Source of the DNA: Desertimonas flava
GTDB taxonomy: Bacteria; Actinomycetota; Acidimicrobiia; Acidimicrobiales; Ilumatobacteraceae
Direction: 5' to 3'
Length of the DNA stretch: 64,000 nucleotides
Assembly: GCF_003426815.1 (NCBI RefSeq)
Contig: NZ_QKYK01000001.1
Span: forward strand, 248,001 to 312,000
A program made the position numbers and the translations under genes. Under the pieces are notes generated by a model. The model was given only the letters and a program-made list of their open reading frames with translations, was not told the origin of the DNA and made no database searches. Below are positions 1 to 64,000 of the stretch, one piece after another; position 1 is the first letter of the stretch, and each line of letters begins with the position of its first letter.

Positions 1-2
1 AG

Positions 3-104
3 GGCGCGATCACGCGGACCATGGTTCGCGGGACCGACGTGTTCGCGGACGGCGCCGTCGTCGGCAAGCCGGGCTGGGGCCGTCTCGCCCGCCCCGCCCT
101 TTGA
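3..104 (+). CDS. Cyclic amidohydrolase, C-terminal fragment (allantoinase/dihydroorotase/hydantoinase type)
   Basis: Only the last 33 codons are inside the window; the gene starts upstream. The visible tail (…MVRGTDVFADGAVV, then GKPGWGRLARP, then stop) matches the usual end of the allantoinase/dihydroorotase/dihydropyrimidinase superfamily, where a beta-strand carrying 'VRG..V..DG' is followed by 'PGWGR…RP'. These metal enzymes open or close cyclic amides. It lies 24 bp before the F420-type oxidoreductase and is probably part of the same catabolic operon, where it could open a ring after hydroxylation. The exact substrate class cannot be told from 33 residues. Confidence 0.6.
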   Translation, partial: GAITRTMVRGTDVFADGAVVGKPGWGRLARPAL

Positions 105-128
105 TCATCCGCCACGAAGGAACATGAC

Positions 129-1163
129 ATGACTGACACCACCACCACCAGCCCGGTCGCCCCGACCGGCGCAGCCAGCATCAAGTACGGCCTGTTGCTG
201 CCGCACTTCGGAGAGCACGCTGATCGCAGCAAGCTGCTCGACGGAGCCGTCCTCGCCGAGAGCTACGGGTTCGACTCGCTGTGGGTCCGCGACCATCTCG
301 TCTTCGAACCGCACGGTGAGATGGAGACGCCCGACCCGACGTTCTACGAAGCACTCACGACGCTGACCGCCGTCGGGGCCGTCACCGAGCGGATCCAGCT
401 CGGGACGGGGTCGTTGATCCCGTTCCGCCACCCCGTCCACACCGCCTTGACGCTCGGGACGATCGACAAGCTCATCGGTGAGGACCGGCTCGTCATCGGC
501 TTCGGCGCAGGCACGTTCGACCACGAATTCGACGTCGTCGGCATGGGCGACGCGAACCGCGTCGACCTCGTGCGGTCGAACGCCGAGATCCTCCGCCTGT
601 TGGCCACCCAGGACGACGTCACCTACAAGGACGAGTACTACAACTTCACCAACGTCACCGTCGCGCCGAAGCCGGCGTCGCCCATTCCGTTCTGGTACTG
701 CGGCGCGACCCCCAAGTCCGCCCGCCTCGCCGCGGAGTACGCCGACGGCTGGATGCCGGGTCGCACAACCCTGCGGACGATCGAGCAGCGCGCCGCCACG
801 ATGCGCCAGATCACCGACGAGAACGGGCGGCCGATGCCGACCATCGGCGTCATCCCGCCGACATCGATCGCTCCGATGCATGACGCGGCATTCGAGGGAC
901 TGAACATCGACGGGCTCATCGCCTGGGCCAACAAGCGTGGCAAGTGGTGGGCCAAGCCGGAGTCCGGCGAGTTCAAGACCGCGGCCGACATCGAGGGATC
1001 GCTCATCGCCGGCACACCCGACGAGGTCGTGCAGCAGGTCCACCGGTTCGCCGAGGTCGGTGTTCGGCATCTCGTCTTCGACTTCCGGCTGACGTACGAG
1101 CGCTGGTTCGCGTCGATGGAACTGCTCGGCCGCGAAGTGCTGCCGGCCCTCCGGAGCGCGTAG
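129..1163 (+). CDS. LLM-class (luciferase-like) F420-dependent oxidoreductase
   Basis: A 344-residue protein of the bacterial luciferase-like TIM-barrel family. After a short polar N-terminus it shows the family pattern: 'YGLLLPHFGEHAD' at the first strand, 'AESYGFDSLWVRDHL' near residue 50, 'LTAVGAVTERIQLGTGSL' near 80, 'RLVIGFGAGTFDHEFD', and 'PFWYCGATPKSARLAAEYADGW' in the middle. Members use reduced F420 or FMN for hydride transfer or monooxygenation. AAGGA stands about 8 nt before the ATG. It precedes coxG by 2 bp, so it likely acts on the same substrate as the molybdenum hydroxylase. The family is solid; F420 rather than FMN use is inferred from the lineage. Confidence 0.88.
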   Translation: MTDTTTTSPVAPTGAASIKYGLLLPHFGEHADRSKLLDGAVLAESYGFDSLWVRDHLVFEPHGEMETPDPTFYEALTTLTAVGAVTERIQLGTGSLIPFRHPVHTALTLGTIDKLIGEDRLVIGFGAGTFDHEFDVVGMGDANRVDLVRSNAEILRLLATQDDVTYKDEYYNFTNVTVAPKPASPIPFWYCGATPKSARLAAEYADGWMPGRTTLRTIEQRAATMRQITDENGRPMPTIGVIPPTSIAPMHDAAFEGLNIDGLIAWANKRGKWWAKPESGEFKTAADIEGSLIAGTPDEVVQQVHRFAEVGVRHLVFDFRLTYERWFASMELLGREVLPALRSA

Positions 1164-1165
1164 CG

Positions 1166-1624
1166 ATGGCCCGCGAGACGCTGAGCCAGGACCTGATCGT
1201 GGCGGCGCCGACGGAAGCGATCTGGCCGCGACTCATCGACGTCACCACGGTGGCGTCGTGGCTCCCGATCCTCCACCACGTGACCGAACGGGCGCCGCTC
1301 AGTCACTACGACGCCGTGCTGCAGGACAAGGTCGGCCCCTTTTCGCTCAAGGCCGATCTCGCGATCGACGTGGTCGACGTGGTCGAAGGACGGCGCATCG
1401 CGGTCAGGGCGACCGGCGAGGACCGGCAGGTACGGTCCCGCATCGTCATCGACGCCGCCGTCGATCTCGTGCCCGTCGACGACTCCTCGACACAAGTGAC
1501 GGCGAGCGGCACATACGAGATCACCGGCAAGGTGGCGACGCTCGGTGCCGGCACCATCCGGACGAAGGCGCGCAAACTTGTCGACGAGTTCTGCTCGGCG
1601 GCAAGCGTGGGGCTCGTCGCGTGA
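1166..1624 (+). CDS. coxG: CoxG-like SRPBCC-fold protein
   Basis: A 152-residue single-domain START/SRPBCC protein. It begins 'LSQDLIVAAPTEAIWPRLIDVTTVASWLP' and shows the CoxG pattern 'GPFSLKADLAIDVVD', ending in a long helix (TIRTKARKLVDEF). CoxG proteins accompany carbon monoxide dehydrogenase-type molybdenum hydroxylases and are thought to help membrane attachment or maturation. The ATG at 1166 is 2 bp after the previous stop, which places it immediately upstream of the M, S and L subunits. The ORF extends upstream in frame, but only this start gives a family-length protein. The last bases overlap the next start by 4 bp. Confidence 0.82.
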   Translation: MARETLSQDLIVAAPTEAIWPRLIDVTTVASWLPILHHVTERAPLSHYDAVLQDKVGPFSLKADLAIDVVDVVEGRRIAVRATGEDRQVRSRIVIDAAVDLVPVDDSSTQVTASGTYEITGKVATLGAGTIRTKARKLVDEFCSAASVGLVA

Positions 1625-2406
1625 GCGTGCTGCCCGAGCTCGAGCTGGTTCGTCCGACGTCGATCGACGAGGCATTGGCCGTGATCGACGAGAACCACGC
1701 TCCGTACGCGGGAGCGACGGAGCTCGTCCCGGCGCTCAGGCTGGGCGTGCGGTTCCCCATCGCGATCGTCGATCTCAAGCGCATCGATGACCTCGGGGGG
1801 ATCACGGCAGAGGCCGACCAGCTGCGTCTCGGAGCGGTCACCACGCACCGGGAGTTGGCGAGCAGCGACATTGTCCGGGACAAGGCTCCGACGCTGGCGG
1901 CCGCGGCCGGTCGGGTCGGCAACGCCAGAGTGCGCAGCACCGGCACGATCGGCGGCAACCTCTGCTTCGCCGAGCCCCGGTCGGACCTCGCGACGCTGCT
2001 CGTTGCGCTCGGCGCGACCGTGGACATCGCCGGTCCGTCGGGTTCCCTGACGATGTCGGTGGACGACTTCATCGTCGGGGCGTTCGAGACGAGACTCGGC
2101 CCGGACGAGCTGCTCGTCGGCATCCGGGTGCCCTTCGAGCCCGCCGGGACCACGTACTGGAAGCTGCAGAGCTACGAACGGCCGACGATCGGCGTCGCCG
2201 TCGTGCCCGTGGGCGACCGCCGTCGCGTCGTCGTCGGCGCCGCAACCGAGCGCCCAGTCGCCGGCGAGTTCGGTCCGGGCGACGCCGAAGCGGTCGAGTC
2301 GTTCACCGAGAGACTCGGCCTGTCCGACGACCTCGCTGGGAGTGCCGAGTACAAGCGTGCAGTGCTGCGTGGCTACCTCGCCGAGCGATTGGACCACGTG
2401 CCGTGA
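1621..2406 (+). CDS. coxM: Molybdenum hydroxylase FAD-binding (medium) subunit, CoxM-like
   Basis: A 261-residue FAD_binding_5/CO-dehydrogenase flavoprotein subunit. It starts at a GTG that overlaps the coxG stop (GTGA). The N-terminal 'RPTSIDEALAVIDENHAPYAGATELVPALRLGV' is the first FAD-binding stretch. 'STGTIGGNLCFAEPRSDLATLL' (about residues 101-122) contains the conserved TIGGN FAD loop and the D/P motif. It passes electrons from the 2Fe-2S subunit to the acceptor. The C-terminal domain is somewhat shorter than in typical 280-290-residue CoxM. The M-S-L order matches cox and nicotinate/xanthine dehydrogenase-type operons. Confidence 0.88.
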   Translation: MSVLPELELVRPTSIDEALAVIDENHAPYAGATELVPALRLGVRFPIAIVDLKRIDDLGGITAEADQLRLGAVTTHRELASSDIVRDKAPTLAAAAGRVGNARVRSTGTIGGNLCFAEPRSDLATLLVALGATVDIAGPSGSLTMSVDDFIVGAFETRLGPDELLVGIRVPFEPAGTTYWKLQSYERPTIGVAVVPVGDRRRVVVGAATERPVAGEFGPGDAEAVESFTERLGLSDDLAGSAEYKRAVLRGYLAERLDHVP

Positions 2407-2888
2407 GCACCTCGACCGACGTCACGTGCGTGGTGAACGGCCGCCTCGTCGAGCGGCGCGTGCCGATCCGCGTCACCACGGCCGAGTTCCTGCGCGACGA
2501 CCTCCGTCTGACCGGCACCAAGGTGAGTTGCGAGCTCCAGGTGTGCGGGGCATGCACGGTGCTCGTCGACGGTCAGCCCGCCAGCTCGTGCTCGCTCCTG
2601 GCCTGCGATCTCGACGGCCGGGCGGTCACGACGATCGAGGGACTGGCCGACGGAACCAGGCTGCATCCGGTGCAGCAGGCCTTCTGCGACCAGAACGCCT
2701 TCCAGTGCGGCTTCTGCACACCCGGGTACGTGCTGATGGCCGTAGCCCTGCTCAACGAGCAGCCCGACGTCGACGACGACACCATCCGCGAGTGGCTCGA
2801 CGGGAACCTTTGCCGGTGCACCGGGTACGCGCCGATCGAGGCGGCGGTCAGGCAGGCGCGAGCTGCGTCGGGCGGAGCCCGTGGCTGA
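2403..2888 (+). CDS. coxS: Molybdenum hydroxylase 2Fe-2S (small) subunit, CoxS-like
   Basis: A 161-residue subunit with two 2Fe-2S clusters. The N-terminal plant-ferredoxin-type cluster is held by 'SCELQVCGACTVLVDG' plus a later 'SSC'. The C-terminal helical domain carries 'QCGFCTPGYV' and 'NLCRCTGY'. All eight ligand cysteines are visible. The GTG start overlaps the coxM stop by 4 bp. The first cluster loop reads C-E-L-Q-V-C where most relatives have C-x-x-G-x-C, a mild variation. The protein moves electrons from the molybdenum site in CoxL to FAD in CoxM. Confidence 0.92.
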   Translation: MSTSTDVTCVVNGRLVERRVPIRVTTAEFLRDDLRLTGTKVSCELQVCGACTVLVDGQPASSCSLLACDLDGRAVTTIEGLADGTRLHPVQQAFCDQNAFQCGFCTPGYVLMAVALLNEQPDVDDDTIREWLDGNLCRCTGYAPIEAAVRQARAASGGARG

Positions 2889-5214
2889 TCAGCGTTCGGT
2901 CCCACGGCGGGACGCCTTCGCCAAGGTCACGGGCCGGGCGGCCTACAGCATCGACGCCACGATGCCGTTCCAGGCCCACGGAGCCGTGGTCCGCTCCGAG
3001 CGCGCCCACGCCCGCATCCAGGAGATCGATGCCGGCGATGCCCTGGCCGCCCCCGGCGTCATCGCCGTCGTGACCGCCGCCGACCTCGTCGGGATCCGGT
3101 CGCGATTCGGCCACATCATCCCCGACCACCCGATCCTCGCCGGCGACCGGGTCCGCTACTTCGGCGAGCCGGTCGCGCTCGTCGTGGCCGAGTCGCTCCA
3201 CGATGCCAGCGATGCGGCATCGCTCGTACGCGTCGAGTACGACGAGCTCCCGGAGTCGATGGACCCGGCCGCCGCCCTCGCTACCGGGGCGACCCCGATC
3301 CACACCGGTTCGTACCTCGACCCCGGCGCGGGGTTCCTCGAGGTCGAACCGGCCGAGCAGACCGACAACGTGGCCCACCAGGTCCAGATCGGTTGGGGAG
3401 ATGTCGACGCCGCGATGGCCGGTGCCGCCACGCTGGTGGCCAACACCGTCCGGTTCCCGATGGTCTACGCCTATGCGATGGAGACGTACAACGCCGTCGC
3501 CGAATACCAGCCCGGGCGCCTCCATGTCGTCTCGACGGCTCAGCACCCGTTGATGGTGCGCAAGGAGCTGGCGGCGATCTTCGGCTTGCCGCTCTCGGCG
3601 GTGCGGGTCGAGGTGCCGTATGTCGGCGGTGGCTACGGCTCGAAGTCGTACACCAAACTCGAACCGCTCGCCGCAGTGGGATCGTGGGTGACCGGTCGGC
3701 CGGTCAAGGTGACCACCGACGTCGAGGCTGCCATCAACACCACCCGCGCCGACGGCGCGGTCGTGACGATGCGCACCGGTTTCGATGCCGAGGGGCGGAT
3801 CGTCGCCCGGGACGCCGAGATCGAGCTCGACACCGGCGCCTACGCGGACAACAGTCCGCTGGTCCTCACCAAGTGTGCGCACCGATGCTTCGGGCCGTAC
3901 CGCGTCCCGGCGCTGCGCGTCGTCGGCCGGGCCGTCTACACGAACACCACGCCGGCGTCTTCGTACCGTGGATTCGGAGCCCCGCAGGGTGCCCTCGCCG
4001 GCGAGCTCAACCTCGAGTACGCCGCCGAGTGCCTCGGTATGGACCCCGTCGAGCTCCGTCGCATCAACCTCGCGCCCCGCGGCACGGAGCTGATGCCGGG
4101 CAAACGGCCGATCGACGCGGACCTCCTCGCCGACATGGACGACGTCCGGGCTGCGCTCGACGAACACGCCATGCCCCCGACCCCCGGCGTGAGGCGCGGG
4201 CGAGCACTCGCCCTGTCGGCGTCCGACGCAGGAGCGTCGCCGATCTCGACTGCGCACGTGCGAATGCACGCCGACGGCTCGGCCACGCTGCTCACCAGCT
4301 CGACCGAGCTCGGGCAAGGGAGCCGAACCGCACTCGCCCAGATGGTTGCCGATCGCCTGGGCATCGATGTGTCCCGGGTGGCGGTCGGCCAGTCCGACAC
4401 GCTCTTCACCCCGTACGAGTGGACCACCGGGGCGAGCCGCACCACCACGCTCGTCGGTCTGGCGATCTCGGCGGCGTGCGACGACATCTGGTCGAAGCTG
4501 CGGTCGATGCATGCCGAGTCGATGGGGATCGACGCGACCGATGTCGTGGAGCGCGACGGCCAGCTCGTGGTCGTCGGCACGGACGAGTCGTCTTCGGCGC
4601 CCGGCGCCGTCGACCCTGCGGACGTGATCCGCACGTGGTTCGGCGCCGACGCCGGCGAGGTGACCGGCGTCGGCGTCATCAGGCGCAGCGGGGCCACGGC
4701 CCAGTTGCCGCCGTTCTGGGAAGTCGGCATCGTCGGCGTCGAGGTCGCCGTCGCCGAGCGCACGGGGGAAGTCACCGTCGAGCACCTCGTGATGGTCGGT
4801 GACGTGGGCTTCGCGGTGAACCCTGCGCTCGTCAAGGGCCAGGACCTCGGAGCGGCGACGCAAGGCCTCGGCTGTGCGCTGTGGGAGGAACTGGTCTACG
4901 ACGGCCAACAGCTGGCCAATCCCAACCTGATCGAGTACCGCGTCCCGCGCATGCGTGACGTGCCTCGCCGTATCACGTCGCTCGTCGCCGAGCGCGCCGA
5001 CGGTGTCGGGCCGTCGGGCGTCAAGGGGAGTGGCGAGGGCGCGATGAACCCGATCCCGGCCGCCGTGGTGGCGGCGGTCGCCAAGGCGATCGGCGTCTGG
5101 CCCGACACGCTTCCACTCACGCCGACTCGCGTCTGGTCGCTCCTGCAGCGGACTCGCGACGACGAGGCGATCCACCTGCCACCGACCGCGTCGAGGAGTG
5201 CCTCTCATGCCTGA
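2881..5214 (+). CDS. Molybdenum hydroxylase large subunit (xanthine dehydrogenase/CoxL family, not form I CO dehydrogenase)
   Basis: A 777-residue molybdopterin-cytosine-dinucleotide subunit, with the aldehyde oxidase a/b-hammerhead domain (about residues 15-120) followed by the Mo-binding domains. Visible motifs are 'GGGYGSKSYTKLEP' near residue 249, 'SYRGFGAPQG' near 359, and the catalytic-Glu region 'GVKGSGEGAMNPIPA' near 715. Form I CO dehydrogenases carry AYxCSFR at the second site. Here YRGFGAPQ resembles xanthine, aldehyde or N-heterocycle hydroxylases, so the substrate is probably an organic ring compound or aldehyde rather than CO. The GTG start overlaps coxS by 8 bp. No maturation genes (XdhC/MobA/CoxD-F) are in view. 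Confidence 0.88.
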   Translation: MADQRSVPRRDAFAKVTGRAAYSIDATMPFQAHGAVVRSERAHARIQEIDAGDALAAPGVIAVVTAADLVGIRSRFGHIIPDHPILAGDRVRYFGEPVALVVAESLHDASDAASLVRVEYDELPESMDPAAALATGATPIHTGSYLDPGAGFLEVEPAEQTDNVAHQVQIGWGDVDAAMAGAATLVANTVRFPMVYAYAMETYNAVAEYQPGRLHVVSTAQHPLMVRKELAAIFGLPLSAVRVEVPYVGGGYGSKSYTKLEPLAAVGSWVTGRPVKVTTDVEAAINTTRADGAVVTMRTGFDAEGRIVARDAEIELDTGAYADNSPLVLTKCAHRCFGPYRVPALRVVGRAVYTNTTPASSYRGFGAPQGALAGELNLEYAAECLGMDPVELRRINLAPRGTELMPGKRPIDADLLADMDDVRAALDEHAMPPTPGVRRGRALALSASDAGASPISTAHVRMHADGSATLLTSSTELGQGSRTALAQMVADRLGIDVSRVAVGQSDTLFTPYEWTTGASRTTTLVGLAISAACDDIWSKLRSMHAESMGIDATDVVERDGQLVVVGTDESSSAPGAVDPADVIRTWFGADAGEVTGVGVIRRSGATAQLPPFWEVGIVGVEVAVAERTGEVTVEHLVMVGDVGFAVNPALVKGQDLGAATQGLGCALWEELVYDGQQLANPNLIEYRVPRMRDVPRRITSLVAERADGVGPSGVKGSGEGAMNPIPAAVVAAVAKAIGVWPDTLPLTPTRVWSLLQRTRDDEAIHLPPTASRSASHA

Positions 5215-6046
5215 CCTGTCCGTGCCTCTCGCCGAGCGCCCGACCGCGCTCGACACCAGCGGCTCCTTCGTCTCGATCGACCATGTGTCGAAGACCTACG
5301 CCGTCCGCCGGGGTCGGCAGACCGTCTCGACCAACGCGCTCGAGGACATCAACTTCGGGCTCGAGCGTGGCCAGTTCTGCGCCATCATCGGGCCGAGCGG
5401 CTGCGGCAAGTCGACGCTGTTGCGGATCGTCGACGGACTGATCCCCGCCACACGGGGCACGGTCACCGTGCACGGCGCCGTCGTCGACGGCCCCGGGGCC
5501 AACCGCGGCATGGTGTTCCAGCACGCCAACCTCCTGCCGTGGCGCACGGTCGAGAAGAACGTCGCGTTCGGGATGGAGTGCCTCGGCGTGCCCAAGTCCG
5601 AGATCAAGGCCCGCGTCGCCCGCTACCTCGAACTGGTGGGCCTGCAGGGGTTCGAGCGGCACTTCCCCGCTCAGCTGTCCGGTGGCATGCAACAGCGGGT
5701 CGGATTGGCCAGGGCGTTCGCCACCGAACCCGAGCTCGTGCTGCTCGACGAGCCGTTCGGCGCGCTCGACGCGCAGACCCGCACGTTCCTCCAGGAGGAG
5801 TTCGCCCGCCTGCTCGCACTCGACAACCGCACGACGATCCTGGTCACCCACGACATGGACGAAGCGGTCTTCCTCGCCGACGTCGTCGTGGTCATGTCCG
5901 CTCGGCCCGGGCGCGTGGTCGACATCGTGCCCGTCGACCTCCCGCGTCCCCGCGACCAGGAGATCCGCAGCTCCGCTGAGTTCGCGCACCTTCGCGGCGT
6001 GCTGTGGGACCGTCTTCGCGACGCGATGAACCACGGAGCGGGCTGA
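5207..6046 (+). CDS. ABC importer ATPase, NitT/Tau (nitrate/sulfonate/pyrimidine precursor) type
   Basis: A 279-residue ATPase with Walker A 'GPSGCGKST' (about residues 65-73), Q-loop 'VFQHANLLPWRTV', signature 'LSGGMQQR', Walker B 'LVLLDEPFGALD' and H-loop 'LVTHDMDEA'. 'LLPWRTVEKNVAFG' is typical of SsuB/TauB/ThiZ-like ATPases. The ATG at 5207 has GAGGAG 8 nt upstream and overlaps the large-subunit gene by 8 bp; a GTG at 5198 is in frame but less well placed. It powers the two permeases that follow. Direct overlap with the hydroxylase genes implies that the imported compound is the enzyme's substrate. Confidence 0.92.
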   Translation: MPDLSVPLAERPTALDTSGSFVSIDHVSKTYAVRRGRQTVSTNALEDINFGLERGQFCAIIGPSGCGKSTLLRIVDGLIPATRGTVTVHGAVVDGPGANRGMVFQHANLLPWRTVEKNVAFGMECLGVPKSEIKARVARYLELVGLQGFERHFPAQLSGGMQQRVGLARAFATEPELVLLDEPFGALDAQTRTFLQEEFARLLALDNRTTILVTHDMDEAVFLADVVVVMSARPGRVVDIVPVDLPRPRDQEIRSSAEFAHLRGVLWDRLRDAMNHGAG

Positions 6047-6897
6047 TGGCCGTCGGCGCCGTGTCCCAGGCCGTCACGGCCGCCCCCCACACCGACGCGT
6101 CGAGCGCCACAGTGATCGAGCACACCGATCGGCGCCCCCGACTCTGGGACCGCCGATGGTTCCAACGGCTCGTGGTGTGGGGCGGACTCGTCGTGATCTA
6201 CGAGATCGCCGCGATCCAGGTCGGAGACTTCTTCCTGCCCCGCCTGAGCGATGTCGTCGCCGGCTACGGCCAAGTGCTGTCGGACGGTGGGCTCGGGTCG
6301 TTGATCGGCAGCTACCGCCAGATGCTCGCCGGGTTCGGCCTGGCGGTGGTGATCGGCGTCCCGCTTGGCCTGGCGATCGGCGTGTCGTCCATCGCCAGGG
6401 CGATGCTCGGCTGGATCGTCGACGCCCTCTTCGTCACCTCGATGGTCGCCCTCTTGCCGTTCATCATCATGCTCGCCGGCACGAACTTCTCGTTCCGGGT
6501 GACCGTGGTCTTCCTGTTCGCCAGCTTCTACCTGATCATGAATCCCGCCGCTGGCGTGCGCAGCGTCGACCCCGAGCTTCGCGAGATGGCCCGGTCGTTC
6601 GACGCATCGCGCTGGCGCATCGTCCGCTCGATCGTCACCCCGAGCGTGCTCCCGTTCATCCTCGCCGGCATGCGCCTGGGCATGGGCCAGGCGATCCAGG
6701 GGATGATCGTGGCCGAACTGTGGATCACCGTCGACACCGGTCGCCGCTTGCAGTCGCTCGGCCTCGCCCGCAAGCTCGGCGAGTTCTTCGCCCTCGCGTC
6801 GATGGTGGTGATCGTCGGCGTGGTCCTCACCCAGCTGCTGCTGTACACGCAGCGTCGCTTCACCCCGTGGGCGAACCCGGCGGACGTGGCCCGATGA
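6046..6897 (+). CDS. ABC importer permease, NitT/Tau type (first)
   Basis: A 283-residue BPD_transp_1 permease. A 45-residue polar N-terminus precedes about six membrane segments ('LVVWGGLVVIYEIAAI', 'GFGLAVVIGVPLGLAIGV', 'ALFVTSMVALLPFIIMLAG' and others). The cytoplasmic EAA loop reads 'ELREMARSFDASRWRIVRSIVTPSVLPFILAGMRL', the coupling site for the ATPase. The ATG shares its A with the preceding stop (TGATG). It forms the membrane pore with the next permease. Confidence 0.88.
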   Translation: MAVGAVSQAVTAAPHTDASSATVIEHTDRRPRLWDRRWFQRLVVWGGLVVIYEIAAIQVGDFFLPRLSDVVAGYGQVLSDGGLGSLIGSYRQMLAGFGLAVVIGVPLGLAIGVSSIARAMLGWIVDALFVTSMVALLPFIIMLAGTNFSFRVTVVFLFASFYLIMNPAAGVRSVDPELREMARSFDASRWRIVRSIVTPSVLPFILAGMRLGMGQAIQGMIVAELWITVDTGRRLQSLGLARKLGEFFALASMVVIVGVVLTQLLLYTQRRFTPWANPADVAR

Positions 6898-7646
6898 AGG
6901 TCCTGGCGCTCCGGGCGGTCACCGTGCTGTCGGTCGCCGCCGTCCTGCTCCTGTGGCAGTGGTACGGCTCGAAGCCCGACGTCTTCGCCGTCGCCCCCTT
7001 CACCGACGTCGCACGCGATCTGTGGGAGGCGATCAGCGAGGACGGCGTGCTCAACGCCCTCGGGCTGACGCTGCTCGGAGCCGGCGTCGGCTACGTCATC
7101 GCCGCCGTCCTCGGCGTCGCCATCGGGTTCGTCATCGCCGTCACCTCGTGGGGCCGCAACACGCTCGAGCCGCTCGTCGACGCGGCGTACGCCACGCCGA
7201 TGTCGTTGCTGATCCCGATCATCGGCATCTACACCGGGCTGGGATTTCGCGGGCGGGTCTTCTTCATCGTCTTCTGGTGCATCTTCGAGATCATCATGAA
7301 CACGATCGAGGGCGTGCGCGGCGTGCCCGACAGCCGCTACGAGCTGGCTCGATCGTTCTGCGCCAACCGGCGCACCCTGTACGGCCGGGTCGTGCTCCCG
7401 AGCGCCATGCCGCTCATCGTGTCGGGGCTCCGGCTCGGTGTCGGACGTGCCCTGCGCGGAGCGGTCACGGCCGAACTCCTGCTCGCTGCCGCCAACATCG
7501 GACGTCTCACGCTGTACGCCAGCTCGACGTTCGACGTTCCCCGGCTGCTCGCACTCATCTTGCTCGTCATGCTGGTCGGCCTCGTGCTGATGAAGCTCGC
7601 CGCCCTCGTCGAGCGCCGGATTCTCCGTTACCAACACCAGCGATGA
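6894..7646 (+). CDS. ABC importer permease, NitT/Tau type (second)
   Basis: A 250-residue BPD_transp_1 permease starting at an ATG that overlaps the previous stop (ATGA). The first membrane segment begins at once ('LRAVTVLSVAAVLLLWQW'). The EAA loop 'YELARSFCANRRTLYGRVVLPSAMPLIVSGLRLGVGRALRGAV' lies near residues 145-190. A periplasm-facing C-terminal segment precedes the basic tail. Having two different permeases suggests a heterodimeric pore, rather than the homodimer common in SsuABC. Confidence 0.88.
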   Translation: MKVLALRAVTVLSVAAVLLLWQWYGSKPDVFAVAPFTDVARDLWEAISEDGVLNALGLTLLGAGVGYVIAAVLGVAIGFVIAVTSWGRNTLEPLVDAAYATPMSLLIPIIGIYTGLGFRGRVFFIVFWCIFEIIMNTIEGVRGVPDSRYELARSFCANRRTLYGRVVLPSAMPLIVSGLRLGVGRALRGAVTAELLLAAANIGRLTLYASSTFDVPRLLALILLVMLVGLVLMKLAALVERRILRYQHQR

Positions 7647-7720
7647 GTGCCCGGAACGGACCCCGTTCGGAGCGGTGACCCACGCCGCGACCGAGACACC
7701 AGCAACAAAGGAGCATGCTC

Positions 7721-8791
7721 ATGATCCATCCCTCACTCCCGAGTGGCCGCCGGCGACTCATGATCGCAACGGCGGCAGTCTCGGTGACCGTCGGCGCGGC
7801 AGCGCCGGCGGCCGCCGCCACCACGCCGGCCACGGAAGCGCCCGAACCGCTCGAGGTCCCGACCATCGCGTGGACGTCGCCGACCCAGCCGACCTTCGTC
7901 GAACGCGACTACGGCCTGCTCGAGGTCGGACCCAGCTTCGGGCTCGACTTCACGCCCGACGACCTGCTCGTCTTCGAGTCGCACGCGGTCGCCACGCAGA
8001 CCGTGCTGTCGGGGGGAGCCGACATCGTCGGCGGCTCGTTCGTGTCGACGATGCTCGTCAATCAGCAGGGCCAGGACTTCAAGGCATTCTGTCCGTTCAT
8101 CAAGAACGACGACTTCGTGCTCGTCACGACGCCCGGAATCGACACCATCGCCGACTTGTTCGAGGGCGACGCGACGGTCGCCGTCGACAGCCCCGGCGGT
8201 GCCGGCGACGTCATCGTCAACGCCATGATCCAGGCGTCCGGCGACGATCGCTCCACGACCGACCTGCCCAACGTGCAGATCATCGAGTCGTCCGGTCTGC
8301 GAACGAGCGCCTTCGTCGGCGGCGAGGTGAACGCCACCATGGTGCACCTCACGCAATACAACGAGGAGATCCTGCCCAACATCCCCGACGCCCAGATCAT
8401 CTCGTCGCTCTGGGAGGACGTGCCGGTGTTCATGAAGGAGGCGCTGGCCGCGCCGGCCGAGTGGCTCGACGAGAACCTCGACGTCGCCGCAGCGGTGTGT
8501 GCCTCGATCATCTCGGGTGCACGCACGCTCGCCGCCGATCCGGCCGTGTACGTCGCGGCGGTCAACGACCACGTCGACGAGCCGCCGTCCGAGGCGGAGC
8601 TCACCGAGCTGTTCGAACTCATCGCGACCGACGACTTCTGGCCGCTCGAGACAGGTGTCACCGCCGAGCACGTGACCGTGATGGGTGATGCCGCCGTGGC
8701 GTCGGGAGCCCTCGAGGAAGTGCCGGCGTTCGAGGACGTCGTCGACCCCCGCCCGTTCGAGATGGCGCTGGAGCTGGTCGGCGAAGGCTGA
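7721..8791 (+). CDS. ABC importer substrate-binding protein, NMT1/SsuA-like
   Basis: A 356-residue exported solute receptor. The ATG at 7721 has AAAGGAG 7 nt upstream; the in-frame ATG at 7715 is too close to it. The N-terminus is a signal peptide: basic 'GRRR', hydrophobic 'LMIATAAVSVTVGAAAPAAAA', then an acidic/Pro linker. No lipobox Cys is seen, so it may be free or wall-held. The body has SsuA/THI5-type features such as 'GGADIVGGSFVSTML' and 'DLPNVQIIESSGLRTSAFVGGEVNATMVHL', where the protein folds around a small organic ligand. It lies 74 bp after the permeases, in the same operon. Confidence 0.85.
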   Translation: MIHPSLPSGRRRLMIATAAVSVTVGAAAPAAAATTPATEAPEPLEVPTIAWTSPTQPTFVERDYGLLEVGPSFGLDFTPDDLLVFESHAVATQTVLSGGADIVGGSFVSTMLVNQQGQDFKAFCPFIKNDDFVLVTTPGIDTIADLFEGDATVAVDSPGGAGDVIVNAMIQASGDDRSTTDLPNVQIIESSGLRTSAFVGGEVNATMVHLTQYNEEILPNIPDAQIISSLWEDVPVFMKEALAAPAEWLDENLDVAAAVCASIISGARTLAADPAVYVAAVNDHVDEPPSEAELTELFELIATDDFWPLETGVTAEHVTVMGDAAVASGALEEVPAFEDVVDPRPFEMALELVGEG

Positions 8792-8911
8792 GGGTCTGCA
8801 CCCCTCGGTTCCTACCGACCAGCTCCTCCCACGGTCCTCTCGCCGCGCCAGCGTTGTCGCGGCGGGAGGGCCGAGCGCACCTCGACGCTATCGACACCCA
8901 AGGACGCCCCC

Positions 8912-10609
8912 GTGACACCATCCCCCTGTATCTCCGCGCCCACCGACTGGGAGGGCTCCGATCTCGCCGCAGCCGCCCTCGCCCGGCTCGGCTGCCGCTA
9001 CCTGGCCATCAATCCTGGAGCATCGCTCCGCGGCCTTCACGACACGCTCGTGAACCCCATCGGACCAGCGCCGGAGATGATTCTGACGCTCCACGAAGAG
9101 GTCGCCGTGGACATCGCCCACGGGTTCGCCAAGGCGAGCGGCGAGCCGATGGCGGTCGCCCTCCACGACACCGTGGGGCTGTTGCACGCCTCGATGGCAC
9201 TCTTCAACGCTTGGGTCGACCGAACGCCTCTCGTCGGTCTTGTCGGAACCGGCCCGCTCGACTCGGCGCAGCGCCGAGCCTGGATCGACTGGATCCACAC
9301 CGTCAACGACCAGACGAGCGCCGTACGGGACTGGTGTGTGTGGACCGATCAGCCGACGTCGCCGGCTGCCCTCGCGTCGAGCCTGGCAAGCGGGTGGCGG
9401 GCGGCCCGGTCGTGGCCGGGCGGTCCGGCGGTGCTGGGACTCGACGTCCATCTGCAGGAGGCACCCGTCGCCGACGCCGACGCGCTCCTCGACGGAGTTG
9501 TTGCGCAACGCGCCACCCGACCCGGCCCCGACCCCACCGCGGTCGACGAGATCGCCGAGATGCTGACGGCGGCCGCGCGGCCGTTGCTCGTCGCCGACCG
9601 TCCGCTCGATGCCTCCACCGCCGCTGCGTTGGTGACGCTCGCCGAACGGGTCGGCGCAGGGCTCGCCGACATGGGCGGCGGCAACGTCCCGGTGGGCCAT
9701 CCGCACGATGTGAGCGACGCCCTCGCCGAGGCGTGGGATGCCGCAGATCTGATCGTGACCGTCGAGGCCCGCGATCCGGCCTGGCGGGGTCCTGGGATCT
9801 CGCCGGGCGGGGCCGCCGACCGCCCGGTCGTCGCGGTTGGACTCGCCGCGGCGATGGCCCGTGGCTGGATGCGCATCGAATCGCTCGATGCGCGCCGTCG
9901 GGAGCTGGTGGCCGATCCCGGACTGGCGCTCGACGCCCTGGTGGAATCGGTCGACCTCAAGGCTCGGCCGCTGCCCGCATGCTTCGATACCCTCTCAGGA
10001 GTCCGTGAGCTGCCGGACGGCGCCTCGACGATGGCGCCGTTCCACCCCGGCGTGGTCGCGCGCACGCTGGCCGACGCGCTCGGTTCGCGGCCACGCACGG
10101 TCGCCAACGGCTGGCTCAGCGGCTGGGCCCGCCGATCGTTGCGGTACCGGCCCGGTGAGTTTCTCGGTCGCTCCGGAGGCGAAGGTCTCGGCTACGGGCC
10201 GGGGGCGTCGATCGGTGCCGCCTTGGCTCATCGCGACAGCGGGCACGTGGTGATCGATCTGCAAGGCGACGGCGACCTGATGTACACGCCCGAAGCGCTG
10301 TGGACCGCGGCCCACCACGGTCTCGCCCTGCTCGTGATCGTCGAGGAGAACGGCAGCTACTACCGCGACGTCGTGCACCAGCACGCCGTCGCCGCGCGGC
10401 GAGGCCGGGAGGCACGACGTGTGGGGCCGGGCCTGGAATTCACCGGGCCGAAGATCGACTACGCCGGCCTCGCCCGGTCGATGGGTTGGGAGGCCCATCG
10501 CGCCGACGGGGACGAGCAGGAGCTGGCGGTCACGCTCACCGCGGCGGTCGACGCGGTCGCGTCCGGCACCCCCGTCCTGGTCAGCGTGCCGATCGTGGGG
10601 GCGCGATGA
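8912..10609 (+). CDS. ThDP-dependent decarboxylase/carboligase (benzoylformate decarboxylase/acetolactate synthase family)
   Basis: A 565-residue three-domain ThDP enzyme. The N-terminal Pyr domain carries the activating Glu in 'LTLHEEVAVDIAHGFAKASGEP' (about residues 58-79). The C-terminal PP domain holds the Mg/ThDP motif 'GDGDLMYTPEALWTAAHHGLALLVIVEENG' (about 451-480, GDG…N). It probably decarboxylates a 2-oxo acid to an aldehyde. That fits the next gene, an aldehyde dehydrogenase overlapping by 4 bp; the pair resembles the benzoylformate decarboxylase/benzaldehyde dehydrogenase step. The GTG start has AAGGA 8 nt upstream. The substrate is not identifiable from sequence. Confidence 0.85.
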   Translation: MTPSPCISAPTDWEGSDLAAAALARLGCRYLAINPGASLRGLHDTLVNPIGPAPEMILTLHEEVAVDIAHGFAKASGEPMAVALHDTVGLLHASMALFNAWVDRTPLVGLVGTGPLDSAQRRAWIDWIHTVNDQTSAVRDWCVWTDQPTSPAALASSLASGWRAARSWPGGPAVLGLDVHLQEAPVADADALLDGVVAQRATRPGPDPTAVDEIAEMLTAAARPLLVADRPLDASTAAALVTLAERVGAGLADMGGGNVPVGHPHDVSDALAEAWDAADLIVTVEARDPAWRGPGISPGGAADRPVVAVGLAAAMARGWMRIESLDARRRELVADPGLALDALVESVDLKARPLPACFDTLSGVRELPDGASTMAPFHPGVVARTLADALGSRPRTVANGWLSGWARRSLRYRPGEFLGRSGGEGLGYGPGASIGAALAHRDSGHVVIDLQGDGDLMYTPEALWTAAHHGLALLVIVEENGSYYRDVVHQHAVAARRGREARRVGPGLEFTGPKIDYAGLARSMGWEAHRADGDEQELAVTLTAAVDAVASGTPVLVSVPIVGAR

Positions 10610-12111
10610 GTGGTGGCCTCGACCTCCGATTCGGTGAGGTGCGAATCGACCGGCAGGCGGTCGTTCCGCTCTGGATCGACGGTTCGCCCCGCCTCGCGTC
10701 GTCGAGCCGACCGTCGCACGAGCCGGCGACCGGGCGGCTCCTCGCGGAACGATCGTTCGCGAAGCCGGACGATGTCGCCGATGCCGTCGCCGCGGCCGCC
10801 GGCGCAGCACCGGCTTGGCGAGCGCTCGGCATGGTCGAGCGCGGTGAACGGATCCAGGAGCTCGCCCGGCGCATCGCCGCGCGGATCGACGACCTGGCCC
10901 TGATCGACGCCCTCGACACGGGGAGCCCGCTCGGGGCGATGCGCGCGAGCGGCGCCAAGGGTGCACAGCAGCTCGGCCTCAACGGAGCCGTCGGGATCGA
11001 GCTGCACGGCTCGACGATCCCGGCGACGGCGACGGGGTGGCACCTGACCAAGCACGAGCCGTTCGGCGTGGTCGGGGCGATCGCGGCCTACAACCACCCG
11101 ACGCTGTTCACGTGTCAGAAGATCGGCGCCGCCCTGGTCGCAGGCAACACGGTGGTGCTCAAACCTTCCGAGCAGGCCTCGATCTCCGCCGTGGCGATCG
11201 CCGCCCTCAGCGCCGATCTGCTTCCACCCGGCGTCCTCAACGTCGTGCCCGGGGGGCGCGACGCCGGCGAGGCCCTCGTCGCTCACCCCGCGGTGGAGCG
11301 GATCGCCTTCACCGGGAGCGTCCCGTCGGGCCTCGCCGTGCAACGTACCGCGATGGCGAGCGGCCGGATCAAGCACGTCACGCTCGAGCTCGGCGGCAAG
11401 AACCCCATGCTCGTCCTCGCCGACGTGGACACCGACGTCGCGGCGGCCGCCGTCGTGAAGGGCATGAACTTCACACGGGTCCAGGGCCAGAGCTGCGGAT
11501 CGACATCTCGGGTGCTCCTCCACGAGTCGATCGCCGACCACGTGGTCGAGCGCGTCGTACGGACGGTCGAAGCGCTCCGCCTCGGTCTTCCCGATGACCC
11601 GAGCACGCAGATGGGGTCACTGGTATCGCGGGAGCACCAGCAGCGGGTGCTGGGGATGATCGACCGGGCCGTCGCCGACGGGGCCACGGTGGTCAGCGGT
11701 GGTGGCCAACCCGATCGGTCGCTCGGACTCGACGACGGAGCTTTCGTCGCTCCGACGGTGCTCACCGATGTGAGGTCCGACTCCCACATCGCTCAGACCG
11801 AGGTGTTCGGTCCCGTGCTGTCCGTGCTCCGCTGGACCGACCTCGACGAGGCCATCGCCGTCGCCAACTCTGTCGAGTACGGGCTGACAGCGAGCGTCTG
11901 GACAAGCGACATCGACGCCGCACTGAGCACCGCCGACCGTCTCGATGCCGGCTACGTCTGGATCAACGACGTCGAGACCCGTTTCAGCGGCGTGCCATTC
12001 GGCGGCTGGAAACAGTCGGGCATCGGTACCGAACAGGCGCTGTTGCACGAGATCGAGTCGTACACGAGGGTCAAGAGCATCAATATCGCCGTCGGCGCGC
12101 TTTCCCGGTGA
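10606..12111 (+). CDS. NAD(P)-dependent aldehyde dehydrogenase
   Basis: A 501-residue ALDH-superfamily enzyme. It shows 'PFGVVGAIAAYNHP' and 'KPSEQASISA' (cofactor binding), 'FTGSVPSG', the general-base loop 'TLELGGKNP' (Glu near residue 262), the catalytic Cys in 'GQSCGSTSR' (near 296), and 'EVFGPVLSV' toward the end. It oxidises an aldehyde to the acid, most likely the product of the upstream ThDP enzyme, whose stop it overlaps (ATGA). The catalytic motif is complete, so it should be active. The ORF is open further upstream, but homology starts near this ATG. Confidence 0.93.
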   Translation: MSGGLDLRFGEVRIDRQAVVPLWIDGSPRLASSSRPSHEPATGRLLAERSFAKPDDVADAVAAAAGAAPAWRALGMVERGERIQELARRIAARIDDLALIDALDTGSPLGAMRASGAKGAQQLGLNGAVGIELHGSTIPATATGWHLTKHEPFGVVGAIAAYNHPTLFTCQKIGAALVAGNTVVLKPSEQASISAVAIAALSADLLPPGVLNVVPGGRDAGEALVAHPAVERIAFTGSVPSGLAVQRTAMASGRIKHVTLELGGKNPMLVLADVDTDVAAAAVVKGMNFTRVQGQSCGSTSRVLLHESIADHVVERVVRTVEALRLGLPDDPSTQMGSLVSREHQQRVLGMIDRAVADGATVVSGGGQPDRSLGLDDGAFVAPTVLTDVRSDSHIAQTEVFGPVLSVLRWTDLDEAIAVANSVEYGLTASVWTSDIDAALSTADRLDAGYVWINDVETRFSGVPFGGWKQSGIGTEQALLHEIESYTRVKSINIAVGALSR

Positions 12112-13268
12112 CGCAAGCCCGACTGGTGCTCGTGCTGTCATGTCTCGGCGGCATCGCGGCAACCTCCGGGGTTCAGGGGCTGGCATCGGCGATGCCGGCG
12201 CTACAGGAACAGTTCGCCTTGTCGGACTCCGCCGTTGGATGGATCACCACGGTGTATCTCGTGCCGGGAGTGGTCCTGGCCCTGCCGCTCGGCGTGTTGG
12301 GGGATCTCGTGGGCCGTCGGGTGGTATGGCTGTTCGGCGGCATCACCTTCGGCGTTGCCGGTGCGTTGTGTGCACTTGCGCCGAACGTTCCAACGCTGCT
12401 CGCGCTACGCGCCGTGCAGGGCCTCGGTTTCGCAGCGGTACTGCCCCTGTCCATCACCATTCTCGGTGACGCATTCTCCGGAGCGCGGCTCCTGCGAGCT
12501 CAGGGTCGCCGTGCCGTCGCCATGGTGGCCGGTGACTTCGCCCTGCCGGTCGCTGGAGCCCTCCTCGTGGGCCTGGCGTGGCAGGCGCCGCTGCTGGCCC
12601 AACTCGTGATGGTCCCCGTCGCCCTCGCAGGATTCGTCATCCTCCCGACCGACGCGCCCCCGCGACGAATCGATCGGAACTACCGGTCGACGCTTGCCGG
12701 GGCGATGCGCCTGCGCGGCATGGTGTTCGTTCTGTGCGTGGGTGTCGTCCGGTTCGTGTTCAAGTTCACAACGCTGACGTACCTGCCACTCCTGCTCGTC
12801 CGTGAGCACGGGGCGTCGGCTCGACAAGCAGGCCTTGTCCTCAGCATCTCGGCACTCGCAGCAGCGGCGATCGCCACGCGAATGCCGGCCCTGGTGAGGC
12901 GGGTCTCACTCGGCGCCCTGGCGATGGCAGCACTGAGCTGTTCGGGAACCGCTTTGGTACTGTTTGCCGTTGTGCCGCAGTGGTGGGCGGCGATCGTCAT
13001 CGGGACCCTCTTTGGAATCGGCGACGGTGTCGTGTCGGTGATCCAGGATTCTTTCGTCGTGCAGTCGGTCGATCCTTCCGTGCGCGCGGGGGCAGTCGCG
13101 CTGAGTGGCAGCGTGAAAAACGCCGGAAAGCTGGCCGCTCCGCTACTCATGACCGGTCTCGTGGCCGTAATGAGCATCGGCACTGCGTTCGTGCTGATTG
13201 CCTCTCTGGCCGCGGTTGTCGTGATTGTCGCCGCCGCGCAGCGGGACCTACGACTGCCTGACGTTTGA
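12108..13268 (+). CDS. MFS transporter
   Basis: A 386-residue major facilitator with about twelve hydrophobic segments. Motif A appears in loop 2-3 as 'GVLGDLVGRRVVW', and 'LRAVQGLGFAAVLPLSITIL' is the motif B-like fourth helix. The GTG start overlaps the aldehyde dehydrogenase stop (GTGA), so it is the last gene of the catabolic operon and may take up or release a pathway compound. Base composition is visibly less GC-rich than upstream. The 286 bp after its stop hold no convincing gene. Confidence 0.82.
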   Translation: MTQARLVLVLSCLGGIAATSGVQGLASAMPALQEQFALSDSAVGWITTVYLVPGVVLALPLGVLGDLVGRRVVWLFGGITFGVAGALCALAPNVPTLLALRAVQGLGFAAVLPLSITILGDAFSGARLLRAQGRRAVAMVAGDFALPVAGALLVGLAWQAPLLAQLVMVPVALAGFVILPTDAPPRRIDRNYRSTLAGAMRLRGMVFVLCVGVVRFVFKFTTLTYLPLLLVREHGASARQAGLVLSISALAAAAIATRMPALVRRVSLGALAMAALSCSGTALVLFAVVPQWWAAIVIGTLFGIGDGVVSVIQDSFVVQSVDPSVRAGAVALSGSVKNAGKLAAPLLMTGLVAVMSIGTAFVLIASLAAVVVIVAAAQRDLRLPDV

Positions 13269-13554
13269 CACTCAGTCCGCTGTGGTCGTCCAGCGTTGTT
13301 CAGGACGCGGGGTCGGTACGCACTACACGCGACGTGTGACGGCGAGGCGCGGGGGAGGAGATGTATACCGATCGTATGAATACGAGGCGTTCCAAGCCAT
13401 TTCGACGGATGACAGCGCCTGCCACTCGGCTGAAGAATTGCCTGGTAGATTGACGCGCGTAGGCATCGGTTGATACAGATCAGACGCACCGGTCTCTGAC
13501 TACGGACAGGGTGGTTACCCGCTTGTCCGTGGAGTTGCGTGGAGTCCATTCAGT
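13269..13554. other. Gap between MFS gene and integrase, no gene seen
   Basis: This 286-bp stretch is less GC-rich than the surroundings (for example around GATGTATACCGATCGTATG near 13360). It separates two convergent genes. I looked for a copy of the tRNA-Gly 3' end that could mark the far end of an integrated element and found none. A possible 82-residue frame at 13225-13473 has no ribosome site or recognisable motif and overlaps the MFS gene. Confidence 0.4.
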
Positions 13555-14676
13555 TCAATCCTGTGTGATGCCGTCCGTTGTCTGACGGTTGATCATGGCG
13601 CTGATGCGGGCTGCGATCTCGGCGTCGCGATCGGCTGTCGCGTGTTGGTAGATCAGCGCAGCGCGTGGTGAGGCGTGTCCCATGCGGGCCATCAGCTCCT
13701 TCGTGCTGGCGCCGGTCGACGCGGCAAGCGTGTTGCCGGTGTGGCGGAGGTCGTGGAACCGAAGGGCCGTGTCGATCGACGCGGCTTTGAGGGCGCGCCG
13801 CCAGACGGCCTGCACGGTCGCTACTCGGAATGGCTGGCCGGTGGCTCCGGGAAAGACGAGGGCGTCGGGGCCGGGGTCGCACCACGCGGCGAGATGGCTC
13901 TCGAGGTCGGCGATGACGGCGTCGGGGATGGCCACGGTCCGGCGGCCGGCGTCAGTTTTCGGCGGCCCGAGCACAAGGGTGCCGTCACTGAGTTGCTGGT
14001 ATTGCTCGATGACACTGACTTTGCGGTTGGTGAGGTCGACGTGCCGGCGGCGAAGTGCTCGCAGCTCGCCAAGGCGAAGGCCACAGAACGTCGCGAGCAG
14101 AACCATGGCCCGGTAGCGGGGCTCGATCGCGTCGGCGATCGCGTAAACCTGCCCGATCGTGGCGGTCGGCCGTTCGACGGGGCGCTCGACGGCGGCGCCT
14201 TTGAGGGTGCACGGGTTCTTGGGAATCAGTGAGTCCTCGACAGCGGTCGCGCAGATCGCGTGGAGCAGGCGATAGCTCTTGGCGATCGTAGACGGACCTG
14301 GTCGGCCGGCCTTGATGAGGTCGGCGCGCCACGAACGGACCAGAGGTGTCGTGAGGCGGGCGAGTGACCTGTCGCCGAGCGCCGGAAGGATGTGGAGTCG
14401 GAGCAGACCGTCGTAGAGCTCGCCGGTACGTGGCCGCAGGTTCGGACGGTCGCTCAACCAGCGGCGGCTGTAGTCGGCGAGTGTGATCTCGCCGGCGGTG
14501 GGGTCATGCCACGTGCCGCGCTCGAGATCTGCGCGCGTGGCGGCCAGGAACGAATCGGCATCACCCTTGGTGCGGAAGGTCGTGGGTGCGGAGCGCCATG
14601 CGCCATCGACTCTGTACCTCGCTTGGTAGCGCCCCGACGGGAGCTTCCGAACGCTGCCCCACCGGCTGCGGCCCAT
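13555..14676 (-). CDS. int: Tyrosine recombinase / phage-type integrase
   Basis: A 373-residue lambda-integrase-family recombinase with an AP2-like arm-binding N-terminus ('WGSVRKLPSGRYQARYRVDG'), a SAM-like core-binding domain (about residues 60-155), and a complete catalytic set: Arg201 in 'GLRLGELRALR', Lys240 in 'PKTDAGRR', His308-Arg311 in 'HDLRHTG', His334 in 'MGHAS' and Tyr343 in 'LIYQHA'. It should be active. Its start faces the 3' end of a tRNA-Gly gene 125 bp away, the standard layout for an element integrated at a tRNA. No other phage or plasmid gene is visible, so it is a remnant or a very small element. Confidence 0.93.
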   Translation of the reverse strand: MGRSRWGSVRKLPSGRYQARYRVDGAWRSAPTTFRTKGDADSFLAATRADLERGTWHDPTAGEITLADYSRRWLSDRPNLRPRTGELYDGLLRLHILPALGDRSLARLTTPLVRSWRADLIKAGRPGPSTIAKSYRLLHAICATAVEDSLIPKNPCTLKGAAVERPVERPTATIGQVYAIADAIEPRYRAMVLLATFCGLRLGELRALRRRHVDLTNRKVSVIEQYQQLSDGTLVLGPPKTDAGRRTVAIPDAVIADLESHLAAWCDPGPDALVFPGATGQPFRVATVQAVWRRALKAASIDTALRFHDLRHTGNTLAASTGASTKELMARMGHASPRAALIYQHATADRDAEIAARISAMINRQTTDGITQD

Positions 14677-14696
14677 GTCCCCACGCTAGTGCGGCC

Positions 14697-14727
14697 GTGC
14701 CATTTCGTTGTGGCACGAATGTGGCAC
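14697..14727. repeat. Three TGGCAC/GTGCCA boxes upstream of integrase
   Basis: GTGCCA (14697-14702) is followed by TGGCAC at 14711-14716 and again at 14722-14727, all within 31 bp just upstream of the integrase start. The first two form an inverted repeat and the last two a direct repeat spaced 11 bp. The position, between the recombinase and the tRNA, suits arm-type integrase or excisionase binding sites, or an integrase-promoter operator. The function is inferred from position only. Confidence 0.4.
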
Positions 14728-14800
14728 GACGGGGTCCGGATCGAGGATCCCGGGACGTGCGATCCACCGAATCTGGCCGACTACCAGGTGGTTCGTAGAG

Positions 14801-14871
14801 AGCGGATGAGGGGAATCGAACCCCCGTTCTCAGCTTGGGAAGCTGATGTTCTACCATTGAACTACATCCGC
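14801..14871 (-). tRNA. tRNA-Gly (anticodon CCC)
   Basis: Read on the minus strand this folds as a standard cloverleaf. The acceptor GCGGATG pairs with CATCCGC. The D-arm contains GTTC..AATGGTAGAAC. The anticodon stem TCAGC/GCTGA encloses the loop TTCCCAA (anticodon CCC, reading GGG). The T-arm is GGGG-TTCGATT-CCCC with the GTTCGA core. The discriminator is T and CCA is not encoded. The adjacent tyrosine recombinase suggests that this tRNA served as an attachment site. Confidence 0.95.
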
Positions 14872-14955
14872 GAAGGCGCCCCAGACTAGCGGAGCACCTG
14901 CCGGGTGCCATCCACCGAAAGATCGTGACGGATTCGCCCGCCCGACAGCGATGAC

Positions 14956-15504
14956 ATGATCGTGACCGTGTCCGGCGTCGACGACCAACCCGCTGGCGCG
15001 CAGTTGCTCGAACTGTTCGACACCGCCGTCGGCGACGTCTACGGATACCTCGTCAAGCGCTGCCGCAACCGCGTGGAGGCCGAGGACCTCACCGCCGAGG
15101 TGTTCATGGCCGGGGCCGAGGCGGTCCGCCGGACGCCGCCCCCCGACCTCACGGTCGCCTGGCTGATCGGTGTCGCCCGCCACAAGCTCGTCGACCACTG
15201 GCGCCGCCTCGAACGAGAGCAGCGTCGCCTCCACGCCGTCGCCGCCGAACCGGGGCCAGACACCGACGACCCCTGGGATGTCGCCCTCGACGTGTTGGTG
15301 GCCCGCGACGTGCTCGGGCGGTTGGGTGCCGACCACCGCAGCGTGCTGACGCTGCGCTACGTGGACGGGCTGGGCGTGGCCGACGTGGCCGCGGCGATCG
15401 ACCGCACCCTGCACGCCACCGAGGCGTTGCTCACCCGAGCCAAGCGCGCCTTTCGCGAACTGTACGACGACGCCTGCGATCCGGGACGGAAGGAGGGACG
15501 ATGA
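14956..15504 (+). CDS. ECF-type RNA polymerase sigma factor
   Basis: A 182-residue sigma-70-family protein with regions 2 and 4 only. Region 2 reads 'LFDTAVGDVYGYLVKRCRNRVEAEDLTAEVFMAG' and '…AWLIGVARHKLVDHWRR' (-10 recognition). Region 4 reads 'LGADHRSVLTLRYVDGLGVADVAAAIDRTLHATEALLTRAKRAFRELY' (HTH for -35). It directs polymerase to a small regulon. The next gene overlaps its stop (ATGA) and encodes a glyoxalase-fold protein with an extra N-terminal segment, perhaps its partner. GTG codons at 14962 and 14968 are alternative starts. Confidence 0.88.
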   Translation: MIVTVSGVDDQPAGAQLLELFDTAVGDVYGYLVKRCRNRVEAEDLTAEVFMAGAEAVRRTPPPDLTVAWLIGVARHKLVDHWRRLEREQRRLHAVAAEPGPDTDDPWDVALDVLVARDVLGRLGADHRSVLTLRYVDGLGVADVAAAIDRTLHATEALLTRAKRAFRELYDDACDPGRKEGR

Positions 15505-16556
15505 GCGACCTGAGCCGTGAAGATGACCCGTTCGGCGTCCTCCATGCACCGAACGAGTCGGCCACTCCCGACCCGGCGTTCGTCGCCCGCCTGCGCCGAC
15601 GTCTCGTCGACGTGCTGGCGGTCGCCGCCGACGGCACGGCGCTGCCCACGATCGAGCTGGCGCCGGCTGCGTCTCACTCCCTGGTCGCGACCGGTTCCGA
15701 CCGGTCGCCCGACGACACGAGGACGGCGATGACCGACACGACCACCCGAACGCGATCTGCGATCACGCCGTATCTCTGCGTCGCGGGGGCGGCGGCGGCG
15801 ATCGACTGGTACACCTCGGTGTTCGGCGCCGTCGAGACCGTGCGCTACGACGGCGACGACGGCCGCGTCGGCCACGCCGAGCTCGACATCCACGGCGCCC
15901 ACATGCATCTCGCCGACGAGTATCCGGAGTACGGCGTGCGCGGCCCGCGCAGCATCGGCGGGACCCCGGTGTCATTGTCACTGGAGGTGGACGACGCCGA
16001 CGACGTGTACGCCCGGGCCGTCGCCGCCGGTGCCGAAGGCGAGCGCGCTCCCGTCGACGAGGCGTACGGCGCCCGCTCGGCGATCATCATCGATCCGTTC
16101 GGACACCGCTGGTTCCTCCAGACGATCATCGCTCAGCCGTCTGCCGAGGAGATCTCGGCCGCGATGCCGGGATTCACGGTCACCGAGAAGCCGGCCTCGC
16201 GCCGTGGTCGGGCTCCCGTGGAGCTCGGCTACTTCACCGTGTCGACGCCGGACACCGCCCGGGCGGCCGCCTTCTACGGCGCCCTGTTCGGTTGGGAGAC
16301 CGAGGGAGGCGCCCTCGGCGACGGCTATCAGCACGTGGCCAACACGGCCCTGCCCCTCGGGCTCACGCCGGGGTCACCTGACGAGCCGGCCATCCTCTAT
16401 TACCGGGTCGACGACATCGACGCCGTCGCTGCCCGCGTCGGCGAGCTCGGCGGACGGGTGGTCGAGCGCGCCATGTACGACTCGGGCCCGTGCATCGAAT
16501 GCACCGACGACCAGGGCCGGACGTTCCATCTCTGGCAGCCCGCCCCCGGCTACTGA
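15501..16556 (+). CDS. Two-domain VOC/glyoxalase-fold protein translationally coupled to an ECF sigma factor
   Basis: A 351-residue protein. Residues 1-75 are a non-glyoxalase segment containing 'DPAFVARLRRRLVDVLA', a short amphipathic helix often seen at the N-terminus of proteins paired with ECF sigma factors. Two VOC domains follow: about 84-205 ('ITPYLCVAGAAAAIDWYTSVFGA…HAELDIHGAHMHLADE…DPFGHRWFLQT') and 230-350 ('GYFTVSTPDTARAAAFYGALFGWE…CTDDQGRTFHLWQP'). An internal ATG at 15729 could yield the VOC part alone. The overlapping start with the sigma gene suggests a sensor or modulator role; an enzyme role (antibiotic or metabolite binding) is equally possible. Confidence 0.78.
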   Translation: MSDLSREDDPFGVLHAPNESATPDPAFVARLRRRLVDVLAVAADGTALPTIELAPAASHSLVATGSDRSPDDTRTAMTDTTTRTRSAITPYLCVAGAAAAIDWYTSVFGAVETVRYDGDDGRVGHAELDIHGAHMHLADEYPEYGVRGPRSIGGTPVSLSLEVDDADDVYARAVAAGAEGERAPVDEAYGARSAIIIDPFGHRWFLQTIIAQPSAEEISAAMPGFTVTEKPASRRGRAPVELGYFTVSTPDTARAAAFYGALFGWETEGGALGDGYQHVANTALPLGLTPGSPDEPAILYYRVDDIDAVAARVGELGGRVVERAMYDSGPCIECTDDQGRTFHLWQPAPGY

Positions 16557-16559
16557 CGC

Positions 16560-18626
16560 CTACTCGTCGGCGGGGTCGCCGGTGTCGTCCGGGGCCGGCT
16601 CGGCGAAGTTCTCGAAGTAGCGACTCGGGGTCGGCCCCCGCTGGCCCTGGTACTTCGAACCGGTCGCTCCCTTACCGTAGGGCCGGTCGGCAGGCGTGGT
16701 CATCTCCATGAAGCTGATCTGCCCGATCTTCATGCCCGGGTACAACGTGATCGGCAGGCTCGCCACGTTGGCCAGTTCGAGCGTCACGTGGCCGTCGAAA
16801 CCGGCATCGATGAACCCGGCCGTGTTCGACACGAACACACCGCCCGATCCGGCCAGGAAGTTCTCGATCGCGCGACCGCCCGGACGTACCTCGAGGTCGT
16901 AGATCGGCTCGACGCGGTCGGTCACCGTCACCGACTCCACTCGATCCCAGGCCAGGTCACCGTTGGCGAGGGCGTGAAGGCGACCGACGCTGTCGGCGTC
17001 GGCACCGTGGCGGGCGTACGCATCGGCCAGGCGTCGGAGTGTCTCGAAGCGAACGGCATCCCGTCCGCGGCGGCGTTCGATGTTGTTCAGGTCGGTCGGG
17101 TTCCGATACCCAGCGGCCCTCGCCGCGGCCGCCTGGGAGAGGCCGGCCGCCGCCCGGGCCCGCAGCAGGAGCTTCTCGGGCAGTGGTGTCGTGGCCAGCT
17201 GCTTGTGTTCACGATGCGGTGCGTACACCTGCCAGAGCGTGAGGTGCCCGGTCGGCTTGGCGGAACACGATGCACGGAGGCCGAGACGGGCGAACAGGAC
17301 CAGGAGGTCGGCGACGAGGCCTTCTGACGTCGTCCACACCGACGTCCGAACCTCGTCCACGCTGCCGTCGCCGTCGACCATGCCGTCGAGGAAGGAGCGC
17401 AGGATGTGGTCGGGCCAACCGAAGGCCGCCGGCGGCACGCGCTTCTGCGGCGCCCCGTCGCCGGTCCCGATCCACCCCAGCACGTCGCTCAGCAACCCGG
17501 AGCAACACGTGACAGCAACCGCGGACCGGTACACCGGCAACCCGAGCCCGGCCAACGTCGCCTCGAGCCGGTCGAGCCGGGTCTGGTCGGTGTTGGAGAT
17601 GTTCACCTGATTGCGGCGCCGATGTCCCTCGGCGATGAACATCCCGAGGAGCCACGCGAGGTCCTCGTCGACGCTGATCTGCAGCGGCAATCGGTGGCGC
17701 TCACCCCGACGCGCGATCCGGTCGTCGGTTCCCAATGCATCGAGCAGGCCGGGAACCTGTGCCGCGACGGGGTAGGGAAGCCGGTGGCGGGACCGGTAGT
17801 AGCTGGCTGCCTCGTACCCGGCCTCGTGGAGGAGTGCAGCGATCAACGTGGGGTGCTCGGCGTGCGCTGCCGCGACGGCTGGTCCGTCGAGCATCATGTG
17901 CTGGAGCTCGGCTTCGGGCACCGCGGCGACGACGTCGATCACGGCCGCGGCAAGCGGTGGCTCCGGGATCCGCCGCGGGATGGCGACGAGGGTGCCCGGC
18001 TCGAGTTCGGCCGTTCGCACTCGCACGATCTCGCCGTGGGCATCGAGCGTGAACAGGGTGTGGGCGGCGGTCACCCGGACCGAGCGCCCCGACGCCAGGC
18101 GCACCTCGAAGATCCGGTCGGCGGGGCCCTCGTACCAGTTCGTCACCTCGTGATACGACACCTCGAGCGTTGCCGGGTCGAACCCGACGATCGAGCAGGG
18201 TCGCGGTTCCTTGACGATCGCACCGATCGTGCGCATGACCAGACCGCTCTCGTCGAGGACGAGCACCGCTTCCGAGGCGGGGAGGCTGCTGTGGATCAGC
18301 AGGCCCAGGCGCCCCAACGAACTCTTGCCCTCCACCCGGCCGACGAGGTGGTCGGGCACGGCGACGCGCTCGAGCGTGGAGCCGAGCACGAACTCGCCGG
18401 GGTGGAGCATGAAGACGTCGTCGTCGTCGATCTCGACGAGCTCGGTGAGGCCCCGGGTGTCCTGCTTGACGTCGATCACCCCGGACGTGTGGTTGCGGAA
18501 CACGCGAAAGAAGTGGTCGAGGCGCACGTCGATCGAGCTCGGCTGGACGAGGTCGGGATCGAACGGCTCGACCACGATCTGGCCGTTGGCGATCGCCTCA
18601 CGCAGGCTCCGGTCCGAGAGAATCAT
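16560..18626 (-). CDS. dcd: dCTP deaminase precursor interrupted by an intein
   Basis: A 688-residue translation in which two extein halves (residues 1-113 and 602-688, together 200 residues) reconstitute a normal Dcd. The N-half is 'MILSDRSLREAI…DPDLVQPSSIDVRLD…EFVLGSTLERV…GKSSLGRLGLLIHS'. The C-half is 'TAGFIDAGFDGHVTLELANVASLPITLYPGMKIGQ' through 'GSKYQGQRGPTPSRY'. Dcd converts dCTP to dUTP (or dUMP in the bifunctional form) for dTMP synthesis. The 488-residue insert sits between the HS and TAGF residues, inside the nucleotide-binding core, so splicing is needed for activity. TAACGT lies 7 nt before the ATG, suggesting a leaderless mRNA. The stop lies 3 bp from the convergent VOC gene. Confidence 0.93.
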   Translation of the reverse strand: MILSDRSLREAIANGQIVVEPFDPDLVQPSSIDVRLDHFFRVFRNHTSGVIDVKQDTRGLTELVEIDDDDVFMLHPGEFVLGSTLERVAVPDHLVGRVEGKSSLGRLGLLIHSSLPASEAVLVLDESGLVMRTIGAIVKEPRPCSIVGFDPATLEVSYHEVTNWYEGPADRIFEVRLASGRSVRVTAAHTLFTLDAHGEIVRVRTAELEPGTLVAIPRRIPEPPLAAAVIDVVAAVPEAELQHMMLDGPAVAAAHAEHPTLIAALLHEAGYEAASYYRSRHRLPYPVAAQVPGLLDALGTDDRIARRGERHRLPLQISVDEDLAWLLGMFIAEGHRRRNQVNISNTDQTRLDRLEATLAGLGLPVYRSAVAVTCCSGLLSDVLGWIGTGDGAPQKRVPPAAFGWPDHILRSFLDGMVDGDGSVDEVRTSVWTTSEGLVADLLVLFARLGLRASCSAKPTGHLTLWQVYAPHREHKQLATTPLPEKLLLRARAAAGLSQAAAARAAGYRNPTDLNNIERRRGRDAVRFETLRRLADAYARHGADADSVGRLHALANGDLAWDRVESVTVTDRVEPIYDLEVRPGGRAIENFLAGSGGVFVSNTAGFIDAGFDGHVTLELANVASLPITLYPGMKIGQISFMEMTTPADRPYGKGATGSKYQGQRGPTPSRYFENFAEPAPDDTGDPADE
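16824..18287 (-). other. Intein in dCTP deaminase, with LAGLIDADG endonuclease and extra HTH
   Basis: This encodes residues 114-601 of the precursor (488 residues). The N-splice residue is Ser114 (block A 'SLPASEAVLVLDESG'). Block B shows the T-x-x-H motif as 'VTAAHTLFTLDAHG' (187-200). The C-terminal blocks read 'EPIYDLEVRPGGRAIENFLAGSGGVFVSN' ending in Asn601, with Thr602 as the +1 nucleophile. The usual penultimate His is Ser here. Two LAGLIDADG-type motifs, 'LLGMFIAEG' (326-334) and 'FLDGMVDGDG' (412-421), mark a homing endonuclease. A helix-turn-helix resembling the XRE family occupies about 487-540 ('ARAAAGLSQAAAARAAGYRN'). That HTH is unusual and may bind DNA or the homing site. Confidence 0.9.
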
Positions 18627-18633
18627 CGCCTGG

Positions 18634-18639
18634 ACGTTA
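18634..18639 (-). promoter_or_regulatory. Probable -10 box (TAACGT) for leaderless dcd mRNA
   Basis: TAACGT on the minus strand is followed by seven bases and then the dcd ATG. In actinobacteria a TAnnnT box 6-8 nt before a start codon marks leaderless transcripts. The same geometry recurs at several other genes in this window. Confidence 0.6.
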
Positions 18640-18732
18640 GCGAGAGGTCGTCACGGTGGCGGCGACGGGTCGATCGCCGGCCGTTGGTGCACATCGTCCA
18701 TGTGGTACTCGACGAATAGGCTCGACCCTCGA

Positions 18733-18792
18733 ATGGGTTCCGTGCCGACACACGGACCCTCTCGGCAAGCGCCGGCCGAGAGTGCGTCCTGA
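18733..18792 (+). CDS. Possible 19-residue leader peptide before the tandem TetR gene
   Basis: A mini-ORF of 20 codons including the stop, beginning MGSVPTHG and ending AESAS. Its TGA shares an A with the ATG of the next gene (TGATG), a classic translational coupling junction. A TAGGCT box at 18717-18722 lies 10 nt before its ATG. The regulator gene itself has no ribosome binding site at its own start, so translation through this mini-ORF would explain how the regulator is made. No homology can be judged at this length, so it is tentative. Confidence 0.4.
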   Translation: MGSVPTHGPSRQAPAESAS

Positions 18793-20069
18793 TGGCGTCG
18801 CGCCCTCGCGCGCAGCGGTCGCCCGACCGGTTCGCCGACTACCGACCCGAGACGCAGCGGCGCATCGCCGCCGCCCGGCCGGCGATCAGGTTGGCGTGGA
18901 TCGCCGGTTCGTTGTTCGCCGAGCGCGGGTTCGGTGCCACGTCGATCCGTGACATCGCCGCTGCTGCCGGCGTGGCTCCCTCGTCCGTCTACAGCCACTA
19001 TCCGTCCAAAGACGCCCTGCTCGTCGCCTATCTCAACGAGAGCCACGAGGCGGCGGCGTCGCTGTTGCGTACGCAGATGCTGGAGAACGCGACCCGGCCT
19101 CCGGCCGACCAGGTTGCGGCCCTCGTCGCCTTCGCCACCCAACGATTCCTCACCAATCCCGGAAGCTCGGTCCTCAGCCGAGCCGAGTTGCGCCGGGCGA
19201 GTCCCGAGTCGACGGCGATCGCCCGCAGGATGCGAGCTGACTCAGCCGAATTCCTCGCTGGTGTCATCCGCCGCGGGCACGCCTCGCGTGAGCTCCACGC
19301 ACCCGAACCGCCCGACCGGCTCGCCATCACACTGCTCAGTACGGCGCGCCAGGCCGCGCCGTGGCTGCAGCGCTGGCCGCTTGCTCCGGTCGACGTGATC
19401 GCCGACGCGCTCGGCGAGTTCTCCAGGCGCATCGTGGTCTCGTCGACGCGCGTCGACGCGGCTCCGCTGCCGCGCTTGTCGGGCCGCCCCGGCACCTCGA
19501 CGCGCGAGCGGATCCTGCGGGCGGCCACGGACCACTTCGCCAACAGCGGGTACACGAGTGGGTCGCTTCGCGACATCGCCAACTCGGTCGGCATCCGCCC
19601 ACCGTCGATCTACGAGCACTACGCGTCGAAGGATCATGTGCTCGCCGCCGTGGTCGAGCTGGTCGTCGGATGGCGCGTCGACGCCGCCGATCGAGCGACG
19701 TCGCGATCCGGCGACCACGACGTCGTCGACGTCGTGGTCGACCTCCTGCGCGACCTGGTCGGGATCTCCGTGGTCGCCCCCGAGCCGTCCATCGCCGTCG
19801 ACGCCGAGTTCGATCACCTTCCCGCCAGCCTCGCCACGCCGCTCGCCAACCGGCATCGGTGGATGGTCGAGACCCTCGCCGGCCTGGTCCGGGAGGGACG
19901 CGCGGCCGGGCGTTTCCACTATGCCGAGCCGACCCCCGTGGTTGTTTTCGGGGTGCTGGCGATCGCCATGCAAGCGGCGTGGCTGGTGCTCGAGGATCCG
20001 CGCCTCGATCCGGCCGGCCTGGTGGCCGACAGCGTCAGCTACGCCCTGCGCGTCCTCGTCACGGACTGA
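18792..20069 (+). CDS. Tandem TetR-family regulator (two TetR units in one chain)
   Basis: A 425-residue protein containing two complete TetR-type units. The first HTH is 'AGSLFAERGFGATSIRDIAAAAGVAPSSVYSHYPSKDALLVAYL' (about residues 38-82). The second is 'AATDHFANSGYTSGSLRDIANSVGIRPPSIYEHYASKDHVLAAVV' (about 245-290). Each is followed by its own helical ligand/dimer domain. Most TetR proteins are about 200-residue homodimers, so this looks like a covalent pseudo-dimer able to read an asymmetric operator or two ligands. The start at 18792 is coupled to a preceding mini-ORF. It converges on the etfD-like gene across a repeat. Confidence 0.85.
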   Translation: MASRPRAQRSPDRFADYRPETQRRIAAARPAIRLAWIAGSLFAERGFGATSIRDIAAAAGVAPSSVYSHYPSKDALLVAYLNESHEAAASLLRTQMLENATRPPADQVAALVAFATQRFLTNPGSSVLSRAELRRASPESTAIARRMRADSAEFLAGVIRRGHASRELHAPEPPDRLAITLLSTARQAAPWLQRWPLAPVDVIADALGEFSRRIVVSSTRVDAAPLPRLSGRPGTSTRERILRAATDHFANSGYTSGSLRDIANSVGIRPPSIYEHYASKDHVLAAVVELVVGWRVDAADRATSRSGDHDVVDVVVDLLRDLVGISVVAPEPSIAVDAEFDHLPASLATPLANRHRWMVETLAGLVREGRAAGRFHYAEPTPVVVFGVLAIAMQAAWLVLEDPRLDPAGLVADSVSYALRVLVTD

Positions 20070-20206
20070 CCGAGCCGTTCACGCGGCCTGCGTGCGGGTT
20101 GGAGCGGGCGCAGCGAGCGTCCTGAGGTTCGATCGGTCAAGGTGAGGGAGGAGCTTGCTCCGACCGAGCCGTTCACGCGGCCTGCGTGGCCGGGGAACGC
20201 AGCAGC
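20067..20206. repeat. Partial double copy of the 117-bp hairpin repeat family
   Basis: The 140 bp between two convergent genes contain GACCGAGCCGTTCACGCGG twice (from 20071 and from 20162), the phrase GCAGCGAGCGTCCTGA, and CTGCGT(9 nt)ACGCAG at 20182-20202, which forms a perfect 6-bp stem. GGAGCTTGCTCC adds a small hairpin. The same phrases make up the tandem array upstream of dnaJ and the copy at 56262-56363. Lying between convergent genes, it may also serve as a bidirectional terminator. Confidence 0.75.
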
Positions 20207-22510
20207 TCAGTCGCCGACGACGGGCGACGGCGCGAGCGGTGCGTCGAGCTGGGCCAGGTTGCGCTCGCCGGCCTCGATGGCGTCGAGCAAGTGGATGGCG
20301 ATGTCGGCGACCTTGACGCCGCCCTCTTCGCCGTAGTCGGCCGCACCGGCGGCCTTGGCGCCGTCGTCGAGCATGATGTAGCAGAACGGGCAGGCCGTGG
20401 CGACGCGGCTGGCGCCGGTGGAAAGGGCTTCCTTCGCCCGCTCGTCGTTCACCTTGACGCCGACCGACTCCTCCATCCACATGCGGGCGCCACCGGCGCC
20501 GCAGCACATGCCCTTGGTGCCGTTGCGGCTCATCTCGACGACCTCGATGCCCTTGATCGACCCGACCACTTTGCGGGGCGCGAGGTACACGTCGTTGTGG
20601 CGACCGAGGTAGCAGGAGTCGTGGTACGTGATGCGCTCCTCGAGCGTCGCCTGGCTGACGTCGAGGCGGCCGTCGGCGATCAGCTGCTCGAGCAGCTGGG
20701 TGTGATGCACGACCTCGTAGTTGCCGCCGAGCTGCGGGTACTCGTTGAGGAGCGTGTTGAAGCAGTGCGGGCACTGCGTGATGATCTTGCGCACGCCCAT
20801 GCCGTTGAGCATCTCGATGTTCGGCATGGCGAGCATCTGGAACAGGTACTCGTTGCCGGAGCGACGGGCCGAGTCGCCGGTGCACATCTCCGACGGGCCG
20901 AGGATCGACACGGCGATGCCGGCGCGGCGCAGCAGCTTGGCCATCGCCTGGGTGACGCGCTTGTTCTTGTCGTCGAAGCTGCCCGCGCAACCGACCCAGT
21001 AGAGGTACTCGGCCTCGAGCGGCTCGCCCGGGTCGACCACCTTGACGTCGTCGAGGTCCTTGGCCCAGTCGGCCCGTTCGGACTGGTTCATGCCCCACGG
21101 GTTGCCCTGGTTCTCCATGCCGCGGTACGCGGTGCCCAGCTCGGTGGGGAAGTTCGACTCCATCAGCGACAGGTAGCGCCGCATGTCGAGGATCTTGTCG
21201 AGGATCTCGATGTTGACGGGGCAGATCTCGTCGCACGCCTTGCAGCTCGTGCACGCCCAGATCTCCTCGGCGGTGATGCGTTCGAACAGCGAGTTGGCGC
21301 CGATCGTGACCTCTTGCTCGGCGATCTCCTTGACGACCCCGATCGGCGGCGACACGACGGGGTTGCCCGACGCCGCCATCACCTCGCCGGTCTTGAGGAC
21401 GATCTCGCGGGGGTCGAGGGCCTTGCCGGTGGCGTGAGCGGGGCAGACGCTCGTGCAGCGGCCGCACATCGTGCAGGCGTCGGTGTCGAGCAGCTGCTTC
21501 CACGTGAAGTCCTCGACGACCGAGGCGCCGAACGTCTCGAGCTCGGTCTCGGCGAGGTTGGGCATCGGCTTCATCGCGCCCTTCGGGCGCGACTTGTCCT
21601 TGAGGTACATGTTCAGCGGGGAGGTGAACATGTGCCGCAGCATCGTCACGGGCAAGATGGCGAGGAAGGCGACGAAGGCGAGCACGTGGCCGATCCACAT
21701 CCACTGGTGCCACGTCTCGAGGGTATTCAGTGACCAGCCGTCGACGAGCCGGCTGAGCGGCCACCCGATGAAGCTCCACTGCTCGTAGTCCATGTTCTCG
21801 CCCTCGGCCGTGCGGCGGGCGATGCGGAACATCTCGGCGCCGAAGCCGCTGAGCCCGATAGCGAGGAACACGCCGAGGATGAGGGCGTGCTCGGGCTTGG
21901 TCTTGATGCGGATGCGGTAGGGCTTGGTGACGTAGCGGCGGGCGATGGCGATGAGCAGGCCACCGACGAACGCCAGGCCGGCGAGATCGCCGACGAAGGC
22001 GTACGCCTGATACGTGCGGCCCTGGAGGAACTTCATGCTCTCGGGCAGCTGGTGATCGATCTCGAGGACCGTCGTCACGCCGAGCAGGACGAGGAAGCCG
22101 AAGTAGATCAGCGAGTGCATGATGCCGGCGGCGGGGTCGCGCAGCAGGGTGCGCATGTACACGCCGGCGCGGAAGTCGCCGAAGCGGCGCTTGGCGTTCT
22201 GCGGGGTGGTGCGGCGCGACGGCGCCGGCCGGCCGCGCTCCCAGTTCTTCATGCGGTCGGCGAACTGGAACGCACCCCAGGCGATGAAGACCGGGATGAC
22301 GGTGTAGAACGCCAGTTTCAGCGGACCAGGGATACCGCCGAACACTTCGCGGTGGCGCTCGTTGGTGTTGTGCCAGTCGGTGATGAGGGGGACGATGCCT
22401 GACAGCAACGTGAAGACGGCCATGCCCACACCGAGGCCGATGGCCAGGTGATGGGGACGGAAGCCGGTCCGCTTCGTCTCGTCGGCCGCGGGCGTTTCGT
22501 GAGCGCTCAT
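20207..22510 (-). CDS. etfD: Membrane-bound Fe-S oxidoreductase, EtfD-like (ETF:menaquinone reductase candidate)
   Basis: A 767-residue protein with an N-terminal membrane domain of about five or six helices (residues 25-300). Two 4Fe-4S motifs follow ('CTMCGRCTSVCP' near 358, 'CTSCKACDEICP' near 435), then two CCG (heterodisulfide reductase-like) domains marked by 'WVGCAGS', 'CPHCFNT', 'HDSCYLGRHN', 'CCGAGG' and 'CPFC'. This is the architecture of mycobacterial Rv0338c/EtfD, proposed to pass electrons from electron-transfer flavoprotein to menaquinone during fatty-acid beta-oxidation. The ETF subunits are not nearby. A TAGCGT box stands 10 nt before the ATG. Confidence 0.85.
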   Translation of the reverse strand: MSAHETPAADETKRTGFRPHHLAIGLGVGMAVFTLLSGIVPLITDWHNTNERHREVFGGIPGPLKLAFYTVIPVFIAWGAFQFADRMKNWERGRPAPSRRTTPQNAKRRFGDFRAGVYMRTLLRDPAAGIMHSLIYFGFLVLLGVTTVLEIDHQLPESMKFLQGRTYQAYAFVGDLAGLAFVGGLLIAIARRYVTKPYRIRIKTKPEHALILGVFLAIGLSGFGAEMFRIARRTAEGENMDYEQWSFIGWPLSRLVDGWSLNTLETWHQWMWIGHVLAFVAFLAILPVTMLRHMFTSPLNMYLKDKSRPKGAMKPMPNLAETELETFGASVVEDFTWKQLLDTDACTMCGRCTSVCPAHATGKALDPREIVLKTGEVMAASGNPVVSPPIGVVKEIAEQEVTIGANSLFERITAEEIWACTSCKACDEICPVNIEILDKILDMRRYLSLMESNFPTELGTAYRGMENQGNPWGMNQSERADWAKDLDDVKVVDPGEPLEAEYLYWVGCAGSFDDKNKRVTQAMAKLLRRAGIAVSILGPSEMCTGDSARRSGNEYLFQMLAMPNIEMLNGMGVRKIITQCPHCFNTLLNEYPQLGGNYEVVHHTQLLEQLIADGRLDVSQATLEERITYHDSCYLGRHNDVYLAPRKVVGSIKGIEVVEMSRNGTKGMCCGAGGARMWMEESVGVKVNDERAKEALSTGASRVATACPFCYIMLDDGAKAAGAADYGEEGGVKVADIAIHLLDAIEAGERNLAQLDAPLAPSPVVGD

Positions 22511-22605
22511 GACCCCCGGAACGCTAGTGGTTCGGGCTGTTCATGACGAAGAGCACCGCAACCGGGTGAACGTCCGCGAGGGCGCGGTTGCCGTCGACGC
22601 CCGCG

Positions 22606-23031
22606 TCAGCCGTAGTAGGCGCGGTCGAGCTCGCGGATGCGGCCGGCCAGCGAGGCGAGAAGCTTGTGCCCGATGGTGGGCACGTCGTCGATCACGGCGA
22701 GGAAGTGCCGCTGGGAGATGACGAAGATCGTCGCGTCCGTGTCGCACGTGACCGTGGCGGTGCGCGGGCCGTGATCGAGCAGCGACAGTTCGCCGACGAT
22801 CGCGCCCGGACCGAGCGTGGCGACCTTGCGGCCGTTGCGCCGTACCGACACTGCGCCCTCGAGCACGACGAACGCCTCCCGGCCGGTCTGGCCCTGGTCG
22901 GCGAGCAGCGTGCCCGCGGTCATCTTGACTTCATCGCCGGAGCGAGCGATGCGGTCGAGTTCCTTGTTGGTGCACCCGTTGAACAGGGGCACGTTGCGAA
23001 GGTTGTCGACGTATGCCTTCTTGTTGGCCAT
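22606..23031 (-). CDS. Single-domain cyclic-nucleotide-binding protein
   Basis: A 141-residue cNMP-binding domain with no DNA-binding domain. 'VPLFNGCTNKELDRIARSGDEV' leads into the beta-roll, and the phosphate-binding cassette appears as 'GPGAIVGELSLLDHGPRTATVTCDTDA' (about residues 73-99). The Gly-Glu pair and the Arg of the cassette are kept, so ligand binding is plausible. It is probably an adaptor or a membrane-peripheral sensor. A TACAGT box 6 nt before the ATG suggests a leaderless transcript of its own, separate from gpmA, which lies 118 bp upstream. Confidence 0.82.
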   Translation of the reverse strand: MANKKAYVDNLRNVPLFNGCTNKELDRIARSGDEVKMTAGTLLADQGQTGREAFVVLEGAVSVRRNGRKVATLGPGAIVGELSLLDHGPRTATVTCDTDATIFVISQRHFLAVIDDVPTIGHKLLASLAGRIRELDRAYYG

Positions 23032-23037
23032 CGCGAC

Positions 23038-23043
23038 ACTGTA
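23038..23043 (-). promoter_or_regulatory. Probable -10 box (TACAGT), leaderless cNMP-binding gene
   Basis: TACAGT on the minus strand ends 6 nt before the ATG at 23031, matching the TAnnnT/start geometry seen at other genes in the window. This supports an independent promoter rather than readthrough from gpmA. Confidence 0.5.
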
Positions 23044-23149
23044 GATGGTGCGAATCCCCTGGTACGGCGTCGTAGAACCCGGTTTTCGGGAGGGTCGCGG
23101 CGATGGGATCTGTCGAGGATGTCGAGGCGCCGGCTCGCGCCGTCGGCGG

Positions 23150-23899
23150 CTACGCCGTGCCGGCCTGTGCGGCGACCGCTGCGGCTGCCGCGGCGATCGC
23201 CTCCTGGTCGCCGAGATACTCGACGCTGGTGACGGCGAGGGCGTCGTCGAACTCGTAGCGGCGGGGCACGCCGGTGGGGATGTTGACCTCGGCGATCTCT
23301 TGGGAGGAGACGCCTTCGAGGTGCATGAGCAACGCCCGCAGCGAGTTCCCGTGGGCCGTCACGAGGACGTCGAGGCCGGCCAACAGTTGCGGTGCGATCG
23401 CCTCCTGCCAGTAGGGGAGCACGCGCGTGACGACGTCGGCGAGGCATTCGCTCGCCGGCAGCACCTCGGGTGCCAGCAGCCGGTAGCGCGGGTCGTTCGC
23501 CGGGTGTTCCGGGCTCGACCGGTCGACCGGCGGCGGCGGCACGTCGTAGCTCCGGCGCCACAGCTTGGTCTGTTCGGCCCCGTGTTGTTCGGTGGTCTGC
23601 TTCTTGTCGAGTCCCTGGAGGGCGCCGTAGTGGCGTTCGTTGAGCCGCCAGTGCCGTTGCACCGGCAGCCACACCTGGCCCATCGCGGCGAGGGCGAGGT
23701 GCTGGGTCACCACGGCCCGGGTGAGCACCGAGGTGTGCGACGCGTCGAACCGCAGGCCGGCCTCGGCCATCACGGTGCCGGCCGCGGCTGCTTCGGCCTC
23801 GCCTTGCGCCGTCAGGGGCACGTCGTGCCAGCCGGTGAAGAGGTTCTCGAGGTTCCACGTGCTCTGGCCGTGGCGGAGGATGACGAGGGTGCCGGGCAT
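23150..23899 (-). CDS. gpmA: 2,3-bisphosphoglycerate-dependent phosphoglycerate mutase
   Basis: A 249-residue cofactor-dependent mutase interconverting 3- and 2-phosphoglycerate in glycolysis. The signature '[33 protein letters not shown]' places the phosphorylated His near residue 10. '[17 protein letters not shown]' and '[18 protein letters not shown]' provide the other active-site residues. Length and motifs match GpmA exactly. The ATG at 23899 is preferred over upstream in-frame codons because homology starts there and a TACCCT box stands 8 nt before it. Confidence 0.95.
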
Positions 23900-23907
23900 C
23901 GCCGCCC

Positions 23908-23913
23908 AGGGTA
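23908..23913 (-). promoter_or_regulatory. Probable -10 box (TACCCT) for leaderless gpmA
   Basis: TACCCT on the minus strand is followed by eight bases and the gpmA ATG, consistent with a leaderless transcript. No Shine-Dalgarno sequence is seen at this start. Confidence 0.5.
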
Positions 23914-23962
23914 GGCGCTCGGCCCGCGCCGAGACCATCGAGCCCCTGCGTGAGCCCGGTCG

Positions 23963-23968
23963 TAGTGT
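23963..23968 (+). promoter_or_regulatory. Probable -10 box (TAGTGT) for a leaderless small gene
   Basis: TAGTGT followed by seven bases and an ATG at 23976. The spacing equals that at dcd, the cytidine deaminase gene and the MOSC gene, which is the main argument that the 47-codon frame downstream is real. Confidence 0.5.
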
Positions 23969-23975
23969 GGTCGCC

Positions 23976-24119
23976 ATGAGTTTCACGAACCACGAGCGAG
24001 GAGACGACTGGGAGCTCGGCGACGCCATCTCGATCCCCGTCGATCTCGACGGCGACCCCGATCTCGTGCTCGACGAGGACAGCACGGACGACGATGCCGA
24101 CGAGGCCGACGGCGCCTGA
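23976..24119 (+). CDS. Small acidic protein of unknown function (47 aa)
   Basis: Starts [16 protein letters not shown], continues with '[19 protein letters not shown]', and ends in an Asp/Glu-rich tail. It is strongly acidic, with no membrane segment and no cysteines. It sits in the 270-bp space between divergent gpmA and the convergent hydroxy-acid oxidase, where no other gene fits. A TAGTGT box at leaderless spacing precedes it. I do not recognise the family. Confidence 0.5.
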
Positions 24120-24169
24120 CGGATTCCGATCGCGACCACTCGCCCCTTGCCGCTGTCGGCTGGCCAATG

Positions 24170-25276
24170 TCAGCGACGTCCTGCCGACCCCCACCGAACG
24201 TGCTCGCGTTCCACCGCGGCGGGTGACCGAGCGCCGAGCACGGCGAGTGTGTGGTGCACGTCCGCCACGAGTGCGCTGAGTCGATCGAACACCGCTTCTT
24301 CGCCGCCCCGCGCGAGGGCTTGCAGCACGGTTCGTCCGACCAACACGCCCTCGGCACCGAGCGCGAGGGCACGGATGACGTCGACCCCCGTCCGGATGGA
24401 CCCGTCGACGAGCCGGGGACACGCGACGGTTCCGGGCGTCCGCCAGTGCCGGTCGAGGTCGTCGAGGGCGTCGATGGCGGCAATCAGCCCGTCGAGCACC
24501 CGCCCACCGTGGTTCGACACGATCACCCCGGCCGCTCCGGCGGCCACCGCGCGATCGGCGTCGAGCGGGTGCGTGATCCCCTTCACCAGCACGGGCACCT
24601 CGGCGGCCGCGATGAGCCGGGCGAGGTCGCCCCACCCGAACGCCGTGGCCATGGCCGGCGCCGGACCGTGGTGGGCGTAGCCGGCACCCGGCGGTAGCTC
24701 GATGGCCCGACCGATCGCCACGGTCTGGCCGGTGGGTGGGAGATCGACCGTCAGCACGACGGCACTCGCGCCGGCGGCGATCGCACGCGAGATGACCGCA
24801 TCGGTCTCGCCGGCGTCTGCGAACGGGTAGACCTGGAACCACACCTCGAGCCCGGCGACGTCGCAGATCGTCTCGACCGGCGTCGTGCTGCTCAGCGACA
24901 GCACCATCGGGACGCCGACCCGGGCGGCGGCGCGCGCCACGGCAAGTTCGCCGTCGGGGTGCGCCAGCCGCTGGGCCGCCATCGGCGCGATCGCCAGCGG
25001 TGCGGCGACCGGGCGGCCGAGGAGGTGCGCGGCGGTCGACACGACCGGCGCCGCGGCGAGTTCGAGCACGCGCGGCACGACCCGCAACGCGTCGAGCGCA
25101 CGCCGGTTGTGCCGATCGGTCTCGCCGTTCGCCGTGCCCTCGGTCAGGTATCTGCGGACGTGGTCGTCCAGGTGGCCGAATGGGTCGTCGGTGAGCGTCG
25201 TCCGGGGAACGACGCTCCGCCGTCGACGGGACAGCGCTCGAGGGCGAACGCTCGGCGGGGTCAGCCTGTTAGCCAC
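24170..25276 (-). CDS. FMN-dependent alpha-hydroxy-acid oxidase/dehydrogenase
   Basis: A 368-residue TIM-barrel flavoenzyme of the lactate dehydrogenase/lactate oxidase/glycolate oxidase family. Visible parts are '[36 protein letters not shown]' (FMN site), 'VWFQVYP', 'VVLTVDLPPTG', the FMN-stabilising Lys in 'VLVKGIT', the catalytic His and Arg in 'GVIVSNHGGRVLDG', and 'ALGAEGVLVGRTVL'. It oxidises a 2-hydroxy acid to a 2-oxo acid. The GTG at 25276 gives the usual length; later GTGs are possible. It is divergent from the Asp-box protein gene across 96 bp containing a palindrome. Confidence 0.87.
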   Translation of the reverse strand: MANRLTPPSVRPRALSRRRRSVVPRTTLTDDPFGHLDDHVRRYLTEGTANGETDRHNRRALDALRVVPRVLELAAAPVVSTAAHLLGRPVAAPLAIAPMAAQRLAHPDGELAVARAAARVGVPMVLSLSSTTPVETICDVAGLEVWFQVYPFADAGETDAVISRAIAAGASAVVLTVDLPPTGQTVAIGRAIELPPGAGYAHHGPAPAMATAFGWGDLARLIAAAEVPVLVKGITHPLDADRAVAAGAAGVIVSNHGGRVLDGLIAAIDALDDLDRHWRTPGTVACPRLVDGSIRTGVDVIRALALGAEGVLVGRTVLQALARGGEEAVFDRLSALVADVHHTLAVLGARSPAAVEREHVRWGSAGRR

Positions 25277-25304
25277 GGCGCGATCGTAGGTCGTGGCGGC
25301 GGTA

Positions 25305-25315
25305 TTGTGTGACAA
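25305..25315. promoter_or_regulatory. Putative GntR/FCD operator TTGT-GTG-ACAA
   Basis: A perfect 11-bp inverted repeat (TTGT-N3-ACAA), followed by another GTTGACA, in the 96-bp space between the hydroxy-acid oxidase (-) and the Asp-box protein (+). FCD-type GntR regulators typically bind T-n-G-T-n3-A-C-n-A. A GntR/FCD gene lies 2.3 kb away, and a related site stands before the ABC importer at 33698-33716. Confidence 0.5.
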
Positions 25316-25372
25316 GTTGACAAAATGCGACCGGCGTCGATGGTGACCCAGGGGCATGGACGAGAGGACCTC

Positions 25373-26425
25373 ATGACGACGATCACGCTGCTCGACCACG
25401 GCACCATCGACGACGGCGACTCGGCGTTCCCGCAGGCGGTCGAACTCGCCGACGGCACCCTGCTGTGCTCGTTCAGCGATGCCGGCGGCCAGCTGGCCAC
25501 CGGGGGCACCGGCCTCTCCCGGTCGGCCGACGGGCGGACATGGACGTCCGCCGGCACCCTGCTCGCAGCGACGACCGATCCGGCCAGCACCAACTACCTC
25601 AAGGTGTCGCGTGCAGTGGGCACGGGCACCGTCTTCGCCTACGGGGCCCGGTCGACGCAGCCCGACGACGTGCGCTTCGGTGATCGCATGTCCGAGGCCA
25701 TCGTCTGCCGCTCCGACGATTCGGCGGTGACGTGGGGCGAACCTCTGGTCGTGCCGTTCCCCACCGCCGCGCTGGAGATCTCGCACGGTGTACTCGCCCT
25801 GCGTTCGGGGCGCCTGCTCGCTCCGGCCGCCACGATCGAGCCGGGGCGACTCGGCGCTGAGGTGCTGGTGGCGATCTCCGACGACGACGGCCTCACCTGG
25901 CCGCGGGTGACCGTCGCGATGCGTGACCCCCGCAACGAGTGCGGCTTTCTCGAACAGAAGCTCGCCGAGCTTCCCGATGGCCGCATCCTCGCCACGGCGT
26001 GGACGGTCACACTGAGCGACGTCGCCGACCGGCCCAACTCGTTCTCGATCTCCGAGGACGGAGGGGTCACCTGGAGCGAACCACGCTCGATGGGGATCGA
26101 GGGTCAGACGCTCTCGGCGCTACCGGTGGGCGGCGATCGATTCGCCGTGCTGTACAACCGGCGCTACGGCGACCAGGGGATCGTCGCCGCGGCGGCGCGC
26201 TTCGACGGATCGGTGTGGTCCGTCGAGGACGAGACGCTCGTGTACGACGCCCGCAGGCGGCGCGAAGGGCGTGAGCACGACGACGGCGTCGACGAGATGC
26301 TCGATTTCCAGTTCGGGTTTCCCACGGCCCTGTCCAGGCCCGACGGGTCGGTGCTCGCGACGTTCTGGTCGGTCGAGGACGGATCCTGCGGTGTGCGCTG
26401 GGCGTCGCTGCGGATCGATTGGTGA
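25373..26425 (+). CDS. Asp-box (BNR-repeat) sialidase-like beta-propeller protein
   Basis: A 350-residue protein with at least four Asp-boxes of the S-x-D-x-G-x-T-W type: 'SRSADGRTWTS' (near residue 50), 'SDDSAVTWGEP', 'SDDDGLTWPRV' and 'SEDGGVTWSEP'. These define the six-bladed propeller of sialidases and related enzymes. There is no signal peptide, so it is probably cytoplasmic. The sialidase Arg triad and Tyr/Glu pair cannot be assigned with certainty, so hydrolysis of sialic acid is not shown. The ATG at 25373 has GAGAGGA upstream and is preferred over ATGs at 25325 and 25341. It ends 35 bp from a convergent oxidoreductase gene. Confidence 0.78.
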   Translation: MTTITLLDHGTIDDGDSAFPQAVELADGTLLCSFSDAGGQLATGGTGLSRSADGRTWTSAGTLLAATTDPASTNYLKVSRAVGTGTVFAYGARSTQPDDVRFGDRMSEAIVCRSDDSAVTWGEPLVVPFPTAALEISHGVLALRSGRLLAPAATIEPGRLGAEVLVAISDDDGLTWPRVTVAMRDPRNECGFLEQKLAELPDGRILATAWTVTLSDVADRPNSFSISEDGGVTWSEPRSMGIEGQTLSALPVGGDRFAVLYNRRYGDQGIVAAAARFDGSVWSVEDETLVYDARRRREGREHDDGVDEMLDFQFGFPTALSRPDGSVLATFWSVEDGSCGVRWASLRIDW

Positions 26426-26460
26426 GGGCGATCCACCTCCCTGGTCGCGCCGTCGTGCGC

Positions 26461-27423
26461 TCAGCGCTCGAGCGTGAGCCCCGCTGCTTCGAGATGGGCG
26501 ACGAGCTCGTCCAGCGGTTCGTCGCTGTCGGCGACGCCGGGCGCTGCGCACACGATGCGGTCGACGCCGAGCTCGCGCCACGCCGTGAGCTCTTCGACCC
26601 GTGTGCCCACGCTGGCGACGTCCACGTTCATCACCGATGGGACATCGACCTGGTCCATCATGCGCTGGCTGCCGGTGGTGGTGAGGTCGCGGTAGGGCCA
26701 GCACGGGTTGATCCCCACCGCCACCCGGATCGTCGCCGGATCACGCCCGATCTCGTCGCAGCGGGCGAAGAGACACTCGCGGTGTTCGAAGAGTTCGTCG
26801 GGCATCACGTCGACGTTCACCTCGTCGGCGTACCGTGCGGCCAGCCGGAAGGTGACCTCCTTGCCGTGGCCACCGATCAACAGCGGGATCCGCTCTCGGC
26901 CGTTGGTGGCGGGGGCGTTCGTCGCGTCGCGCACCGACACGAACTCGCCCTCGAACGAGACCGACTCGGCGTCGCGTCGTGTGAGGCGCGAGATCACCTC
27001 GAGGTGCTCGCCGAGCATTCGCAGGCGGTCTCGTGTCGGGGGGAAATCGACGCCGACCCACTCGGCCTCGTTCTGCTTGAAGCCAGCACCGAGACCGAGC
27101 AACAGGCGCCCATCGCTCACCACGTCGAGCGTGGCGGCCATCTTCGCCGTCATCGTCGGGTGGCGGAACGTCGAGTTCACCACCACGAAGCCGAGTTCGA
27201 CGCGCGGGACGATGGCCGCCAGGCCGACCATCGCGGTCACGCCGTCGAATGCGATCGCACGCGGGTTCCACTTCGACACCACGTGCTCACCCAACCAGAT
27301 CGAGCCGAAGCCGAGGTTCTCGGCGGCGGCGGCGATCTCGACCATGCGGTCCCAAGCCCGGCGCGGCTCCCACGCGTTGAACTCGTCGAAGTATCCCTGG
27401 GGGATCAGCAGTCCCAGCTCCAT
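26461..27423 (-). CDS. LLM-class F420-dependent oxidoreductase (second)
   Basis: A 320-residue luciferase-like TIM-barrel protein with 'MELGLLIPQGYFDEFNAW', 'AAAAENLGFGSIWLGEHVV', 'VPRVELGFVVVNSTFRHPTMTAKMAATLDVVSDGRLLLGLGAGFKQNE' and 'IPLLIGGHGKEVTFRLAARYADEVNVD', typical of F420-dependent glucose-6-phosphate dehydrogenase-like and related oxidoreductases. AGGAG stands 8 nt before the ATG. The frame is open upstream through a 12-bp tandem repeat, but homology starts at this ATG. It is divergent from the GntR/FCD gene and is likely one of its targets. Confidence 0.88.
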   Translation of the reverse strand: MELGLLIPQGYFDEFNAWEPRRAWDRMVEIAAAAENLGFGSIWLGEHVVSKWNPRAIAFDGVTAMVGLAAIVPRVELGFVVVNSTFRHPTMTAKMAATLDVVSDGRLLLGLGAGFKQNEAEWVGVDFPPTRDRLRMLGEHLEVISRLTRRDAESVSFEGEFVSVRDATNAPATNGRERIPLLIGGHGKEVTFRLAARYADEVNVDVMPDELFEHRECLFARCDEIGRDPATIRVAVGINPCWPYRDLTTTGSQRMMDQVDVPSVMNVDVASVGTRVEELTAWRELGVDRIVCAAPGVADSDEPLDELVAHLEAAGLTLER

Positions 27424-27438
27424 GGCGGTGCTCCTCTT

Positions 27439-27510
27439 CTGATGGGGGGTCTGATGGGGGGTCTGATGGGCGGTGCGACGGGCGGCCTGATGGGCGGTGC
27501 GACGGCCGCG
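27439..27510. repeat. 12-bp short tandem repeat upstream of the LLM gene
   Basis: CTGATGGGGGGT occurs twice, followed by two 24-bp units of CTGATGGGCGGT plus a GCGACGG-rich half, giving about six degenerate 12-bp periods over 72 bp. The array ends 15 bp before the start codon of the minus-strand oxidoreductase, just outside its ribosome binding site, and inside the divergent promoter region of the GntR gene. Copy-number change here would alter the spacing of regulatory sites. Confidence 0.7.
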
Positions 27511-27652
27511 CGGCGACCGGCTGCCACCGGGACTCGGCATGCCAGAGCGGTTGTACGATCATCCGTCGATCCACTCACGTCGCGGTCCCGGTGTCGGACC
27601 CGGTGGCGAGAGGACTCGACGCCCACCCACGAGTCACACCATGGAGCAGACG

Positions 27653-28387
27653 ATGGCAGCTGATCGGCGGCCGGTGATGGGTTTCCCGACGCTCGATCGG
27701 CCGTCGACGGGAGATGCCGTCGCCCACGAGCTCACACGTCAGATCCTCGACGGCTCGATCCCAGCCGGCACGCGGTTGCGTGAGGTCGAGCTCGCCGAGG
27801 GGTTCGGGGTCAGCCGTCAGTCGCTGCGGGCAGGGTTGGCGCAACTGGTTCACGAGGGCCTGCTGCGGCGTGAGCCGCACAAGGGCGTGTGGGTCCCTCG
27901 ACTCACAGCCGACGAGCTCGACGACGTGTACCGGGTCCGGGCGATGTTCGAGGCCGAGGCGGCCCGCTTCGTCGCCGAGCACCCGCACGCGCTGGCCCCG
28001 GTCGAGGCTGCGTTCGAGCGGATGTGCGCCCTGACCGACGACGCCGACTGGGGCACGACGATGGCGGCTCATCTCGAGTTCCACCTGGCGCTGGTCGATG
28101 CCGCCGGCAGCGCGCGGCTCTCGCGGGCGTACCGCCAGATCTGGTCGGAGGCGTGGCTGGGTCTCGTCGCGTCGCGCGAACGCGCGGCCGAGGGCACCCC
28201 CCGCGGTCAGGTGGAGTCGCACGCCGCCCTCCTCGCCGTCTTCCGCAGCGGCGACGCGGACAAGAGCGCGCAGGCTGTCCGCGAGCACATGCAGCCCGGC
28301 TTGCGCGCGGCGCTCGAGGACGAGCACGAGCGGCACGCGGCGGGCGACGAGGCCGCCGGTCATTCGACGACGAGCTCGTCGGCGTAG
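27653..28387 (+). CDS. GntR-family regulator, FCD subfamily
   Basis: A 244-residue regulator. The N-terminal winged HTH is 'VAHELTRQILDGSIPAGTRLREVELAEGFGVSRQSLRAGLAQLVHEGLLRREPHKGVWVP' (about residues 17-76). The C-terminal FCD domain starts 'DELDDVYRVRAMFEAEAARFV' and contains the metal/ligand residues of 'HLEFHLALVDAAGSARL' and 'ESHAALLAVFRSGDAD'. The ATG at 27653 has GGAG 6 nt upstream; an in-frame ATG at 27641 is possible. It probably represses the flanking oxidoreductase and importer genes through the TTGT-N3-ACAA-like sites. The last 28 bp overlap the convergent PLP-enzyme gene. Confidence 0.88.
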   Translation: MAADRRPVMGFPTLDRPSTGDAVAHELTRQILDGSIPAGTRLREVELAEGFGVSRQSLRAGLAQLVHEGLLRREPHKGVWVPRLTADELDDVYRVRAMFEAEAARFVAEHPHALAPVEAAFERMCALTDDADWGTTMAAHLEFHLALVDAAGSARLSRAYRQIWSEAWLGLVASRERAAEGTPRGQVESHAALLAVFRSGDADKSAQAVREHMQPGLRAALEDEHERHAAGDEAAGHSTTSSSA

Positions 28388-29409
28388 GCGAACACGGCCG
28401 GCAGGCCACCGGTGTGCCAGAACACCACGGTGTCGTCGGGACCCAACCGACCGCTGCGGATGTCGGCGACGAGCGCGGCCGCGGCCTTGGCGCTGTACAC
28501 GGGGTCGAGCACGATCGCCTCGGTCCTGGCGAACAGCCGCATCGCCTCCATGGCTTCCTCGGTGATCGCGCCGTAGCGCTCACCTACGAAGTCGGTCGAG
28601 GTGTCCACGTCGATGGGCACGATCCGGTCGCTCACTCCGAGCAGCCGAGCCGCCTCGGTGGCCAGCCTGGCCACCTCCTCCTCGATCGTCCGGTCGGGAA
28701 AGATCGCTCGCTCGTTGGGCGAGATCGCACGGAGCGTGGCCGCTGAGCCTCCGGAGCGCAGCCCGAGCAACAGCCCGGCGTGCGTCGTGTCGAGCGACGA
28801 CACGTAGACATGGGTGACGTCGACACCGGCAGCGGCTGTCTGGTCCAACAGCTCGAGAGCGCCGCTGGCGTACGCCGCGGCGTGCAATGGCTTGTCGCGG
28901 TCGCTCGCCTGGGGCGCGCGGTACACCACTCGGCCTCGCCGTTCGAGCTCAGCGGCGAGCTCGACGAGGCGGCTCGTCTGGCCGGTCCGGTCGTCGCCGA
29001 TCATCTCGACGACGGCGCCGTAGAGGCGGTCGAGCAGCAGTGAACCCTGGAGCACGTCGTCCGACGGGCGGATGCGCCGCAGGACGAGGTGGCACTCCAA
29101 CCCGAGCCGGGCGCAGGCCGCAGCCAGCTGACGCGAGTAGTTCGACTGCGCCGCCGAACCGCCGACCACCGTGTCGGCGCCGTCGGCGATGGCCTTGCCC
29201 AGTACGTACTCGAGCATCCGCGTCTTGTTCCCGCCGAGCGGGCCACCTGCCAGGTCGTCGCGCTTGATGTAGACATCCGGACCGCCCAGGTGGGCCGACA
29301 GCCGGGAGAGGTGCTCGCACGGAGTGACGGTGACGCCGAGATCGACACGCGGCAACCGTGCCAGGGCGGTCCGCATCCGATCGCCAGGCCGGGCGTTGCC
29401 GACCGTCAT
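28360..29409 (-). CDS. PLP-dependent D-cysteine desulfhydrase/ACC deaminase family enzyme
   Basis: A 349-residue fold-type II PLP enzyme. The N-terminal 'LPRVDLGVTVTPCEHLSRLSAHLGGPDVYIKRDDLAGGPLGGNKTRMLEY' contains the Schiff-base Lys (GGNK, near residue 60). 'AAQSNYSRQLAAACARLGL' is the cofactor face (QSN). 'VVFWHTGGLPAVFAY' is the family's C-terminal motif. The usual phosphate-binding GxGGT loop reads 'SSLDTTHAG' here, an unusual change. Family members act on D-cysteine, L-cysteate (CuyA) or ACC. It is the last gene of the importer operon (4-bp overlap with the permease), so it likely breaks down the imported amino acid. Confidence 0.83.
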   Translation of the reverse strand: MTVGNARPGDRMRTALARLPRVDLGVTVTPCEHLSRLSAHLGGPDVYIKRDDLAGGPLGGNKTRMLEYVLGKAIADGADTVVGGSAAQSNYSRQLAAACARLGLECHLVLRRIRPSDDVLQGSLLLDRLYGAVVEMIGDDRTGQTSRLVELAAELERRGRVVYRAPQASDRDKPLHAAAYASGALELLDQTAAAGVDVTHVYVSSLDTTHAGLLLGLRSGGSAATLRAISPNERAIFPDRTIEEEVARLATEAARLLGVSDRIVPIDVDTSTDFVGERYGAITEEAMEAMRLFARTEAIVLDPVYSAKAAAALVADIRSGRLGPDDTVVFWHTGGLPAVFAYADELVVE

Positions 29410-30242
29410 CGCCGCTCACGTTGCACGAGGGCGATGAGCGCCACGGCGAGTACGGAGAACAGCGTGAGGAGCGTCGACACGACGGCGATCACCGGGCTCG
29501 CCTCGGTGCGGAGGAAGTCCCAGAGGAGCCGGGGCAAGGTGACGGCTCGCGTGCCACTCACGAACAGGGCGATGAGGAGCTCGTCGAACGACGTCAGGAA
29601 CGCGAACAGCGCGCCGGCAAGGATGCCTGGCCGCACGAGCGGGATCGTGACCGACCAGAGCGTGCGGGCCCGGCTGGCGCCCAGGCTCATCGCGGCCCAT
29701 TCGAGGCGAACGTCGAAGTTCTTGAGCGTCGCCGCCACGATCAAGGTGACGTAGGGGATCGCCAGCACGGAGTGGCCGAACACGATGCCGGCCGGTGAGC
29801 CGAGCAGCCCGAGCGGTACGTAGAACAAGAAGATGCCGACGGCGAGCACGATCACCGGCAACACGAGCGGGAGCAGCAGCAACGTCTGGATCAGGTTCTT
29901 GCCCCAGAACGACGCCCGGGCGACGGGGATCGCGGCGAGTCCTCCGAGGACCGTGGACAGCACGCTGGTCGCGACGGCGATCCGCACGCTGAGCCATGTG
30001 GCCGACAGCCAGCGGCTCCCCGACGGGTCACCGATGCCGAGAAACTCCTCGTACCACTGCAGCGAGAAGCCCTTCGGCGGGAAGCCGACGCGGCGCACCG
30101 AGTTGAACGAGATCGGAATCGTGACCAGCAATGGGAACACGAGGTAGAACGCCACGAGCGCGGCGACGAGCGCGAGCGCCGCGTGCCGACCGGGCGTCCA
30201 CCCGACGCGGCGGCGTCGCGGTGGCGAGACGGTGGCGGTCAT
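29406..30242 (-). CDS. ABC importer permease, PotC-like
   Basis: A 278-residue permease with about six membrane segments, beginning 'ALALVAALVAFYLVFPLLVTIPISF'. The EAA loop is 'LEWAAMSLGASRARTLWSVTIPLVRPGILAGALFAFLTSFDELL', a strong match to PotC of spermidine/putrescine-type importers. The ATG overlaps the upstream permease by 4 bp, and its stop overlaps the PLP-enzyme start. Confidence 0.9.
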   Translation of the reverse strand: MTATVSPPRRRRVGWTPGRHAALALVAALVAFYLVFPLLVTIPISFNSVRRVGFPPKGFSLQWYEEFLGIGDPSGSRWLSATWLSVRIAVATSVLSTVLGGLAAIPVARASFWGKNLIQTLLLLPLVLPVIVLAVGIFLFYVPLGLLGSPAGIVFGHSVLAIPYVTLIVAATLKNFDVRLEWAAMSLGASRARTLWSVTIPLVRPGILAGALFAFLTSFDELLIALFVSGTRAVTLPRLLWDFLRTEASPVIAVVSTLLTLFSVLAVALIALVQRERR

Positions 30243-31165
30243 GTGCCGCCGCCGTAGAGCCGGTCGAGGCCGTAGCGCCGCTGGTACACGTAGACGATCA
30301 CCCCGGTGACGCAGAGCAACGTGACCGACAAGGCGCCCCCGAGGCCCCAGTCGAGTGTCCGCTGCATCTGTAACTGGATCAGCCCGGCGATGGTGAACTC
30401 GTCGACGCCGCCGAGCACGACAGGCGTCACGAAGAACCCGAGAGCGAGGATGAATGTGAGGATCACCGCCGTGACGAGGCCGGGTTTGGTGAGGGGGAAG
30501 TACACGTGCCGGAACGCCCGCCACGGCGTCGCTCCGAGGCTCTTGGCGGCATCGGTGAGACTGCCGTCGATGCCTCGCATCACCGCCACGCACGGCAGGA
30601 TGACGAACGGCAACAGCGCGTGCACCATGCCGGTGACAGCGGTGAACGCGTTGAACATGAGCGACAGCGGTTCGTCGATGATCCCCATCCACATCAGGGT
30701 CTCGTTGACGAATCCCTCGCGACCGAGCAGGACCTGGAACGCGTAGGTGCGCGCGAGCAGGCTGGTCCACAGCGGCACCAGTACGGCGAGCAAGGTGATG
30801 CCGGCGACGACCGGTCGGGCCCGAGCGATGAAGTAGGCGACCGGATAACCGAGCAGCACGGCCACGGCGGTCACCACGACAGCGAGGCGCAACGTCTGGA
30901 AGAGCACCTTGCGGTACACCGGGTTGGTGAACACCTCCCTGTAGTTGTCGAGCGTGAAGTGCGGGTCGAAGACGCTCTCTTTGGCCACCATGAACAGCGG
31001 GACGAAGAAGAAGAGCGTCTGGAACAAGAGCGCGGGGAGCAGCAGCAGCCGCGAGTCCCGGCGCCAGGCGGGCGCCCCCCGGCGCTCGCCGGGTACCACC
31101 GCGGACGTCGGTCGAGAGGTCTCGCCGGGTCCGTGGCCGTCTTCGAGGGCGGCGAGGGTGGTCAC
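30239..31165 (-). CDS. ABC importer permease, PotB-like
   Basis: A 308-residue permease. The GTG at 31165 overlaps the ATPase stop (GTGA), which I prefer to an in-frame ATG 60 bp upstream. Membrane segments begin at 'LLLLPALLFQTLFFFVPLFMVA'. The EAA loop is 'LTDAAKSLGATPWRAFRHVYFPLTKPGLVTAVILTF', typical of PotB. It pairs with the PotC-like subunit. The N-terminal 45 residues are polar and poorly conserved-looking. Confidence 0.9.
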   Translation of the reverse strand: MTTLAALEDGHGPGETSRPTSAVVPGERRGAPAWRRDSRLLLLPALLFQTLFFFVPLFMVAKESVFDPHFTLDNYREVFTNPVYRKVLFQTLRLAVVVTAVAVLLGYPVAYFIARARPVVAGITLLAVLVPLWTSLLARTYAFQVLLGREGFVNETLMWMGIIDEPLSLMFNAFTAVTGMVHALLPFVILPCVAVMRGIDGSLTDAAKSLGATPWRAFRHVYFPLTKPGLVTAVILTFILALGFFVTPVVLGGVDEFTIAGLIQLQMQRTLDWGLGGALSVTLLCVTGVIVYVYQRRYGLDRLYGGGT

Positions 31166-32427
31166 GGCGCCGGTGCCGTCGCGAGCTGCCCCGCCGGGAA
31201 GATCCGCAGATCCTCGGTCGCCCACGACAGGGCGATGGCGTCGCCCTGTCTGAAGCGAGCGTGTCCGGGAGTGTTCTGCACCCGCAGGATCACGACGTCA
31301 CCGCTCGCGGTGCGGGTGGCGTAGCGGCTCATCTGGCCGGCGTAGGTGACCTCGTGGCAGGTGACGGTCAGCGCGTTGGGCCGGCTCCCGGCGCGTCCGT
31401 CGCTGTATGGGTCGGCGTCGGTGGCCGTGACGATCTTCTCGGGGCGGATCGTCGCCACCACGTCGTCACCAGCGGCCAGCTCGTCGCTCGCGTGCCCGGT
31501 GAGTCGCACGCCGCCACGGGTGACGATCGTCGTCGATCGATCGGGCGTCGACGCCGGCGTCACCACCGTGGCCGGCAGGACATTGGACTCGCCCACGAAC
31601 GTGGCGACGAATGCCGTCGCCGGACGGTTGTACAGCTCGTCGGGAGCCGCGAACTGCTCGATCCGGCCGGAGTTCATCACGGCGATGCGGTCCGACATCA
31701 CCAGCGCTTCCTCCTGATCGTGAGTGACGTAGATGACCGTGATGCCGAGTGAGTCGTGCAGCTGCTTGATCTCGAACTGCATCTGCTCGCGGAGCTGCCG
31801 GTCGAGTGCCCCGAGCGGTTCGTCCATCAGGGCCAGTCCCGGCTCGAACACGACGGCTCTGGCGAGGGCCACACGCTGTTGCTGGCCGCCGCTGAGCTGG
31901 CGCGGGTAACGGTCACCGAGCGTGCCGAGCTGGACGAGACCGAGTGCCGCGTCGACCCGGCGCTTGATCTCGCTCCTGGCCACCCCGCGCATCTTCAGCG
32001 GAAAGGCGACGTTCTCGGCCACACGCATGTGGGGGAACAAGGCGTAGTGCTGGAACACCACGCCGATGTCCCGCTGATTCGGTGGCAGCCGGGAGATCGC
32101 ACGGTCGCCGACGGTGATCTCGCCCGACGTCACCTCCTGGAACCCGGCGAGCATCATGAGCGTGGTCGTCTTGCCTGAACCGCTCGGGCCGAGCAGGGTG
32201 ACGAACTCCCCGGCCGCGACGTCGAGATCGATGCCGTCGACCGCGACGACGTCGGCGTAGGACTTGTACAGACGATCGAGCCGGACCGGTGCCCCCCGCC
32301 TCGGCGCGAGGGCAGGGGATGGCACCGGTGGCGAGCTCGAGGCCGACGAGTCGGCGGACCCGGACGGCGAGACCTGGTCGGCGTGGCCGGTGGTGTCGCG
32401 ATCAGGCGTCAACTCGTCGAGGGGCAT
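31162..32427 (-). CDS. ABC importer ATPase, PotA-like
   Basis: A 421-residue ATPase: Walker A 'GPSGSGKTT' (near residue 81), Q-loop 'VVFQHYALFPHM', signature 'LSGGQQQR', Walker B 'LALMDEPLGALD', H-loop 'YVTHDQEEA', then a TOBE domain (about 330-415, 'GDDVVATIRPEKI…'). This is the CUT1/PotA layout. A 45-residue Ser/Pro-rich extension precedes the ATPase domain. The start lies 3 bp after the substrate-binding gene, so the operon is SBP-ATPase-PotB-PotC-PLP enzyme. Confidence 0.92.
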   Translation of the reverse strand: MPLDELTPDRDTTGHADQVSPSGSADSSASSSPPVPSPALAPRRGAPVRLDRLYKSYADVVAVDGIDLDVAAGEFVTLLGPSGSGKTTTLMMLAGFQEVTSGEITVGDRAISRLPPNQRDIGVVFQHYALFPHMRVAENVAFPLKMRGVARSEIKRRVDAALGLVQLGTLGDRYPRQLSGGQQQRVALARAVVFEPGLALMDEPLGALDRQLREQMQFEIKQLHDSLGITVIYVTHDQEEALVMSDRIAVMNSGRIEQFAAPDELYNRPATAFVATFVGESNVLPATVVTPASTPDRSTTIVTRGGVRLTGHASDELAAGDDVVATIRPEKIVTATDADPYSDGRAGSRPNALTVTCHEVTYAGQMSRYATRTASGDVVILRVQNTPGHARFRQGDAIALSWATEDLRIFPAGQLATAPAP

Positions 32428-32430
32428 CGA

Positions 32431-33627
32431 TCAGCCGAGGATCCATTCGGCGAAGCGCTGCTCCGCGTCGGCCTGGTTGGCCGCCCACCAGTCGTTGCCC
32501 GCCGGGGTGAGCAGCGCGTAGTTCTCGGGTGCCGTGCTGAGCAGCGGCTGGATGGCCGGATCGACCATCTCCATGCCGAGCTTGTTGGTGAAGCCGATGT
32601 TGGTCGCCTCGGCGAGCACCGTGTGGAACTCGGGCGTGTTGAAGGCCAGTGCCATGGCGTGCTGGGCCTGCAGTGTGTTGGGCGACCCCTTGATGATCAC
32701 GAAGTCGGCCTCCTCGGCGGTGCCCTGATCGAATCGGAAGTCGATCGGCTCCCCCTGGGACTTCAGCGTGACGCAGCGGCTCGTGTAGAAGTTGAACAGG
32801 TCGGCCTCTCCTCCGAGTGCGAGGTCCTGCATCGGCTGGCCGCCGTCGACCCATTTGACGACGGTGTCGCGCACACGTTCCAGCGACTCGAAGGCGGCGT
32901 CGAGGTCGAGTGGGTAGAGGTCGGCGGGGGCGATGCCGGCCGCCAGTGCCGCGCCGGGCAGGGTCTGAAGGGCTCCGCTCCGGAAGGCACGACGTCCAGG
33001 GAACGCCTCCGGGTCGAAGAACTCGGCCCAGGTCGCCGGGCCTTCGCCCGGTCCGTAGGCCTGCTCGGTGTTCCAGGCGATGTGATGGGCGCCGACTCCG
33101 GCGAGGACCGAGAACTCCTTGGCCGCTCCGTCGATCAGTTGCGACGGGTCGACGATGCTGTAGTCGATCGGCTCGAGCCAGCCCTCCTGCGCAGCCCTCG
33201 CCGCGAAGAACGCGTCGGCATCGATGATGTCCCAGTCGATCTGGTTCGTGCGGATCTGCGCCTCGACGAGGGCATAGTCGAGCGTGCCGATCACGGTCAC
33301 CTCGACGCCGTAGTCCTCGGCGAGCACGTCGAAGAGGTACTTCTTGCGCGCCTCGGCGACGGGCCCCTCGGAGTCGCCGGCGACGAACGTGAGCTTGCCG
33401 CCGATCTGCGTCGGGGCCGGCCCGCCGTAGCGGCCGGGTCCGGGTCCCGTCGAACCGGGCGGCACCGATCGGGGACTCGGCCCCGGGCGGCCGGCCGCGG
33501 CCAATCCCGAGCCCCGGCCGGCGAGCAGTGCAGCGGACGCGGCTGCTGCGCCGTAGCCGAGGAAACGCCGCCGTCCGAGCGGGCTGCCTCCGGATGCGCC
33601 CAGCGAATCGAATTTCCGTGAAGCCAT
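32431..33627 (-). CDS. ABC importer substrate-binding protein, PotD/spermidine-putrescine type, Tat-exported
   Basis: A 398-residue solute receptor. The N-terminus has a twin-arginine signal ('GRRRFLGYGAAAASAALLAG', about residues 19-38), so it is folded before export, followed by a Pro/Gly-rich linker. The receptor domain begins 'LTFVAGDSEGPVAEARKKYLFDVLAEDYGVEVTV'. It includes 'DIIDADAFFAARAAQEGWLEPIDYS' and 'PNTLQAQHAMALAFNTPEFH', as in PotD/FbpA-like binding proteins. AAGGG lies upstream of the ATG. First gene of the importer operon; a palindrome that may bind the GntR/FCD regulator stands 71-89 bp upstream. Confidence 0.88.
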   Translation of the reverse strand: MASRKFDSLGASGGSPLGRRRFLGYGAAAASAALLAGRGSGLAAAGRPGPSPRSVPPGSTGPGPGRYGGPAPTQIGGKLTFVAGDSEGPVAEARKKYLFDVLAEDYGVEVTVIGTLDYALVEAQIRTNQIDWDIIDADAFFAARAAQEGWLEPIDYSIVDPSQLIDGAAKEFSVLAGVGAHHIAWNTEQAYGPGEGPATWAEFFDPEAFPGRRAFRSGALQTLPGAALAAGIAPADLYPLDLDAAFESLERVRDTVVKWVDGGQPMQDLALGGEADLFNFYTSRCVTLKSQGEPIDFRFDQGTAEEADFVIIKGSPNTLQAQHAMALAFNTPEFHTVLAEATNIGFTNKLGMEMVDPAIQPLLSTAPENYALLTPAGNDWWAANQADAEQRFAEWILG

Positions 33628-33697
33628 GTGTCGCCCTTCCCCGTGGAGCACCGTGAGTCGGCGCTGCTCGGGTGACCCTAGGCACCGGCGGCAATTC

Positions 33698-33716
33698 TGT
33701 CAACATGTCTGACAAT
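33698..33716. promoter_or_regulatory. Putative GntR/FCD operator upstream of the importer operon
   Basis: TGTCA at 33698 and TGACA at 33710 form an imperfect inverted repeat. Within it, ATGT-CTG-ACAAT (33705-33716) differs by one base from the TTGT-N3-ACAA half-site pattern seen at 25305. The site lies 71-89 bp upstream of the substrate-binding protein start, where a repressor would act. Confidence 0.5.
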
Positions 33717-33819
33717 CTGCAACGCGCCGTTCACGTGCGCGCGGCGGCCGCGCGCCACCGTGGTCGAGGGCGCGGTCCGGGAAATCCGACTAATCTGATC
33801 TGAGTTTGCGGATCCCAGA

Positions 33820-33825
33820 TAACGT
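33820..33825 (+). promoter_or_regulatory. Probable -10 box (TAACGT) for cysDNC
   Basis: TAACGT followed by eight bases and the cysD ATG, with no Shine-Dalgarno sequence between. This fits a leaderless start for the sulfate-activation operon. Confidence 0.5.
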
Positions 33826-33833
33826 CCCCCCGA

Positions 33834-34772
33834 ATGACCCTCACCGTCCCGCCTCCATCGTCCGGTTCGGCACCGTTCGTGTCGCCGACGGCGCGGCTCG
33901 AGGACGAGGCGATCGGCATCTTCCGGGAGGTCGTCGCCGAATGCGAGCGGCCGGTGCTGCTCTTCTCCGGGGGCAAGGACTCCGTCGTCATGCTGCACCT
34001 CGCCCGGCGGGCGTTCGCCCCGGCCCGGCTGCCCTTTCCGGTGATGCACGTCGACACCGGGCACAACTTCGCCGAGGTCATCGAGTTCCGGGACCGCGCG
34101 GTCAAGGAGTTCGGCGTCGAGCTCGTCGTCGCGTCGGTGCAGGACTCGATCGATGCCGGCCGTGTCCGCGAAGACCTGTCCTTCGGGGCGTCACGCAACC
34201 CGTTGCAGACGGTCACGCTCCTCGACGCCATCACCGAGCACCGCTTCGATGCGGTCTTCGGCGGCGCCCGCCGTGACGAGGAACGGGCCCGGGCGAAGGA
34301 GCGGGTGGTGTCCCACCGCGACGAGTTCGGTCAGTGGGACCCCAAGAACCAGCGGCCCGAGCTGTGGAGCCTCTACAACACGCGCCACCACCGCGGTGAG
34401 CACGTGCGGGTCTTCCCGCTGTCGAACTGGACCGAGCTCGACATCTGGCGGTTCATCGAGGCCCGTGAGGTCGAGCTGCCGTCGCTCTACTTCGCCCACG
34501 AGCGACTCGTGTTCGAGCGCGACGGCATGCTGATGGCGGTCAACGAGTTCGTCTCGCGGCGTGAGAGCGAGGTGCCGTTCGAGGCGACCGTGCGGTTCCG
34601 CACCATCGGCGACGCCACGTGCACCGCGGCGGTCTCGTCGACGGCCGCCACCGTGGCCGACATCGTCGCCGAGACCAGCGTCGCCAGGCTCACGGAGCGG
34701 GGCGCCACGAGGGCAGACGACCGGATCTCCGAGGCCGGGATGGAAGACCGCAAGCGGCAGGGCTACTTCTGA
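33834..34772 (+). CDS. cysD: Sulfate adenylyltransferase subunit 2
   Basis: A 312-residue PP-loop ATP sulfurylase subunit. The nucleotide motif 'LLFSGGKDSVVMLHLARRAF' (SGGKDS at residues 45-50) is followed by 'FPVMHVDTGHNF', 'FGGARRDEERARAKERVVS' and 'PLSNWTELDIWRFI'. The C-terminal 'GMEDRKRQGYF' is characteristic of CysD. With CysN it makes adenylyl-sulfate from sulfate and ATP. Its stop shares an A with the cysN start (TGATG). Confidence 0.96.
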   Translation: MTLTVPPPSSGSAPFVSPTARLEDEAIGIFREVVAECERPVLLFSGGKDSVVMLHLARRAFAPARLPFPVMHVDTGHNFAEVIEFRDRAVKEFGVELVVASVQDSIDAGRVREDLSFGASRNPLQTVTLLDAITEHRFDAVFGGARRDEERARAKERVVSHRDEFGQWDPKNQRPELWSLYNTRHHRGEHVRVFPLSNWTELDIWRFIEAREVELPSLYFAHERLVFERDGMLMAVNEFVSRRESEVPFEATVRFRTIGDATCTAAVSSTAATVADIVAETSVARLTERGATRADDRISEAGMEDRKRQGYF

Positions 34773-36085
34773 TGGCCGGTGCCGTCGAGCTCGATGTGGC
34801 CGCCCCGGCCCAGCGCACGGTCGCGCCCCTGCACTTCGCCACGGTGGGCAGCGTCGACGACGGCAAGTCCACGCTGATCGGCCGGCTGCTGCACGATTCG
34901 AAGTCGATCTTCGAGGATCAGCTCGAGCACATCGAGGCCGTCAGCAAGCGCCGCGGCAGCGACTATGTCGACCTCGCCCTGCTCACCGATGGCCTGCGCG
35001 CCGAGCGTGAGCAGGGGATCACGATCGACGTCGCGTATCGCTACTTCTCCACCCCGCACCGCGAGTTCGTCATCGCCGACTGCCCGGGGCACGTTCAGTA
35101 CACGCGCAACATGATCACCGGCGTGTCCAACGCCGAGCTCGCCATCGTGCTCGTCGACGCCCGGTACGGCGTCGTCGAGCAGACCCGTCGCCACACGCTG
35201 CTGGCGTCGCTGCTCCGCGTGCCCGAACTGGTCGTGGCCATCAACAAGATGGACCTCGTCGAGTACTCCGAGGCGCGTTTCAACGAGATCCGCGACGAGT
35301 TCGAAGCGATGGCCGGCCTGCTCGACACGCCGCCCGGCCACCTCACGTTCGTCCCGATCTCGGCCCTCAGCGGCGACAACGTCGTCGAGCGCTCGACCGC
35401 GATGTCCTGGTACGAGGGGCCCACGCTGCTGCAACACCTCGAGACGGTCGACGTGGCGGCGCTCGCCGACCAGGCCGCGAACGTCGGCGTGCGGGTTCCG
35501 GTGCAGTACGTCATCCGCCCGCACCGGGCCGACTATCCGGACTATCGCGGCTACGCCGGCACCGTCGCCGCCGCCGAGTTGCGGGTCGGGGCCGAGGTGG
35601 CCGTGCTGCCGTCGGGGGTCACCACCCGGGTCGCCGGCATCGACACGGCCGACGGTCCCGTCGAGGTGGCCCAGCCGGGCCAGGCCGTGACCGTGCTGCT
35701 GGCCGACGACGTGGACGTGTCGCGCGGCGACACGATCGCCGCCGCCGACGATCAGCCGATCACCCAGCGTGACGTCGTGGCCACGTTGGCGTGGATGGAC
35801 GCCTCGGCCGAGCTCGCCCTGCGCCGGCCATACACGCTGAAGCAGGCGACCCGCACCGTCCGGGCGATGGTGACCGACCTGCACTACCGCCTCGACGTCG
35901 AGCGCCTCGGCGAGCCGCAGAAGGCCGACACCCTGGCGGCCAACGACATCGGTCTCGCCAGCCTGCGCCTCACCGAGCCCGTCGTCGTCGACGACTACCG
36001 GCGCAACCGGGTCACGGGCAGCTTCGTCCTCATCGACGAGGTGACCAACCAGACGGTCGCCGCCGGCCTCGTCCGCCTCGATTGA
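34772..36085 (+). CDS. cysN: Sulfate adenylyltransferase subunit 1 (GTPase)
   Basis: A 437-residue EF-Tu-like GTPase: G1 'GSVDDGKSTLIGRLL' (near residue 26), 'EREQGITIDVAYRYF' (G2 and switch), G3 'DCPGH', G4 'NKMD', then two beta-barrel domains. It couples GTP hydrolysis to sulfate adenylation by CysD. The length is that of stand-alone CysN, so it lacks the fused APS kinase of CysNC; the kinase is the separate next gene, 48 bp downstream. Confidence 0.95.
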   Translation: MAGAVELDVAAPAQRTVAPLHFATVGSVDDGKSTLIGRLLHDSKSIFEDQLEHIEAVSKRRGSDYVDLALLTDGLRAEREQGITIDVAYRYFSTPHREFVIADCPGHVQYTRNMITGVSNAELAIVLVDARYGVVEQTRRHTLLASLLRVPELVVAINKMDLVEYSEARFNEIRDEFEAMAGLLDTPPGHLTFVPISALSGDNVVERSTAMSWYEGPTLLQHLETVDVAALADQAANVGVRVPVQYVIRPHRADYPDYRGYAGTVAAAELRVGAEVAVLPSGVTTRVAGIDTADGPVEVAQPGQAVTVLLADDVDVSRGDTIAAADDQPITQRDVVATLAWMDASAELALRRPYTLKQATRTVRAMVTDLHYRLDVERLGEPQKADTLAANDIGLASLRLTEPVVVDDYRRNRVTGSFVLIDEVTNQTVAAGLVRLD

Positions 36086-36133
36086 GGCCGTTCGTGTCAT
36101 GCCGAAGCGCCCGTTCGGGCCGGTGGGGCTGAC

Positions 36134-36709
36134 GTGAGCGACGTCACCTGGCACGAGACGTCGGTGACGCGCGCGCAGCGCTGGGAACGCCACGGGCTGT
36201 CGGGTGCGACGGTGTGGTTCACGGGGCTGTCGGGGTCGGGGAAGTCGACGCTCGCCAACGCCGTCGCCGCCGCCCTCCTCGAGGCCGGACGTCCGGCCTA
36301 CGTGCTCGATGGCGACAACGTGCGCCACGGCCTCAACGCCGGGCTCGGGTTCTCCGCCGCCGACCGCGCCGAGAACGTGCGGCGCGTCGGCGAGGTGGCC
36401 AAGCTGATGGCCGACGCCGGGCTGGTGGCCCTCGTGCCCGTGATCAGCCCCTACCGCGCCGACCGCGATCGGGTGCGCGCCGCCCACGCCACGGCGGATC
36501 TGCCGTTCGTCGAGGTCTTCGTCGACACGCCCCTGGCCCTGTGCGAGGAGCGCGACCCGAAGGGCCTCTACGCCAAGGCGCGCGCCGGCGAGCTCACCGG
36601 CATGACCGGCATCGACGATCCGTACGAGGCGCCCGACCGGCCCGAGGTCCACCTCGGACCGGGCGATCTGGACGCCCTCGTCGCCACCGTCCTCACGGCG
36701 CTTTCCTGA
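36134..36709 (+). CDS. cysC: Adenylyl-sulfate kinase
   Basis: A 191-residue APS kinase: P-loop '[18 protein letters not shown]' (near residue 31), '[40 protein letters not shown]' (APS site), '[10 protein letters not shown]' and '[27 protein letters not shown]' (lid). It makes PAPS from APS. The GTG start is 48 bp after cysN. No PAPS/APS reductase or sulfite reductase is in the window, so whether PAPS feeds assimilation or sulfation cannot be judged here. Confidence 0.95.
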
Positions 36710-36736
36710 CGCCTGACGCGGCTCGTGGGGATGTTT

Positions 36737-36779
36737 CGGGGGCTGGATCGTGACGGTTTTCGTCACGATCCCGCCCCCG
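36737..36779 (+). terminator. Strong hairpin after cysC
   Basis: GGATCGTGACG (36745-36755) pairs perfectly with CGTCACGATCC (36761-36771) around a GTTTT loop. Outside it CGGGGGC pairs with GCCCCCG with one internal mismatch, giving a stem of about 19 bp. No U-run follows. It lies 28 bp after the cysC stop and abuts a dispersed repeat. Probable terminator of the cysDNC operon. Confidence 0.7.
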
Positions 36780-37040
36780 ATCACCGAATGGCACGATCGA
36801 GCCCCAGATTCTCGGCGTTGTCCAGCGTCCGCCCGGCCACTGATGTCGATCGCCTCACCTTCGGAGCAGCAGCCGTCACCGGTGAAGCGGACCGACCTCC
36901 GGCGAGCAGAAGACGAGAGAGGCGCGACGGCCCCGCCGAAGTGCCGACCCAGCGCGCTCACAGCAGGCCCACCCCGTAGGCACTTCCACCGTTCAGAACC
37001 CACGAAAGCGACAGGAGCGCCCGAAAAGGCGGCCACAGGA
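36779..37040. repeat. Dispersed ~265-bp element, copy A
   Basis: Starts at GATCACCGAATGGCACGATC and matches 51560-51827 over its whole length with scattered substitutions and a few indels. Shared phrases include AGCCCCAGATTCTCG, TGATGTCGATC, GGAGCAGCAGCCGTCACC, AGACGAGAGAGGCGC, AAGTGCCGACCCAGCGCGCTC and CAGAACCCACGAAAG. Frames do not stay aligned between copies, so it does not look coding. It fills the gap between cysC and a TetR gene. There are no clear terminal inverted repeats or target duplications. Confidence 0.8.
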
Positions 37041-37069
37041 GTACAAGAGCCCGGTGGGCCGGGTCGGGA

Positions 37070-37660
37070 TCAGCGTTCGGCCGGCGGGCGCAGGCCGTCG
37101 AGCATGACCTGGAAGAGGCGGTTGCTGCAGACCGGGCCGTCGGGTGCACCGTCGGTGGCGAGGGCGATCGCCCCGACCATCCGCGACACGTCGCTGGCAT
37201 CGACGTCAGCCCGCACCACGCCGCGCTCCTGGGCGCGGGCGAGGAGGGCGGCCCCGGTGGTCATCATCGCCTCGCAGGGCGGGGGCGGCCCGTCCGGGTC
37301 GTCGAGCATGTTGAGCATCGCCGACGCCGCCAGCGACTGGTGCTTGCGGCTGTGCTCGAGCTGCGCCCCGAGCCAGCGGGCGAGACCGTCGAAGGGGTCG
37401 TCGGCGGCCAAGAGCTCGTCGCCGCAGTGCACGAGTGAATCGACGCCCTCGCGGTAGACCGCGACCAACAGCGCCTGGCGGTCGGGGAAGTGCCGGTAGA
37501 GCGTGCCGATGCCGACACCGGCTCGCGAGGCGATGTCCTCCAGTGCGGCCTCCGGGCCGTGCTCCTCGAACTCGGCCGCGGCGGCGGTGAGGATGCGCTC
37601 CCGATTGCGCCGCGCGTCGGCGCGCATGGGGCGGGCGGGCGCGGGGGCTTGGGGCGACAT
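37070..37660 (-). CDS. TetR-family repressor of the adjacent exporter
   Basis: A 196-residue TetR protein. HTH region: 'ILTAAAAEFEEHGPEAALEDIASRAGVGIGTLYRHFPDRQALLVAVY' (about residues 25-71). The C-terminal ligand domain is of the SBP-repressor-like type with 'LAASAMLNMLDDP'. The ATG at 37660 gives a normal N-terminus; the frame is open further upstream. It is divergent from a 14-helix exporter gene, the usual layout for a repressor controlling itself and an efflux pump. GACA-N5-TGTC lies directly before its start codon. Confidence 0.88.
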   Translation of the reverse strand: MSPQAPAPARPMRADARRNRERILTAAAAEFEEHGPEAALEDIASRAGVGIGTLYRHFPDRQALLVAVYREGVDSLVHCGDELLAADDPFDGLARWLGAQLEHSRKHQSLAASAMLNMLDDPDGPPPPCEAMMTTGAALLARAQERGVVRADVDASDVSRMVGAIALATDGAPDGPVCSNRLFQVMLDGLRPPAER

Positions 37661-37663
37661 CAC

Positions 37664-37676
37664 GACAAATCCTGTC
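37664..37676. promoter_or_regulatory. Palindrome GACA-N5-TGTC at the tetR start
   Basis: GACA at 37664-37667 and TGTC at 37673-37676, 4-16 bp upstream of the tetR ATG, in position for autorepression. The half-sites are short, so this is a candidate only. Confidence 0.4.
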
Positions 37677-37751
37677 TCAGCTGGGACCGGCTCGGCGAAC
37701 CGGTGGCGCCGCGGAGGAATCTGCGGCAACGGGCAATGCGGGTTGCGAAGC

Positions 37752-37779
37752 GGAGGTCGCCTCCGTATCGTTCCGGAGG
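37752..37779. promoter_or_regulatory. GGAGG/CCTCC palindromes in the tetR-exporter promoter region
   Basis: GGAGG-TCG-CCTCC (about 37752-37764) overlaps CCTCCG-N8-CGGAGG (37760-37779), and CGGAGG is followed at once by TTCCTTCCG. Nested inverted repeats in a divergent TetR/MFS spacer are the expected operator form. Confidence 0.5.
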
Positions 37780-37868
37780 TTCCTTCCGTTTATCCACGTG
37801 CACATGGTACCGGCGGGGACGTCAGACCCACCCGAACCCCATCCCCCTCTCGTCACCGGAGTGTGCTC

Positions 37869-39509
37869 ATGACTACCGAAGCCCTCGATGGCGCCGCACT
37901 GGGCAGCGGCGCCGCCGGAACACCGCCCGACCCCGAAGCGCCCTCGATCCAGCTCAGTGCCCGGCGCCGCTCGATGGTGCTGTGGGCGATGTGCCTGGCA
38001 CTGGTCCTGGTGATCGCCGGTGTGTCGATGCTCACCAACGCCCTGCCGATGATGGCCGAGGACCTCGACCTCAGCCAGACCCAGCAGACGTGGGTGGTCG
38101 ACGCCTACGCCCTTCCCTTCGCCGCCCTCCTGCTCATCGCCGGCGCCCTCGGCGACCGCTTCGGCCGCCGCGGCGCCCTGGCGGCGGGCACGGTCCTCTT
38201 CGGGATCGGCTCGGCTCTCTCCGCCCTCGCGTCGAGTGGCAACGAGTTGCTGGCCTATCGAGCCCTCACGGGCATCGGTGCGGCGCTCATCATGCCCGGC
38301 ACCCTGTCCACGATCACGAGCGTCTTCCCCGCCGACAAGCGAGCCCGTGCCGTCGGGATCTGGACGGGCTTCGCGATGGCCGGAGGCACGCTCGGCCTGC
38401 TCGGCTCCGGCCTGCTGCTGAAGTGGTTCTCGTGGGAGTCGACGTTCGTCGTGGCCGCGATCATCGCCGCCGTGGCCCTCGCCGGCATCGTGATCGCCGT
38501 ACCGTCCACCAAGGCCGGTGAACACGTCGGCCTCGATCCGGGCGGCACCGTCCTGTCGGCCCTCGCCGTCGGCGGCGTGGTGTTCGGCATCATCGAAGGC
38601 CCCGAGAAGGGCTGGACGTCCCCGGTCACGCTCGCCGGCCTCGCCGTCGGACTCATCGCCAGCGTCGGATTCGTGCTGTGGGAGCTGCGCTCGACGCACC
38701 CGCTGCTCGACCCCAGGCTGTTCCGACTCCCGGGCTTCGGCACGGGCGCCGCCGGACTGTTCATCATGTTCTTGGCGATGTTCGGGTTCTTCCTGGTGTC
38801 GATCCAGTTCCTCCAGCTGATCCTCGGCTACACACCGCTGGCCGCCGCCGTCGGGTTGCTGCCGATGATGTTGCTGGCGATGCCGCTGTCGGCGATCGCC
38901 GCCCCGCTGTCGATGAAAGTCGGCCAACGGCGCCTGACGACGATCGGCCTGCTGGTCGCCGCCGCCGGGTTCGCCTGGTTCTCCACGCTCGGCGCCGACA
39001 GCGGGTATGTGGACTTCCTGGCGGGCATCCTCCTGGTCGCCGTCGGCTTCGGCCTGGCGATGACGCCGGCGACGACGGCGATCGTCAACTCGCTGCCGAC
39101 GGCCAAGCAGGGCGTTGCGTCGGCGGTGAACGACTCGGCCCGGGAGATCGGTGGCGCCGTCGGCGTGGCCGTGCTGGCCAGCGCGTTCAACTCGGCCTAC
39201 CGCGACGACATCGGCCCCAAGCTCGCCGAGTTCGACCCTGAGGTCGCTGAGGCCGCCCGGGAAGCGCCGGCGATGGCCTTTCGGCGAGCCGACGAGCTCG
39301 GGGCCGCCGGCAACTCGCTGCGCCGGGCGACCGAGTCGGCGTTCGAGTCCGGGCTGCAGACGGCGGTCCTGATCGCCGCCGGACTCCTCGTGCTCGGTGC
39401 CCTCTACACGTGGTGGCGGGGTCCAGCCAGCGTCGCCGCCCCCGCCGATGAGGTGGCCGGAGAGGCCGACACCGTCGGCGACGAGCAGTTCGCCGTCGCC
39501 GGCGGCTGA
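37869..39509 (+). CDS. DHA2-family (EmrB/QacA-like) 14-helix drug exporter
   Basis: A 546-residue MFS protein with about 14 membrane segments. Motif A 'ALGDRFGRRGALAAGTV' lies near residue 95, motif B-like 'YRALTGIGAALIMPGTLSTI' near 133, and the motif C-like 'GFAMAGGTLGLLGSGLLL' of antiporters near 167. It probably exports toxic organic compounds using the proton gradient. The ATG at 37869 is chosen because the N-terminal cytoplasmic segment and first helix start from it. Regulated by the divergent TetR protein; followed by a strong hairpin. Confidence 0.9.
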   Translation: MTTEALDGAALGSGAAGTPPDPEAPSIQLSARRRSMVLWAMCLALVLVIAGVSMLTNALPMMAEDLDLSQTQQTWVVDAYALPFAALLLIAGALGDRFGRRGALAAGTVLFGIGSALSALASSGNELLAYRALTGIGAALIMPGTLSTITSVFPADKRARAVGIWTGFAMAGGTLGLLGSGLLLKWFSWESTFVVAAIIAAVALAGIVIAVPSTKAGEHVGLDPGGTVLSALAVGGVVFGIIEGPEKGWTSPVTLAGLAVGLIASVGFVLWELRSTHPLLDPRLFRLPGFGTGAAGLFIMFLAMFGFFLVSIQFLQLILGYTPLAAAVGLLPMMLLAMPLSAIAAPLSMKVGQRRLTTIGLLVAAAGFAWFSTLGADSGYVDFLAGILLVAVGFGLAMTPATTAIVNSLPTAKQGVASAVNDSAREIGGAVGVAVLASAFNSAYRDDIGPKLAEFDPEVAEAAREAPAMAFRRADELGAAGNSLRRATESAFESGLQTAVLIAAGLLVLGALYTWWRGPASVAAPADEVAGEADTVGDEQFAVAGG

Positions 39510-39566
39510 GCATCGGGTCGTCGACGGCCGTCGACCAGTGTCGACCAGCGTCGACAGAGATCGTGT

Positions 39567-39600
39567 GGGCGTGACCGGGAGCGGATGCCCGGTCACGCCC
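39567..39600 (+). terminator. Hairpin terminator after the exporter gene
   Basis: GGGCGTGACCGGG (39567-39579) pairs perfectly over 13 bp with CCCGGTCACGCCC (39588-39600) around an 8-nt loop, 57 bp after the exporter stop. No U-tract follows, as is common for actinobacterial terminators. Confidence 0.7.
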
Positions 39601-39673
39601 CACGAAGGGCGCATCGCAATGACGCCGCCGAGCCGTCGCCGCAGCAGGCGCGACGGTTCCTGTTGTGGGCCCT

Positions 39674-39679
39674 TAGTGT
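39674..39679 (+). promoter_or_regulatory. Probable -10 box (TAGTGT) for leaderless cdd
   Basis: TAGTGT followed by seven bases and the GTG start of cytidine deaminase, the same box and spacing as at 23963. It supports the GTG at 39687 over the longer upstream frame. Confidence 0.55.
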
Positions 39680-39686
39680 CCGTGCC

Positions 39687-40103
39687 GTGCACGATGCTTC
39701 GCAAGGAGGGGTCGAGGAGCTGCTCGCCGCGGCCAAGGCGGCGCAGGCCAACAGCTACTCGCCCTACTCCCGCTTTCCGGTTGGCGCAGCGATCCGAACC
39801 GGGTCGGGCCGGGTGTTCACCGGCGCCAACTACGAGAACGCGGCGTACCCGCAGGGTGTGTGCGCCGAGGGCTCGGCGATCGGTGCGATGGTCACCGCCG
39901 GCGAGCGGGTGATCGTCGAGGTGCTCACCGTCGCCGATGGCGAGCACCTCACCACGTGCTGCGGGGGGTGCCGGCAGAAGCTCCGGGAGTTCGCCACGCC
40001 GGACGTTCCCGTCCACGCCGCCGGACCCGAGGGCGTGCGTCGCACGTTCACCCTCGGCGAGTTGCTGCCGGAGGCGTTCGGGCCCGAGCAACTCGATCGA
40101 TGA
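39687..40103 (+). CDS. cdd: Cytidine deaminase
   Basis: A 138-residue tetrameric-type cytidine deaminase of pyrimidine salvage. 'AKAAQANSYSPYSRFPVGAAI' is the substrate-binding segment. The catalytic zinc motif is 'GVCAEGSAIGAMV' (C-A-E), and the second pair of Cys ligands lies in 'TTCCGGCRQKLREF' (C-x-x-C). Length and motifs match Cdd. The GTG start is supported by the -10 box 7 nt upstream. The stop overlaps the next ATG (ATGA). Confidence 0.93.
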   Translation: MHDASQGGVEELLAAAKAAQANSYSPYSRFPVGAAIRTGSGRVFTGANYENAAYPQGVCAEGSAIGAMVTAGERVIVEVLTVADGEHLTTCCGGCRQKLREFATPDVPVHAAGPEGVRRTFTLGELLPEAFGPEQLDR

Positions 40104-40882
40104 CCGCCGTCGCCGCAGCGTTCGAGGACTACCTCGCCCGGCTGGTCGACATCGCCGGCGGCGAGCCCGACGTGGTGGGACTCGTCGGCTTCGGCTCCAC
40201 CGCCGATCGTTCCCGAGTCGACGAGTGGTCGGACCACGACTTCGCCTGGCTCACGGTGCCCGGCGCCGAAGACCGCTACCGCCACGACCTCTCGTGGCTC
40301 CCCGATGCTCACCGCATCGCCTTGTCGGTCGTCGAGAGCCACGGCGGCGTCAAGGTCGTCTACGACGACGGACACGTGCTCGAGTTCGGCATCGACTCGC
40401 TCGACGGTTTCGCCCGCTGGCTCGGCAACCGGGCCGAGGTGCTCGTCGACAAGGGCGGGGTCGCCGAGGCCGTCGCCGCCGTCCTCGCCAAGCCCGTGCC
40501 GGGCGACGGCGTCGTGCCAGAGCGGGAGATCCGGCTGTTCTTCACGCAGTTGCTGATCGGCGTCGGCCGGGTCCGACGCGGGGAGGTCACGAACGGCAGT
40601 CACATGGTGCGGACCGAAGCGGTGCAGCACCTGCTCGCCGCGGTCGCCGTCCGGGTCGCGCCGGCCGGCGACCCGATGGCCCGGGACACGCTCGACGTCC
40701 GCCGCCGGCTCGAGCGCGTCCACCCGACGATCGCCTCAGCGATCGAGGAGGCGGTTCGCCTCGACGCCGACACTGCGGCCCGCCGTCTCCTCGACCTCGC
40801 CGAGCGCGAGTTGGCGCCCGGCTGGGATGGGTTCCCGACCGCCGCCGTCGCCGCCGTCCGCGCCCGCCTCGGCTGGACCTGA
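40100..40882 (+). CDS. Nucleotidyltransferase-fold protein (aminoglycoside-adenylyltransferase-like)
   Basis: A 260-residue protein with a Pol-beta-type nucleotidyltransferase signature, 'VGLVGFGSTADRSRVDEWSDHDFAWL' (near residues 26-51). This gives the G-S motif and the D-x-D metal ligands. The helical C-terminal half (…HMVRTEAVQHLLAAVAVRV…) resembles ANT(6)/AadA-like enzymes and uncharacterised house-keeping NTases. It may transfer a nucleotide to a small molecule. Translationally coupled to cdd; the function in that context is unknown. Confidence 0.7.
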   Translation: MTAVAAAFEDYLARLVDIAGGEPDVVGLVGFGSTADRSRVDEWSDHDFAWLTVPGAEDRYRHDLSWLPDAHRIALSVVESHGGVKVVYDDGHVLEFGIDSLDGFARWLGNRAEVLVDKGGVAEAVAAVLAKPVPGDGVVPEREIRLFFTQLLIGVGRVRRGEVTNGSHMVRTEAVQHLLAAVAVRVAPAGDPMARDTLDVRRRLERVHPTIASAIEEAVRLDADTAARRLLDLAERELAPGWDGFPTAAVAAVRARLGWT

Positions 40883-40914
40883 CGCTCGAACGGCGGTGGC
40901 GACGTCGCCGCTCG

Positions 40915-43839
40915 TCAGTCGAGCAGGCCGTGGCGGTGGGCGACGGCGGCGGCTTCGGTGCGCCGGGCCACGCCGAGCTTGGCGAGGATGTTCGACACGT
41001 GCACGCTCGCCGTCTTGGTGCTGATGAACAGCTCCTTGCCGATCTCGCCGTTGCTGCGCCCGGCGGCCACGAGGCGAAGTACGTCGAGCTCGCGAGCGGT
41101 GAGGGCGGGGGCGCCGGGCACGGTTTCAGGACCCGCGTCGGGCGCCCCCGCCGCTGCGCCGGCGTCCTCGCGGGCGCCGAGGCGCCGCAGCAGGTCGTCG
41201 GCGCGATCGATGAGCCGCGCCGCACCGATGCGCCTCGCCGTTTCGGCCGCCGCCGAGAGCAGCTCGGTGGCGGCAGCCCGATCGGTCGCGGCGACCAGCT
41301 CGGCCCGACGGATCTGGGCGTGGGGTCCGTACACGACCGGTCCCTCGACCCGGGACAGGGCGGCCTCGGCCCGCTGCCACGCGGGCACGTCGTCGGACAG
41401 CTCGGCTTCGATGAGTGCCGACGCGGCGTCATTCGGCACCGTCTGTTCGAGCTCGACCACGGCGCCACCGAGCAACTCGACCGCGGCCCCGACGTCGAAA
41501 CCACGAGCCGCCGACGGATCCCGCCGGGCGTCGGCGGTCGCCGTGGCCCCGATCACGTAGATCCACCACAGGGCGTCGGGCTTCAGCTCCGCCCGGGCCT
41601 CGTAGGAGTGCATGACGGCGTTCCACGCGCGGAACGGTTCACCTGCGGCGAGGGCGTACTCGGCCTCCGCCGTGGCGATGATCGCCAGGTACTGCGGGTT
41701 GGCGTGGGGGCCGGGCAGCTGCGGGCGGAATTCCGAAAGCAGCCGATCGGCCGTGGCGAGGTCGCCCGTGCCGACGAGGAAGCGAGCCTTGAGGAGGCGC
41801 AGGTGCAGGCGGTTCTGCGGCGGTGGATCGAGGGCGAGGCCACGCTCGATGATGCGACTGGCCTCGGTCCACTCGCCGAGACCGAGCAGCGGCTCGGCGG
41901 CGTTGCCGGCGAGCATCGCGCCCCACGTGCGCTCGATGCCGAGCGTGCGGCTGATCGCCACACCCTCGGTGGCGGTGGCGACCGCTTCGCGCAGCTTGCC
42001 GTTGAGACGAAGGACGTCGGACAGGTTGATCAGGATGCGGGCCAGGGTGCGGTCGTTGTGACCGTCGAGCCGGCGAGCGATGGCGAACTCGGCAAGGGCC
42101 TCGTCGAGCCGGCCCAACCCACCGAGGCTCGTGCCGAGCGTGATGCGCGCCGAGGCTTCCTCGGCGAGCGCACCGGCAGCCTGGGCGGCCGCCACGGCGG
42201 TGAGGGCCGGACCGATGGCCGCTTCGTCGTCGCCGGCCAGCATCACCATCGCCGCGTGCATGGCGAGGACCTCGGCCCGCTGCGCACTCGGGGGATCGGC
42301 GGGCACGAGGCTGACGGCCTCTTCGAGGAGCTCGACGCCGCCGAAGCGCATGAGGTTGGAGACGAGGCGACCCTTCTTGGCGAGCAGCCGAGAGGCCGCC
42401 AGCGGGTTCGTCTCACGGTCGATCTCGGCCAGGGCCAGGTCCACCAGAGCCAGCGCCCTCGTGAGCTCGCCGGCGTCGGTGGCCATGTTGCTCGTCTCCT
42501 CCACGAGCTCGGCGTGCGACACGCCGGCGACCTCGGAGGCCTCGGGCACCTGCGGCCACAGCTCGATGGCGCGCTCGAACAGACCGAGCGCCTCGCTCTT
42601 GCCGACCGACGCGATCCGTGCCGCCGTGACCGACCAGCGGAAGGCGTTGCCCGGCGAGTGGCTGGCGTTCCAGTGGTGGGCGAGCCGGACGGCCCTCGTT
42701 GCCTCGTCCATGATGCCGGCCTTCAGCTCCAGCGTCTCGGCGAAGCACCGGTGCAGCGCCGCTGCCTCACCGGGTAGCAGATCCTCGGCGACGGCCTCGC
42801 GCAGCAGCGCGTGGCGGAACCCGTAGCCGGTGTCGTCGGCGACCACGAGGTTGGCGTCGACCGCCTCGCGGATCGCCGCGTCGAGATCGCTCGGCGACAG
42901 GTGGCTCACCAACTCGAGCAGGGTGTGGTCGGTGCGCGTGCCCGCCGCGGCGAGCAGGCGCACGGTCTCTTGGGCATTCGGGCTGAGGGCCTCGAAGCGC
43001 ACGAGCATGACGTCGCGCAACGGTCCGGGCAGGCAGCACTCGCCGGTGGCGGCGAGCTCTTCGACGTAGAACGGGATGCCGTCGCTCCGGCGATGGATGT
43101 CGTCGACGCGGCCGGCGTCGGGTTCGTGATCAACGCCGCCCGCCCCGTCGATCTCGGCGAGCATCGCGGCCACACCGTCGCGGTCGAGACGGGGGACGTC
43201 GAGGCGGGTGACCTGCGGCAGCCGGTCGAGTTCGGCGAGGAACGGCCGCAGCGGGTGGCGCCGGTGCAACTCGTCGGTGCGATAGGTGGCGACGAGGAGC
43301 ACGGGCACGTCGTTGAGGGCGCGCACGGCGAAGCCGAGCAGGTCGCGCGTCGACGTGTCGGACCAGTGGAGGTCCTCGACCACGACGACGAGGGGGTGGT
43401 CCTTCGAGGCGTGCTCGAGGATCTCCGTGACGACCTCCAACGTGCGGGTGCGATCGCTCGGCCCAGGCGCGAGGGGTCCGGCCGGTCCGGTGATCTCGGG
43501 TCGTAAGGCCTGTAACGAGGCGACTCCCGGACCCGCCCAGTCGATCTGGCGATCGCGTCCGACGTGGGCCTCGAGGTCGCGAAGGATGGCCACGATCGGC
43601 ACGTAGGCGAGGCCGTCGCCGCCGAGCGGGACGCACTGGCCGCGCACGATGCGGGCGTCGTCGCGACGCTCGCAGAACGTGTCGATGAGCGTGGTCTTGC
43701 CGACGCCCGCGTCGCCGCCGACGAGGACGGCGACGGCCCGGCCGGACCGCGCGGTGGCCCACAGCTCCTCCAGCTCGTCGAGCTGGGCGCTGCGACCCAC
43801 CATCGTGCGGCCGGTGAGGCGAATCGTCACGGACTCCAT
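40915..43839 (-). CDS. Large LuxR-family ATPase regulator (LAL/MalT-like)
   Basis: A 974-residue protein. The N-terminal AAA/NACHT-like ATPase has '[15 protein letters not shown]', Walker A '[12 protein letters not shown]' (near residue 41) and Walker B '[11 protein letters not shown]'. A long helical-repeat region (about 350-880) resembles TPR units ('[31 protein letters not shown]'). The C-terminal LuxR HTH is '[55 protein letters not shown]' (about 912-967). Such proteins are ligand- and ATP-gated activators. The target is unknown. It converges on the nucleotidyltransferase gene. Confidence 0.92.
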
Positions 43840-43852
43840 GGTGGCAGGGTCG

Positions 43853-44005
43853 TCAACGGTTTCGGCCCAGGGTTCCGCTCGAGTGCCGCCAGCGGCGCAC
43901 CCAGCGCGGGTTGTTGCGGTACCGGTTGGCGCGCCGGGCTTCGTCGGCCTGGTCGAGGAGCGACTGGCGGTGCTCGTTGGCGAGTTCGATGCTGAAGGGG
44001 TTCAT
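43853..44005 (-). CDS. Small basic protein of unknown function (50 aa)
   Basis: Begins [29 protein letters not shown] and ends in a strongly basic '[17 protein letters not shown]'. It is helical with no cysteines. Small proteins of this kind (an acidic/amphipathic helix followed by an R/W-rich tail) are common and uncharacterised in actinobacteria. The stop lies 13 bp upstream of the LuxR-family gene start, so the two may be co-transcribed. No good ribosome binding site is seen. Confidence 0.55.
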
Positions 44006-44158
44006 GCATCCATGGTGAGCCCGTGAGGTGCCGGTGCACATCGGGCGAATGCCCCGTTGATGCACGTCACGTGGCCTTTCGGCGACCGGGACCGGCGTCT
44101 GAGGTACCTCATGCGCACCGTCGGGAACCGATCCGGCCCCGGCGGTGTAGGACGGGGT

Positions 44159-44662
44159 GTGAAACGAATCCTCAGCCTCATCGGCGGCGCGTTGGCGCTG
44201 CTCACCGCGCTCGTCGGCCTCGTCGGGCTGCCGTCCTCGCCGGCCTCGGCCGGTAGTTGGGTGGTGGTCTCACTCGACGAGCGCCCGGAGTTCCACGCCG
44301 GAGAACCGACCGAGGTCGGGTTCACCGTGCTTCGCCACGGTGTGACGCCCGAATCCTCCGATGACATGGCGATCGTCGTGACCGGTGACGGTGTCCGCGA
44401 GCGGTTCGCCGTCGTGCCGGACGGCGAGGACGGCCACCACGTCGCGACCATCACGCTCGGCGAGGGCACGTACACGTGGGAGCTGCAGGGCACGTTCATG
44501 CCCTACGAGTTCGGCACGCTCGACGTCGGCGGTTCGCCGGCGTCGGCGGCGTCGTGGGGATGGGACGTCGCCCAGTGGGGTGGTGTCGGTGTCGCCGCCG
44601 TGCTCGGTCTGGCCGGCGCTCAGCTGCTGCGCCGACGGCGAGCGGTGCCGGCCGCGGCGTGA
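44159..44662 (+). CDS. Secreted, membrane-anchored beta-sandwich protein next to cytochrome c
   Basis: A 167-residue protein. The signal sequence 'KRILSLIGGALALLTALVGLVGLPSSPASA' is followed by a 90-residue extracytoplasmic domain ('WVVVSLDERPEFHAGEPTEVGFTVLRHGVTPE…GEGTYTWELQGTF') that resembles FixH/YtkA or copper-chaperone-type domains. A C-terminal membrane segment ('GVGVAAVLGLAGAQLL') ends in a basic RRRR stop. The GTG at 44159 is chosen because it begins the signal peptide; earlier in-frame codons would add a polar extension. Coupled (GTGA) to the cytochrome c gene, suggesting a respiratory or metal-handling role. Confidence 0.7.
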   Translation: MKRILSLIGGALALLTALVGLVGLPSSPASAGSWVVVSLDERPEFHAGEPTEVGFTVLRHGVTPESSDDMAIVVTGDGVRERFAVVPDGEDGHHVATITLGEGTYTWELQGTFMPYEFGTLDVGGSPASAASWGWDVAQWGGVGVAAVLGLAGAQLLRRRRAVPAAA

Positions 44663-45075
44663 TCGAGGGTCGAGCGGTCCTGCTCGGCGCGGGTGCCGGT
44701 GCGGCCGCGCTCGTCGCCGTGGTCGCCGTCGTCGCCCGTCCCGACTCGGCGACCAGGGGAGCGGTCGACGGTCAGGTGCTGTTCGTCGACAAGGGGTGCG
44801 CGGCATGCCACGACACCGCCGATCGCCCGGCGGCCATGCCGGGCGTCGCCCCGTCCCTCGTCGGGGCCGCTGACTGGGCGGGCAGCCGCATCGAGGGCGT
44901 GTCGGCCGAGGAGTACCTCACCCAGTCGATCCAGTCGCCCTGGGCCTTCGTCTCGCCGGCATGGGGTGGTCCGTCAGGCCCGACGTCGCACATGCCGGTG
45001 CTCCCCCTGACCGACGACGAGGTCGCGGCGGTGGTCGACTACCTCCTCGGGTCGTCGTCGGACGGGCAAGGATGA
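44659..45075 (+). CDS. Membrane-anchored monohaem cytochrome c
   Basis: A 138-residue protein with an uncleaved N-terminal anchor ('LLGAGAGAAALVAVVAVVA') and a class I cytochrome c domain. The haem site is 'GCAACH' (near residue 48). The likely Met ligand is in 'TSHMPVLPLTDDEVAAVVDYLL', the usual C-terminal helix. It carries electrons on the outer face of the membrane. The GTG overlaps the previous stop by 4 bp. The partner oxidase or dehydrogenase is not in the window. Confidence 0.88.
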   Translation: MIEGRAVLLGAGAGAAALVAVVAVVARPDSATRGAVDGQVLFVDKGCAACHDTADRPAAMPGVAPSLVGAADWAGSRIEGVSAEEYLTQSIQSPWAFVSPAWGGPSGPTSHMPVLPLTDDEVAAVVDYLLGSSSDGQG

Positions 45076-45103
45076 TCGCATCGCAGGGGGCGATGATGAC
45101 GAC

Positions 45104-45628
45104 GTGCGGCGAGCCCGGGCGGGCGACACCGAGGCCTACGGCGAGCTCGTCGCGCGCCACCGGCCGAGCGCGCTCCGGGTCGCCACGATCGTCCTCGGCT
45201 CGCCGGCCGACGCCGAGGACGTGGTGCAGCAGGCGGTCGAGCGGATGTGGCCGGCGGTCGCCGCGCTCGATCCCCACCGCGGCTTCCGGTCGTGGTTCCT
45301 GCGGGGCGTCGCCAACACGGCGCGCAATCACCGCCGCTCACGGTGGCGCAGGGCGCGGGCGGAGCTGCGTCTCGCCGAGCGGGCGTCCGGTCCCGTGGTC
45401 GAGGATCCGGAGGGTGCGGCCGTCTCGGCGGCCGAACGGGCGGTGGTGGTGGCCGCCCTCAACCGACTCGACCGCGAGGCCCGCCTGGTGATCGCCCTGC
45501 GGTACTTCGAGCAGCTGAGCGAGCGGGAGATGGCCGACGTGCTCGGGTGCGCGCCGGGAACCGTGAAGTCGCGATTGTCACGGGCGATGACCCGGTTGCG
45601 CGCCGAGCTGGCGGACGGTGGCCGATGA
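45104..45628 (+). CDS. ECF-type RNA polymerase sigma factor (second)
   Basis: A 174-residue sigma factor. Region 2: 'RARAGDTEAYGELVARHRPSALRVATIVLGSPADAEDVVQQAVERMWPAV'. Region 4: 'LNRLDREARLVIALRYFEQLSEREMADVLGCAPGTVKSRLSRAMTRLRAEL'. The GTG at 45104 gives a short N-terminus; the frame is open upstream but lacks a standard start, so the true N-terminus may be a few residues longer. It is coupled (ATGA) to a membrane protein that is the probable anti-sigma factor. Confidence 0.9.
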   Translation: MRRARAGDTEAYGELVARHRPSALRVATIVLGSPADAEDVVQQAVERMWPAVAALDPHRGFRSWFLRGVANTARNHRRSRWRRARAELRLAERASGPVVEDPEGAAVSAAERAVVVAALNRLDREARLVIALRYFEQLSEREMADVLGCAPGTVKSRLSRAMTRLRAELADGGR

Positions 45629-46371
45629 TCGATGACGACCGGCTCGACGCCGTCCTCGAGAGCGTCGGCCACCATCTGGCCGTCGCGCCGGACAGCGGCG
45701 ACGACCTCTCCCCGGACCTCGCCTCAGCAGGGTGGGCGGGCCGCCGGCATCCGGGGCAACGCCTGCTCGTTGCCGCGCTCGCCGTGGTGGTCGTGGCCGG
45801 CGCCGTGCTGGCCATCGCCCCGGCGCGCCGGACGGTGGGCGGTTGGTTCGGCGTGGGGCGCACGGAGTTCCGCGTCGACGTCGACCTGGCGCTGCCCGCG
45901 GATCGTTTGCCCGGGTTCGTCGCCGGCGGCGAGCCGATCGCCCCGTCGCAAGCGGCTGCGCGGGTCGGGGTGCCCGTCGACGGGCTCGATCACTGCCCAC
46001 TCGGCGCGCCCGTCGCCTGGTTGGCGGTGCCCGAAGGCGGCGCGGCTGCCGTGTGGGACGACGGTGGGACCACGCTCTGGCTGCTACCGGCCGGCGAGCT
46101 GCAGGAGATCCTGTTCACCAAGACCGTCGCCATGGCCGCCCAGGTGCGCCCGCTGCCCGATCTCGGCGACGGCGGCGTGGCCGTCGAGGGTGATCATGTC
46201 CTGACGACCCCGTACCGGTCGGTGGCGGCCGGCTCGGCGGTGCTGTGGACAACGGGCGGCCTGTCGTTCCGCCTCGAGTCGACCGACGCCGGCAACGCGG
46301 GCGACGCGGAACGCGACCTGGCCGCGCTGGCGTCGGCCATCGACGGTGTGCTCGCCGACGCCCGCGACTGA
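45625..46371 (+). CDS. Probable membrane anti-sigma factor
   Basis: A 248-residue protein with a short cytoplasmic N-terminus (about residues 1-45, '[18 protein letters not shown]'), one membrane helix ('[19 protein letters not shown]', 48-66) and a 180-residue extracytoplasmic domain. There is no HxxxCxxC zinc anti-sigma motif. Its start overlaps the ECF sigma stop, the normal sigma/anti-sigma arrangement. The assignment rests on context and topology only; the outer domain is not recognised. Confidence 0.65.
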
Positions 46372-46396
46372 CGGACTCGTCACTCGACGGGTCAAA

Positions 46397-46417
46397 CTTG
46401 AGTCATCTTGACTCAAT
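46397..46417. promoter_or_regulatory. HAIR operator (HspR-binding inverted repeat)
   Basis: CTTGAGT-N7-ACTCAAT, differing from the actinobacterial HspR-associated inverted repeat CTTGAGT-N7-ACTCAAG by the final base. It stands 119 bp upstream of dnaK, and hspR is the fourth gene of the same operon. HspR with DnaK as co-repressor would shut the operon off in the absence of stress. Confidence 0.93.
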
Positions 46418-46535
46418 CTTTCTGCGTGTGGAGTTGTCGCTCCCGGAGGCTGCTCCGTATCGTGGCAGTACAGATCGTTTCGACACGTCCTCACCCCATC
46501 CGCACACACCCATCCGCACATCAGGGAGCATCACC

Positions 46536-48392
<1,857 letters not shown>

Positions 48393-48455
48393 CCGCCGTC
48401 CGCGCAGGAGGCCCGGTCGCTCGCATCCCCTCGTTGAACCTGATGGAGGCCAACC

Positions 48456-49121
48456 GTGACATCGAACGATGACGTGACGGGGCCGGTTGACGACGTCGAG
48501 GTCGAGCCGATCGACCTCGACGCCGAGGCCGGCGACACCGACTCCGATGACACCGACTCCGATGACACCGACCCCGACCCCGCTGCCGACGACGCCGCTG
48601 CCGCTCCGGTCGACGAGACCGGCGACGGTGGCCAGTCAGACAGTGGCGCCGACGGTGACCCGGCCGATCTCGTCGACGAGGGCGACCTCGCCGACGAGAT
48701 CTCCTCGGAGATCGACCAGCTGGCCGCCGAACGGGACCAGTACAAGGACATCGCTCAGCGCCTCCAGGCCGACTTCGAGAACTACCGCAAGCGCGTCGCC
48801 GCCCAGCAGGCCGCCGAGATCGAGCGCGCCACCGGTGCGTTCGCCGAAGCTCTGCTGCCGGTGCTCGACGCCGCCGAGGCGGCCTACGTCGGCCACCCCG
48901 ACGAGGTCGGCCCGTTGCTGAACCTGCTGCTGGCCGAGCTGAAGAAGCGCGGGTTGGAGGCCGTCGATCTCCTCGGCAAGCCCTTCGACCCGAACCTCGC
49001 CGACGCCGTGGCTCACGAACCCGGCGACGGTGGTGAGCCCGTCGTCGCCGAGGTGCTGCGCAGCGGCTACACATGGAACGGGCGCACGCTGCGCCCGGCG
49101 ATGGTCCGCACCAAGGACTGA
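48456..49121 (+). CDS. grpE: Nucleotide exchange factor GrpE
   Basis: A 221-residue GrpE. A long acidic, Asp-rich N-terminus with a small 'DTDSD' repeat (residues 1-80) precedes the coiled coil and head: 'QLAAERDQYKDIAQRLQADFENYRKRVAAQQAAEIERATGAFAEALLPVLDAAE', then 'PFDPNLADAVAHEP' and 'VVAEVLRSGYTWNGRTLRPAMVRT'. It releases ADP from DnaK. The GTG start has GGAGG 7 nt upstream, 63 bp after dnaK. Confidence 0.96.
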   Translation: MTSNDDVTGPVDDVEVEPIDLDAEAGDTDSDDTDSDDTDPDPAADDAAAAPVDETGDGGQSDSGADGDPADLVDEGDLADEISSEIDQLAAERDQYKDIAQRLQADFENYRKRVAAQQAAEIERATGAFAEALLPVLDAAEAAYVGHPDEVGPLLNLLLAELKKRGLEAVDLLGKPFDPNLADAVAHEPGDGGEPVVAEVLRSGYTWNGRTLRPAMVRTKD

Positions 49122-49149
49122 AAGGGACTTCAGTGAGAGGTCTTCGCCC

Positions 49150-49750
49150 GGATGTCAGCGAGCGCAGCGAGCGTCCCGCAGTCCGCGTGGTGAAGGCCGG
49201 CGGAGCGCCAGCGGAGCCGGCCGTTCACGCGGCCTGCGTGGCCGGAGAACGCAGTCGCACGTCGCGCCGGAGTTCAGCGAGCGACGCGAGCGTCCTGGAG
49301 TCGGCGCGGGTAGGTCTGCGGAGCGCTAGCGGAGCAGGCCGGCGCGTCGGCCTGCGTGGCCTCGTGAGCTTCAGCGAAGCACTTGTAGGAACGCAGTCGA
49401 TGTCGTGCCGGAGTTCAGCGAGCGAAGCGAGCGTCCTGGAGTCGGCGCGGGTAGGTCTGCGGAGCGCTAGCGGAGCAGGCCGGCGCGTCGGCCTGCGTGG
49501 CCGGGGAACGCAGATGACGCGAGTCCGGAGTTCAGCGAGCGAAGCGAGCGTCCTGAAGTTTGCGCGGGTAGGTCTGCGGAGCGGTAGCGGAGCAGGCCGG
49601 TGCGCCGGCCTGCGTGGCCGGGGAACGCAGATGACGCGAGTCCGGAGTTCAGCGAGCGAAGCGAGCGTCCTGAAGTTTGCGCGGGTAGGTCTGCGGAGCG
49701 CTAGCGGAGCAGGCCGGTGCGCCGGCCTGCGTGGCCGGGGAACGCAGTAG
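49150..49750. repeat. Tandem array of ~117-bp hairpin units between grpE and dnaJ
   Basis: Five consecutive units fill the 630 bp between grpE and dnaJ. Unit starts (GGAGTTCAGCGAGCG) are at 49269, 49410, 49527 and 49645, with a diverged first unit from about 49157. The period is 117-118 bp, except for one unit with a 24-bp replacement. Each unit contains AGCGAGCGAAGCGAGCGTCC, GCGGAGCG(C/G)TAGCGGAGCAG, the hairpin GGCCGG-4-CCGGCC and the hairpin CTGCGT-9-ACGCAG. The last two units are nearly identical. The final unit ends 3-4 bp before the dnaJ start. Reading frames through it translate to low-complexity Ser/Ala/Arg and look spurious. Confidence 0.92.
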
Positions 49751-49752
49751 AG

Positions 49753-50877
49753 ATGGCCGCGCAGCGTGAGTGGTTCGAGAAGGACTACTACAAGGTCCTC
49801 GCAGTGTCTCCGACGGCCAGCCCGAAGGAGATCACCAAGGCGTACCGGAAGCTGGCGCGCGAGCTGCATCCCGACGCCAACCCGGGCGACGCGGCGGCCG
49901 AGGAGCGCTTCAAGGAAGTGTCGGTCGCGTACGACGTCCTCAACGACCCCGCGACGCGAGCCGAGTACGACGAAGTCCGTACCCTCGGGCCGACCGCAGG
50001 CGGTCGACCCGGAGGTGGCGGGTTCCGCTTCAACGTCAACGACATGCGCGACCGCGCCGGTGACGCGAGCGGACTCGGCGACCTGTTCGGCCAGATGTTC
50101 CGCCAGCAGCGAGGTGGCGCGGCGTCGGGCGTCGGCCCCCGACGCGGCGAGGACGTCCGTGCCCAGTTGACGATGGACTTCGCCGACGCTGCGTTCGGGC
50201 TCACCACCACGTTGCACCTCACCACCGATGCCCAGTGCTCGGTGTGCCACGGCAGTGGGGCCAAGCCCGGCACGATGCCCAAGGTCTGCCCCACGTGCGG
50301 CGGCCGCGGGGTGGTCGACGACAACCAGGGTCTCTTCTCGTTCTCGGCGCCGTGCCCGCGGTGCCACGGAGCGGGCACCATCATCGAGGATCCGTGCCCG
50401 GCGTGTCGCGGCAGCGGGACCGAGAAGCGTGACCGCCAGGTGCAGGCGCGCATCCCGGCCGGCGTCAACGACGGCCAGACGATCCGTCTGAAGGGCCGGG
50501 GCGCACCGGGATTCAACGGCGGTCCGCCCGGCGATCTCCTCGTCGACATCAACGTCGCGCCCGACCTGCATTTCGGCCGCAACGGTCTCGATCTCACCGT
50601 GCGTGTCGAGATCGACTTCTGGCAGGCGGCTCTCGGCGACGTCATCGGTGTCCCCACCCTGCGTGGCCCCGACGTGACGCTGCGCGTCAAGCCCGGCACC
50701 CAGTCGGGCAGTCGCCACCGTGTGAAGGGCAAGGGGATCGCCACCAAGAAGGGCACCGGCGACCTGATCGTCACCATCGATGTCGCGGTGCCGCGACACC
50801 TCACCAAGGAACAGCGCGAAGCCATCGAGGCACTGAAGGCGGCGAGTACCGTCGTGCCGGAGGGAGCGAGCTCATGA
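49753..50877 (+). CDS. dnaJ: Chaperone protein DnaJ (type I Hsp40)
   Basis: A 374-residue DnaJ. The J-domain is 'DYYKVLAVSPTASPKEITKAYRKLARELHPDANPGD' with the HPD motif (near residue 41), followed by a Gly/Phe linker ('GGRPGGGGFRF'). The four CxxCxGxG-type zinc repeats are 'CSVCHGSG', 'CPTCGGRG', 'CPRCHGAG' and 'CPACRGSG' (about 160-230). The C-terminal substrate-binding domains contain 'VPTLRGPDVTLRVKPGTQSGSRHRVKGKG'. It stimulates DnaK ATPase. The ATG at 49753 follows the repeat array directly with only a weak GTAGAG upstream, so translation may depend on the repeat structure. Confidence 0.96.
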   Translation: MAAQREWFEKDYYKVLAVSPTASPKEITKAYRKLARELHPDANPGDAAAEERFKEVSVAYDVLNDPATRAEYDEVRTLGPTAGGRPGGGGFRFNVNDMRDRAGDASGLGDLFGQMFRQQRGGAASGVGPRRGEDVRAQLTMDFADAAFGLTTTLHLTTDAQCSVCHGSGAKPGTMPKVCPTCGGRGVVDDNQGLFSFSAPCPRCHGAGTIIEDPCPACRGSGTEKRDRQVQARIPAGVNDGQTIRLKGRGAPGFNGGPPGDLLVDINVAPDLHFGRNGLDLTVRVEIDFWQAALGDVIGVPTLRGPDVTLRVKPGTQSGSRHRVKGKGIATKKGTGDLIVTIDVAVPRHLTKEQREAIEALKAASTVVPEGASS

Positions 50878-51311
50878 GCGTCCGACGCCATCACAACCAG
50901 GCGGTCTACGTCATCTCCGTGGCGGCCGAGTTGGCCGGCATGCATCCCCAGACGCTGCGCATCTACGAGCGGCGCGGCCTCGTCAATCCCGCCCGCACCC
51001 AGGGTGGCAACCGCCGCTACTCCGACGAGGACATCGACGTGCTCCGGCGCATCTCCGAGCTCGCCGAGGAGGGCATGAACCTCGAGGGCATCCGCCGGGT
51101 GATGAAGCTCGAGGCCGAGAACCAGCGGCTGCGCCAAGAGCTGGCGGCGGCCAAGGAGCAGGCCCACGCGGCGATCGCCGAGGCCGAGCGCCGCCAGCGG
51201 CGCGACCTGGTGCCCCTGCGTCAGGCGATCGCCGTGTTCGGCGAGACGCCTGCGTTCCTGCGCGATCGTGCCGACGCCGGCGACGACAAGCCGCCCCCCA
51301 GCCGCTACTGA
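50874..51311 (+). CDS. hspR: Heat-shock repressor HspR (MerR family)
   Basis: A 145-residue MerR-type regulator: 'YVISVAAELAGMHPQTLRIYERRGLVNPARTQGGNRRYSDEDIDVLRRISELAEEGMNLEGIRRVMKLEAE', then a coiled coil. These are the HspR DNA-binding and dimerisation features. It recognises HAIR sites such as 46397-46417, closing a feedback loop on its own operon. The ATG overlaps the dnaJ stop (ATGA). Confidence 0.95.
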   Translation: MSVRRHHNQAVYVISVAAELAGMHPQTLRIYERRGLVNPARTQGGNRRYSDEDIDVLRRISELAEEGMNLEGIRRVMKLEAENQRLRQELAAAKEQAHAAIAEAERRQRRDLVPLRQAIAVFGETPAFLRDRADAGDDKPPPSRY

Positions 51312-51559
51312 CCCGGAAAACTCGATTCTCAGGCGTCTGGCGTCGCTAGATCGGGCGTTCCTGTCGGACCTGTGGGTCGGGTACAGGTGTGATCGCTGTG
51401 CTGCGGCACGCTGGTCTGCTCCTGAGGCTGGAGTGCCGTCGTCGGACGCCGGAGGCCGGCACTTTGTCGGTGCGACGGGGTGGTTTGGGTCGCCGGTTGC
51501 GGTTGCCGCAATCTCCGTCACCGACCTCGGGGTCTCGAGGCCGACGCGGCTCGTCGGGG

Positions 51560-51827
51560 ATCACCGAATGGCACGATCGAGCCCCAGATTCTCGACGGTG
51601 TCCAGCGTCCACCCCGGCCACTGATGTCGATCACCTCACCGTCGGAGCAGCAGCCGTCACCAGCGACACAGCCCAACCCCCGGCCAGCACAAGACGAGAG
51701 AGGCGCAACGGCCCCGGTCGAAGTGCCGACCCAGCGCGCTCCCCGAGGCCCACCCCGTACGCACTTCCACCGTCCAGAACCCACGAAAGACAGGAGCCCC
51801 CGAAGACGCGACCGTGGCGGCACAGGA
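51560..51827. repeat. Dispersed ~265-bp element, copy B
   Basis: The second copy of the element at 36779-37040, in the same orientation, located between hspR and a MOSC gene. Shared blocks run from GATCACCGAATGGCACGATC to GGCGGCACAGGA, with small indels that shift all reading frames relative to copy A. The preceding 248 bp (51312-51559) hold no gene that I can recognise; they contain an AGTGCC/GGCACT inverted repeat at 51432-51463. Confidence 0.8.
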
Positions 51828-51868
51828 ACGGGTTCGGAACGGCCACCAGTGCCCAGCGACGCCGGCAG

Positions 51869-51874
51869 TAGCGT
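51869..51874 (+). promoter_or_regulatory. Probable -10 box (TAGCGT), leaderless MOSC gene
   Basis: TAGCGT is followed by seven bases and the ATG at 51882, the same geometry as at dcd and cdd. No ribosome binding site is present. Confidence 0.55.
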
Positions 51875-51881
51875 CGGCGCG

Positions 51882-52604
51882 ATGCGAGTGGTCGAACTGT
51901 GGCGGTACCCCGTGAAGTCGATGCAGGGCGAACGGCTCGACGCCGCCGAGATCGGCGCCCAGGGCATCGTCGGCGACCGCCAGTGGGCGATCGTCGACGG
52001 CACCACCGGCCTAGCCCTCACCGCCCGCCGCGAGCCGGCCCTGCTGTTCGCCGCGGCGCGCCGCAACGACGACGACACCGTCACGATCGACCTGCCTGAC
52101 GGCTCCACGGCGATGAGCGACGACGACCTGTCCCGGTGGCTCGGCCGGCCGGTCTCGCTCCAGCGGGCGGGCACGGCGGGCACGTACGAGATCGCCGTCG
52201 ACTTCGAGGACGAGGCGGGCTCGGAGTGGGTGCAATGGACCGGACCCGACGACACGTTCCACGACTCGGCGCGGGCGAGGGTGTCGATCCTGTCGACTGG
52301 TTCGATCCGCGACTGGGACCGGCGGCGCTTCCGGGCCAACGTGATCGTCGATGGCGAGGACGGCGAGGAGGATCGTCTGGTCGGCTCACAGGTCGCCGTC
52401 GGTGGTTGCCGGCTCGACATCGTCAAGGCCATCGATCGGTGTGTGATGACGACGCGCCCGCAGCCGGGTGGCATCGAGCGCGACCTCGATGTCCTCCGCA
52501 CGATCAACGCCGAACGGCGGTCGCTGCTCGCCGTCGGCGCCGGTGTGGTGACGACCGGCGCCGTCGCGGTCGGCGACGAGGTCGTCGACGCGCCGCCTGC
52601 CTGA
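51882..52604 (+). CDS. MOSC domain protein (YcbX-like)
   Basis: A 240-residue protein with an N-terminal MOSC beta-barrel ('VVELWRYPVKSMQGERLDAAEIGAQGIVGDRQWAIVD') and a C-terminal MOSC domain whose conserved Cys lies in 'DIVKAIDRCVMTTRPQPGGIERDLDVLRTI'. Such proteins bind the molybdenum cofactor through this Cys and reduce N-hydroxylated compounds, or act as sulfur carriers. This start matches the 'RYPVKSM' N-terminus of the family; the frame is open upstream through the repeat. A molybdenum hydroxylase operon elsewhere in the window shows the cell makes the cofactor. Confidence 0.88.
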   Translation: MRVVELWRYPVKSMQGERLDAAEIGAQGIVGDRQWAIVDGTTGLALTARREPALLFAAARRNDDDTVTIDLPDGSTAMSDDDLSRWLGRPVSLQRAGTAGTYEIAVDFEDEAGSEWVQWTGPDDTFHDSARARVSILSTGSIRDWDRRRFRANVIVDGEDGEEDRLVGSQVAVGGCRLDIVKAIDRCVMTTRPQPGGIERDLDVLRTINAERRSLLAVGAGVVTTGAVAVGDEVVDAPPA

Positions 52605-52673
52605 GGGCTTGAGCGGCGCGCAGCCTGCAGCTGTTCTGCAGCCGGGCGGATGCAGCCTGATTCTCGGTGAGGA

Positions 52674-52697
52674 GCGGCCGGAGGGCCGCAAGGGAGG
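52674..52697 (+). promoter_or_regulatory. Hairpin directly upstream of a strong ribosome binding site
   Basis: GCGGCC (52674-52679) pairs with GGCCGC (52684-52689) around a GAGG-type loop, and AAGGGAGG (52690-52697) follows at once, 8 nt before the ATG at 52706. The stem ends where the Shine-Dalgarno begins, so it may shape translation of the small Cys-rich protein. Confidence 0.4.
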
Positions 52698-52705
52698 CAA
52701 CCGAG

Positions 52706-52975
52706 ATGATGATGACCGCCACGATCGAAGCCGGCCGTCGCCTGTTGGACAAGGTCGACGATGTCGACGACCCCGTTCTGCCGGAACCCGCGACGGAGAC
52801 GCGGCTCGAGGTGGAGTGCGCGCCGCGCTGCCGGTGCGGCCGCGCGGCGGAGCCGTACGTCGACGACCCCGACCGTCGAATGTCGAGCCACAGGACGGCG
52901 GAGGGACATGTCGTGTACTACCGCTGCGAGTGTGGCCACCCGCGCTTCGCGCACCTCCGTTGGACGGCCCGCTGA
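52706..52975 (+). CDS. Small Cys-rich protein, possible zinc ribbon (89 aa)
   Basis: Starts MMMTATIEAGRRLLDKVDDVDDP. The C-terminal half carries 'VECAPRCRCGRAAEPYVDDPDRR' and 'VVYYRCECGHPRFAHLRW', giving paired Cys (C-x-C…C-x-C) that could hold zinc. A strong AAGGGAGG precedes the ATG. The function is unknown. It lies 101 bp after the MOSC gene and 57 bp before the large regulator. Confidence 0.7.
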   Translation: MMMTATIEAGRRLLDKVDDVDDPVLPEPATETRLEVECAPRCRCGRAAEPYVDDPDRRMSSHRTAEGHVVYYRCECGHPRFAHLRWTAR

Positions 52976-53032
52976 CATCAGCGTCCCGCCGGCGCCGGGG
53001 AATCTCCTTCGGCGCGACGCATTGATGGCACG

Positions 53033-56000
53033 GTGCCAGGCCGCTGGCCTACCATCAGGGGCCTGAACACGTCGGCCTCGGAGCGGTGGCCGGCGGCGAC
53101 GGTTGAACGTGTACTCGCCCATCGGCTGACGCTCGTGGTTGCCGGTCCGGGCTGGGGCAAGTCGACGTTCATCCGCAGGGTGGCTTCGGTGACACGCAGT
53201 GTCGAGGTGATCCGTCCGCCGTCGGGCTGGACGTCCTTTGCTCTGACGCGGGCGCTCTTCGACGCGATCGGCGCCGCCGGGAGCGAGGAGCTGCCGGCGT
53301 ACACCAGCGCGACCCAGGAGGACCAGGCGGCTCACGCCGCCGCGCTGGCGGCCGGGTTCGCCGCGGTCGCGGCCGAGCGGATCACCGAGGACACCGTCGT
53401 GCTGCTCGACGACGCCGACTGGCCCGCCGGTGACCCGCTGTCGGTCTTCCTCGAGACCCTCGTGCTGCATCTGCCCGTCCGGCTGCACCTCGTGGTCGCA
53501 GCCCGGACCGCCCCCGCCCTTCGCATCGCCCGTCTCCGCGCCGCCGGCGAGGTGCTCAAGGTCGGTGGTGACGACCTCGCCGTCGGCATCGACGACGTTG
53601 GCGACGACGTGGTGACCGACGCCGCCAGCCGCGACACGGTCGCGGCCATCGTCGAGGCGACCGGCGGGTGGCCGCTCGCCGTGCAACTGGCCACGGCGCT
53701 CGTCCGCCGCGACGGCTCGCTCGATCGCGAGCAGGTCGTGGAGCGGCTGCTCGCCCCTGACGCGGTGCTGTTCGACTACCTGGCGGAGGAGATCGTCGCC
53801 GGACTCGGCTCGGCCGAACGGGAGTTGCTCGCCCTCGTCGGCGTGCTGCCACGGGTGTCGGCGGAGCTGCTCGGAGCGGTCGGCCGCGACGACCTGGCCG
53901 CCCTGCTCGATCGCATGGTCGCCGATCGCATCTTCGTCGAGCCGATCATGTCGAGTGTGTGCGACTCTCGGGCCACGATGCTCGGCCGGCAGTTCGTCCG
54001 CCGGGCCCTGCCCGCACCGGATCCATCCCTGGTGGAGCGCGTCGCCGACGCCTACGTGGCGGCGGGTGACGTGGGCAACGCACTGCATCTCGCGGCCTAC
54101 TCCGGGTCCGCCCCGCTCGTGATCAGGGTGCTCGGTGCCGTCCAGCACCGGCACCTGGTGGAGCTGCCGCACGCCGTCGAGGCGGCGCTCGACGTCGCCG
54201 ATCGCGGTCCCGCCCACCCGCTGGCCGCCGAGCTGCGCGCCGACCTGCACTACCGGACGGGGCGTTGGGACGAGGCGCTCGCCGCCTACGGTCGCGCTCT
54301 CTCGATCGCCGGCGACGACGGCGGTGCGACGCGCCTCATCCGCAAACAGGCGGCGATCCACTACCTGCGCGGCGATCTGGCGGCCACCGACGCAGTGTGC
54401 AGCACGGCGGTCATCGATGGCACGGACCCCTGCAACGAGGCCTGGATCCTGATGTGGCGGGCTGTCGTCTGCTGGAACCGGGCCGACCGCGCCGGCTGCG
54501 CCGGATTCGTCGAGCCGGCCGAACAGCTGGCCGCCGAGGCCGGAGACGACTCGGCGTGGGCCGCCGTCTACACCGCTAAGGCGATGCTTGCCGCCCTCGA
54601 CGGAGACCTCGCCGCCAACCTTCACTGGTACGAACGGGCCCTCGAGCACGCGCAACGGGGCGGCGACGTGGTGCAGGTCATCCGCATCCACGCCAACCGG
54701 GGGAGCCGCTTCACCGAGGAGGGCCGCTACGCCGAGGCGCTGGCCGAGCTCGATACGGCGATCCAGCTCTCCGAGGTGGCCGGATCCGACACGTTCACGG
54801 CCCTCGCGTTCAACAACCGCGGGGAGGCCCACCTGGCGCTCGGCAACCTCGACGACGCCCTCGTCGCGCTGCGCGAGGCGGAGCGGATCTGGACACGGCT
54901 GGGCTCGCGCCGTGTGCTCTACGCCGTCGGCAACCTCGGTGTGGTTCAGTACATGCGCGGCCAGCGCGCCCAAGCGATCGCTCTGTTCCGGCAGGCCATC
55001 CGGCTAGCTGCCGAGCAGGGCGACGCCCAGGGCGAGGCGGCGTCGCTCGTCGGGCTGGCCCGAGCGCTGGAGCTGGAGAGCCCCGACGAGGCTGCAGCCG
55101 TCGCCCAACGGGCCGTCGACTCCGGCCAGGCCATCTGGATGCCGCACGCCCTGGTCACCGCCGGCGGCATCGCGCTGCGGATGGGCGATCGCGCCGCAGC
55201 CCGCGGGTGGGCTCACAAGGCCTCCCAGCTCGCCGCCGATCGACGCGATCGCCCGGCGCTGGCCGAGTCGCTGCTGCTCCGGGCGGCGATCGAACAGCCG
55301 CCCGACGTGGCCCTCGCCGAGGAGGCCGGGCGGCTTTGGAACGACCTCGGCAACCGCATCGGACGCGCCCGCGCCGACCTGTTGATCGCCCAGTCACGCA
55401 GCGGGCGGCGGCGTGACGAGCTGGTCGCCGACGCCGAGCGCGTGCTCTACGACGCCGGGGCCCTCGGCTATCTCGCCGACTGGCGCCTGCTCGCCGCGGG
55501 ACCAACGGCGCCTGAGGTAGCGATCTTCACCCTCGGTGGCTTCCGGGTGGTGCGGCGCGGTGTCCCGGTCGACGTGGGGGAGTGGGGATCGCGCAAGGCC
55601 CGCGACCTCGTCAAGCTGCTCATCGCCCGGCGCGGGGCCCCGGTCGTGCGCGACGAGGCCCTCGACGTGCTCTGGCCGGACGCCGGTGAGCGCTCGGGTC
55701 GGCGGCTGTCGGTGCTGTTGAGCACCGTGCGGAACGTCTTCGACCCCGGCAAGGCGCACGAGCCCGAGTACTTCGTCAACGCCGACCACGACACGATGTG
55801 GCTCGTTCGGGATCACGTCGATCTCGACATCGAGTCGTTCATCGCCGAGGCCGCGGACGGTCGTCGGCTGCTCGCCGCGGGCGACCGGCAGAAGGCCCGC
55901 GACGTGCTGTCGGACGCCGCGGCCCGCTACGTCGGGGACTTCTGCGCCGACGACCCGTACGCCGACTGGCTGGCCGGCATCCGCGACCTCGCCAAGCACA

Positions 56001-56239
56001 CGTTCGTCGACACGTCGTTCGAGCTCGCCGGGCTCGCTGATGCGGCCGGCGAGCACAGCGAGGCGATCCGCCACTGGCTGCGCATCCTCGACGTCGACCC
56101 CTACGACGAGGATGCCTATCTGGGGTTGATCGCTTCGTTGCTGGCCCAACGTCGCCACGGCGAGGCCCGCCGGGCGTACCGCAAGTACTGCGCCCGCCTC
56201 GCGGAGCTCGACATCGAGCCCGCCCCGTTCCCCAGGTAG
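53033..56239 (+). CDS. ATPase/TPR regulator with C-terminal SARP-type (OmpR HTH + BTAD) output
   Basis: A 1068-residue protein. The N-terminal STAND-type ATPase has Walker A 'VVAGPGWGKSTFIRR' (near residue 37) and Walker B-like 'TVVLLDDADWPAG'. A TPR-like region follows (about 340-800; 'ALAFNNRGEAHLALGNLDDALVALREAERIW'). Next comes an OmpR-type winged helix ('IFTLGGFRVVRRGVPVDVGEWGSRKARDLVKLLIARRGAPVVRDEALDVLWPDA', about 826-880). The BTAD domain forms the last 150 residues ('EYFVNADHDTMWLVRDHVDLDIESF…'). In AfsR-type SARPs the DNA-binding part is N-terminal, so the order is reversed here. The start is uncertain: GTG at 53033, or a CTG at 53063 that has TACCAT 7 nt upstream. Confidence 0.87.
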   Translation: MPGRWPTIRGLNTSASERWPAATVERVLAHRLTLVVAGPGWGKSTFIRRVASVTRSVEVIRPPSGWTSFALTRALFDAIGAAGSEELPAYTSATQEDQAAHAAALAAGFAAVAAERITEDTVVLLDDADWPAGDPLSVFLETLVLHLPVRLHLVVAARTAPALRIARLRAAGEVLKVGGDDLAVGIDDVGDDVVTDAASRDTVAAIVEATGGWPLAVQLATALVRRDGSLDREQVVERLLAPDAVLFDYLAEEIVAGLGSAERELLALVGVLPRVSAELLGAVGRDDLAALLDRMVADRIFVEPIMSSVCDSRATMLGRQFVRRALPAPDPSLVERVADAYVAAGDVGNALHLAAYSGSAPLVIRVLGAVQHRHLVELPHAVEAALDVADRGPAHPLAAELRADLHYRTGRWDEALAAYGRALSIAGDDGGATRLIRKQAAIHYLRGDLAATDAVCSTAVIDGTDPCNEAWILMWRAVVCWNRADRAGCAGFVEPAEQLAAEAGDDSAWAAVYTAKAMLAALDGDLAANLHWYERALEHAQRGGDVVQVIRIHANRGSRFTEEGRYAEALAELDTAIQLSEVAGSDTFTALAFNNRGEAHLALGNLDDALVALREAERIWTRLGSRRVLYAVGNLGVVQYMRGQRAQAIALFRQAIRLAAEQGDAQGEAASLVGLARALELESPDEAAAVAQRAVDSGQAIWMPHALVTAGGIALRMGDRAAARGWAHKASQLAADRRDRPALAESLLLRAAIEQPPDVALAEEAGRLWNDLGNRIGRARADLLIAQSRSGRRRDELVADAERVLYDAGALGYLADWRLLAAGPTAPEVAIFTLGGFRVVRRGVPVDVGEWGSRKARDLVKLLIARRGAPVVRDEALDVLWPDAGERSGRRLSVLLSTVRNVFDPGKAHEPEYFVNADHDTMWLVRDHVDLDIESFIAEAADGRRLLAAGDRQKARDVLSDAAARYVGDFCADDPYADWLAGIRDLAKHTFVDTSFELAGLADAAGEHSEAIRHWLRILDVDPYDEDAYLGLIASLLAQRRHGEARRAYRKYCARLAELDIEPAPFPR

Positions 56240-56261
56240 TCGTTCCCGCGCGGACGTGACG

Positions 56262-56363
56262 TCTTCAGCGAGCGCAGCGAGCGTCCTGGAGTTCGAGCGG
56301 GTAAGACGGCGGAGCGCCAGCGGAGCCGGCTGGCGCGCCGGCCTGCGTGGCAGGGGAACGCAA
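56262..56363. repeat. Single copy of the 117-bp hairpin repeat
   Basis: TCTTCAGCGAGCGCAGCGAGCG…TCCTGGAGTTCGAGCGGGTAAGACGGCGGAGCGCCAGCGGAGCC, then GGCGCGCCGGCC and CTGCGTGGCAGGGGAACGCA, matching a unit of the grpE-dnaJ array with substitutions. It fills the gap between two convergent genes, as at 20067-20206. Confidence 0.85.
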
Positions 56364-56367
56364 TCCG

Positions 56368-57261
56368 TCAGGCGACGGTCTCGAGCGGCTGGCCGGTGAC
56401 CTCGTCGACGTACAGCGGCAGCGGCGTGGCCCGGGGACGGCCGCGGCCCCGCTTGACGGCCACGACCGCACCGTCGAACAGGAACTCTCCGCCCCACACT
56501 CCGTACGGCTCGCGGCGCTCGAGGGCCCGGCTGAGGCACAGCTGGCGCACGGTGCAGACCGAGCAGATCGCCTTGGCCCGCAGGACGTCGCGAGGGTCCT
56601 CGGAGAAGAACAGCGACGTGTACGACGCTCGCGGGTCGGCGCAGCGCGCCGCGCTGGCGATGCGCCGGTTGGCGTCCACGGGGTCGAGTTGGTCCCCGTC
56701 CTCTGGCCGGTCCGCCGAATCACGGAGCTCGGGCCGGCCCGTCCACAAGGTGGTGGCGTAGGCCCGCACGTACGTGAACGGCAGACCCGTGAACCTCCCC
56801 GGCGCGTTCGGGTCGCGAACGACGAAGTAGCCACCGCCGGGGAAGGCCCGGTGGCGAGCGTACCCGACGAGGACCACGGCGTGCCCGTCGACCAGCGTCG
56901 CGCCCTTGCGGTCAGGGGTCGGCACCTCCATCAGCTCCACCCCGAGGATCGGCGCGTGGTTCAGCGTCTCGGGCGTCGGCCACCAGCCGTAGAAGGCGAC
57001 GGCCGAGCCGGCATCGAGCGCGGCGATGGCGCGATCGAGTTGGTTGCGGTCGGCGCCGCAGCTGCGGTCGAAGCCCTTGATCGTGTCGCCACTGACCTCG
57101 CGCGACGCCGGGAACGACATCTCGATGAGGCGCCTGGTGTAGCCGACGCACCAGTCCCAGGCCGGCAGGACGTTGGGGAACTCGTCGGCGAGGTAGGTCG
57201 ACACGCCGTCGTCATGGTTGCGGAGGTCCACCGTCGGAGCGGCACGCCGGGTTTCCGCCAT
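56368..57261 (-). CDS. Papain-like (C1-type) domain fused to a WhiB iron-sulfur domain
   Basis: A 297-residue protein with two domains. Residues about 10-175 resemble the second half of a bacterial papain-like peptidase: 'LDRAIAALDAGSAVAFYGWW…DGHAVVLVGYARHRAFPGGGYFVVRDPNAPGRF', with His127 and Asn152 in the catalytic positions. The usual QGxCGSC nucleophile segment is missing, and Cys38 or Cys68 would have to serve. Residues about 205-265 form a WhiB domain: Cys207, Cys233, Cys236 and Cys242 (A-I-C-S-V-C…L-C) plus the 'GVWGGE' turn. A basic AT-hook-like 'KRGRGRPR' follows at 270-277. WhiB proteins bind 4Fe-4S and sigma factor. An in-frame GTG at 57297 would add 12 residues. Confidence 0.8.
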   Translation of the reverse strand: MAETRRAAPTVDLRNHDDGVSTYLADEFPNVLPAWDWCVGYTRRLIEMSFPASREVSGDTIKGFDRSCGADRNQLDRAIAALDAGSAVAFYGWWPTPETLNHAPILGVELMEVPTPDRKGATLVDGHAVVLVGYARHRAFPGGGYFVVRDPNAPGRFTGLPFTYVRAYATTLWTGRPELRDSADRPEDGDQLDPVDANRRIASAARCADPRASYTSLFFSEDPRDVLRAKAICSVCTVRQLCLSRALERREPYGVWGGEFLFDGAVVAVKRGRGRPRATPLPLYVDEVTGQPLETVA

Positions 57262-57321
57262 GTTCCGCGGCCGCTCCGACGGGGACGTCTTGCTCACACC
57301 GGAGCAGTCTGAGCTTGCCGG

Positions 57322-57343
57322 TTCGGGCCGTGTTCGGGCCGTG
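57322..57343. repeat. Two 11-bp direct repeats in the divergent promoter region
   Basis: TTCGGGCCGTG occurs twice in exact tandem (57322-57332, 57333-57343), followed by a third partial unit TTCACGT. It lies between the WhiB-fusion gene (-) and the monooxygenase gene (+). An 11-bp spacing puts the sites on the same DNA face, suiting cooperative regulator binding. Confidence 0.5.
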
Positions 57344-57459
57344 TTCACGTCGCGTCCTGCCCGCGCGCTCGGTCCGATGCGGCGCCGGCGATGGTGCCAG
57401 AGTGGCGACGTTCGTGCCCGGCGGGCGCCGCCGGACCGAGGACGGTACGAGGAGGGGAC

Positions 57460-59262
57460 GTGACCGACATCGTCGACATCGACGCACTGAAGGCGAAGTA
57501 CGCCGAGGAGCGGGCCAAGCGACTGCGACCTGATGGCAACGACCAGTACGTCCAGGTCGCCGGGAGGTTCGCCCACTACCTCGTGGACCCCTACACGCCG
57601 GTGGTGGAGCGCGCGCCCGTGCGCGATCACGTGACCGTGGCTGTCGTCGGTGGAGGCTTCGCCGGACTCCTCGCCGGCGCACGCCTCAAGGAAGCGGGGG
57701 TGCCCGACGTCCGGATGATCGACAAGGCCGGCGACTTCGGCGGCACGTGGTACTGGAACCGTTATCCCGGCGCGCAGTGCGACACGGCGTCGTTCGTGTA
57801 CATGCCGCTCCTCGAGGAGACGGGCCACATGCCCACCGAGAAGTACGCCCACGCCCCCGAGATCCTCGAGCATTGCCAACGCATCGGCCGCCAGTTCGGC
57901 TTGTACGACAACGCCCTGTTCCACACCGAGGTGTCCGAGCTAGTGTGGGACGACGACGCACGGCACTGGATCGTGCGCACGAACCGCGGCGACGAGTTCA
58001 GCGCCCAGTTCGTGGCCACCGGAACCGGCCCACTGCACGTCCCGAAGCTGCCGGGCATCCCCGGTCTGGAGACGTTCCAGGGGCACTCGTTCCACACGAG
58101 CCGCTGGGACTACGAGTACACCGGCGGTGACCCGGCCGGCGCCCCGCTGGACAAGCTGGGCGACAAGCGGGTGGCCATCATCGGCACCGGCGCGACCGCC
58201 GTGCAGTGCATCCCGCACCTGGCCATGGCGTGCAAGGAGCTCTACGTCTTCCAGCGCACGCCGTCGTCGGTCGACGTCCGCGACAACCGGCCGACCGATC
58301 CGGAGTGGTTCGCCGCCATCGCCACGCCCGGCTGGCAGCAGCGCTGGCTGGAGAACTTCACGGCCAACCAGACCGGCGTCGGCGGCGACGAGGACCTGGT
58401 GATGGACGGCTGGACCGACCTGTCACGCCGCATCCGAGCCAAGATCATGCAGCTGCCGCCGGACCAGATGACGCCTGAGGGCATGCTCGCCGCGTTCGAG
58501 GACTCGGACTTCGAGAAGATGTCGGAGATCCGGGCCCGGATCGACACGATCGTCGAGAACCCGGAGACGGCGCAGAGCCTCAAGGCGTGGTATCGCCAGC
58601 TCTGCAAGCGCCCCTGCTTCCACGACGAGTACCTGCAGGCGTACAACGAGCCGGGGACCCACCTCGTCGACACCGACGGCAAAGGCGTGGCCCGGATCAC
58701 CGAGTCTGCCGTGGTCGTCGATCGCCCCGATGGGCCTGTCGAGTACGAGGTCGACTGCATCATCTACGCCTCGGGCTTCGAGGTGGGTACCGAGCACGCC
58801 CGGCGCGCCGGCTTCGACCCCGTGGGCCGCAATGGTGTGCGGATGTCCGAGCACTGGGGGACGGGCATGCGCAGCCTCCACGGCACTCACGTGCACGGGT
58901 TCCCGAACATGCTGCTGCTGCAGATGACCCAAGGCGCCAACCTGATCTCCAACGTGCCCCACAACTTCGTCGAGTCGAGCCGGACGGTGGCGATGATCGT
59001 CAAGCACGCCCTCGACCAGGGCTACCGAGAAGTGGAGGTGACGGCCGAGGCCGAGCAGCAGTGGGTCGACCTCCTGCTGACCGGTCCCGGGACGTTCCTC
59101 GGCTCGGCCGACTGCACCCCCGGCTACTACAACAACGAGGGACAGCAGAGCGCCTACAACCGGGCGTTCTTCGTCGGCTACCCGCAGGGTGCGATGGCGT
59201 ACTTCTCGTATCTCGACGAGTGGCGCAACTCCGGCGACTTCGCCGGCCTCCACTTCCGCTGA
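57460..59262 (+). CDS. Baeyer-Villiger monooxygenase (class B flavoprotein)
   Basis: A 600-residue FAD/NADPH enzyme. The FAD site is '[21 protein letters not shown]' (near residue 53), followed by '[15 protein letters not shown]'. The BVMO fingerprint F-x-G-x3-H-x3-W is '[11 protein letters not shown]' (about 207-217). The NADPH site is '[13 protein letters not shown]'. Such enzymes insert oxygen next to ketones, for example in steroid or cyclic-ketone breakdown. The N-terminal 50-residue extension ('[25 protein letters not shown]') is typical of the long phenylacetone/steroid-type group. The GTG has GGAGGGG just upstream. It stands alone, divergent from the WhiB-fusion gene. Confidence 0.93.
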
Positions 59263-59290
59263 GCGTCCGCGGCGGCTTCGCCGAACTCGT

Positions 59291-59400
59291 TCTGCTGGAG
59301 CCAGAAGGCCGTGGCGCGGTGTTTTCGCGCCAGCAGAAGGTGGGGCGTTGTTCTGGTGGCGCCGGAAGGCCGTGGCGCGGTGTTTTCGCGCCAGCGGAAG
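59291..59400. repeat. Pair of 61-bp hairpin repeats after the monooxygenase gene
   Basis: GAAGGCCGTGGCGCGGTG followed by TTTTCGCGCCAGC appears twice with a 61-bp period (from 59304 and 59365). Each copy has a perfect 7-bp stem TGGCGCG/CGCGCCA around GTGTTTT. The first copy also has TTCTGCTGG (59291) pairing with CCAGCAGAA (59330), which would compete with the inner stem. The unit differs from the 117-bp family. It could end monooxygenase transcription. Confidence 0.75.
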
Positions 59401-59425
59401 GTGGTGCGAAGGTGATGGCTGGGGC

Positions 59426-59482
59426 TTGACGCGCCCCTCTCGATGGGCTTACGGTGCGGTAAACGTTCTCGTAAACGTTTAC
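59426..59482 (+). promoter_or_regulatory. Promoter and LacI-type operator for the sugar importer operon
   Basis: TTGACG (59426-59431) and TACGGT (59450-59455), 18 bp apart, make a good vegetative promoter. GTAAACGTTTAC (59471-59482) is a perfect 12-bp palindrome of the LacI/CcpA type with the central CG. A second related half, GGTAAACGTTC, lies at about 59459-59469. The operator overlaps the transcription start region, so the LacI protein encoded immediately downstream should repress its own operon. Confidence 0.8.
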
Positions 59483-59522
59483 CGGAATCCGCGGCGAGGG
59501 GAAGCATGAACGGAGCGATGCA

Positions 59523-60566
59523 ATGAGCCCGAAGCGGCGCTCGACGGTCGTGCTCGTCGCCGAGCGCGCCGGGGTGTCGATCGCGTCGGTGTCGCGAGTG
59601 CTCAACGGCCTCCCCACGTCTCCGGAGGTCAAGGCCAAGGTCGAAGCGGCCGCCCGCGAGCTCGACTACGTCCCCGACGCCACCGCCCGCTCGCTCAAGG
59701 TCGGCAAGACCGAACAGATCGCCTTCGCCGTCCCCGACCTCGGCAACCCGGCCTACGTCACGATGATGCGGGCGGTCACCGACGTCGTGGCGGGGGGCGG
59801 GTACCGCCTCGTGATGTCATCCACCGGCAGCGACCCCGACGCCCAGATCGACCTCCTCCGCAGCGTCAACCGTGGCTACGCCGACGGTCTCATCCTCGTC
59901 CCGCTCCGCATCACCGCTGAGCTCGTCGAGGAACTGTCGTCCAGCCGCCTCCCGATCGCCGTGGTCGGAACGCTCCCGGACAGCGTGCCCATCGACAACG
60001 TCCGGGCGGTGTCCGCCGATGGCGTCGGCATGGCGCTCGACCACCTCTACGCCAACGGCAGGCGCCACATCGCCTTCGTCAACGGCCCGGTGGACACCGT
60101 CCCGGGCGCGGCCCGCCTCGCTGGCTACCTCGCGGCGATGAAGCGGATCGGTCTGCCGACCACGGCCGAGCTCCAGGTGGAGGCCGACGACTTCACGTTC
60201 GACGCCGGCTTGGTCGCCGCCCAGGCGTTGCTGGCCCAAGCCACGCCCGACGCCGTGATGTGCGCCAACGACCTGCTCGCCGTGGCCACGATGAAGGTGC
60301 TCGCCCGCGCTGATCGCGCCGTGCCCGCCGACGTGGCCGTCGTCGGGATGGACGACTCCGACCTCGCCGAGCTCGCCAGCCCGTCGCTGACCAGCGTGAA
60401 CCTCGGCGCCGCCGAGCGCGCTGCTGCCGCCGCCGAGCTGCTGCTGTCGCGCCTCGCCGACCCCGGCCAGGACCATCGCCACGTCATCGTCGAGCCGCAG
60501 CTGACCGTCCGTGAGTCGAGCATGCACGCGCCCACCGCCCATCCATCCCGGGGCCATCGTCGATGA
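59523..60566 (+). CDS. LacI-family repressor
   Basis: A 347-residue LacI-type regulator. The HTH 'VVLVAERAGVSIASVSRVLNGLPTSPEVKAKVEAAARELDYVPDATARSLKVGKTEQIAF' (about residues 8-68) includes the hinge helix. The periplasmic-binding-like effector domain contains 'GYADGLILVP', 'GRRHIAFVNGP' and 'PDAVMCANDLLAVATMKVLAR'. GGAG stands about 8 nt before the ATG. First gene of the importer operon and overlapping the permease start (ATGA), it is probably induced by the imported sugar or nucleoside. Confidence 0.93.
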   Translation: MSPKRRSTVVLVAERAGVSIASVSRVLNGLPTSPEVKAKVEAAARELDYVPDATARSLKVGKTEQIAFAVPDLGNPAYVTMMRAVTDVVAGGGYRLVMSSTGSDPDAQIDLLRSVNRGYADGLILVPLRITAELVEELSSSRLPIAVVGTLPDSVPIDNVRAVSADGVGMALDHLYANGRRHIAFVNGPVDTVPGAARLAGYLAAMKRIGLPTTAELQVEADDFTFDAGLVAAQALLAQATPDAVMCANDLLAVATMKVLARADRAVPADVAVVGMDDSDLAELASPSLTSVNLGAAERAAAAAELLLSRLADPGQDHRHVIVEPQLTVRESSMHAPTAHPSRGHRR

Positions 60567-61519
60567 CGGCCGCGATCGCCGCGCCGGCGCCGCGCCGACG
60601 GTTCGGGCGGCGCAAGGGTCCGTCGTACCGCTCTGGCGCGGCCGGTAGTGACGGTCGTGACGCCTGGCTGCTCGTCCTGCCCGCCCTGCTGCCGATCGTC
60701 ATCTTCAGCGTCTATCCGCTGCTGCGCGGGATCTATCTCGGCTTCACCGACACCCATGCTGCCCGCGAGATCTCGTCGCCATTCAACGGCCTCGACAACT
60801 ACCGCGAGCTGTGGCACTACGACCTGTTCTGGCGGTCGTTCCGCATCGGTGTGATCTGGACGCTGTCGGTCACCATCATCCAGTTCTTCGCTTCGCTCGG
60901 TCTCGCCCTCCTGCTCAACATGGATCTGCGCCTGCGCTGGCTGGCGCGCACGCTCGCCCTCGTGCCGTGGGCGATGCCGCCGGTGATCGTGGCGATCATG
61001 TGGCGCCTCATGCTCAACCCCAACCACGGGCCGATCAACCAGGGCCTCAGAGCACTCGGCTTCGAAGGCGACACGAACTGGCTCGGCGACCCCGCCTGGG
61101 CCCTGCGCGCAGTCATCGTGGTCGGCGTCTGGTCGGGGATGCCACAGACGACGATCACCCTGCTGGCCGGGCTGCAGCAGGTCGACGGCTCGCTGCACGA
61201 AGCGGCGTCGATCGACGGCGCCGGCACGGCCAAGCGCTTCTGGCACGTGACCTTCCCGGCGATCCGCCCGATCGTCGTGGCGATCACCACGCTCGACCTG
61301 ATCTCCAACTTCAACTCGTTCGGTCTGGTGTACGTGATGATGCAGAACCAGGCGGCCGCCAGCGAGGCGATGCTGCCCGCACTGTTCGCGTACAACGAGG
61401 CGTTCCAGTACGGCAACTGGGGGCTTGCCGCGGCGATGGGCAACGTGATGGTGGTCATCGTCGCCGGATTCCTCGTCTTCTACCTCCGGTCCCAAGCGAA
61501 AGCGCGGGCGCTGCAATGA
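60563..61519 (+). CDS. ABC sugar importer permease, MalF/UgpA type
   Basis: A 318-residue CUT1-family permease with about six membrane segments beginning 'AWLLVLPALLPIVIFSVYPLLRGIYLGF'. The EAA loop is 'LHEAASIDGAGTAKRFWHVTFPAIRPIVVAITTLD'. The ATG overlaps the LacI stop, and the stop overlaps the next permease start. No ATPase gene is seen in the part of the operon in view, so a shared MsiK-like ATPase may power it, as in many actinobacteria. Confidence 0.92.
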   Translation: MTAAIAAPAPRRRFGRRKGPSYRSGAAGSDGRDAWLLVLPALLPIVIFSVYPLLRGIYLGFTDTHAAREISSPFNGLDNYRELWHYDLFWRSFRIGVIWTLSVTIIQFFASLGLALLLNMDLRLRWLARTLALVPWAMPPVIVAIMWRLMLNPNHGPINQGLRALGFEGDTNWLGDPAWALRAVIVVGVWSGMPQTTITLLAGLQQVDGSLHEAASIDGAGTAKRFWHVTFPAIRPIVVAITTLDLISNFNSFGLVYVMMQNQAAASEAMLPALFAYNEAFQYGNWGLAAAMGNVMVVIVAGFLVFYLRSQAKARALQ

Positions 61520-62358
61520 TCGCGTCACGATCGTCGCGGATCACGCGGCCGCTGCACTACCTGGCGTTGATCGGGTACCTGATCTTCCTCGCCTTCCCGC
61601 TGGTGTTCCTGGCGATGTTCTCGCTGAAGTCGCAGCGCGAGGTGGCGTCGCCCGACCCGTCGTTCCTTCCCCGCGGGTTCGAGTGGAGCAACTTCGGCGC
61701 GGCGATCGAGAAGACGAGGCTGTTCCGCTCGGCCCGCAACAGCCTCGTGGTCGCCGCCGCCACCACGGGGATCGTCATCCTCATCTCGTTGCCGGCGGCC
61801 TACGCCCTCGCCCGCTTCCGCACGCGGCTGCGTGGCCTGGCGACGGGCTGGATCCTGCTCAGCCAGATCTTCCCCTACATCCTGATCGTCATCCCGCTGT
61901 TCCTCGTGCTGCGCGACCTCAAGATGGTCGACACGCTGCAGGGCCTCATCCTCGTGTACACGGTGTGGGCGCTGCCGTTCTCGCTGTGGATGCTTCAGGG
62001 CTACGTCGCGGCGATCCCGAGGGAGCTGGAGGACGCGGCGTCCATCGACGGCGCCTCACGGGTACGTGTCCTGCGCAGCATCGTCCTGCCGCTTCTGGCA
62101 CCGGGGCTCGTGGCGACGAGCCTGTTCGCGTTCATCGGTTCGTGGAACGAGTTCTTCTTCGCCCTGGTCCTGATCCAGGACGAGGCCAAGCGGACGCTGC
62201 CGCTCACGCTGTCGCTGTTCATCGGCTCCGAGGGCCGCACCAATCTCGGCCAGCTCGCCGCCGCGTCGTTGCTGTCGACCGTGCCGAGCCTGGCCTTCTT
62301 CGTACTCATCCAACGCCGGCTCACCTCCGGCCTGCTCAGCGGGGCGGTCAAAGGGTGA
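61516..62358 (+). CDS. ABC sugar importer permease, MalG/UgpE type
   Basis: A 280-residue CUT1 permease. It starts with 'LHYLALIGYLIFLAFPLVFLAMFSLKSQREV', and the EAA loop is 'ELEDAASIDGASRVRVLRSIVLPLLAPGLVATSLFAFIGSWNEFFFA', an excellent match to MalG. The ATG at 61516 overlaps the previous stop; an ORF open further upstream is not coding there. It forms the translocation pore with the MalF-type subunit. Confidence 0.92.
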   Translation: MIASRSSRITRPLHYLALIGYLIFLAFPLVFLAMFSLKSQREVASPDPSFLPRGFEWSNFGAAIEKTRLFRSARNSLVVAAATTGIVILISLPAAYALARFRTRLRGLATGWILLSQIFPYILIVIPLFLVLRDLKMVDTLQGLILVYTVWALPFSLWMLQGYVAAIPRELEDAASIDGASRVRVLRSIVLPLLAPGLVATSLFAFIGSWNEFFFALVLIQDEAKRTLPLTLSLFIGSEGRTNLGQLAAASLLSTVPSLAFFVLIQRRLTSGLLSGAVKG

Positions 62359-62404
62359 GCGCAGCGAGCGGCCGACACCATCCACACAAGGGGGAAGGAA
62401 AACC

Positions 62405-63688
62405 ATGAAGAAGAAGAGGACTGCCGTCGCCGGGGTCGCCGCGCTCGGGCTCGTCGCCGGGGCGACCGCCTTCACGGGCACGGCATCGGCCGGGGGCGAG
62501 ACCGTCGAGCTGACGTTCCAGAGCCTGTCGGACCTCGAGCCGACCGTTGCCGCCACCGAGGCGATCGTCGACGCCTGGAACGAGGCCAACCCGAACATCC
62601 AGGTCGACCTGGTGCAGGGCAGCTGGGACAACGTGCACGACCAGCTCGTCACGCAGTTCGCCGGCGGCACGGCCCCCGACATCATCCACGACGAGGCCGC
62701 CGACATCATGGGCTTCGCCGAGCAGGGCTACCTCGCCGACATCACCGAGTATCTGTCCGAGGACGTCAAGGCGGCCGTGTCGGACGAGCTCTGGCAGACG
62801 GTCACGTCGTCGGACGGGGCGATCGTCGCCGTCCCGACGTTGCTCCAGTCGTACGTGGTGTTCGCCAACACCGCCGCGTTCGAGGCGGCCGGGGTCGAGC
62901 TGCCCACCGGCGAGACGCTGCCGTGGGACGACTTCGCCGCCCTCGCCGCGTCGCTGACCGGCGACGACAGCTACGGCCTCGGGTGGGGCCTGAGCTCGCC
63001 GGCGGCAACGGTGATGAGCCTGTCGCTCGGCTTCGGCGGCGACTTCTTCACCGTCGACGGCGACGACATCACGTTCGAGGTCGGCGAGGCCGAGCTCGAG
63101 GTGCCGCGGCGCATCCACGAGATGGCGTACACGGATCAGTCGATCGACCCCGTGTCGCTCACGCAGAGCGGCACCGACGCCCTCCAGGGCTTCTTCGGTG
63201 GCGACTACGCGATGCTCGTCGGCGGCAGCTTCCTCGCCCGCTCGATCGTCGACACCGGCCCCGAGGACTTCGAGTTCGTCGTGCTCCCGCCGCTCGCCGG
63301 AACGGAGGGGCCGCTGCAGGCGGCCAACCCGCAGACGATCTCGGTGTCGGTCGACAGCGAGCACCCCGAGGAGGCGACGCAGTTCCTCAACTTCTTCATG
63401 GAGGCGTCGAACCTCGCCTCGGTGGCGCAGGGGGACGTGCTCATCCCCACGTCGTCGGACGCCCGTGACGCCGTGGCCGAAGCGACGGCCGGCGAGAACG
63501 GATGGGACGGCATGCTGGCGAGCGCCGAAGGGCTGGTCCCGGGACCGTTCCAGTCGGTCGCCGACTACACGCGCTGGAAGGACCAGTACCTGCAGCCGTC
63601 GCTGCAGGCGTTCTTGGCGTCCGATTCCGGGGATCTCGAGGACCTCGCCTCCCAGCTGACCGACGGCTGGGAGCAGGCGGGCGGCTGA
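62405..63688 (+). CDS. ABC sugar importer substrate-binding protein
   Basis: A 427-residue extracellular receptor of the CUT1 (SBP_bac_1) type. The signal peptide is 'KKKRTAVAGVAALGLVAGATAFTGTASAG'; there is no lipobox Cys. The mature part reads 'VELTFQSLSDLEPTVAATEAIVDAWNEANPNIQVDLVQGSWDNVHDQLVTQFAGGTAPDII', followed by 'GDYAMLVGGSFLARSIV'. A purine-rich GGGGGAAGGAAAA precedes the ATG. It delivers the ligand to the MalFG-type pore. A MalK-type ATPase would be expected but is not seen before the window end. Confidence 0.92.
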   Translation: MKKKRTAVAGVAALGLVAGATAFTGTASAGGETVELTFQSLSDLEPTVAATEAIVDAWNEANPNIQVDLVQGSWDNVHDQLVTQFAGGTAPDIIHDEAADIMGFAEQGYLADITEYLSEDVKAAVSDELWQTVTSSDGAIVAVPTLLQSYVVFANTAAFEAAGVELPTGETLPWDDFAALAASLTGDDSYGLGWGLSSPAATVMSLSLGFGGDFFTVDGDDITFEVGEAELEVPRRIHEMAYTDQSIDPVSLTQSGTDALQGFFGGDYAMLVGGSFLARSIVDTGPEDFEFVVLPPLAGTEGPLQAANPQTISVSVDSEHPEEATQFLNFFMEASNLASVAQGDVLIPTSSDARDAVAEATAGENGWDGMLASAEGLVPGPFQSVADYTRWKDQYLQPSLQAFLASDSGDLEDLASQLTDGWEQAGG

Positions 63689-63693
63689 GGCTG

Positions 63694-64000
63694 ATGCCCG
63701 TCACCCCCCACGACGCTTCCCCGGTCGGCGAGGACGAGCACGGAACCCTCGAGGACCGGTCGATCGCCGCGCTGGCCGGCGCGGCGATCGGCGACGCCCT
63801 CGGTGGTGCCGCCGAGGGCAACCCGCCCGAGGACATCCAGAGCCGCTACGGCGGCTACATCACCGGAATCGTGCCGCCGTTCTTCGACGACTGGCGCGAC
63901 GCCCGGCCGATCGCGCCGTACCACAAGGGTGACGGGCACATCACCGACGACACGCTGATGTCGATGACGCTCGTCGACGTCTACGCCGCCGTGCGGGACC
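63694..64000 (+). CDS. ADP-ribosylglycohydrolase family protein (N-terminal part, cut by window edge)
   Basis: 102 codons are visible; the gene continues beyond the window. After a polar start, 'RSIAALAGAAIGDALGGAAEGNPPEDIQSRYGG' and 'GHITDDTLMSMTLVDVYAAV' show the DraG/ADP-ribosylglycohydrolase fold, with the first metal ligands in 'ITDDT'. Family members hydrolyse ADP-ribose bonds; several genomes place homologues in nucleoside or sugar uptake operons. The ATG is 5 bp after the binding-protein stop, so it belongs to the LacI-controlled operon and probably processes the imported compound. Confidence 0.85.
   Translation, partial: MPVTPHDASPVGEDEHGTLEDRSIAALAGAAIGDALGGAAEGNPPEDIQSRYGGYITGIVPPFFDDWRDARPIAPYHKGDGHITDDTLMSMTLVDVYAAVRD

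Follow-up and report, generated by a model that had tools for sequence, protein, structure and literature searches.

The question raised by this locus is what a papain-related segment is doing in front of a WhiB domain, and under what control the joined protein is made, in a family, the WhiB-like proteins, that consists mostly of small single-domain factors whose mode of signal reception is debated. In the window, by which we mean the whole stretch of 64,000 nucleotides of Desertimonas flava DNA that was analysed, the open frame pointed out by the initial annotation, which did not name its strand, is present on the minus strand from 57261 to 56368, with 297 codons. The fusion of a WhiB domain and a C1-homologous part is real and rare, a variant within the WhiB7 class. 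The features that bear on it are listed here, with MGR_bin99 standing for the second genome that carries such a gene.

53033..56239, plus strand: regulator of 1068 aa with a MalT/STAND-like ATPase, TPR and a C-terminal SARP (BTAD) part, convergent with the fusion gene
56368..57261, minus strand: fusion gene, 297 codons plus stop from ATG 57261, an open frame with the same two-domain layout in the MGR_bin99 ortholog
56422..56649, minus strand: residues 205-280, WhiB7-class domain with C207, C233, C236, C242, EPY at 251-253 and GVWGGE at 254-259
56431..56454, minus strand: AT-hook-like KRGRGRPR, residues 270-277
56650..56730, minus strand: residues 178-204, variable linker
56731..57045, minus strand: residues 73-177, homologous to the right-hand (His/Asn) half of papain, with His127 kept and Asp150 for the catalytic Asn
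57046..57261, minus strand: residues 1-72, with VDLR near the start, as in C1 peptidases, and no detectable Gln/Cys part
57262..57297, minus strand: possible N-terminal extension by 12 codons if the start is GTG 57297, for 309 codons in all
57306..57311, minus strand: -10-like hexamer CAGACT, 8 bp past the last heptamer
57320..57348, minus strand: heptamers GTGAACA, CCGAACA and CCGAACC with 4-bp spacers CGGC and an 11-bp period, a probable SARP operator
57460..59262, plus strand: Baeyer-Villiger monooxygenase-type gene, divergent from the fusion, with a likely start at GTG 57460 after AGGAGGGGAC

The second carrier belongs to another genus of the same family, the MAG 'Acidimicrobiia bacterium isolate MGR_bin99' (label G026), where a 324-codon frame on contig JACCUL010000116.1, of 3,157 bases, holds both parts in unchanged order and is 54% identical overall to the D. 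flava fusion. The joining of WhiB to a papain-related segment, as originally described, is borne out by this recurrence of the two-domain chain in a second genus, along with the Pfam Whib match and the C1 homology set out below. Among 61 relatives searched, MGR_bin99 is the one genome besides D. flava to have the N-terminal part. Eight of the 221 family genomes match the N-terminal profile at an E of 0.01, these being the two carriers and six weak matches, of which the two that were read are an ordinary C1-type peptidase and an unrelated oxidoreductase-like enzyme; fusion carriers are thus 2 of 221. One of two scans of contig collections came back empty and the other returned only JACCUL010000116.1. 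No further carrier was found in samples of 395 class, 397 order and 396 phylum genomes, into which MGR_bin99 was presumably not drawn, since it is absent from the matches of all three. At an E of 1e-25 the whole-fusion profile matches 17 of the 396 phylum genomes, and every row outside the D. flava genome begins no earlier than profile column 215, where the linker and WhiB7 part lie. Three weak matches in the class sample were rejected, their frames or opposite strands reading by eye as unrelated (mutase-like, DNA ligase-like and transporter-like). The plasmids and viral contigs searched for the fusion gave no match, and neither did an NCBIfam search of the fusion protein. The rarity of the arrangement, known from two genera, limits the general weight of the finding.

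The WhiB end of the chain was described initially as a four-Cys domain with a GVWGGE turn and an AT-hook-like tail, and that description stands: Pfam Whib matches residues 205-258 (E 6.3e-13; 49.5 bits, cut-off 23.6), and among solved structures the closest is WhiB7 (7kif; E 2.4e-15), aligned with residues 216-278 through the AT-hook. All four cysteines are invariant in the ortholog, and E251-P252-Y253-GVWGGE occurs in both fusions. PMC6282962 gives the triplet before GVWGG as EPW for WhiB7 and EPY for WhiB3, and the WhiB7 hook as KRPRGRPRK. KRGRGRPR of the fusion aligns to that hook; Pfam AT_hook falls below its cut-off in the ortholog (11.4 vs 17.4 bits) and is not listed for the D. flava fusion. 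In a tree of WhiB domains the two fusions group together with a support of 0.87, and the WhiB7-class clade that contains them has 0.996. By sequence, the WhiB part is WhiB7-class. According to PMC6282962 and PMC3905903, holo-WhiB7 binds the primary sigma factor at its region 4 and, through the hook, A+T-rich DNA that lies upstream of the -35 box; we infer that the fusion would likewise bind an Fe-S cluster and sigma region 4.

In the D. flava genome, three WhiB7-class paralogs that stand alone (L194, L195 and L196) have a similar C-terminal tail; counted with the fusion, they bring the WhiB7-class proteins of this genome to at least four. Among the MGR_bin99 WhiB frames with the C-C-C-GVWGG pattern, the hook is found only in the fusion; two of the eight MGR_bin99 WhiB matches (L188 and L193) and one from D. 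flava (L192) do not show that pattern and fall outside this comparison. L195 and L196 stand next to each other on opposite strands (C1:89645-91007), and L194 lies on C10. An ordinary WhiB gene pair on opposite strands also adjoins in both genomes, at C20:2496-3403 in D. flava and at C278:4442-5195 in MGR_bin99.

For the N-terminal part, comparison by hhalign of the two fusion N-termini with a 37-sequence C1 profile gave a probability of 98.5 and a score of 100 over 96 columns, corresponding to D. flava residues 73-177. Single sequences gave 94.3 (D. flava) and 98.6 (the ortholog), and further C1 profile comparisons of the fusion N-terminus gave probabilities of 80, 91 and 85. Against the score of 100, the controls reach at most 20.4 (the best of 200 column shuffles; the reversed alignment scores 14.2), which vindicates the reading of the GHAVVLVGY segment as C1-peptidase-like. 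Residues 1-72 alone do not match the C1 profile (probability 0.3). In a search of the order with the two-row N-terminal profile, six of the seven non-self matches are stand-alone C1 peptidases (L051-L056); the seventh, epimerase-like and unrelated, was rejected. The profile search envisaged at the outset gave a mixed result: Whib was found, and Pfam Peptidase_C1 (PF00112) is just over its cut-off in the ortholog (21.8 vs 20.7 bits), while the N-terminus of the D. flava fusion has no Pfam match over cut-off, PF00112 included. Searching PDB sequences with the two-row profile gave 25 weak matches at E up to 10, the best at 0.019 (dipeptidyl peptidase 1), with papain-family chains mixed with chance matches such as ribosomal protein S12. 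On these comparisons, what can be recognised of papain in the fusion is its right-hand His/Asn half only.

To ask what controls the fusion gene, we considered its upstream region and its neighbours. The tandem repeat finder reports an 11-bp array of 2.8 copies at 57317-57346 in D. flava. Upstream of the MGR_bin99 fusion the sequence reads CCGAACG, CCGT, CCGAACA, then 8 bp, GATGCT, 6 nt and ATG; there are two exact heptamer units, as against three in D. flava, and the finder reports no array at that site. The element common to both fusions is CCGAACN5CCGAAC, followed exactly 8 bp on by an xAnnnT hexamer. SARP promoters are described as carrying direct repeats with a period of 11 or 22 bp, of which the 3' one is 8 bp away from the -10 element (PMC10936776); SARP-LAL operators are described as made up of two or three heptamers separated by 4-bp spacers (PMC5930380). 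The repeats at 57320-57348 are probably a SARP operator, and CAGACT and GATGCT would be the respective -10 elements.

Such repeats are not rare in themselves, one match with at most one mismatch being found in a single window where 0.77 would be expected. CCGAACN5CCGAAC occurs four times in the D. flava genome, twice in MGR_bin99 and 63 times across 13 genomes, of which the 12 besides that of D. flava were hand-chosen; all 63 sites were read. The xAnnnT hexamer stands at 8 bp in 2 of the 63, and these two are the fusion promoters, each with an ATG or GTG 5-9 nt later; the three other copies in the D. flava genome are without the -10 spacing. By count there is no excess, as the hexamer appears 33 times over 17 spacings (0-16), with 0 to 6 at each and an average of about 2. 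The weight of the 8-bp test would instead lie in both sites being the fusion promoters (one pair of 1,953 possible), and the test has some freedom, the frame of the heptamers having been chosen by eye.

The hexamer also bears on the start of the gene. GTG 57297 is in frame and lies 8 nt past the hexamer, and we think it may be the start, at least as likely as ATG 57261. The short distance from hexamer to start suggests leaderless-type transcripts, going by general knowledge of actinobacterial promoters.

The initial annotation drew no link between the repeats and the SARP-type regulator at 53033-56239. Pfam gives BTAD in this protein 61 bits (cut-off 22.1) and Trans_reg_C 19.2 bits, below the cut-off of 26.2. 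A regulator of this kind adjoins the fusion in both genomes, convergent in D. flava and in tandem in MGR_bin99, where the fusion is flanked by the regulator and by a frame that is CoA-transferase-like by eye. The MGR_bin99 regulator is seemingly split across two contigs, the pieces being 50% and 61% identical to the D. flava protein. Its frame on the fusion contig (L020 1-1377) extends beyond the conserved end and overlaps the start of the fusion (1256-2227) by about 120 bases; the MGR_bin99 repeats fall inside this open 3' tail. Relatives of the D. flava regulator at E 1e-30 or better occur in 9 of the 221 family genomes. In 10 stretches around other SARP relatives (among L040-L050, of which L047 is a C1 peptidase of G588 and not a SARP stretch), no frame matches the fusion profile or its WhiB part, and there are no repeat copies near those regulators.

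It might be argued that the peptidase half is a decaying relic and that translation from an internal start yields the WhiB7 part by itself. Just ahead of the WhiB part there is an in-frame GTG at codon 195, GTG codons are found there in MGR_bin99 too, and residues 1-72 are weakly conserved between the two fusions, at 38% identity. No good ribosome site is seen by eye before codon 195, however, and in both genomes the promoter-like layout and start codon precede the peptidase half. Residues 73-177 are 61% identical across the two genera with pN (0.28) below pS (0.44), while identity in the linker drops to 23%; the WhiB part is 68% identical (pN 0.22, pS 0.52). The peptidase half and the WhiB domain both look to be under selective retention, with the linker drifting, and we consider a relic unlikely.

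The initial annotation's idea that redox state or proteolysis gates the fusion as a regulator of the divergent Baeyer-Villiger monooxygenase is quite unlikely in our estimation. The most likely start of the monooxygenase gene is GTG 57460 behind AGGAGGGGAC, rather than ATG 57391, and the protein matches the pentalenolactone D synthase model with an E of 4.5e-218, yet below the cut-off (725 vs 1100 bits). The two genes are indeed divergent, their likely starts lying some 160-200 bp apart, and the tandem 11-bp repeats are indeed in that gap, but the repeats and the -10-like hexamer point to the fusion's own start, and the layout is repeated before the MGR_bin99 fusion. A survey for the same fusion and its neighbour, which had been proposed along with this idea, turned up the fusion in a second genus; the monooxygenase gene is not on the contig that holds it. 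Gating by proteolysis would also have to contend with the missing catalytic Cys. A 518-codon frame upstream of the fusion, which extends in antisense into the monooxygenase gene, was not regarded as a coding frame.

In the alignment to the C1 profile, the segments with the catalytic Cys and the oxyanion Gln are absent from both fusions, in agreement with the first reading, which had noted that a canonical QGxCGSC nucleophile segment is missing. By comparison, Gln, Cys, His, Asn, Ser and Trp are kept at the active-site columns in 37 of 37 members of the profile, and all of the ten true peptidases that were aligned have Gln, Cys, His and Asn. His127 is present in both fusions and the catalytic Asn only in MGR_bin99, where the Asn-Ser-Trp motif is intact. 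D. flava reads Asp-Pro-Asn at this motif, so that Asp150 occupies the Asn column, and Asn152, named earlier as the catalytic residue, is displaced from that role. The earlier suggestion of a degenerate part that is not a protease agrees with the loss of Gln and Cys in both proteins and of Asn in D. flava, and judged by these residues the N-terminal part is a pseudo-peptidase module.

Such a module could conceivably inhibit a papain-type enzyme of the same cell or act as its decoy, pseudo-peptidase halves being able, as a matter of general knowledge, to bind peptidase substrates or inhibitors. We think this very unlikely for D. flava because its genome has no match in a genome-wide Peptidase_C1 search, though that search missed the borderline MGR_bin99 ortholog too. 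A working cysteine peptidase with Cys38 or Cys68 as the nucleophile, for example one that cleaves itself to release the WhiB7 part, is barely credible, for while His127 and the GHAVVxVGY core are kept and the ortholog also has Asn-Ser-Trp, the two cysteines are Ala and Arg in the ortholog, the Gln/Cys segment is detectable in neither fusion and the catalytic Asn is Asp in D. flava.

Structure prediction from the single fusion sequence was unusable (mean pLDDT 33.5). A model from a 35-row alignment reached a mean pLDDT of 67 and a pTM of 0.65, with block means of 87-88 for residues 71-90 and 79-87 for residues 131-170. The best 50 of 353 Foldseek matches are papain-family chains by title, with query TM-scores of 0.28-0.40, and E is below 0.001 in only one of the 353. 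In a second structural comparison Lpg2622 has a Z score of 9.9, xylellain one of 9.7 and a papain-fold seed protein that lacks the Cys one of 8.2, although the tool warns that Z of 7-8 is common. The model agrees with a papain fold, and this likeness is not independent proof of one, as the input alignment consists mostly of C1 peptidases.

On balance we lean towards a SARP regulator that switches on a WhiB7-class activator carrying a dead pseudo-papain as a binding or gating module. The STAND/TPR/SARP protein, on its signal, would bind the 11-bp-spaced heptamers 8 bp before the -10 element and so turn the fusion gene on. The fusion would then act as a WhiB7-type sigma adaptor, with the EPY/GVWGGE surface to sigma region 4 and the AT-hook to A+T-rich DNA upstream of -35, and the half-papain part, lacking its nucleophile segment, would serve in binding or sensing and thereby position or gate the activator. 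The outcome would be a two-step cascade from a STAND-SARP sensor through a pseudo-papain-WhiB7 activator to A+T-box promoters. For the switching step, the SARP regulator is the most likely agent given the layout common to the two genomes, and sigma adaptation of the WhiB7 type is most likely from domain homology; for the half-papain, binding or gating is the most likely role, a guess constrained by conservation. More tentatively, it is possible that the half-papain is an input domain that binds a peptide or protein signal and thereby gates the WhiB7-class Fe-S activator downstream of the STAND-SARP sensor. If true, this would be a pseudo-peptidase-gated sigma adaptor, a kind that we did not find described in the open-licence literature searched.

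The closest known system for the C-terminal part is WhiB7/WblC (class V WhiB-like), which shares with the fusion the four Cys, the E-P-(W/Y) triplet, the GVWGG turn and the AT-hook. The fusion differs in having about 200 partly papain-related residues in front and a promoter layout of SARP type, and it is not a small single-domain protein, the solved WhiB7 chain having 92 residues against its 297 or 309. WhiB7 is autoregulatory through an A+T-rich box, according to PMC3905903. We found no WhiB protein with a peptidase-fold partner in the open-licence papers searched, as the initial annotation would have it: a WhiB-papain fusion is not described in the accessible parts of PMC6282962, PMC4255298, PMC3905903 and PMC3218068, and the one Wbl fusion mentioned in those of PMC6282962 has a sigma factor, not a peptidase fold, as its partner. 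With the bacterial C1A peptidases (xylellain 3ois, Lpg2622 6a0n and the six stand-alone enzymes of the order) the fusion has in common GHAVV-VGY, a motif of (R)NSW type and a G-x-LPF/Y ending; unlike them, it is without the Gln/Cys segment and most of the left-hand half and has a WhiB domain attached. Another papain-fold chain without the catalytic Cys is 2b1m from Pachyrhizus erosus seeds (the structural match with Z 8.2), but this is a plant seed protein with no transcription factor domain attached.

The proposed control resembles the PimR-PimM and AfsR-afsS cascades, in which a large SARP with an ATPase part acts through an operator of 11-bp period on a regulator as its target. The literature gives 4-bp spacers between the heptamers of the PimR operator and 8 bp between the 3' repeat and the -10 element for AfsR. 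In D. flava the target would instead be a WhiB7 fusion, and the heptamer is CCGAACA where the PimR consensus is CGGCAAG. The order of parts also differs, the SARP part of the 53033-56239 regulator being C-terminal, after ATPase and TPR, the reverse of AfsR and PimR.

The conserved additional domain of this WhiB7-class factor provides a way into the question of what such factors are able to sense, and the promoter layout is a testable wiring that would place a large STAND-type SARP directly over a WhiB7-class activator, bringing together in a single cascade, if true, two of the major regulator families of actinobacteria. The combination would also be a case of a leftover protease part put to new use within a gene switch. 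As a separate observation on the C1 family, papain-like peptidases are common in IMG/VR viral contigs, with at least 534 stretches encoding relatives among the 600 listed.
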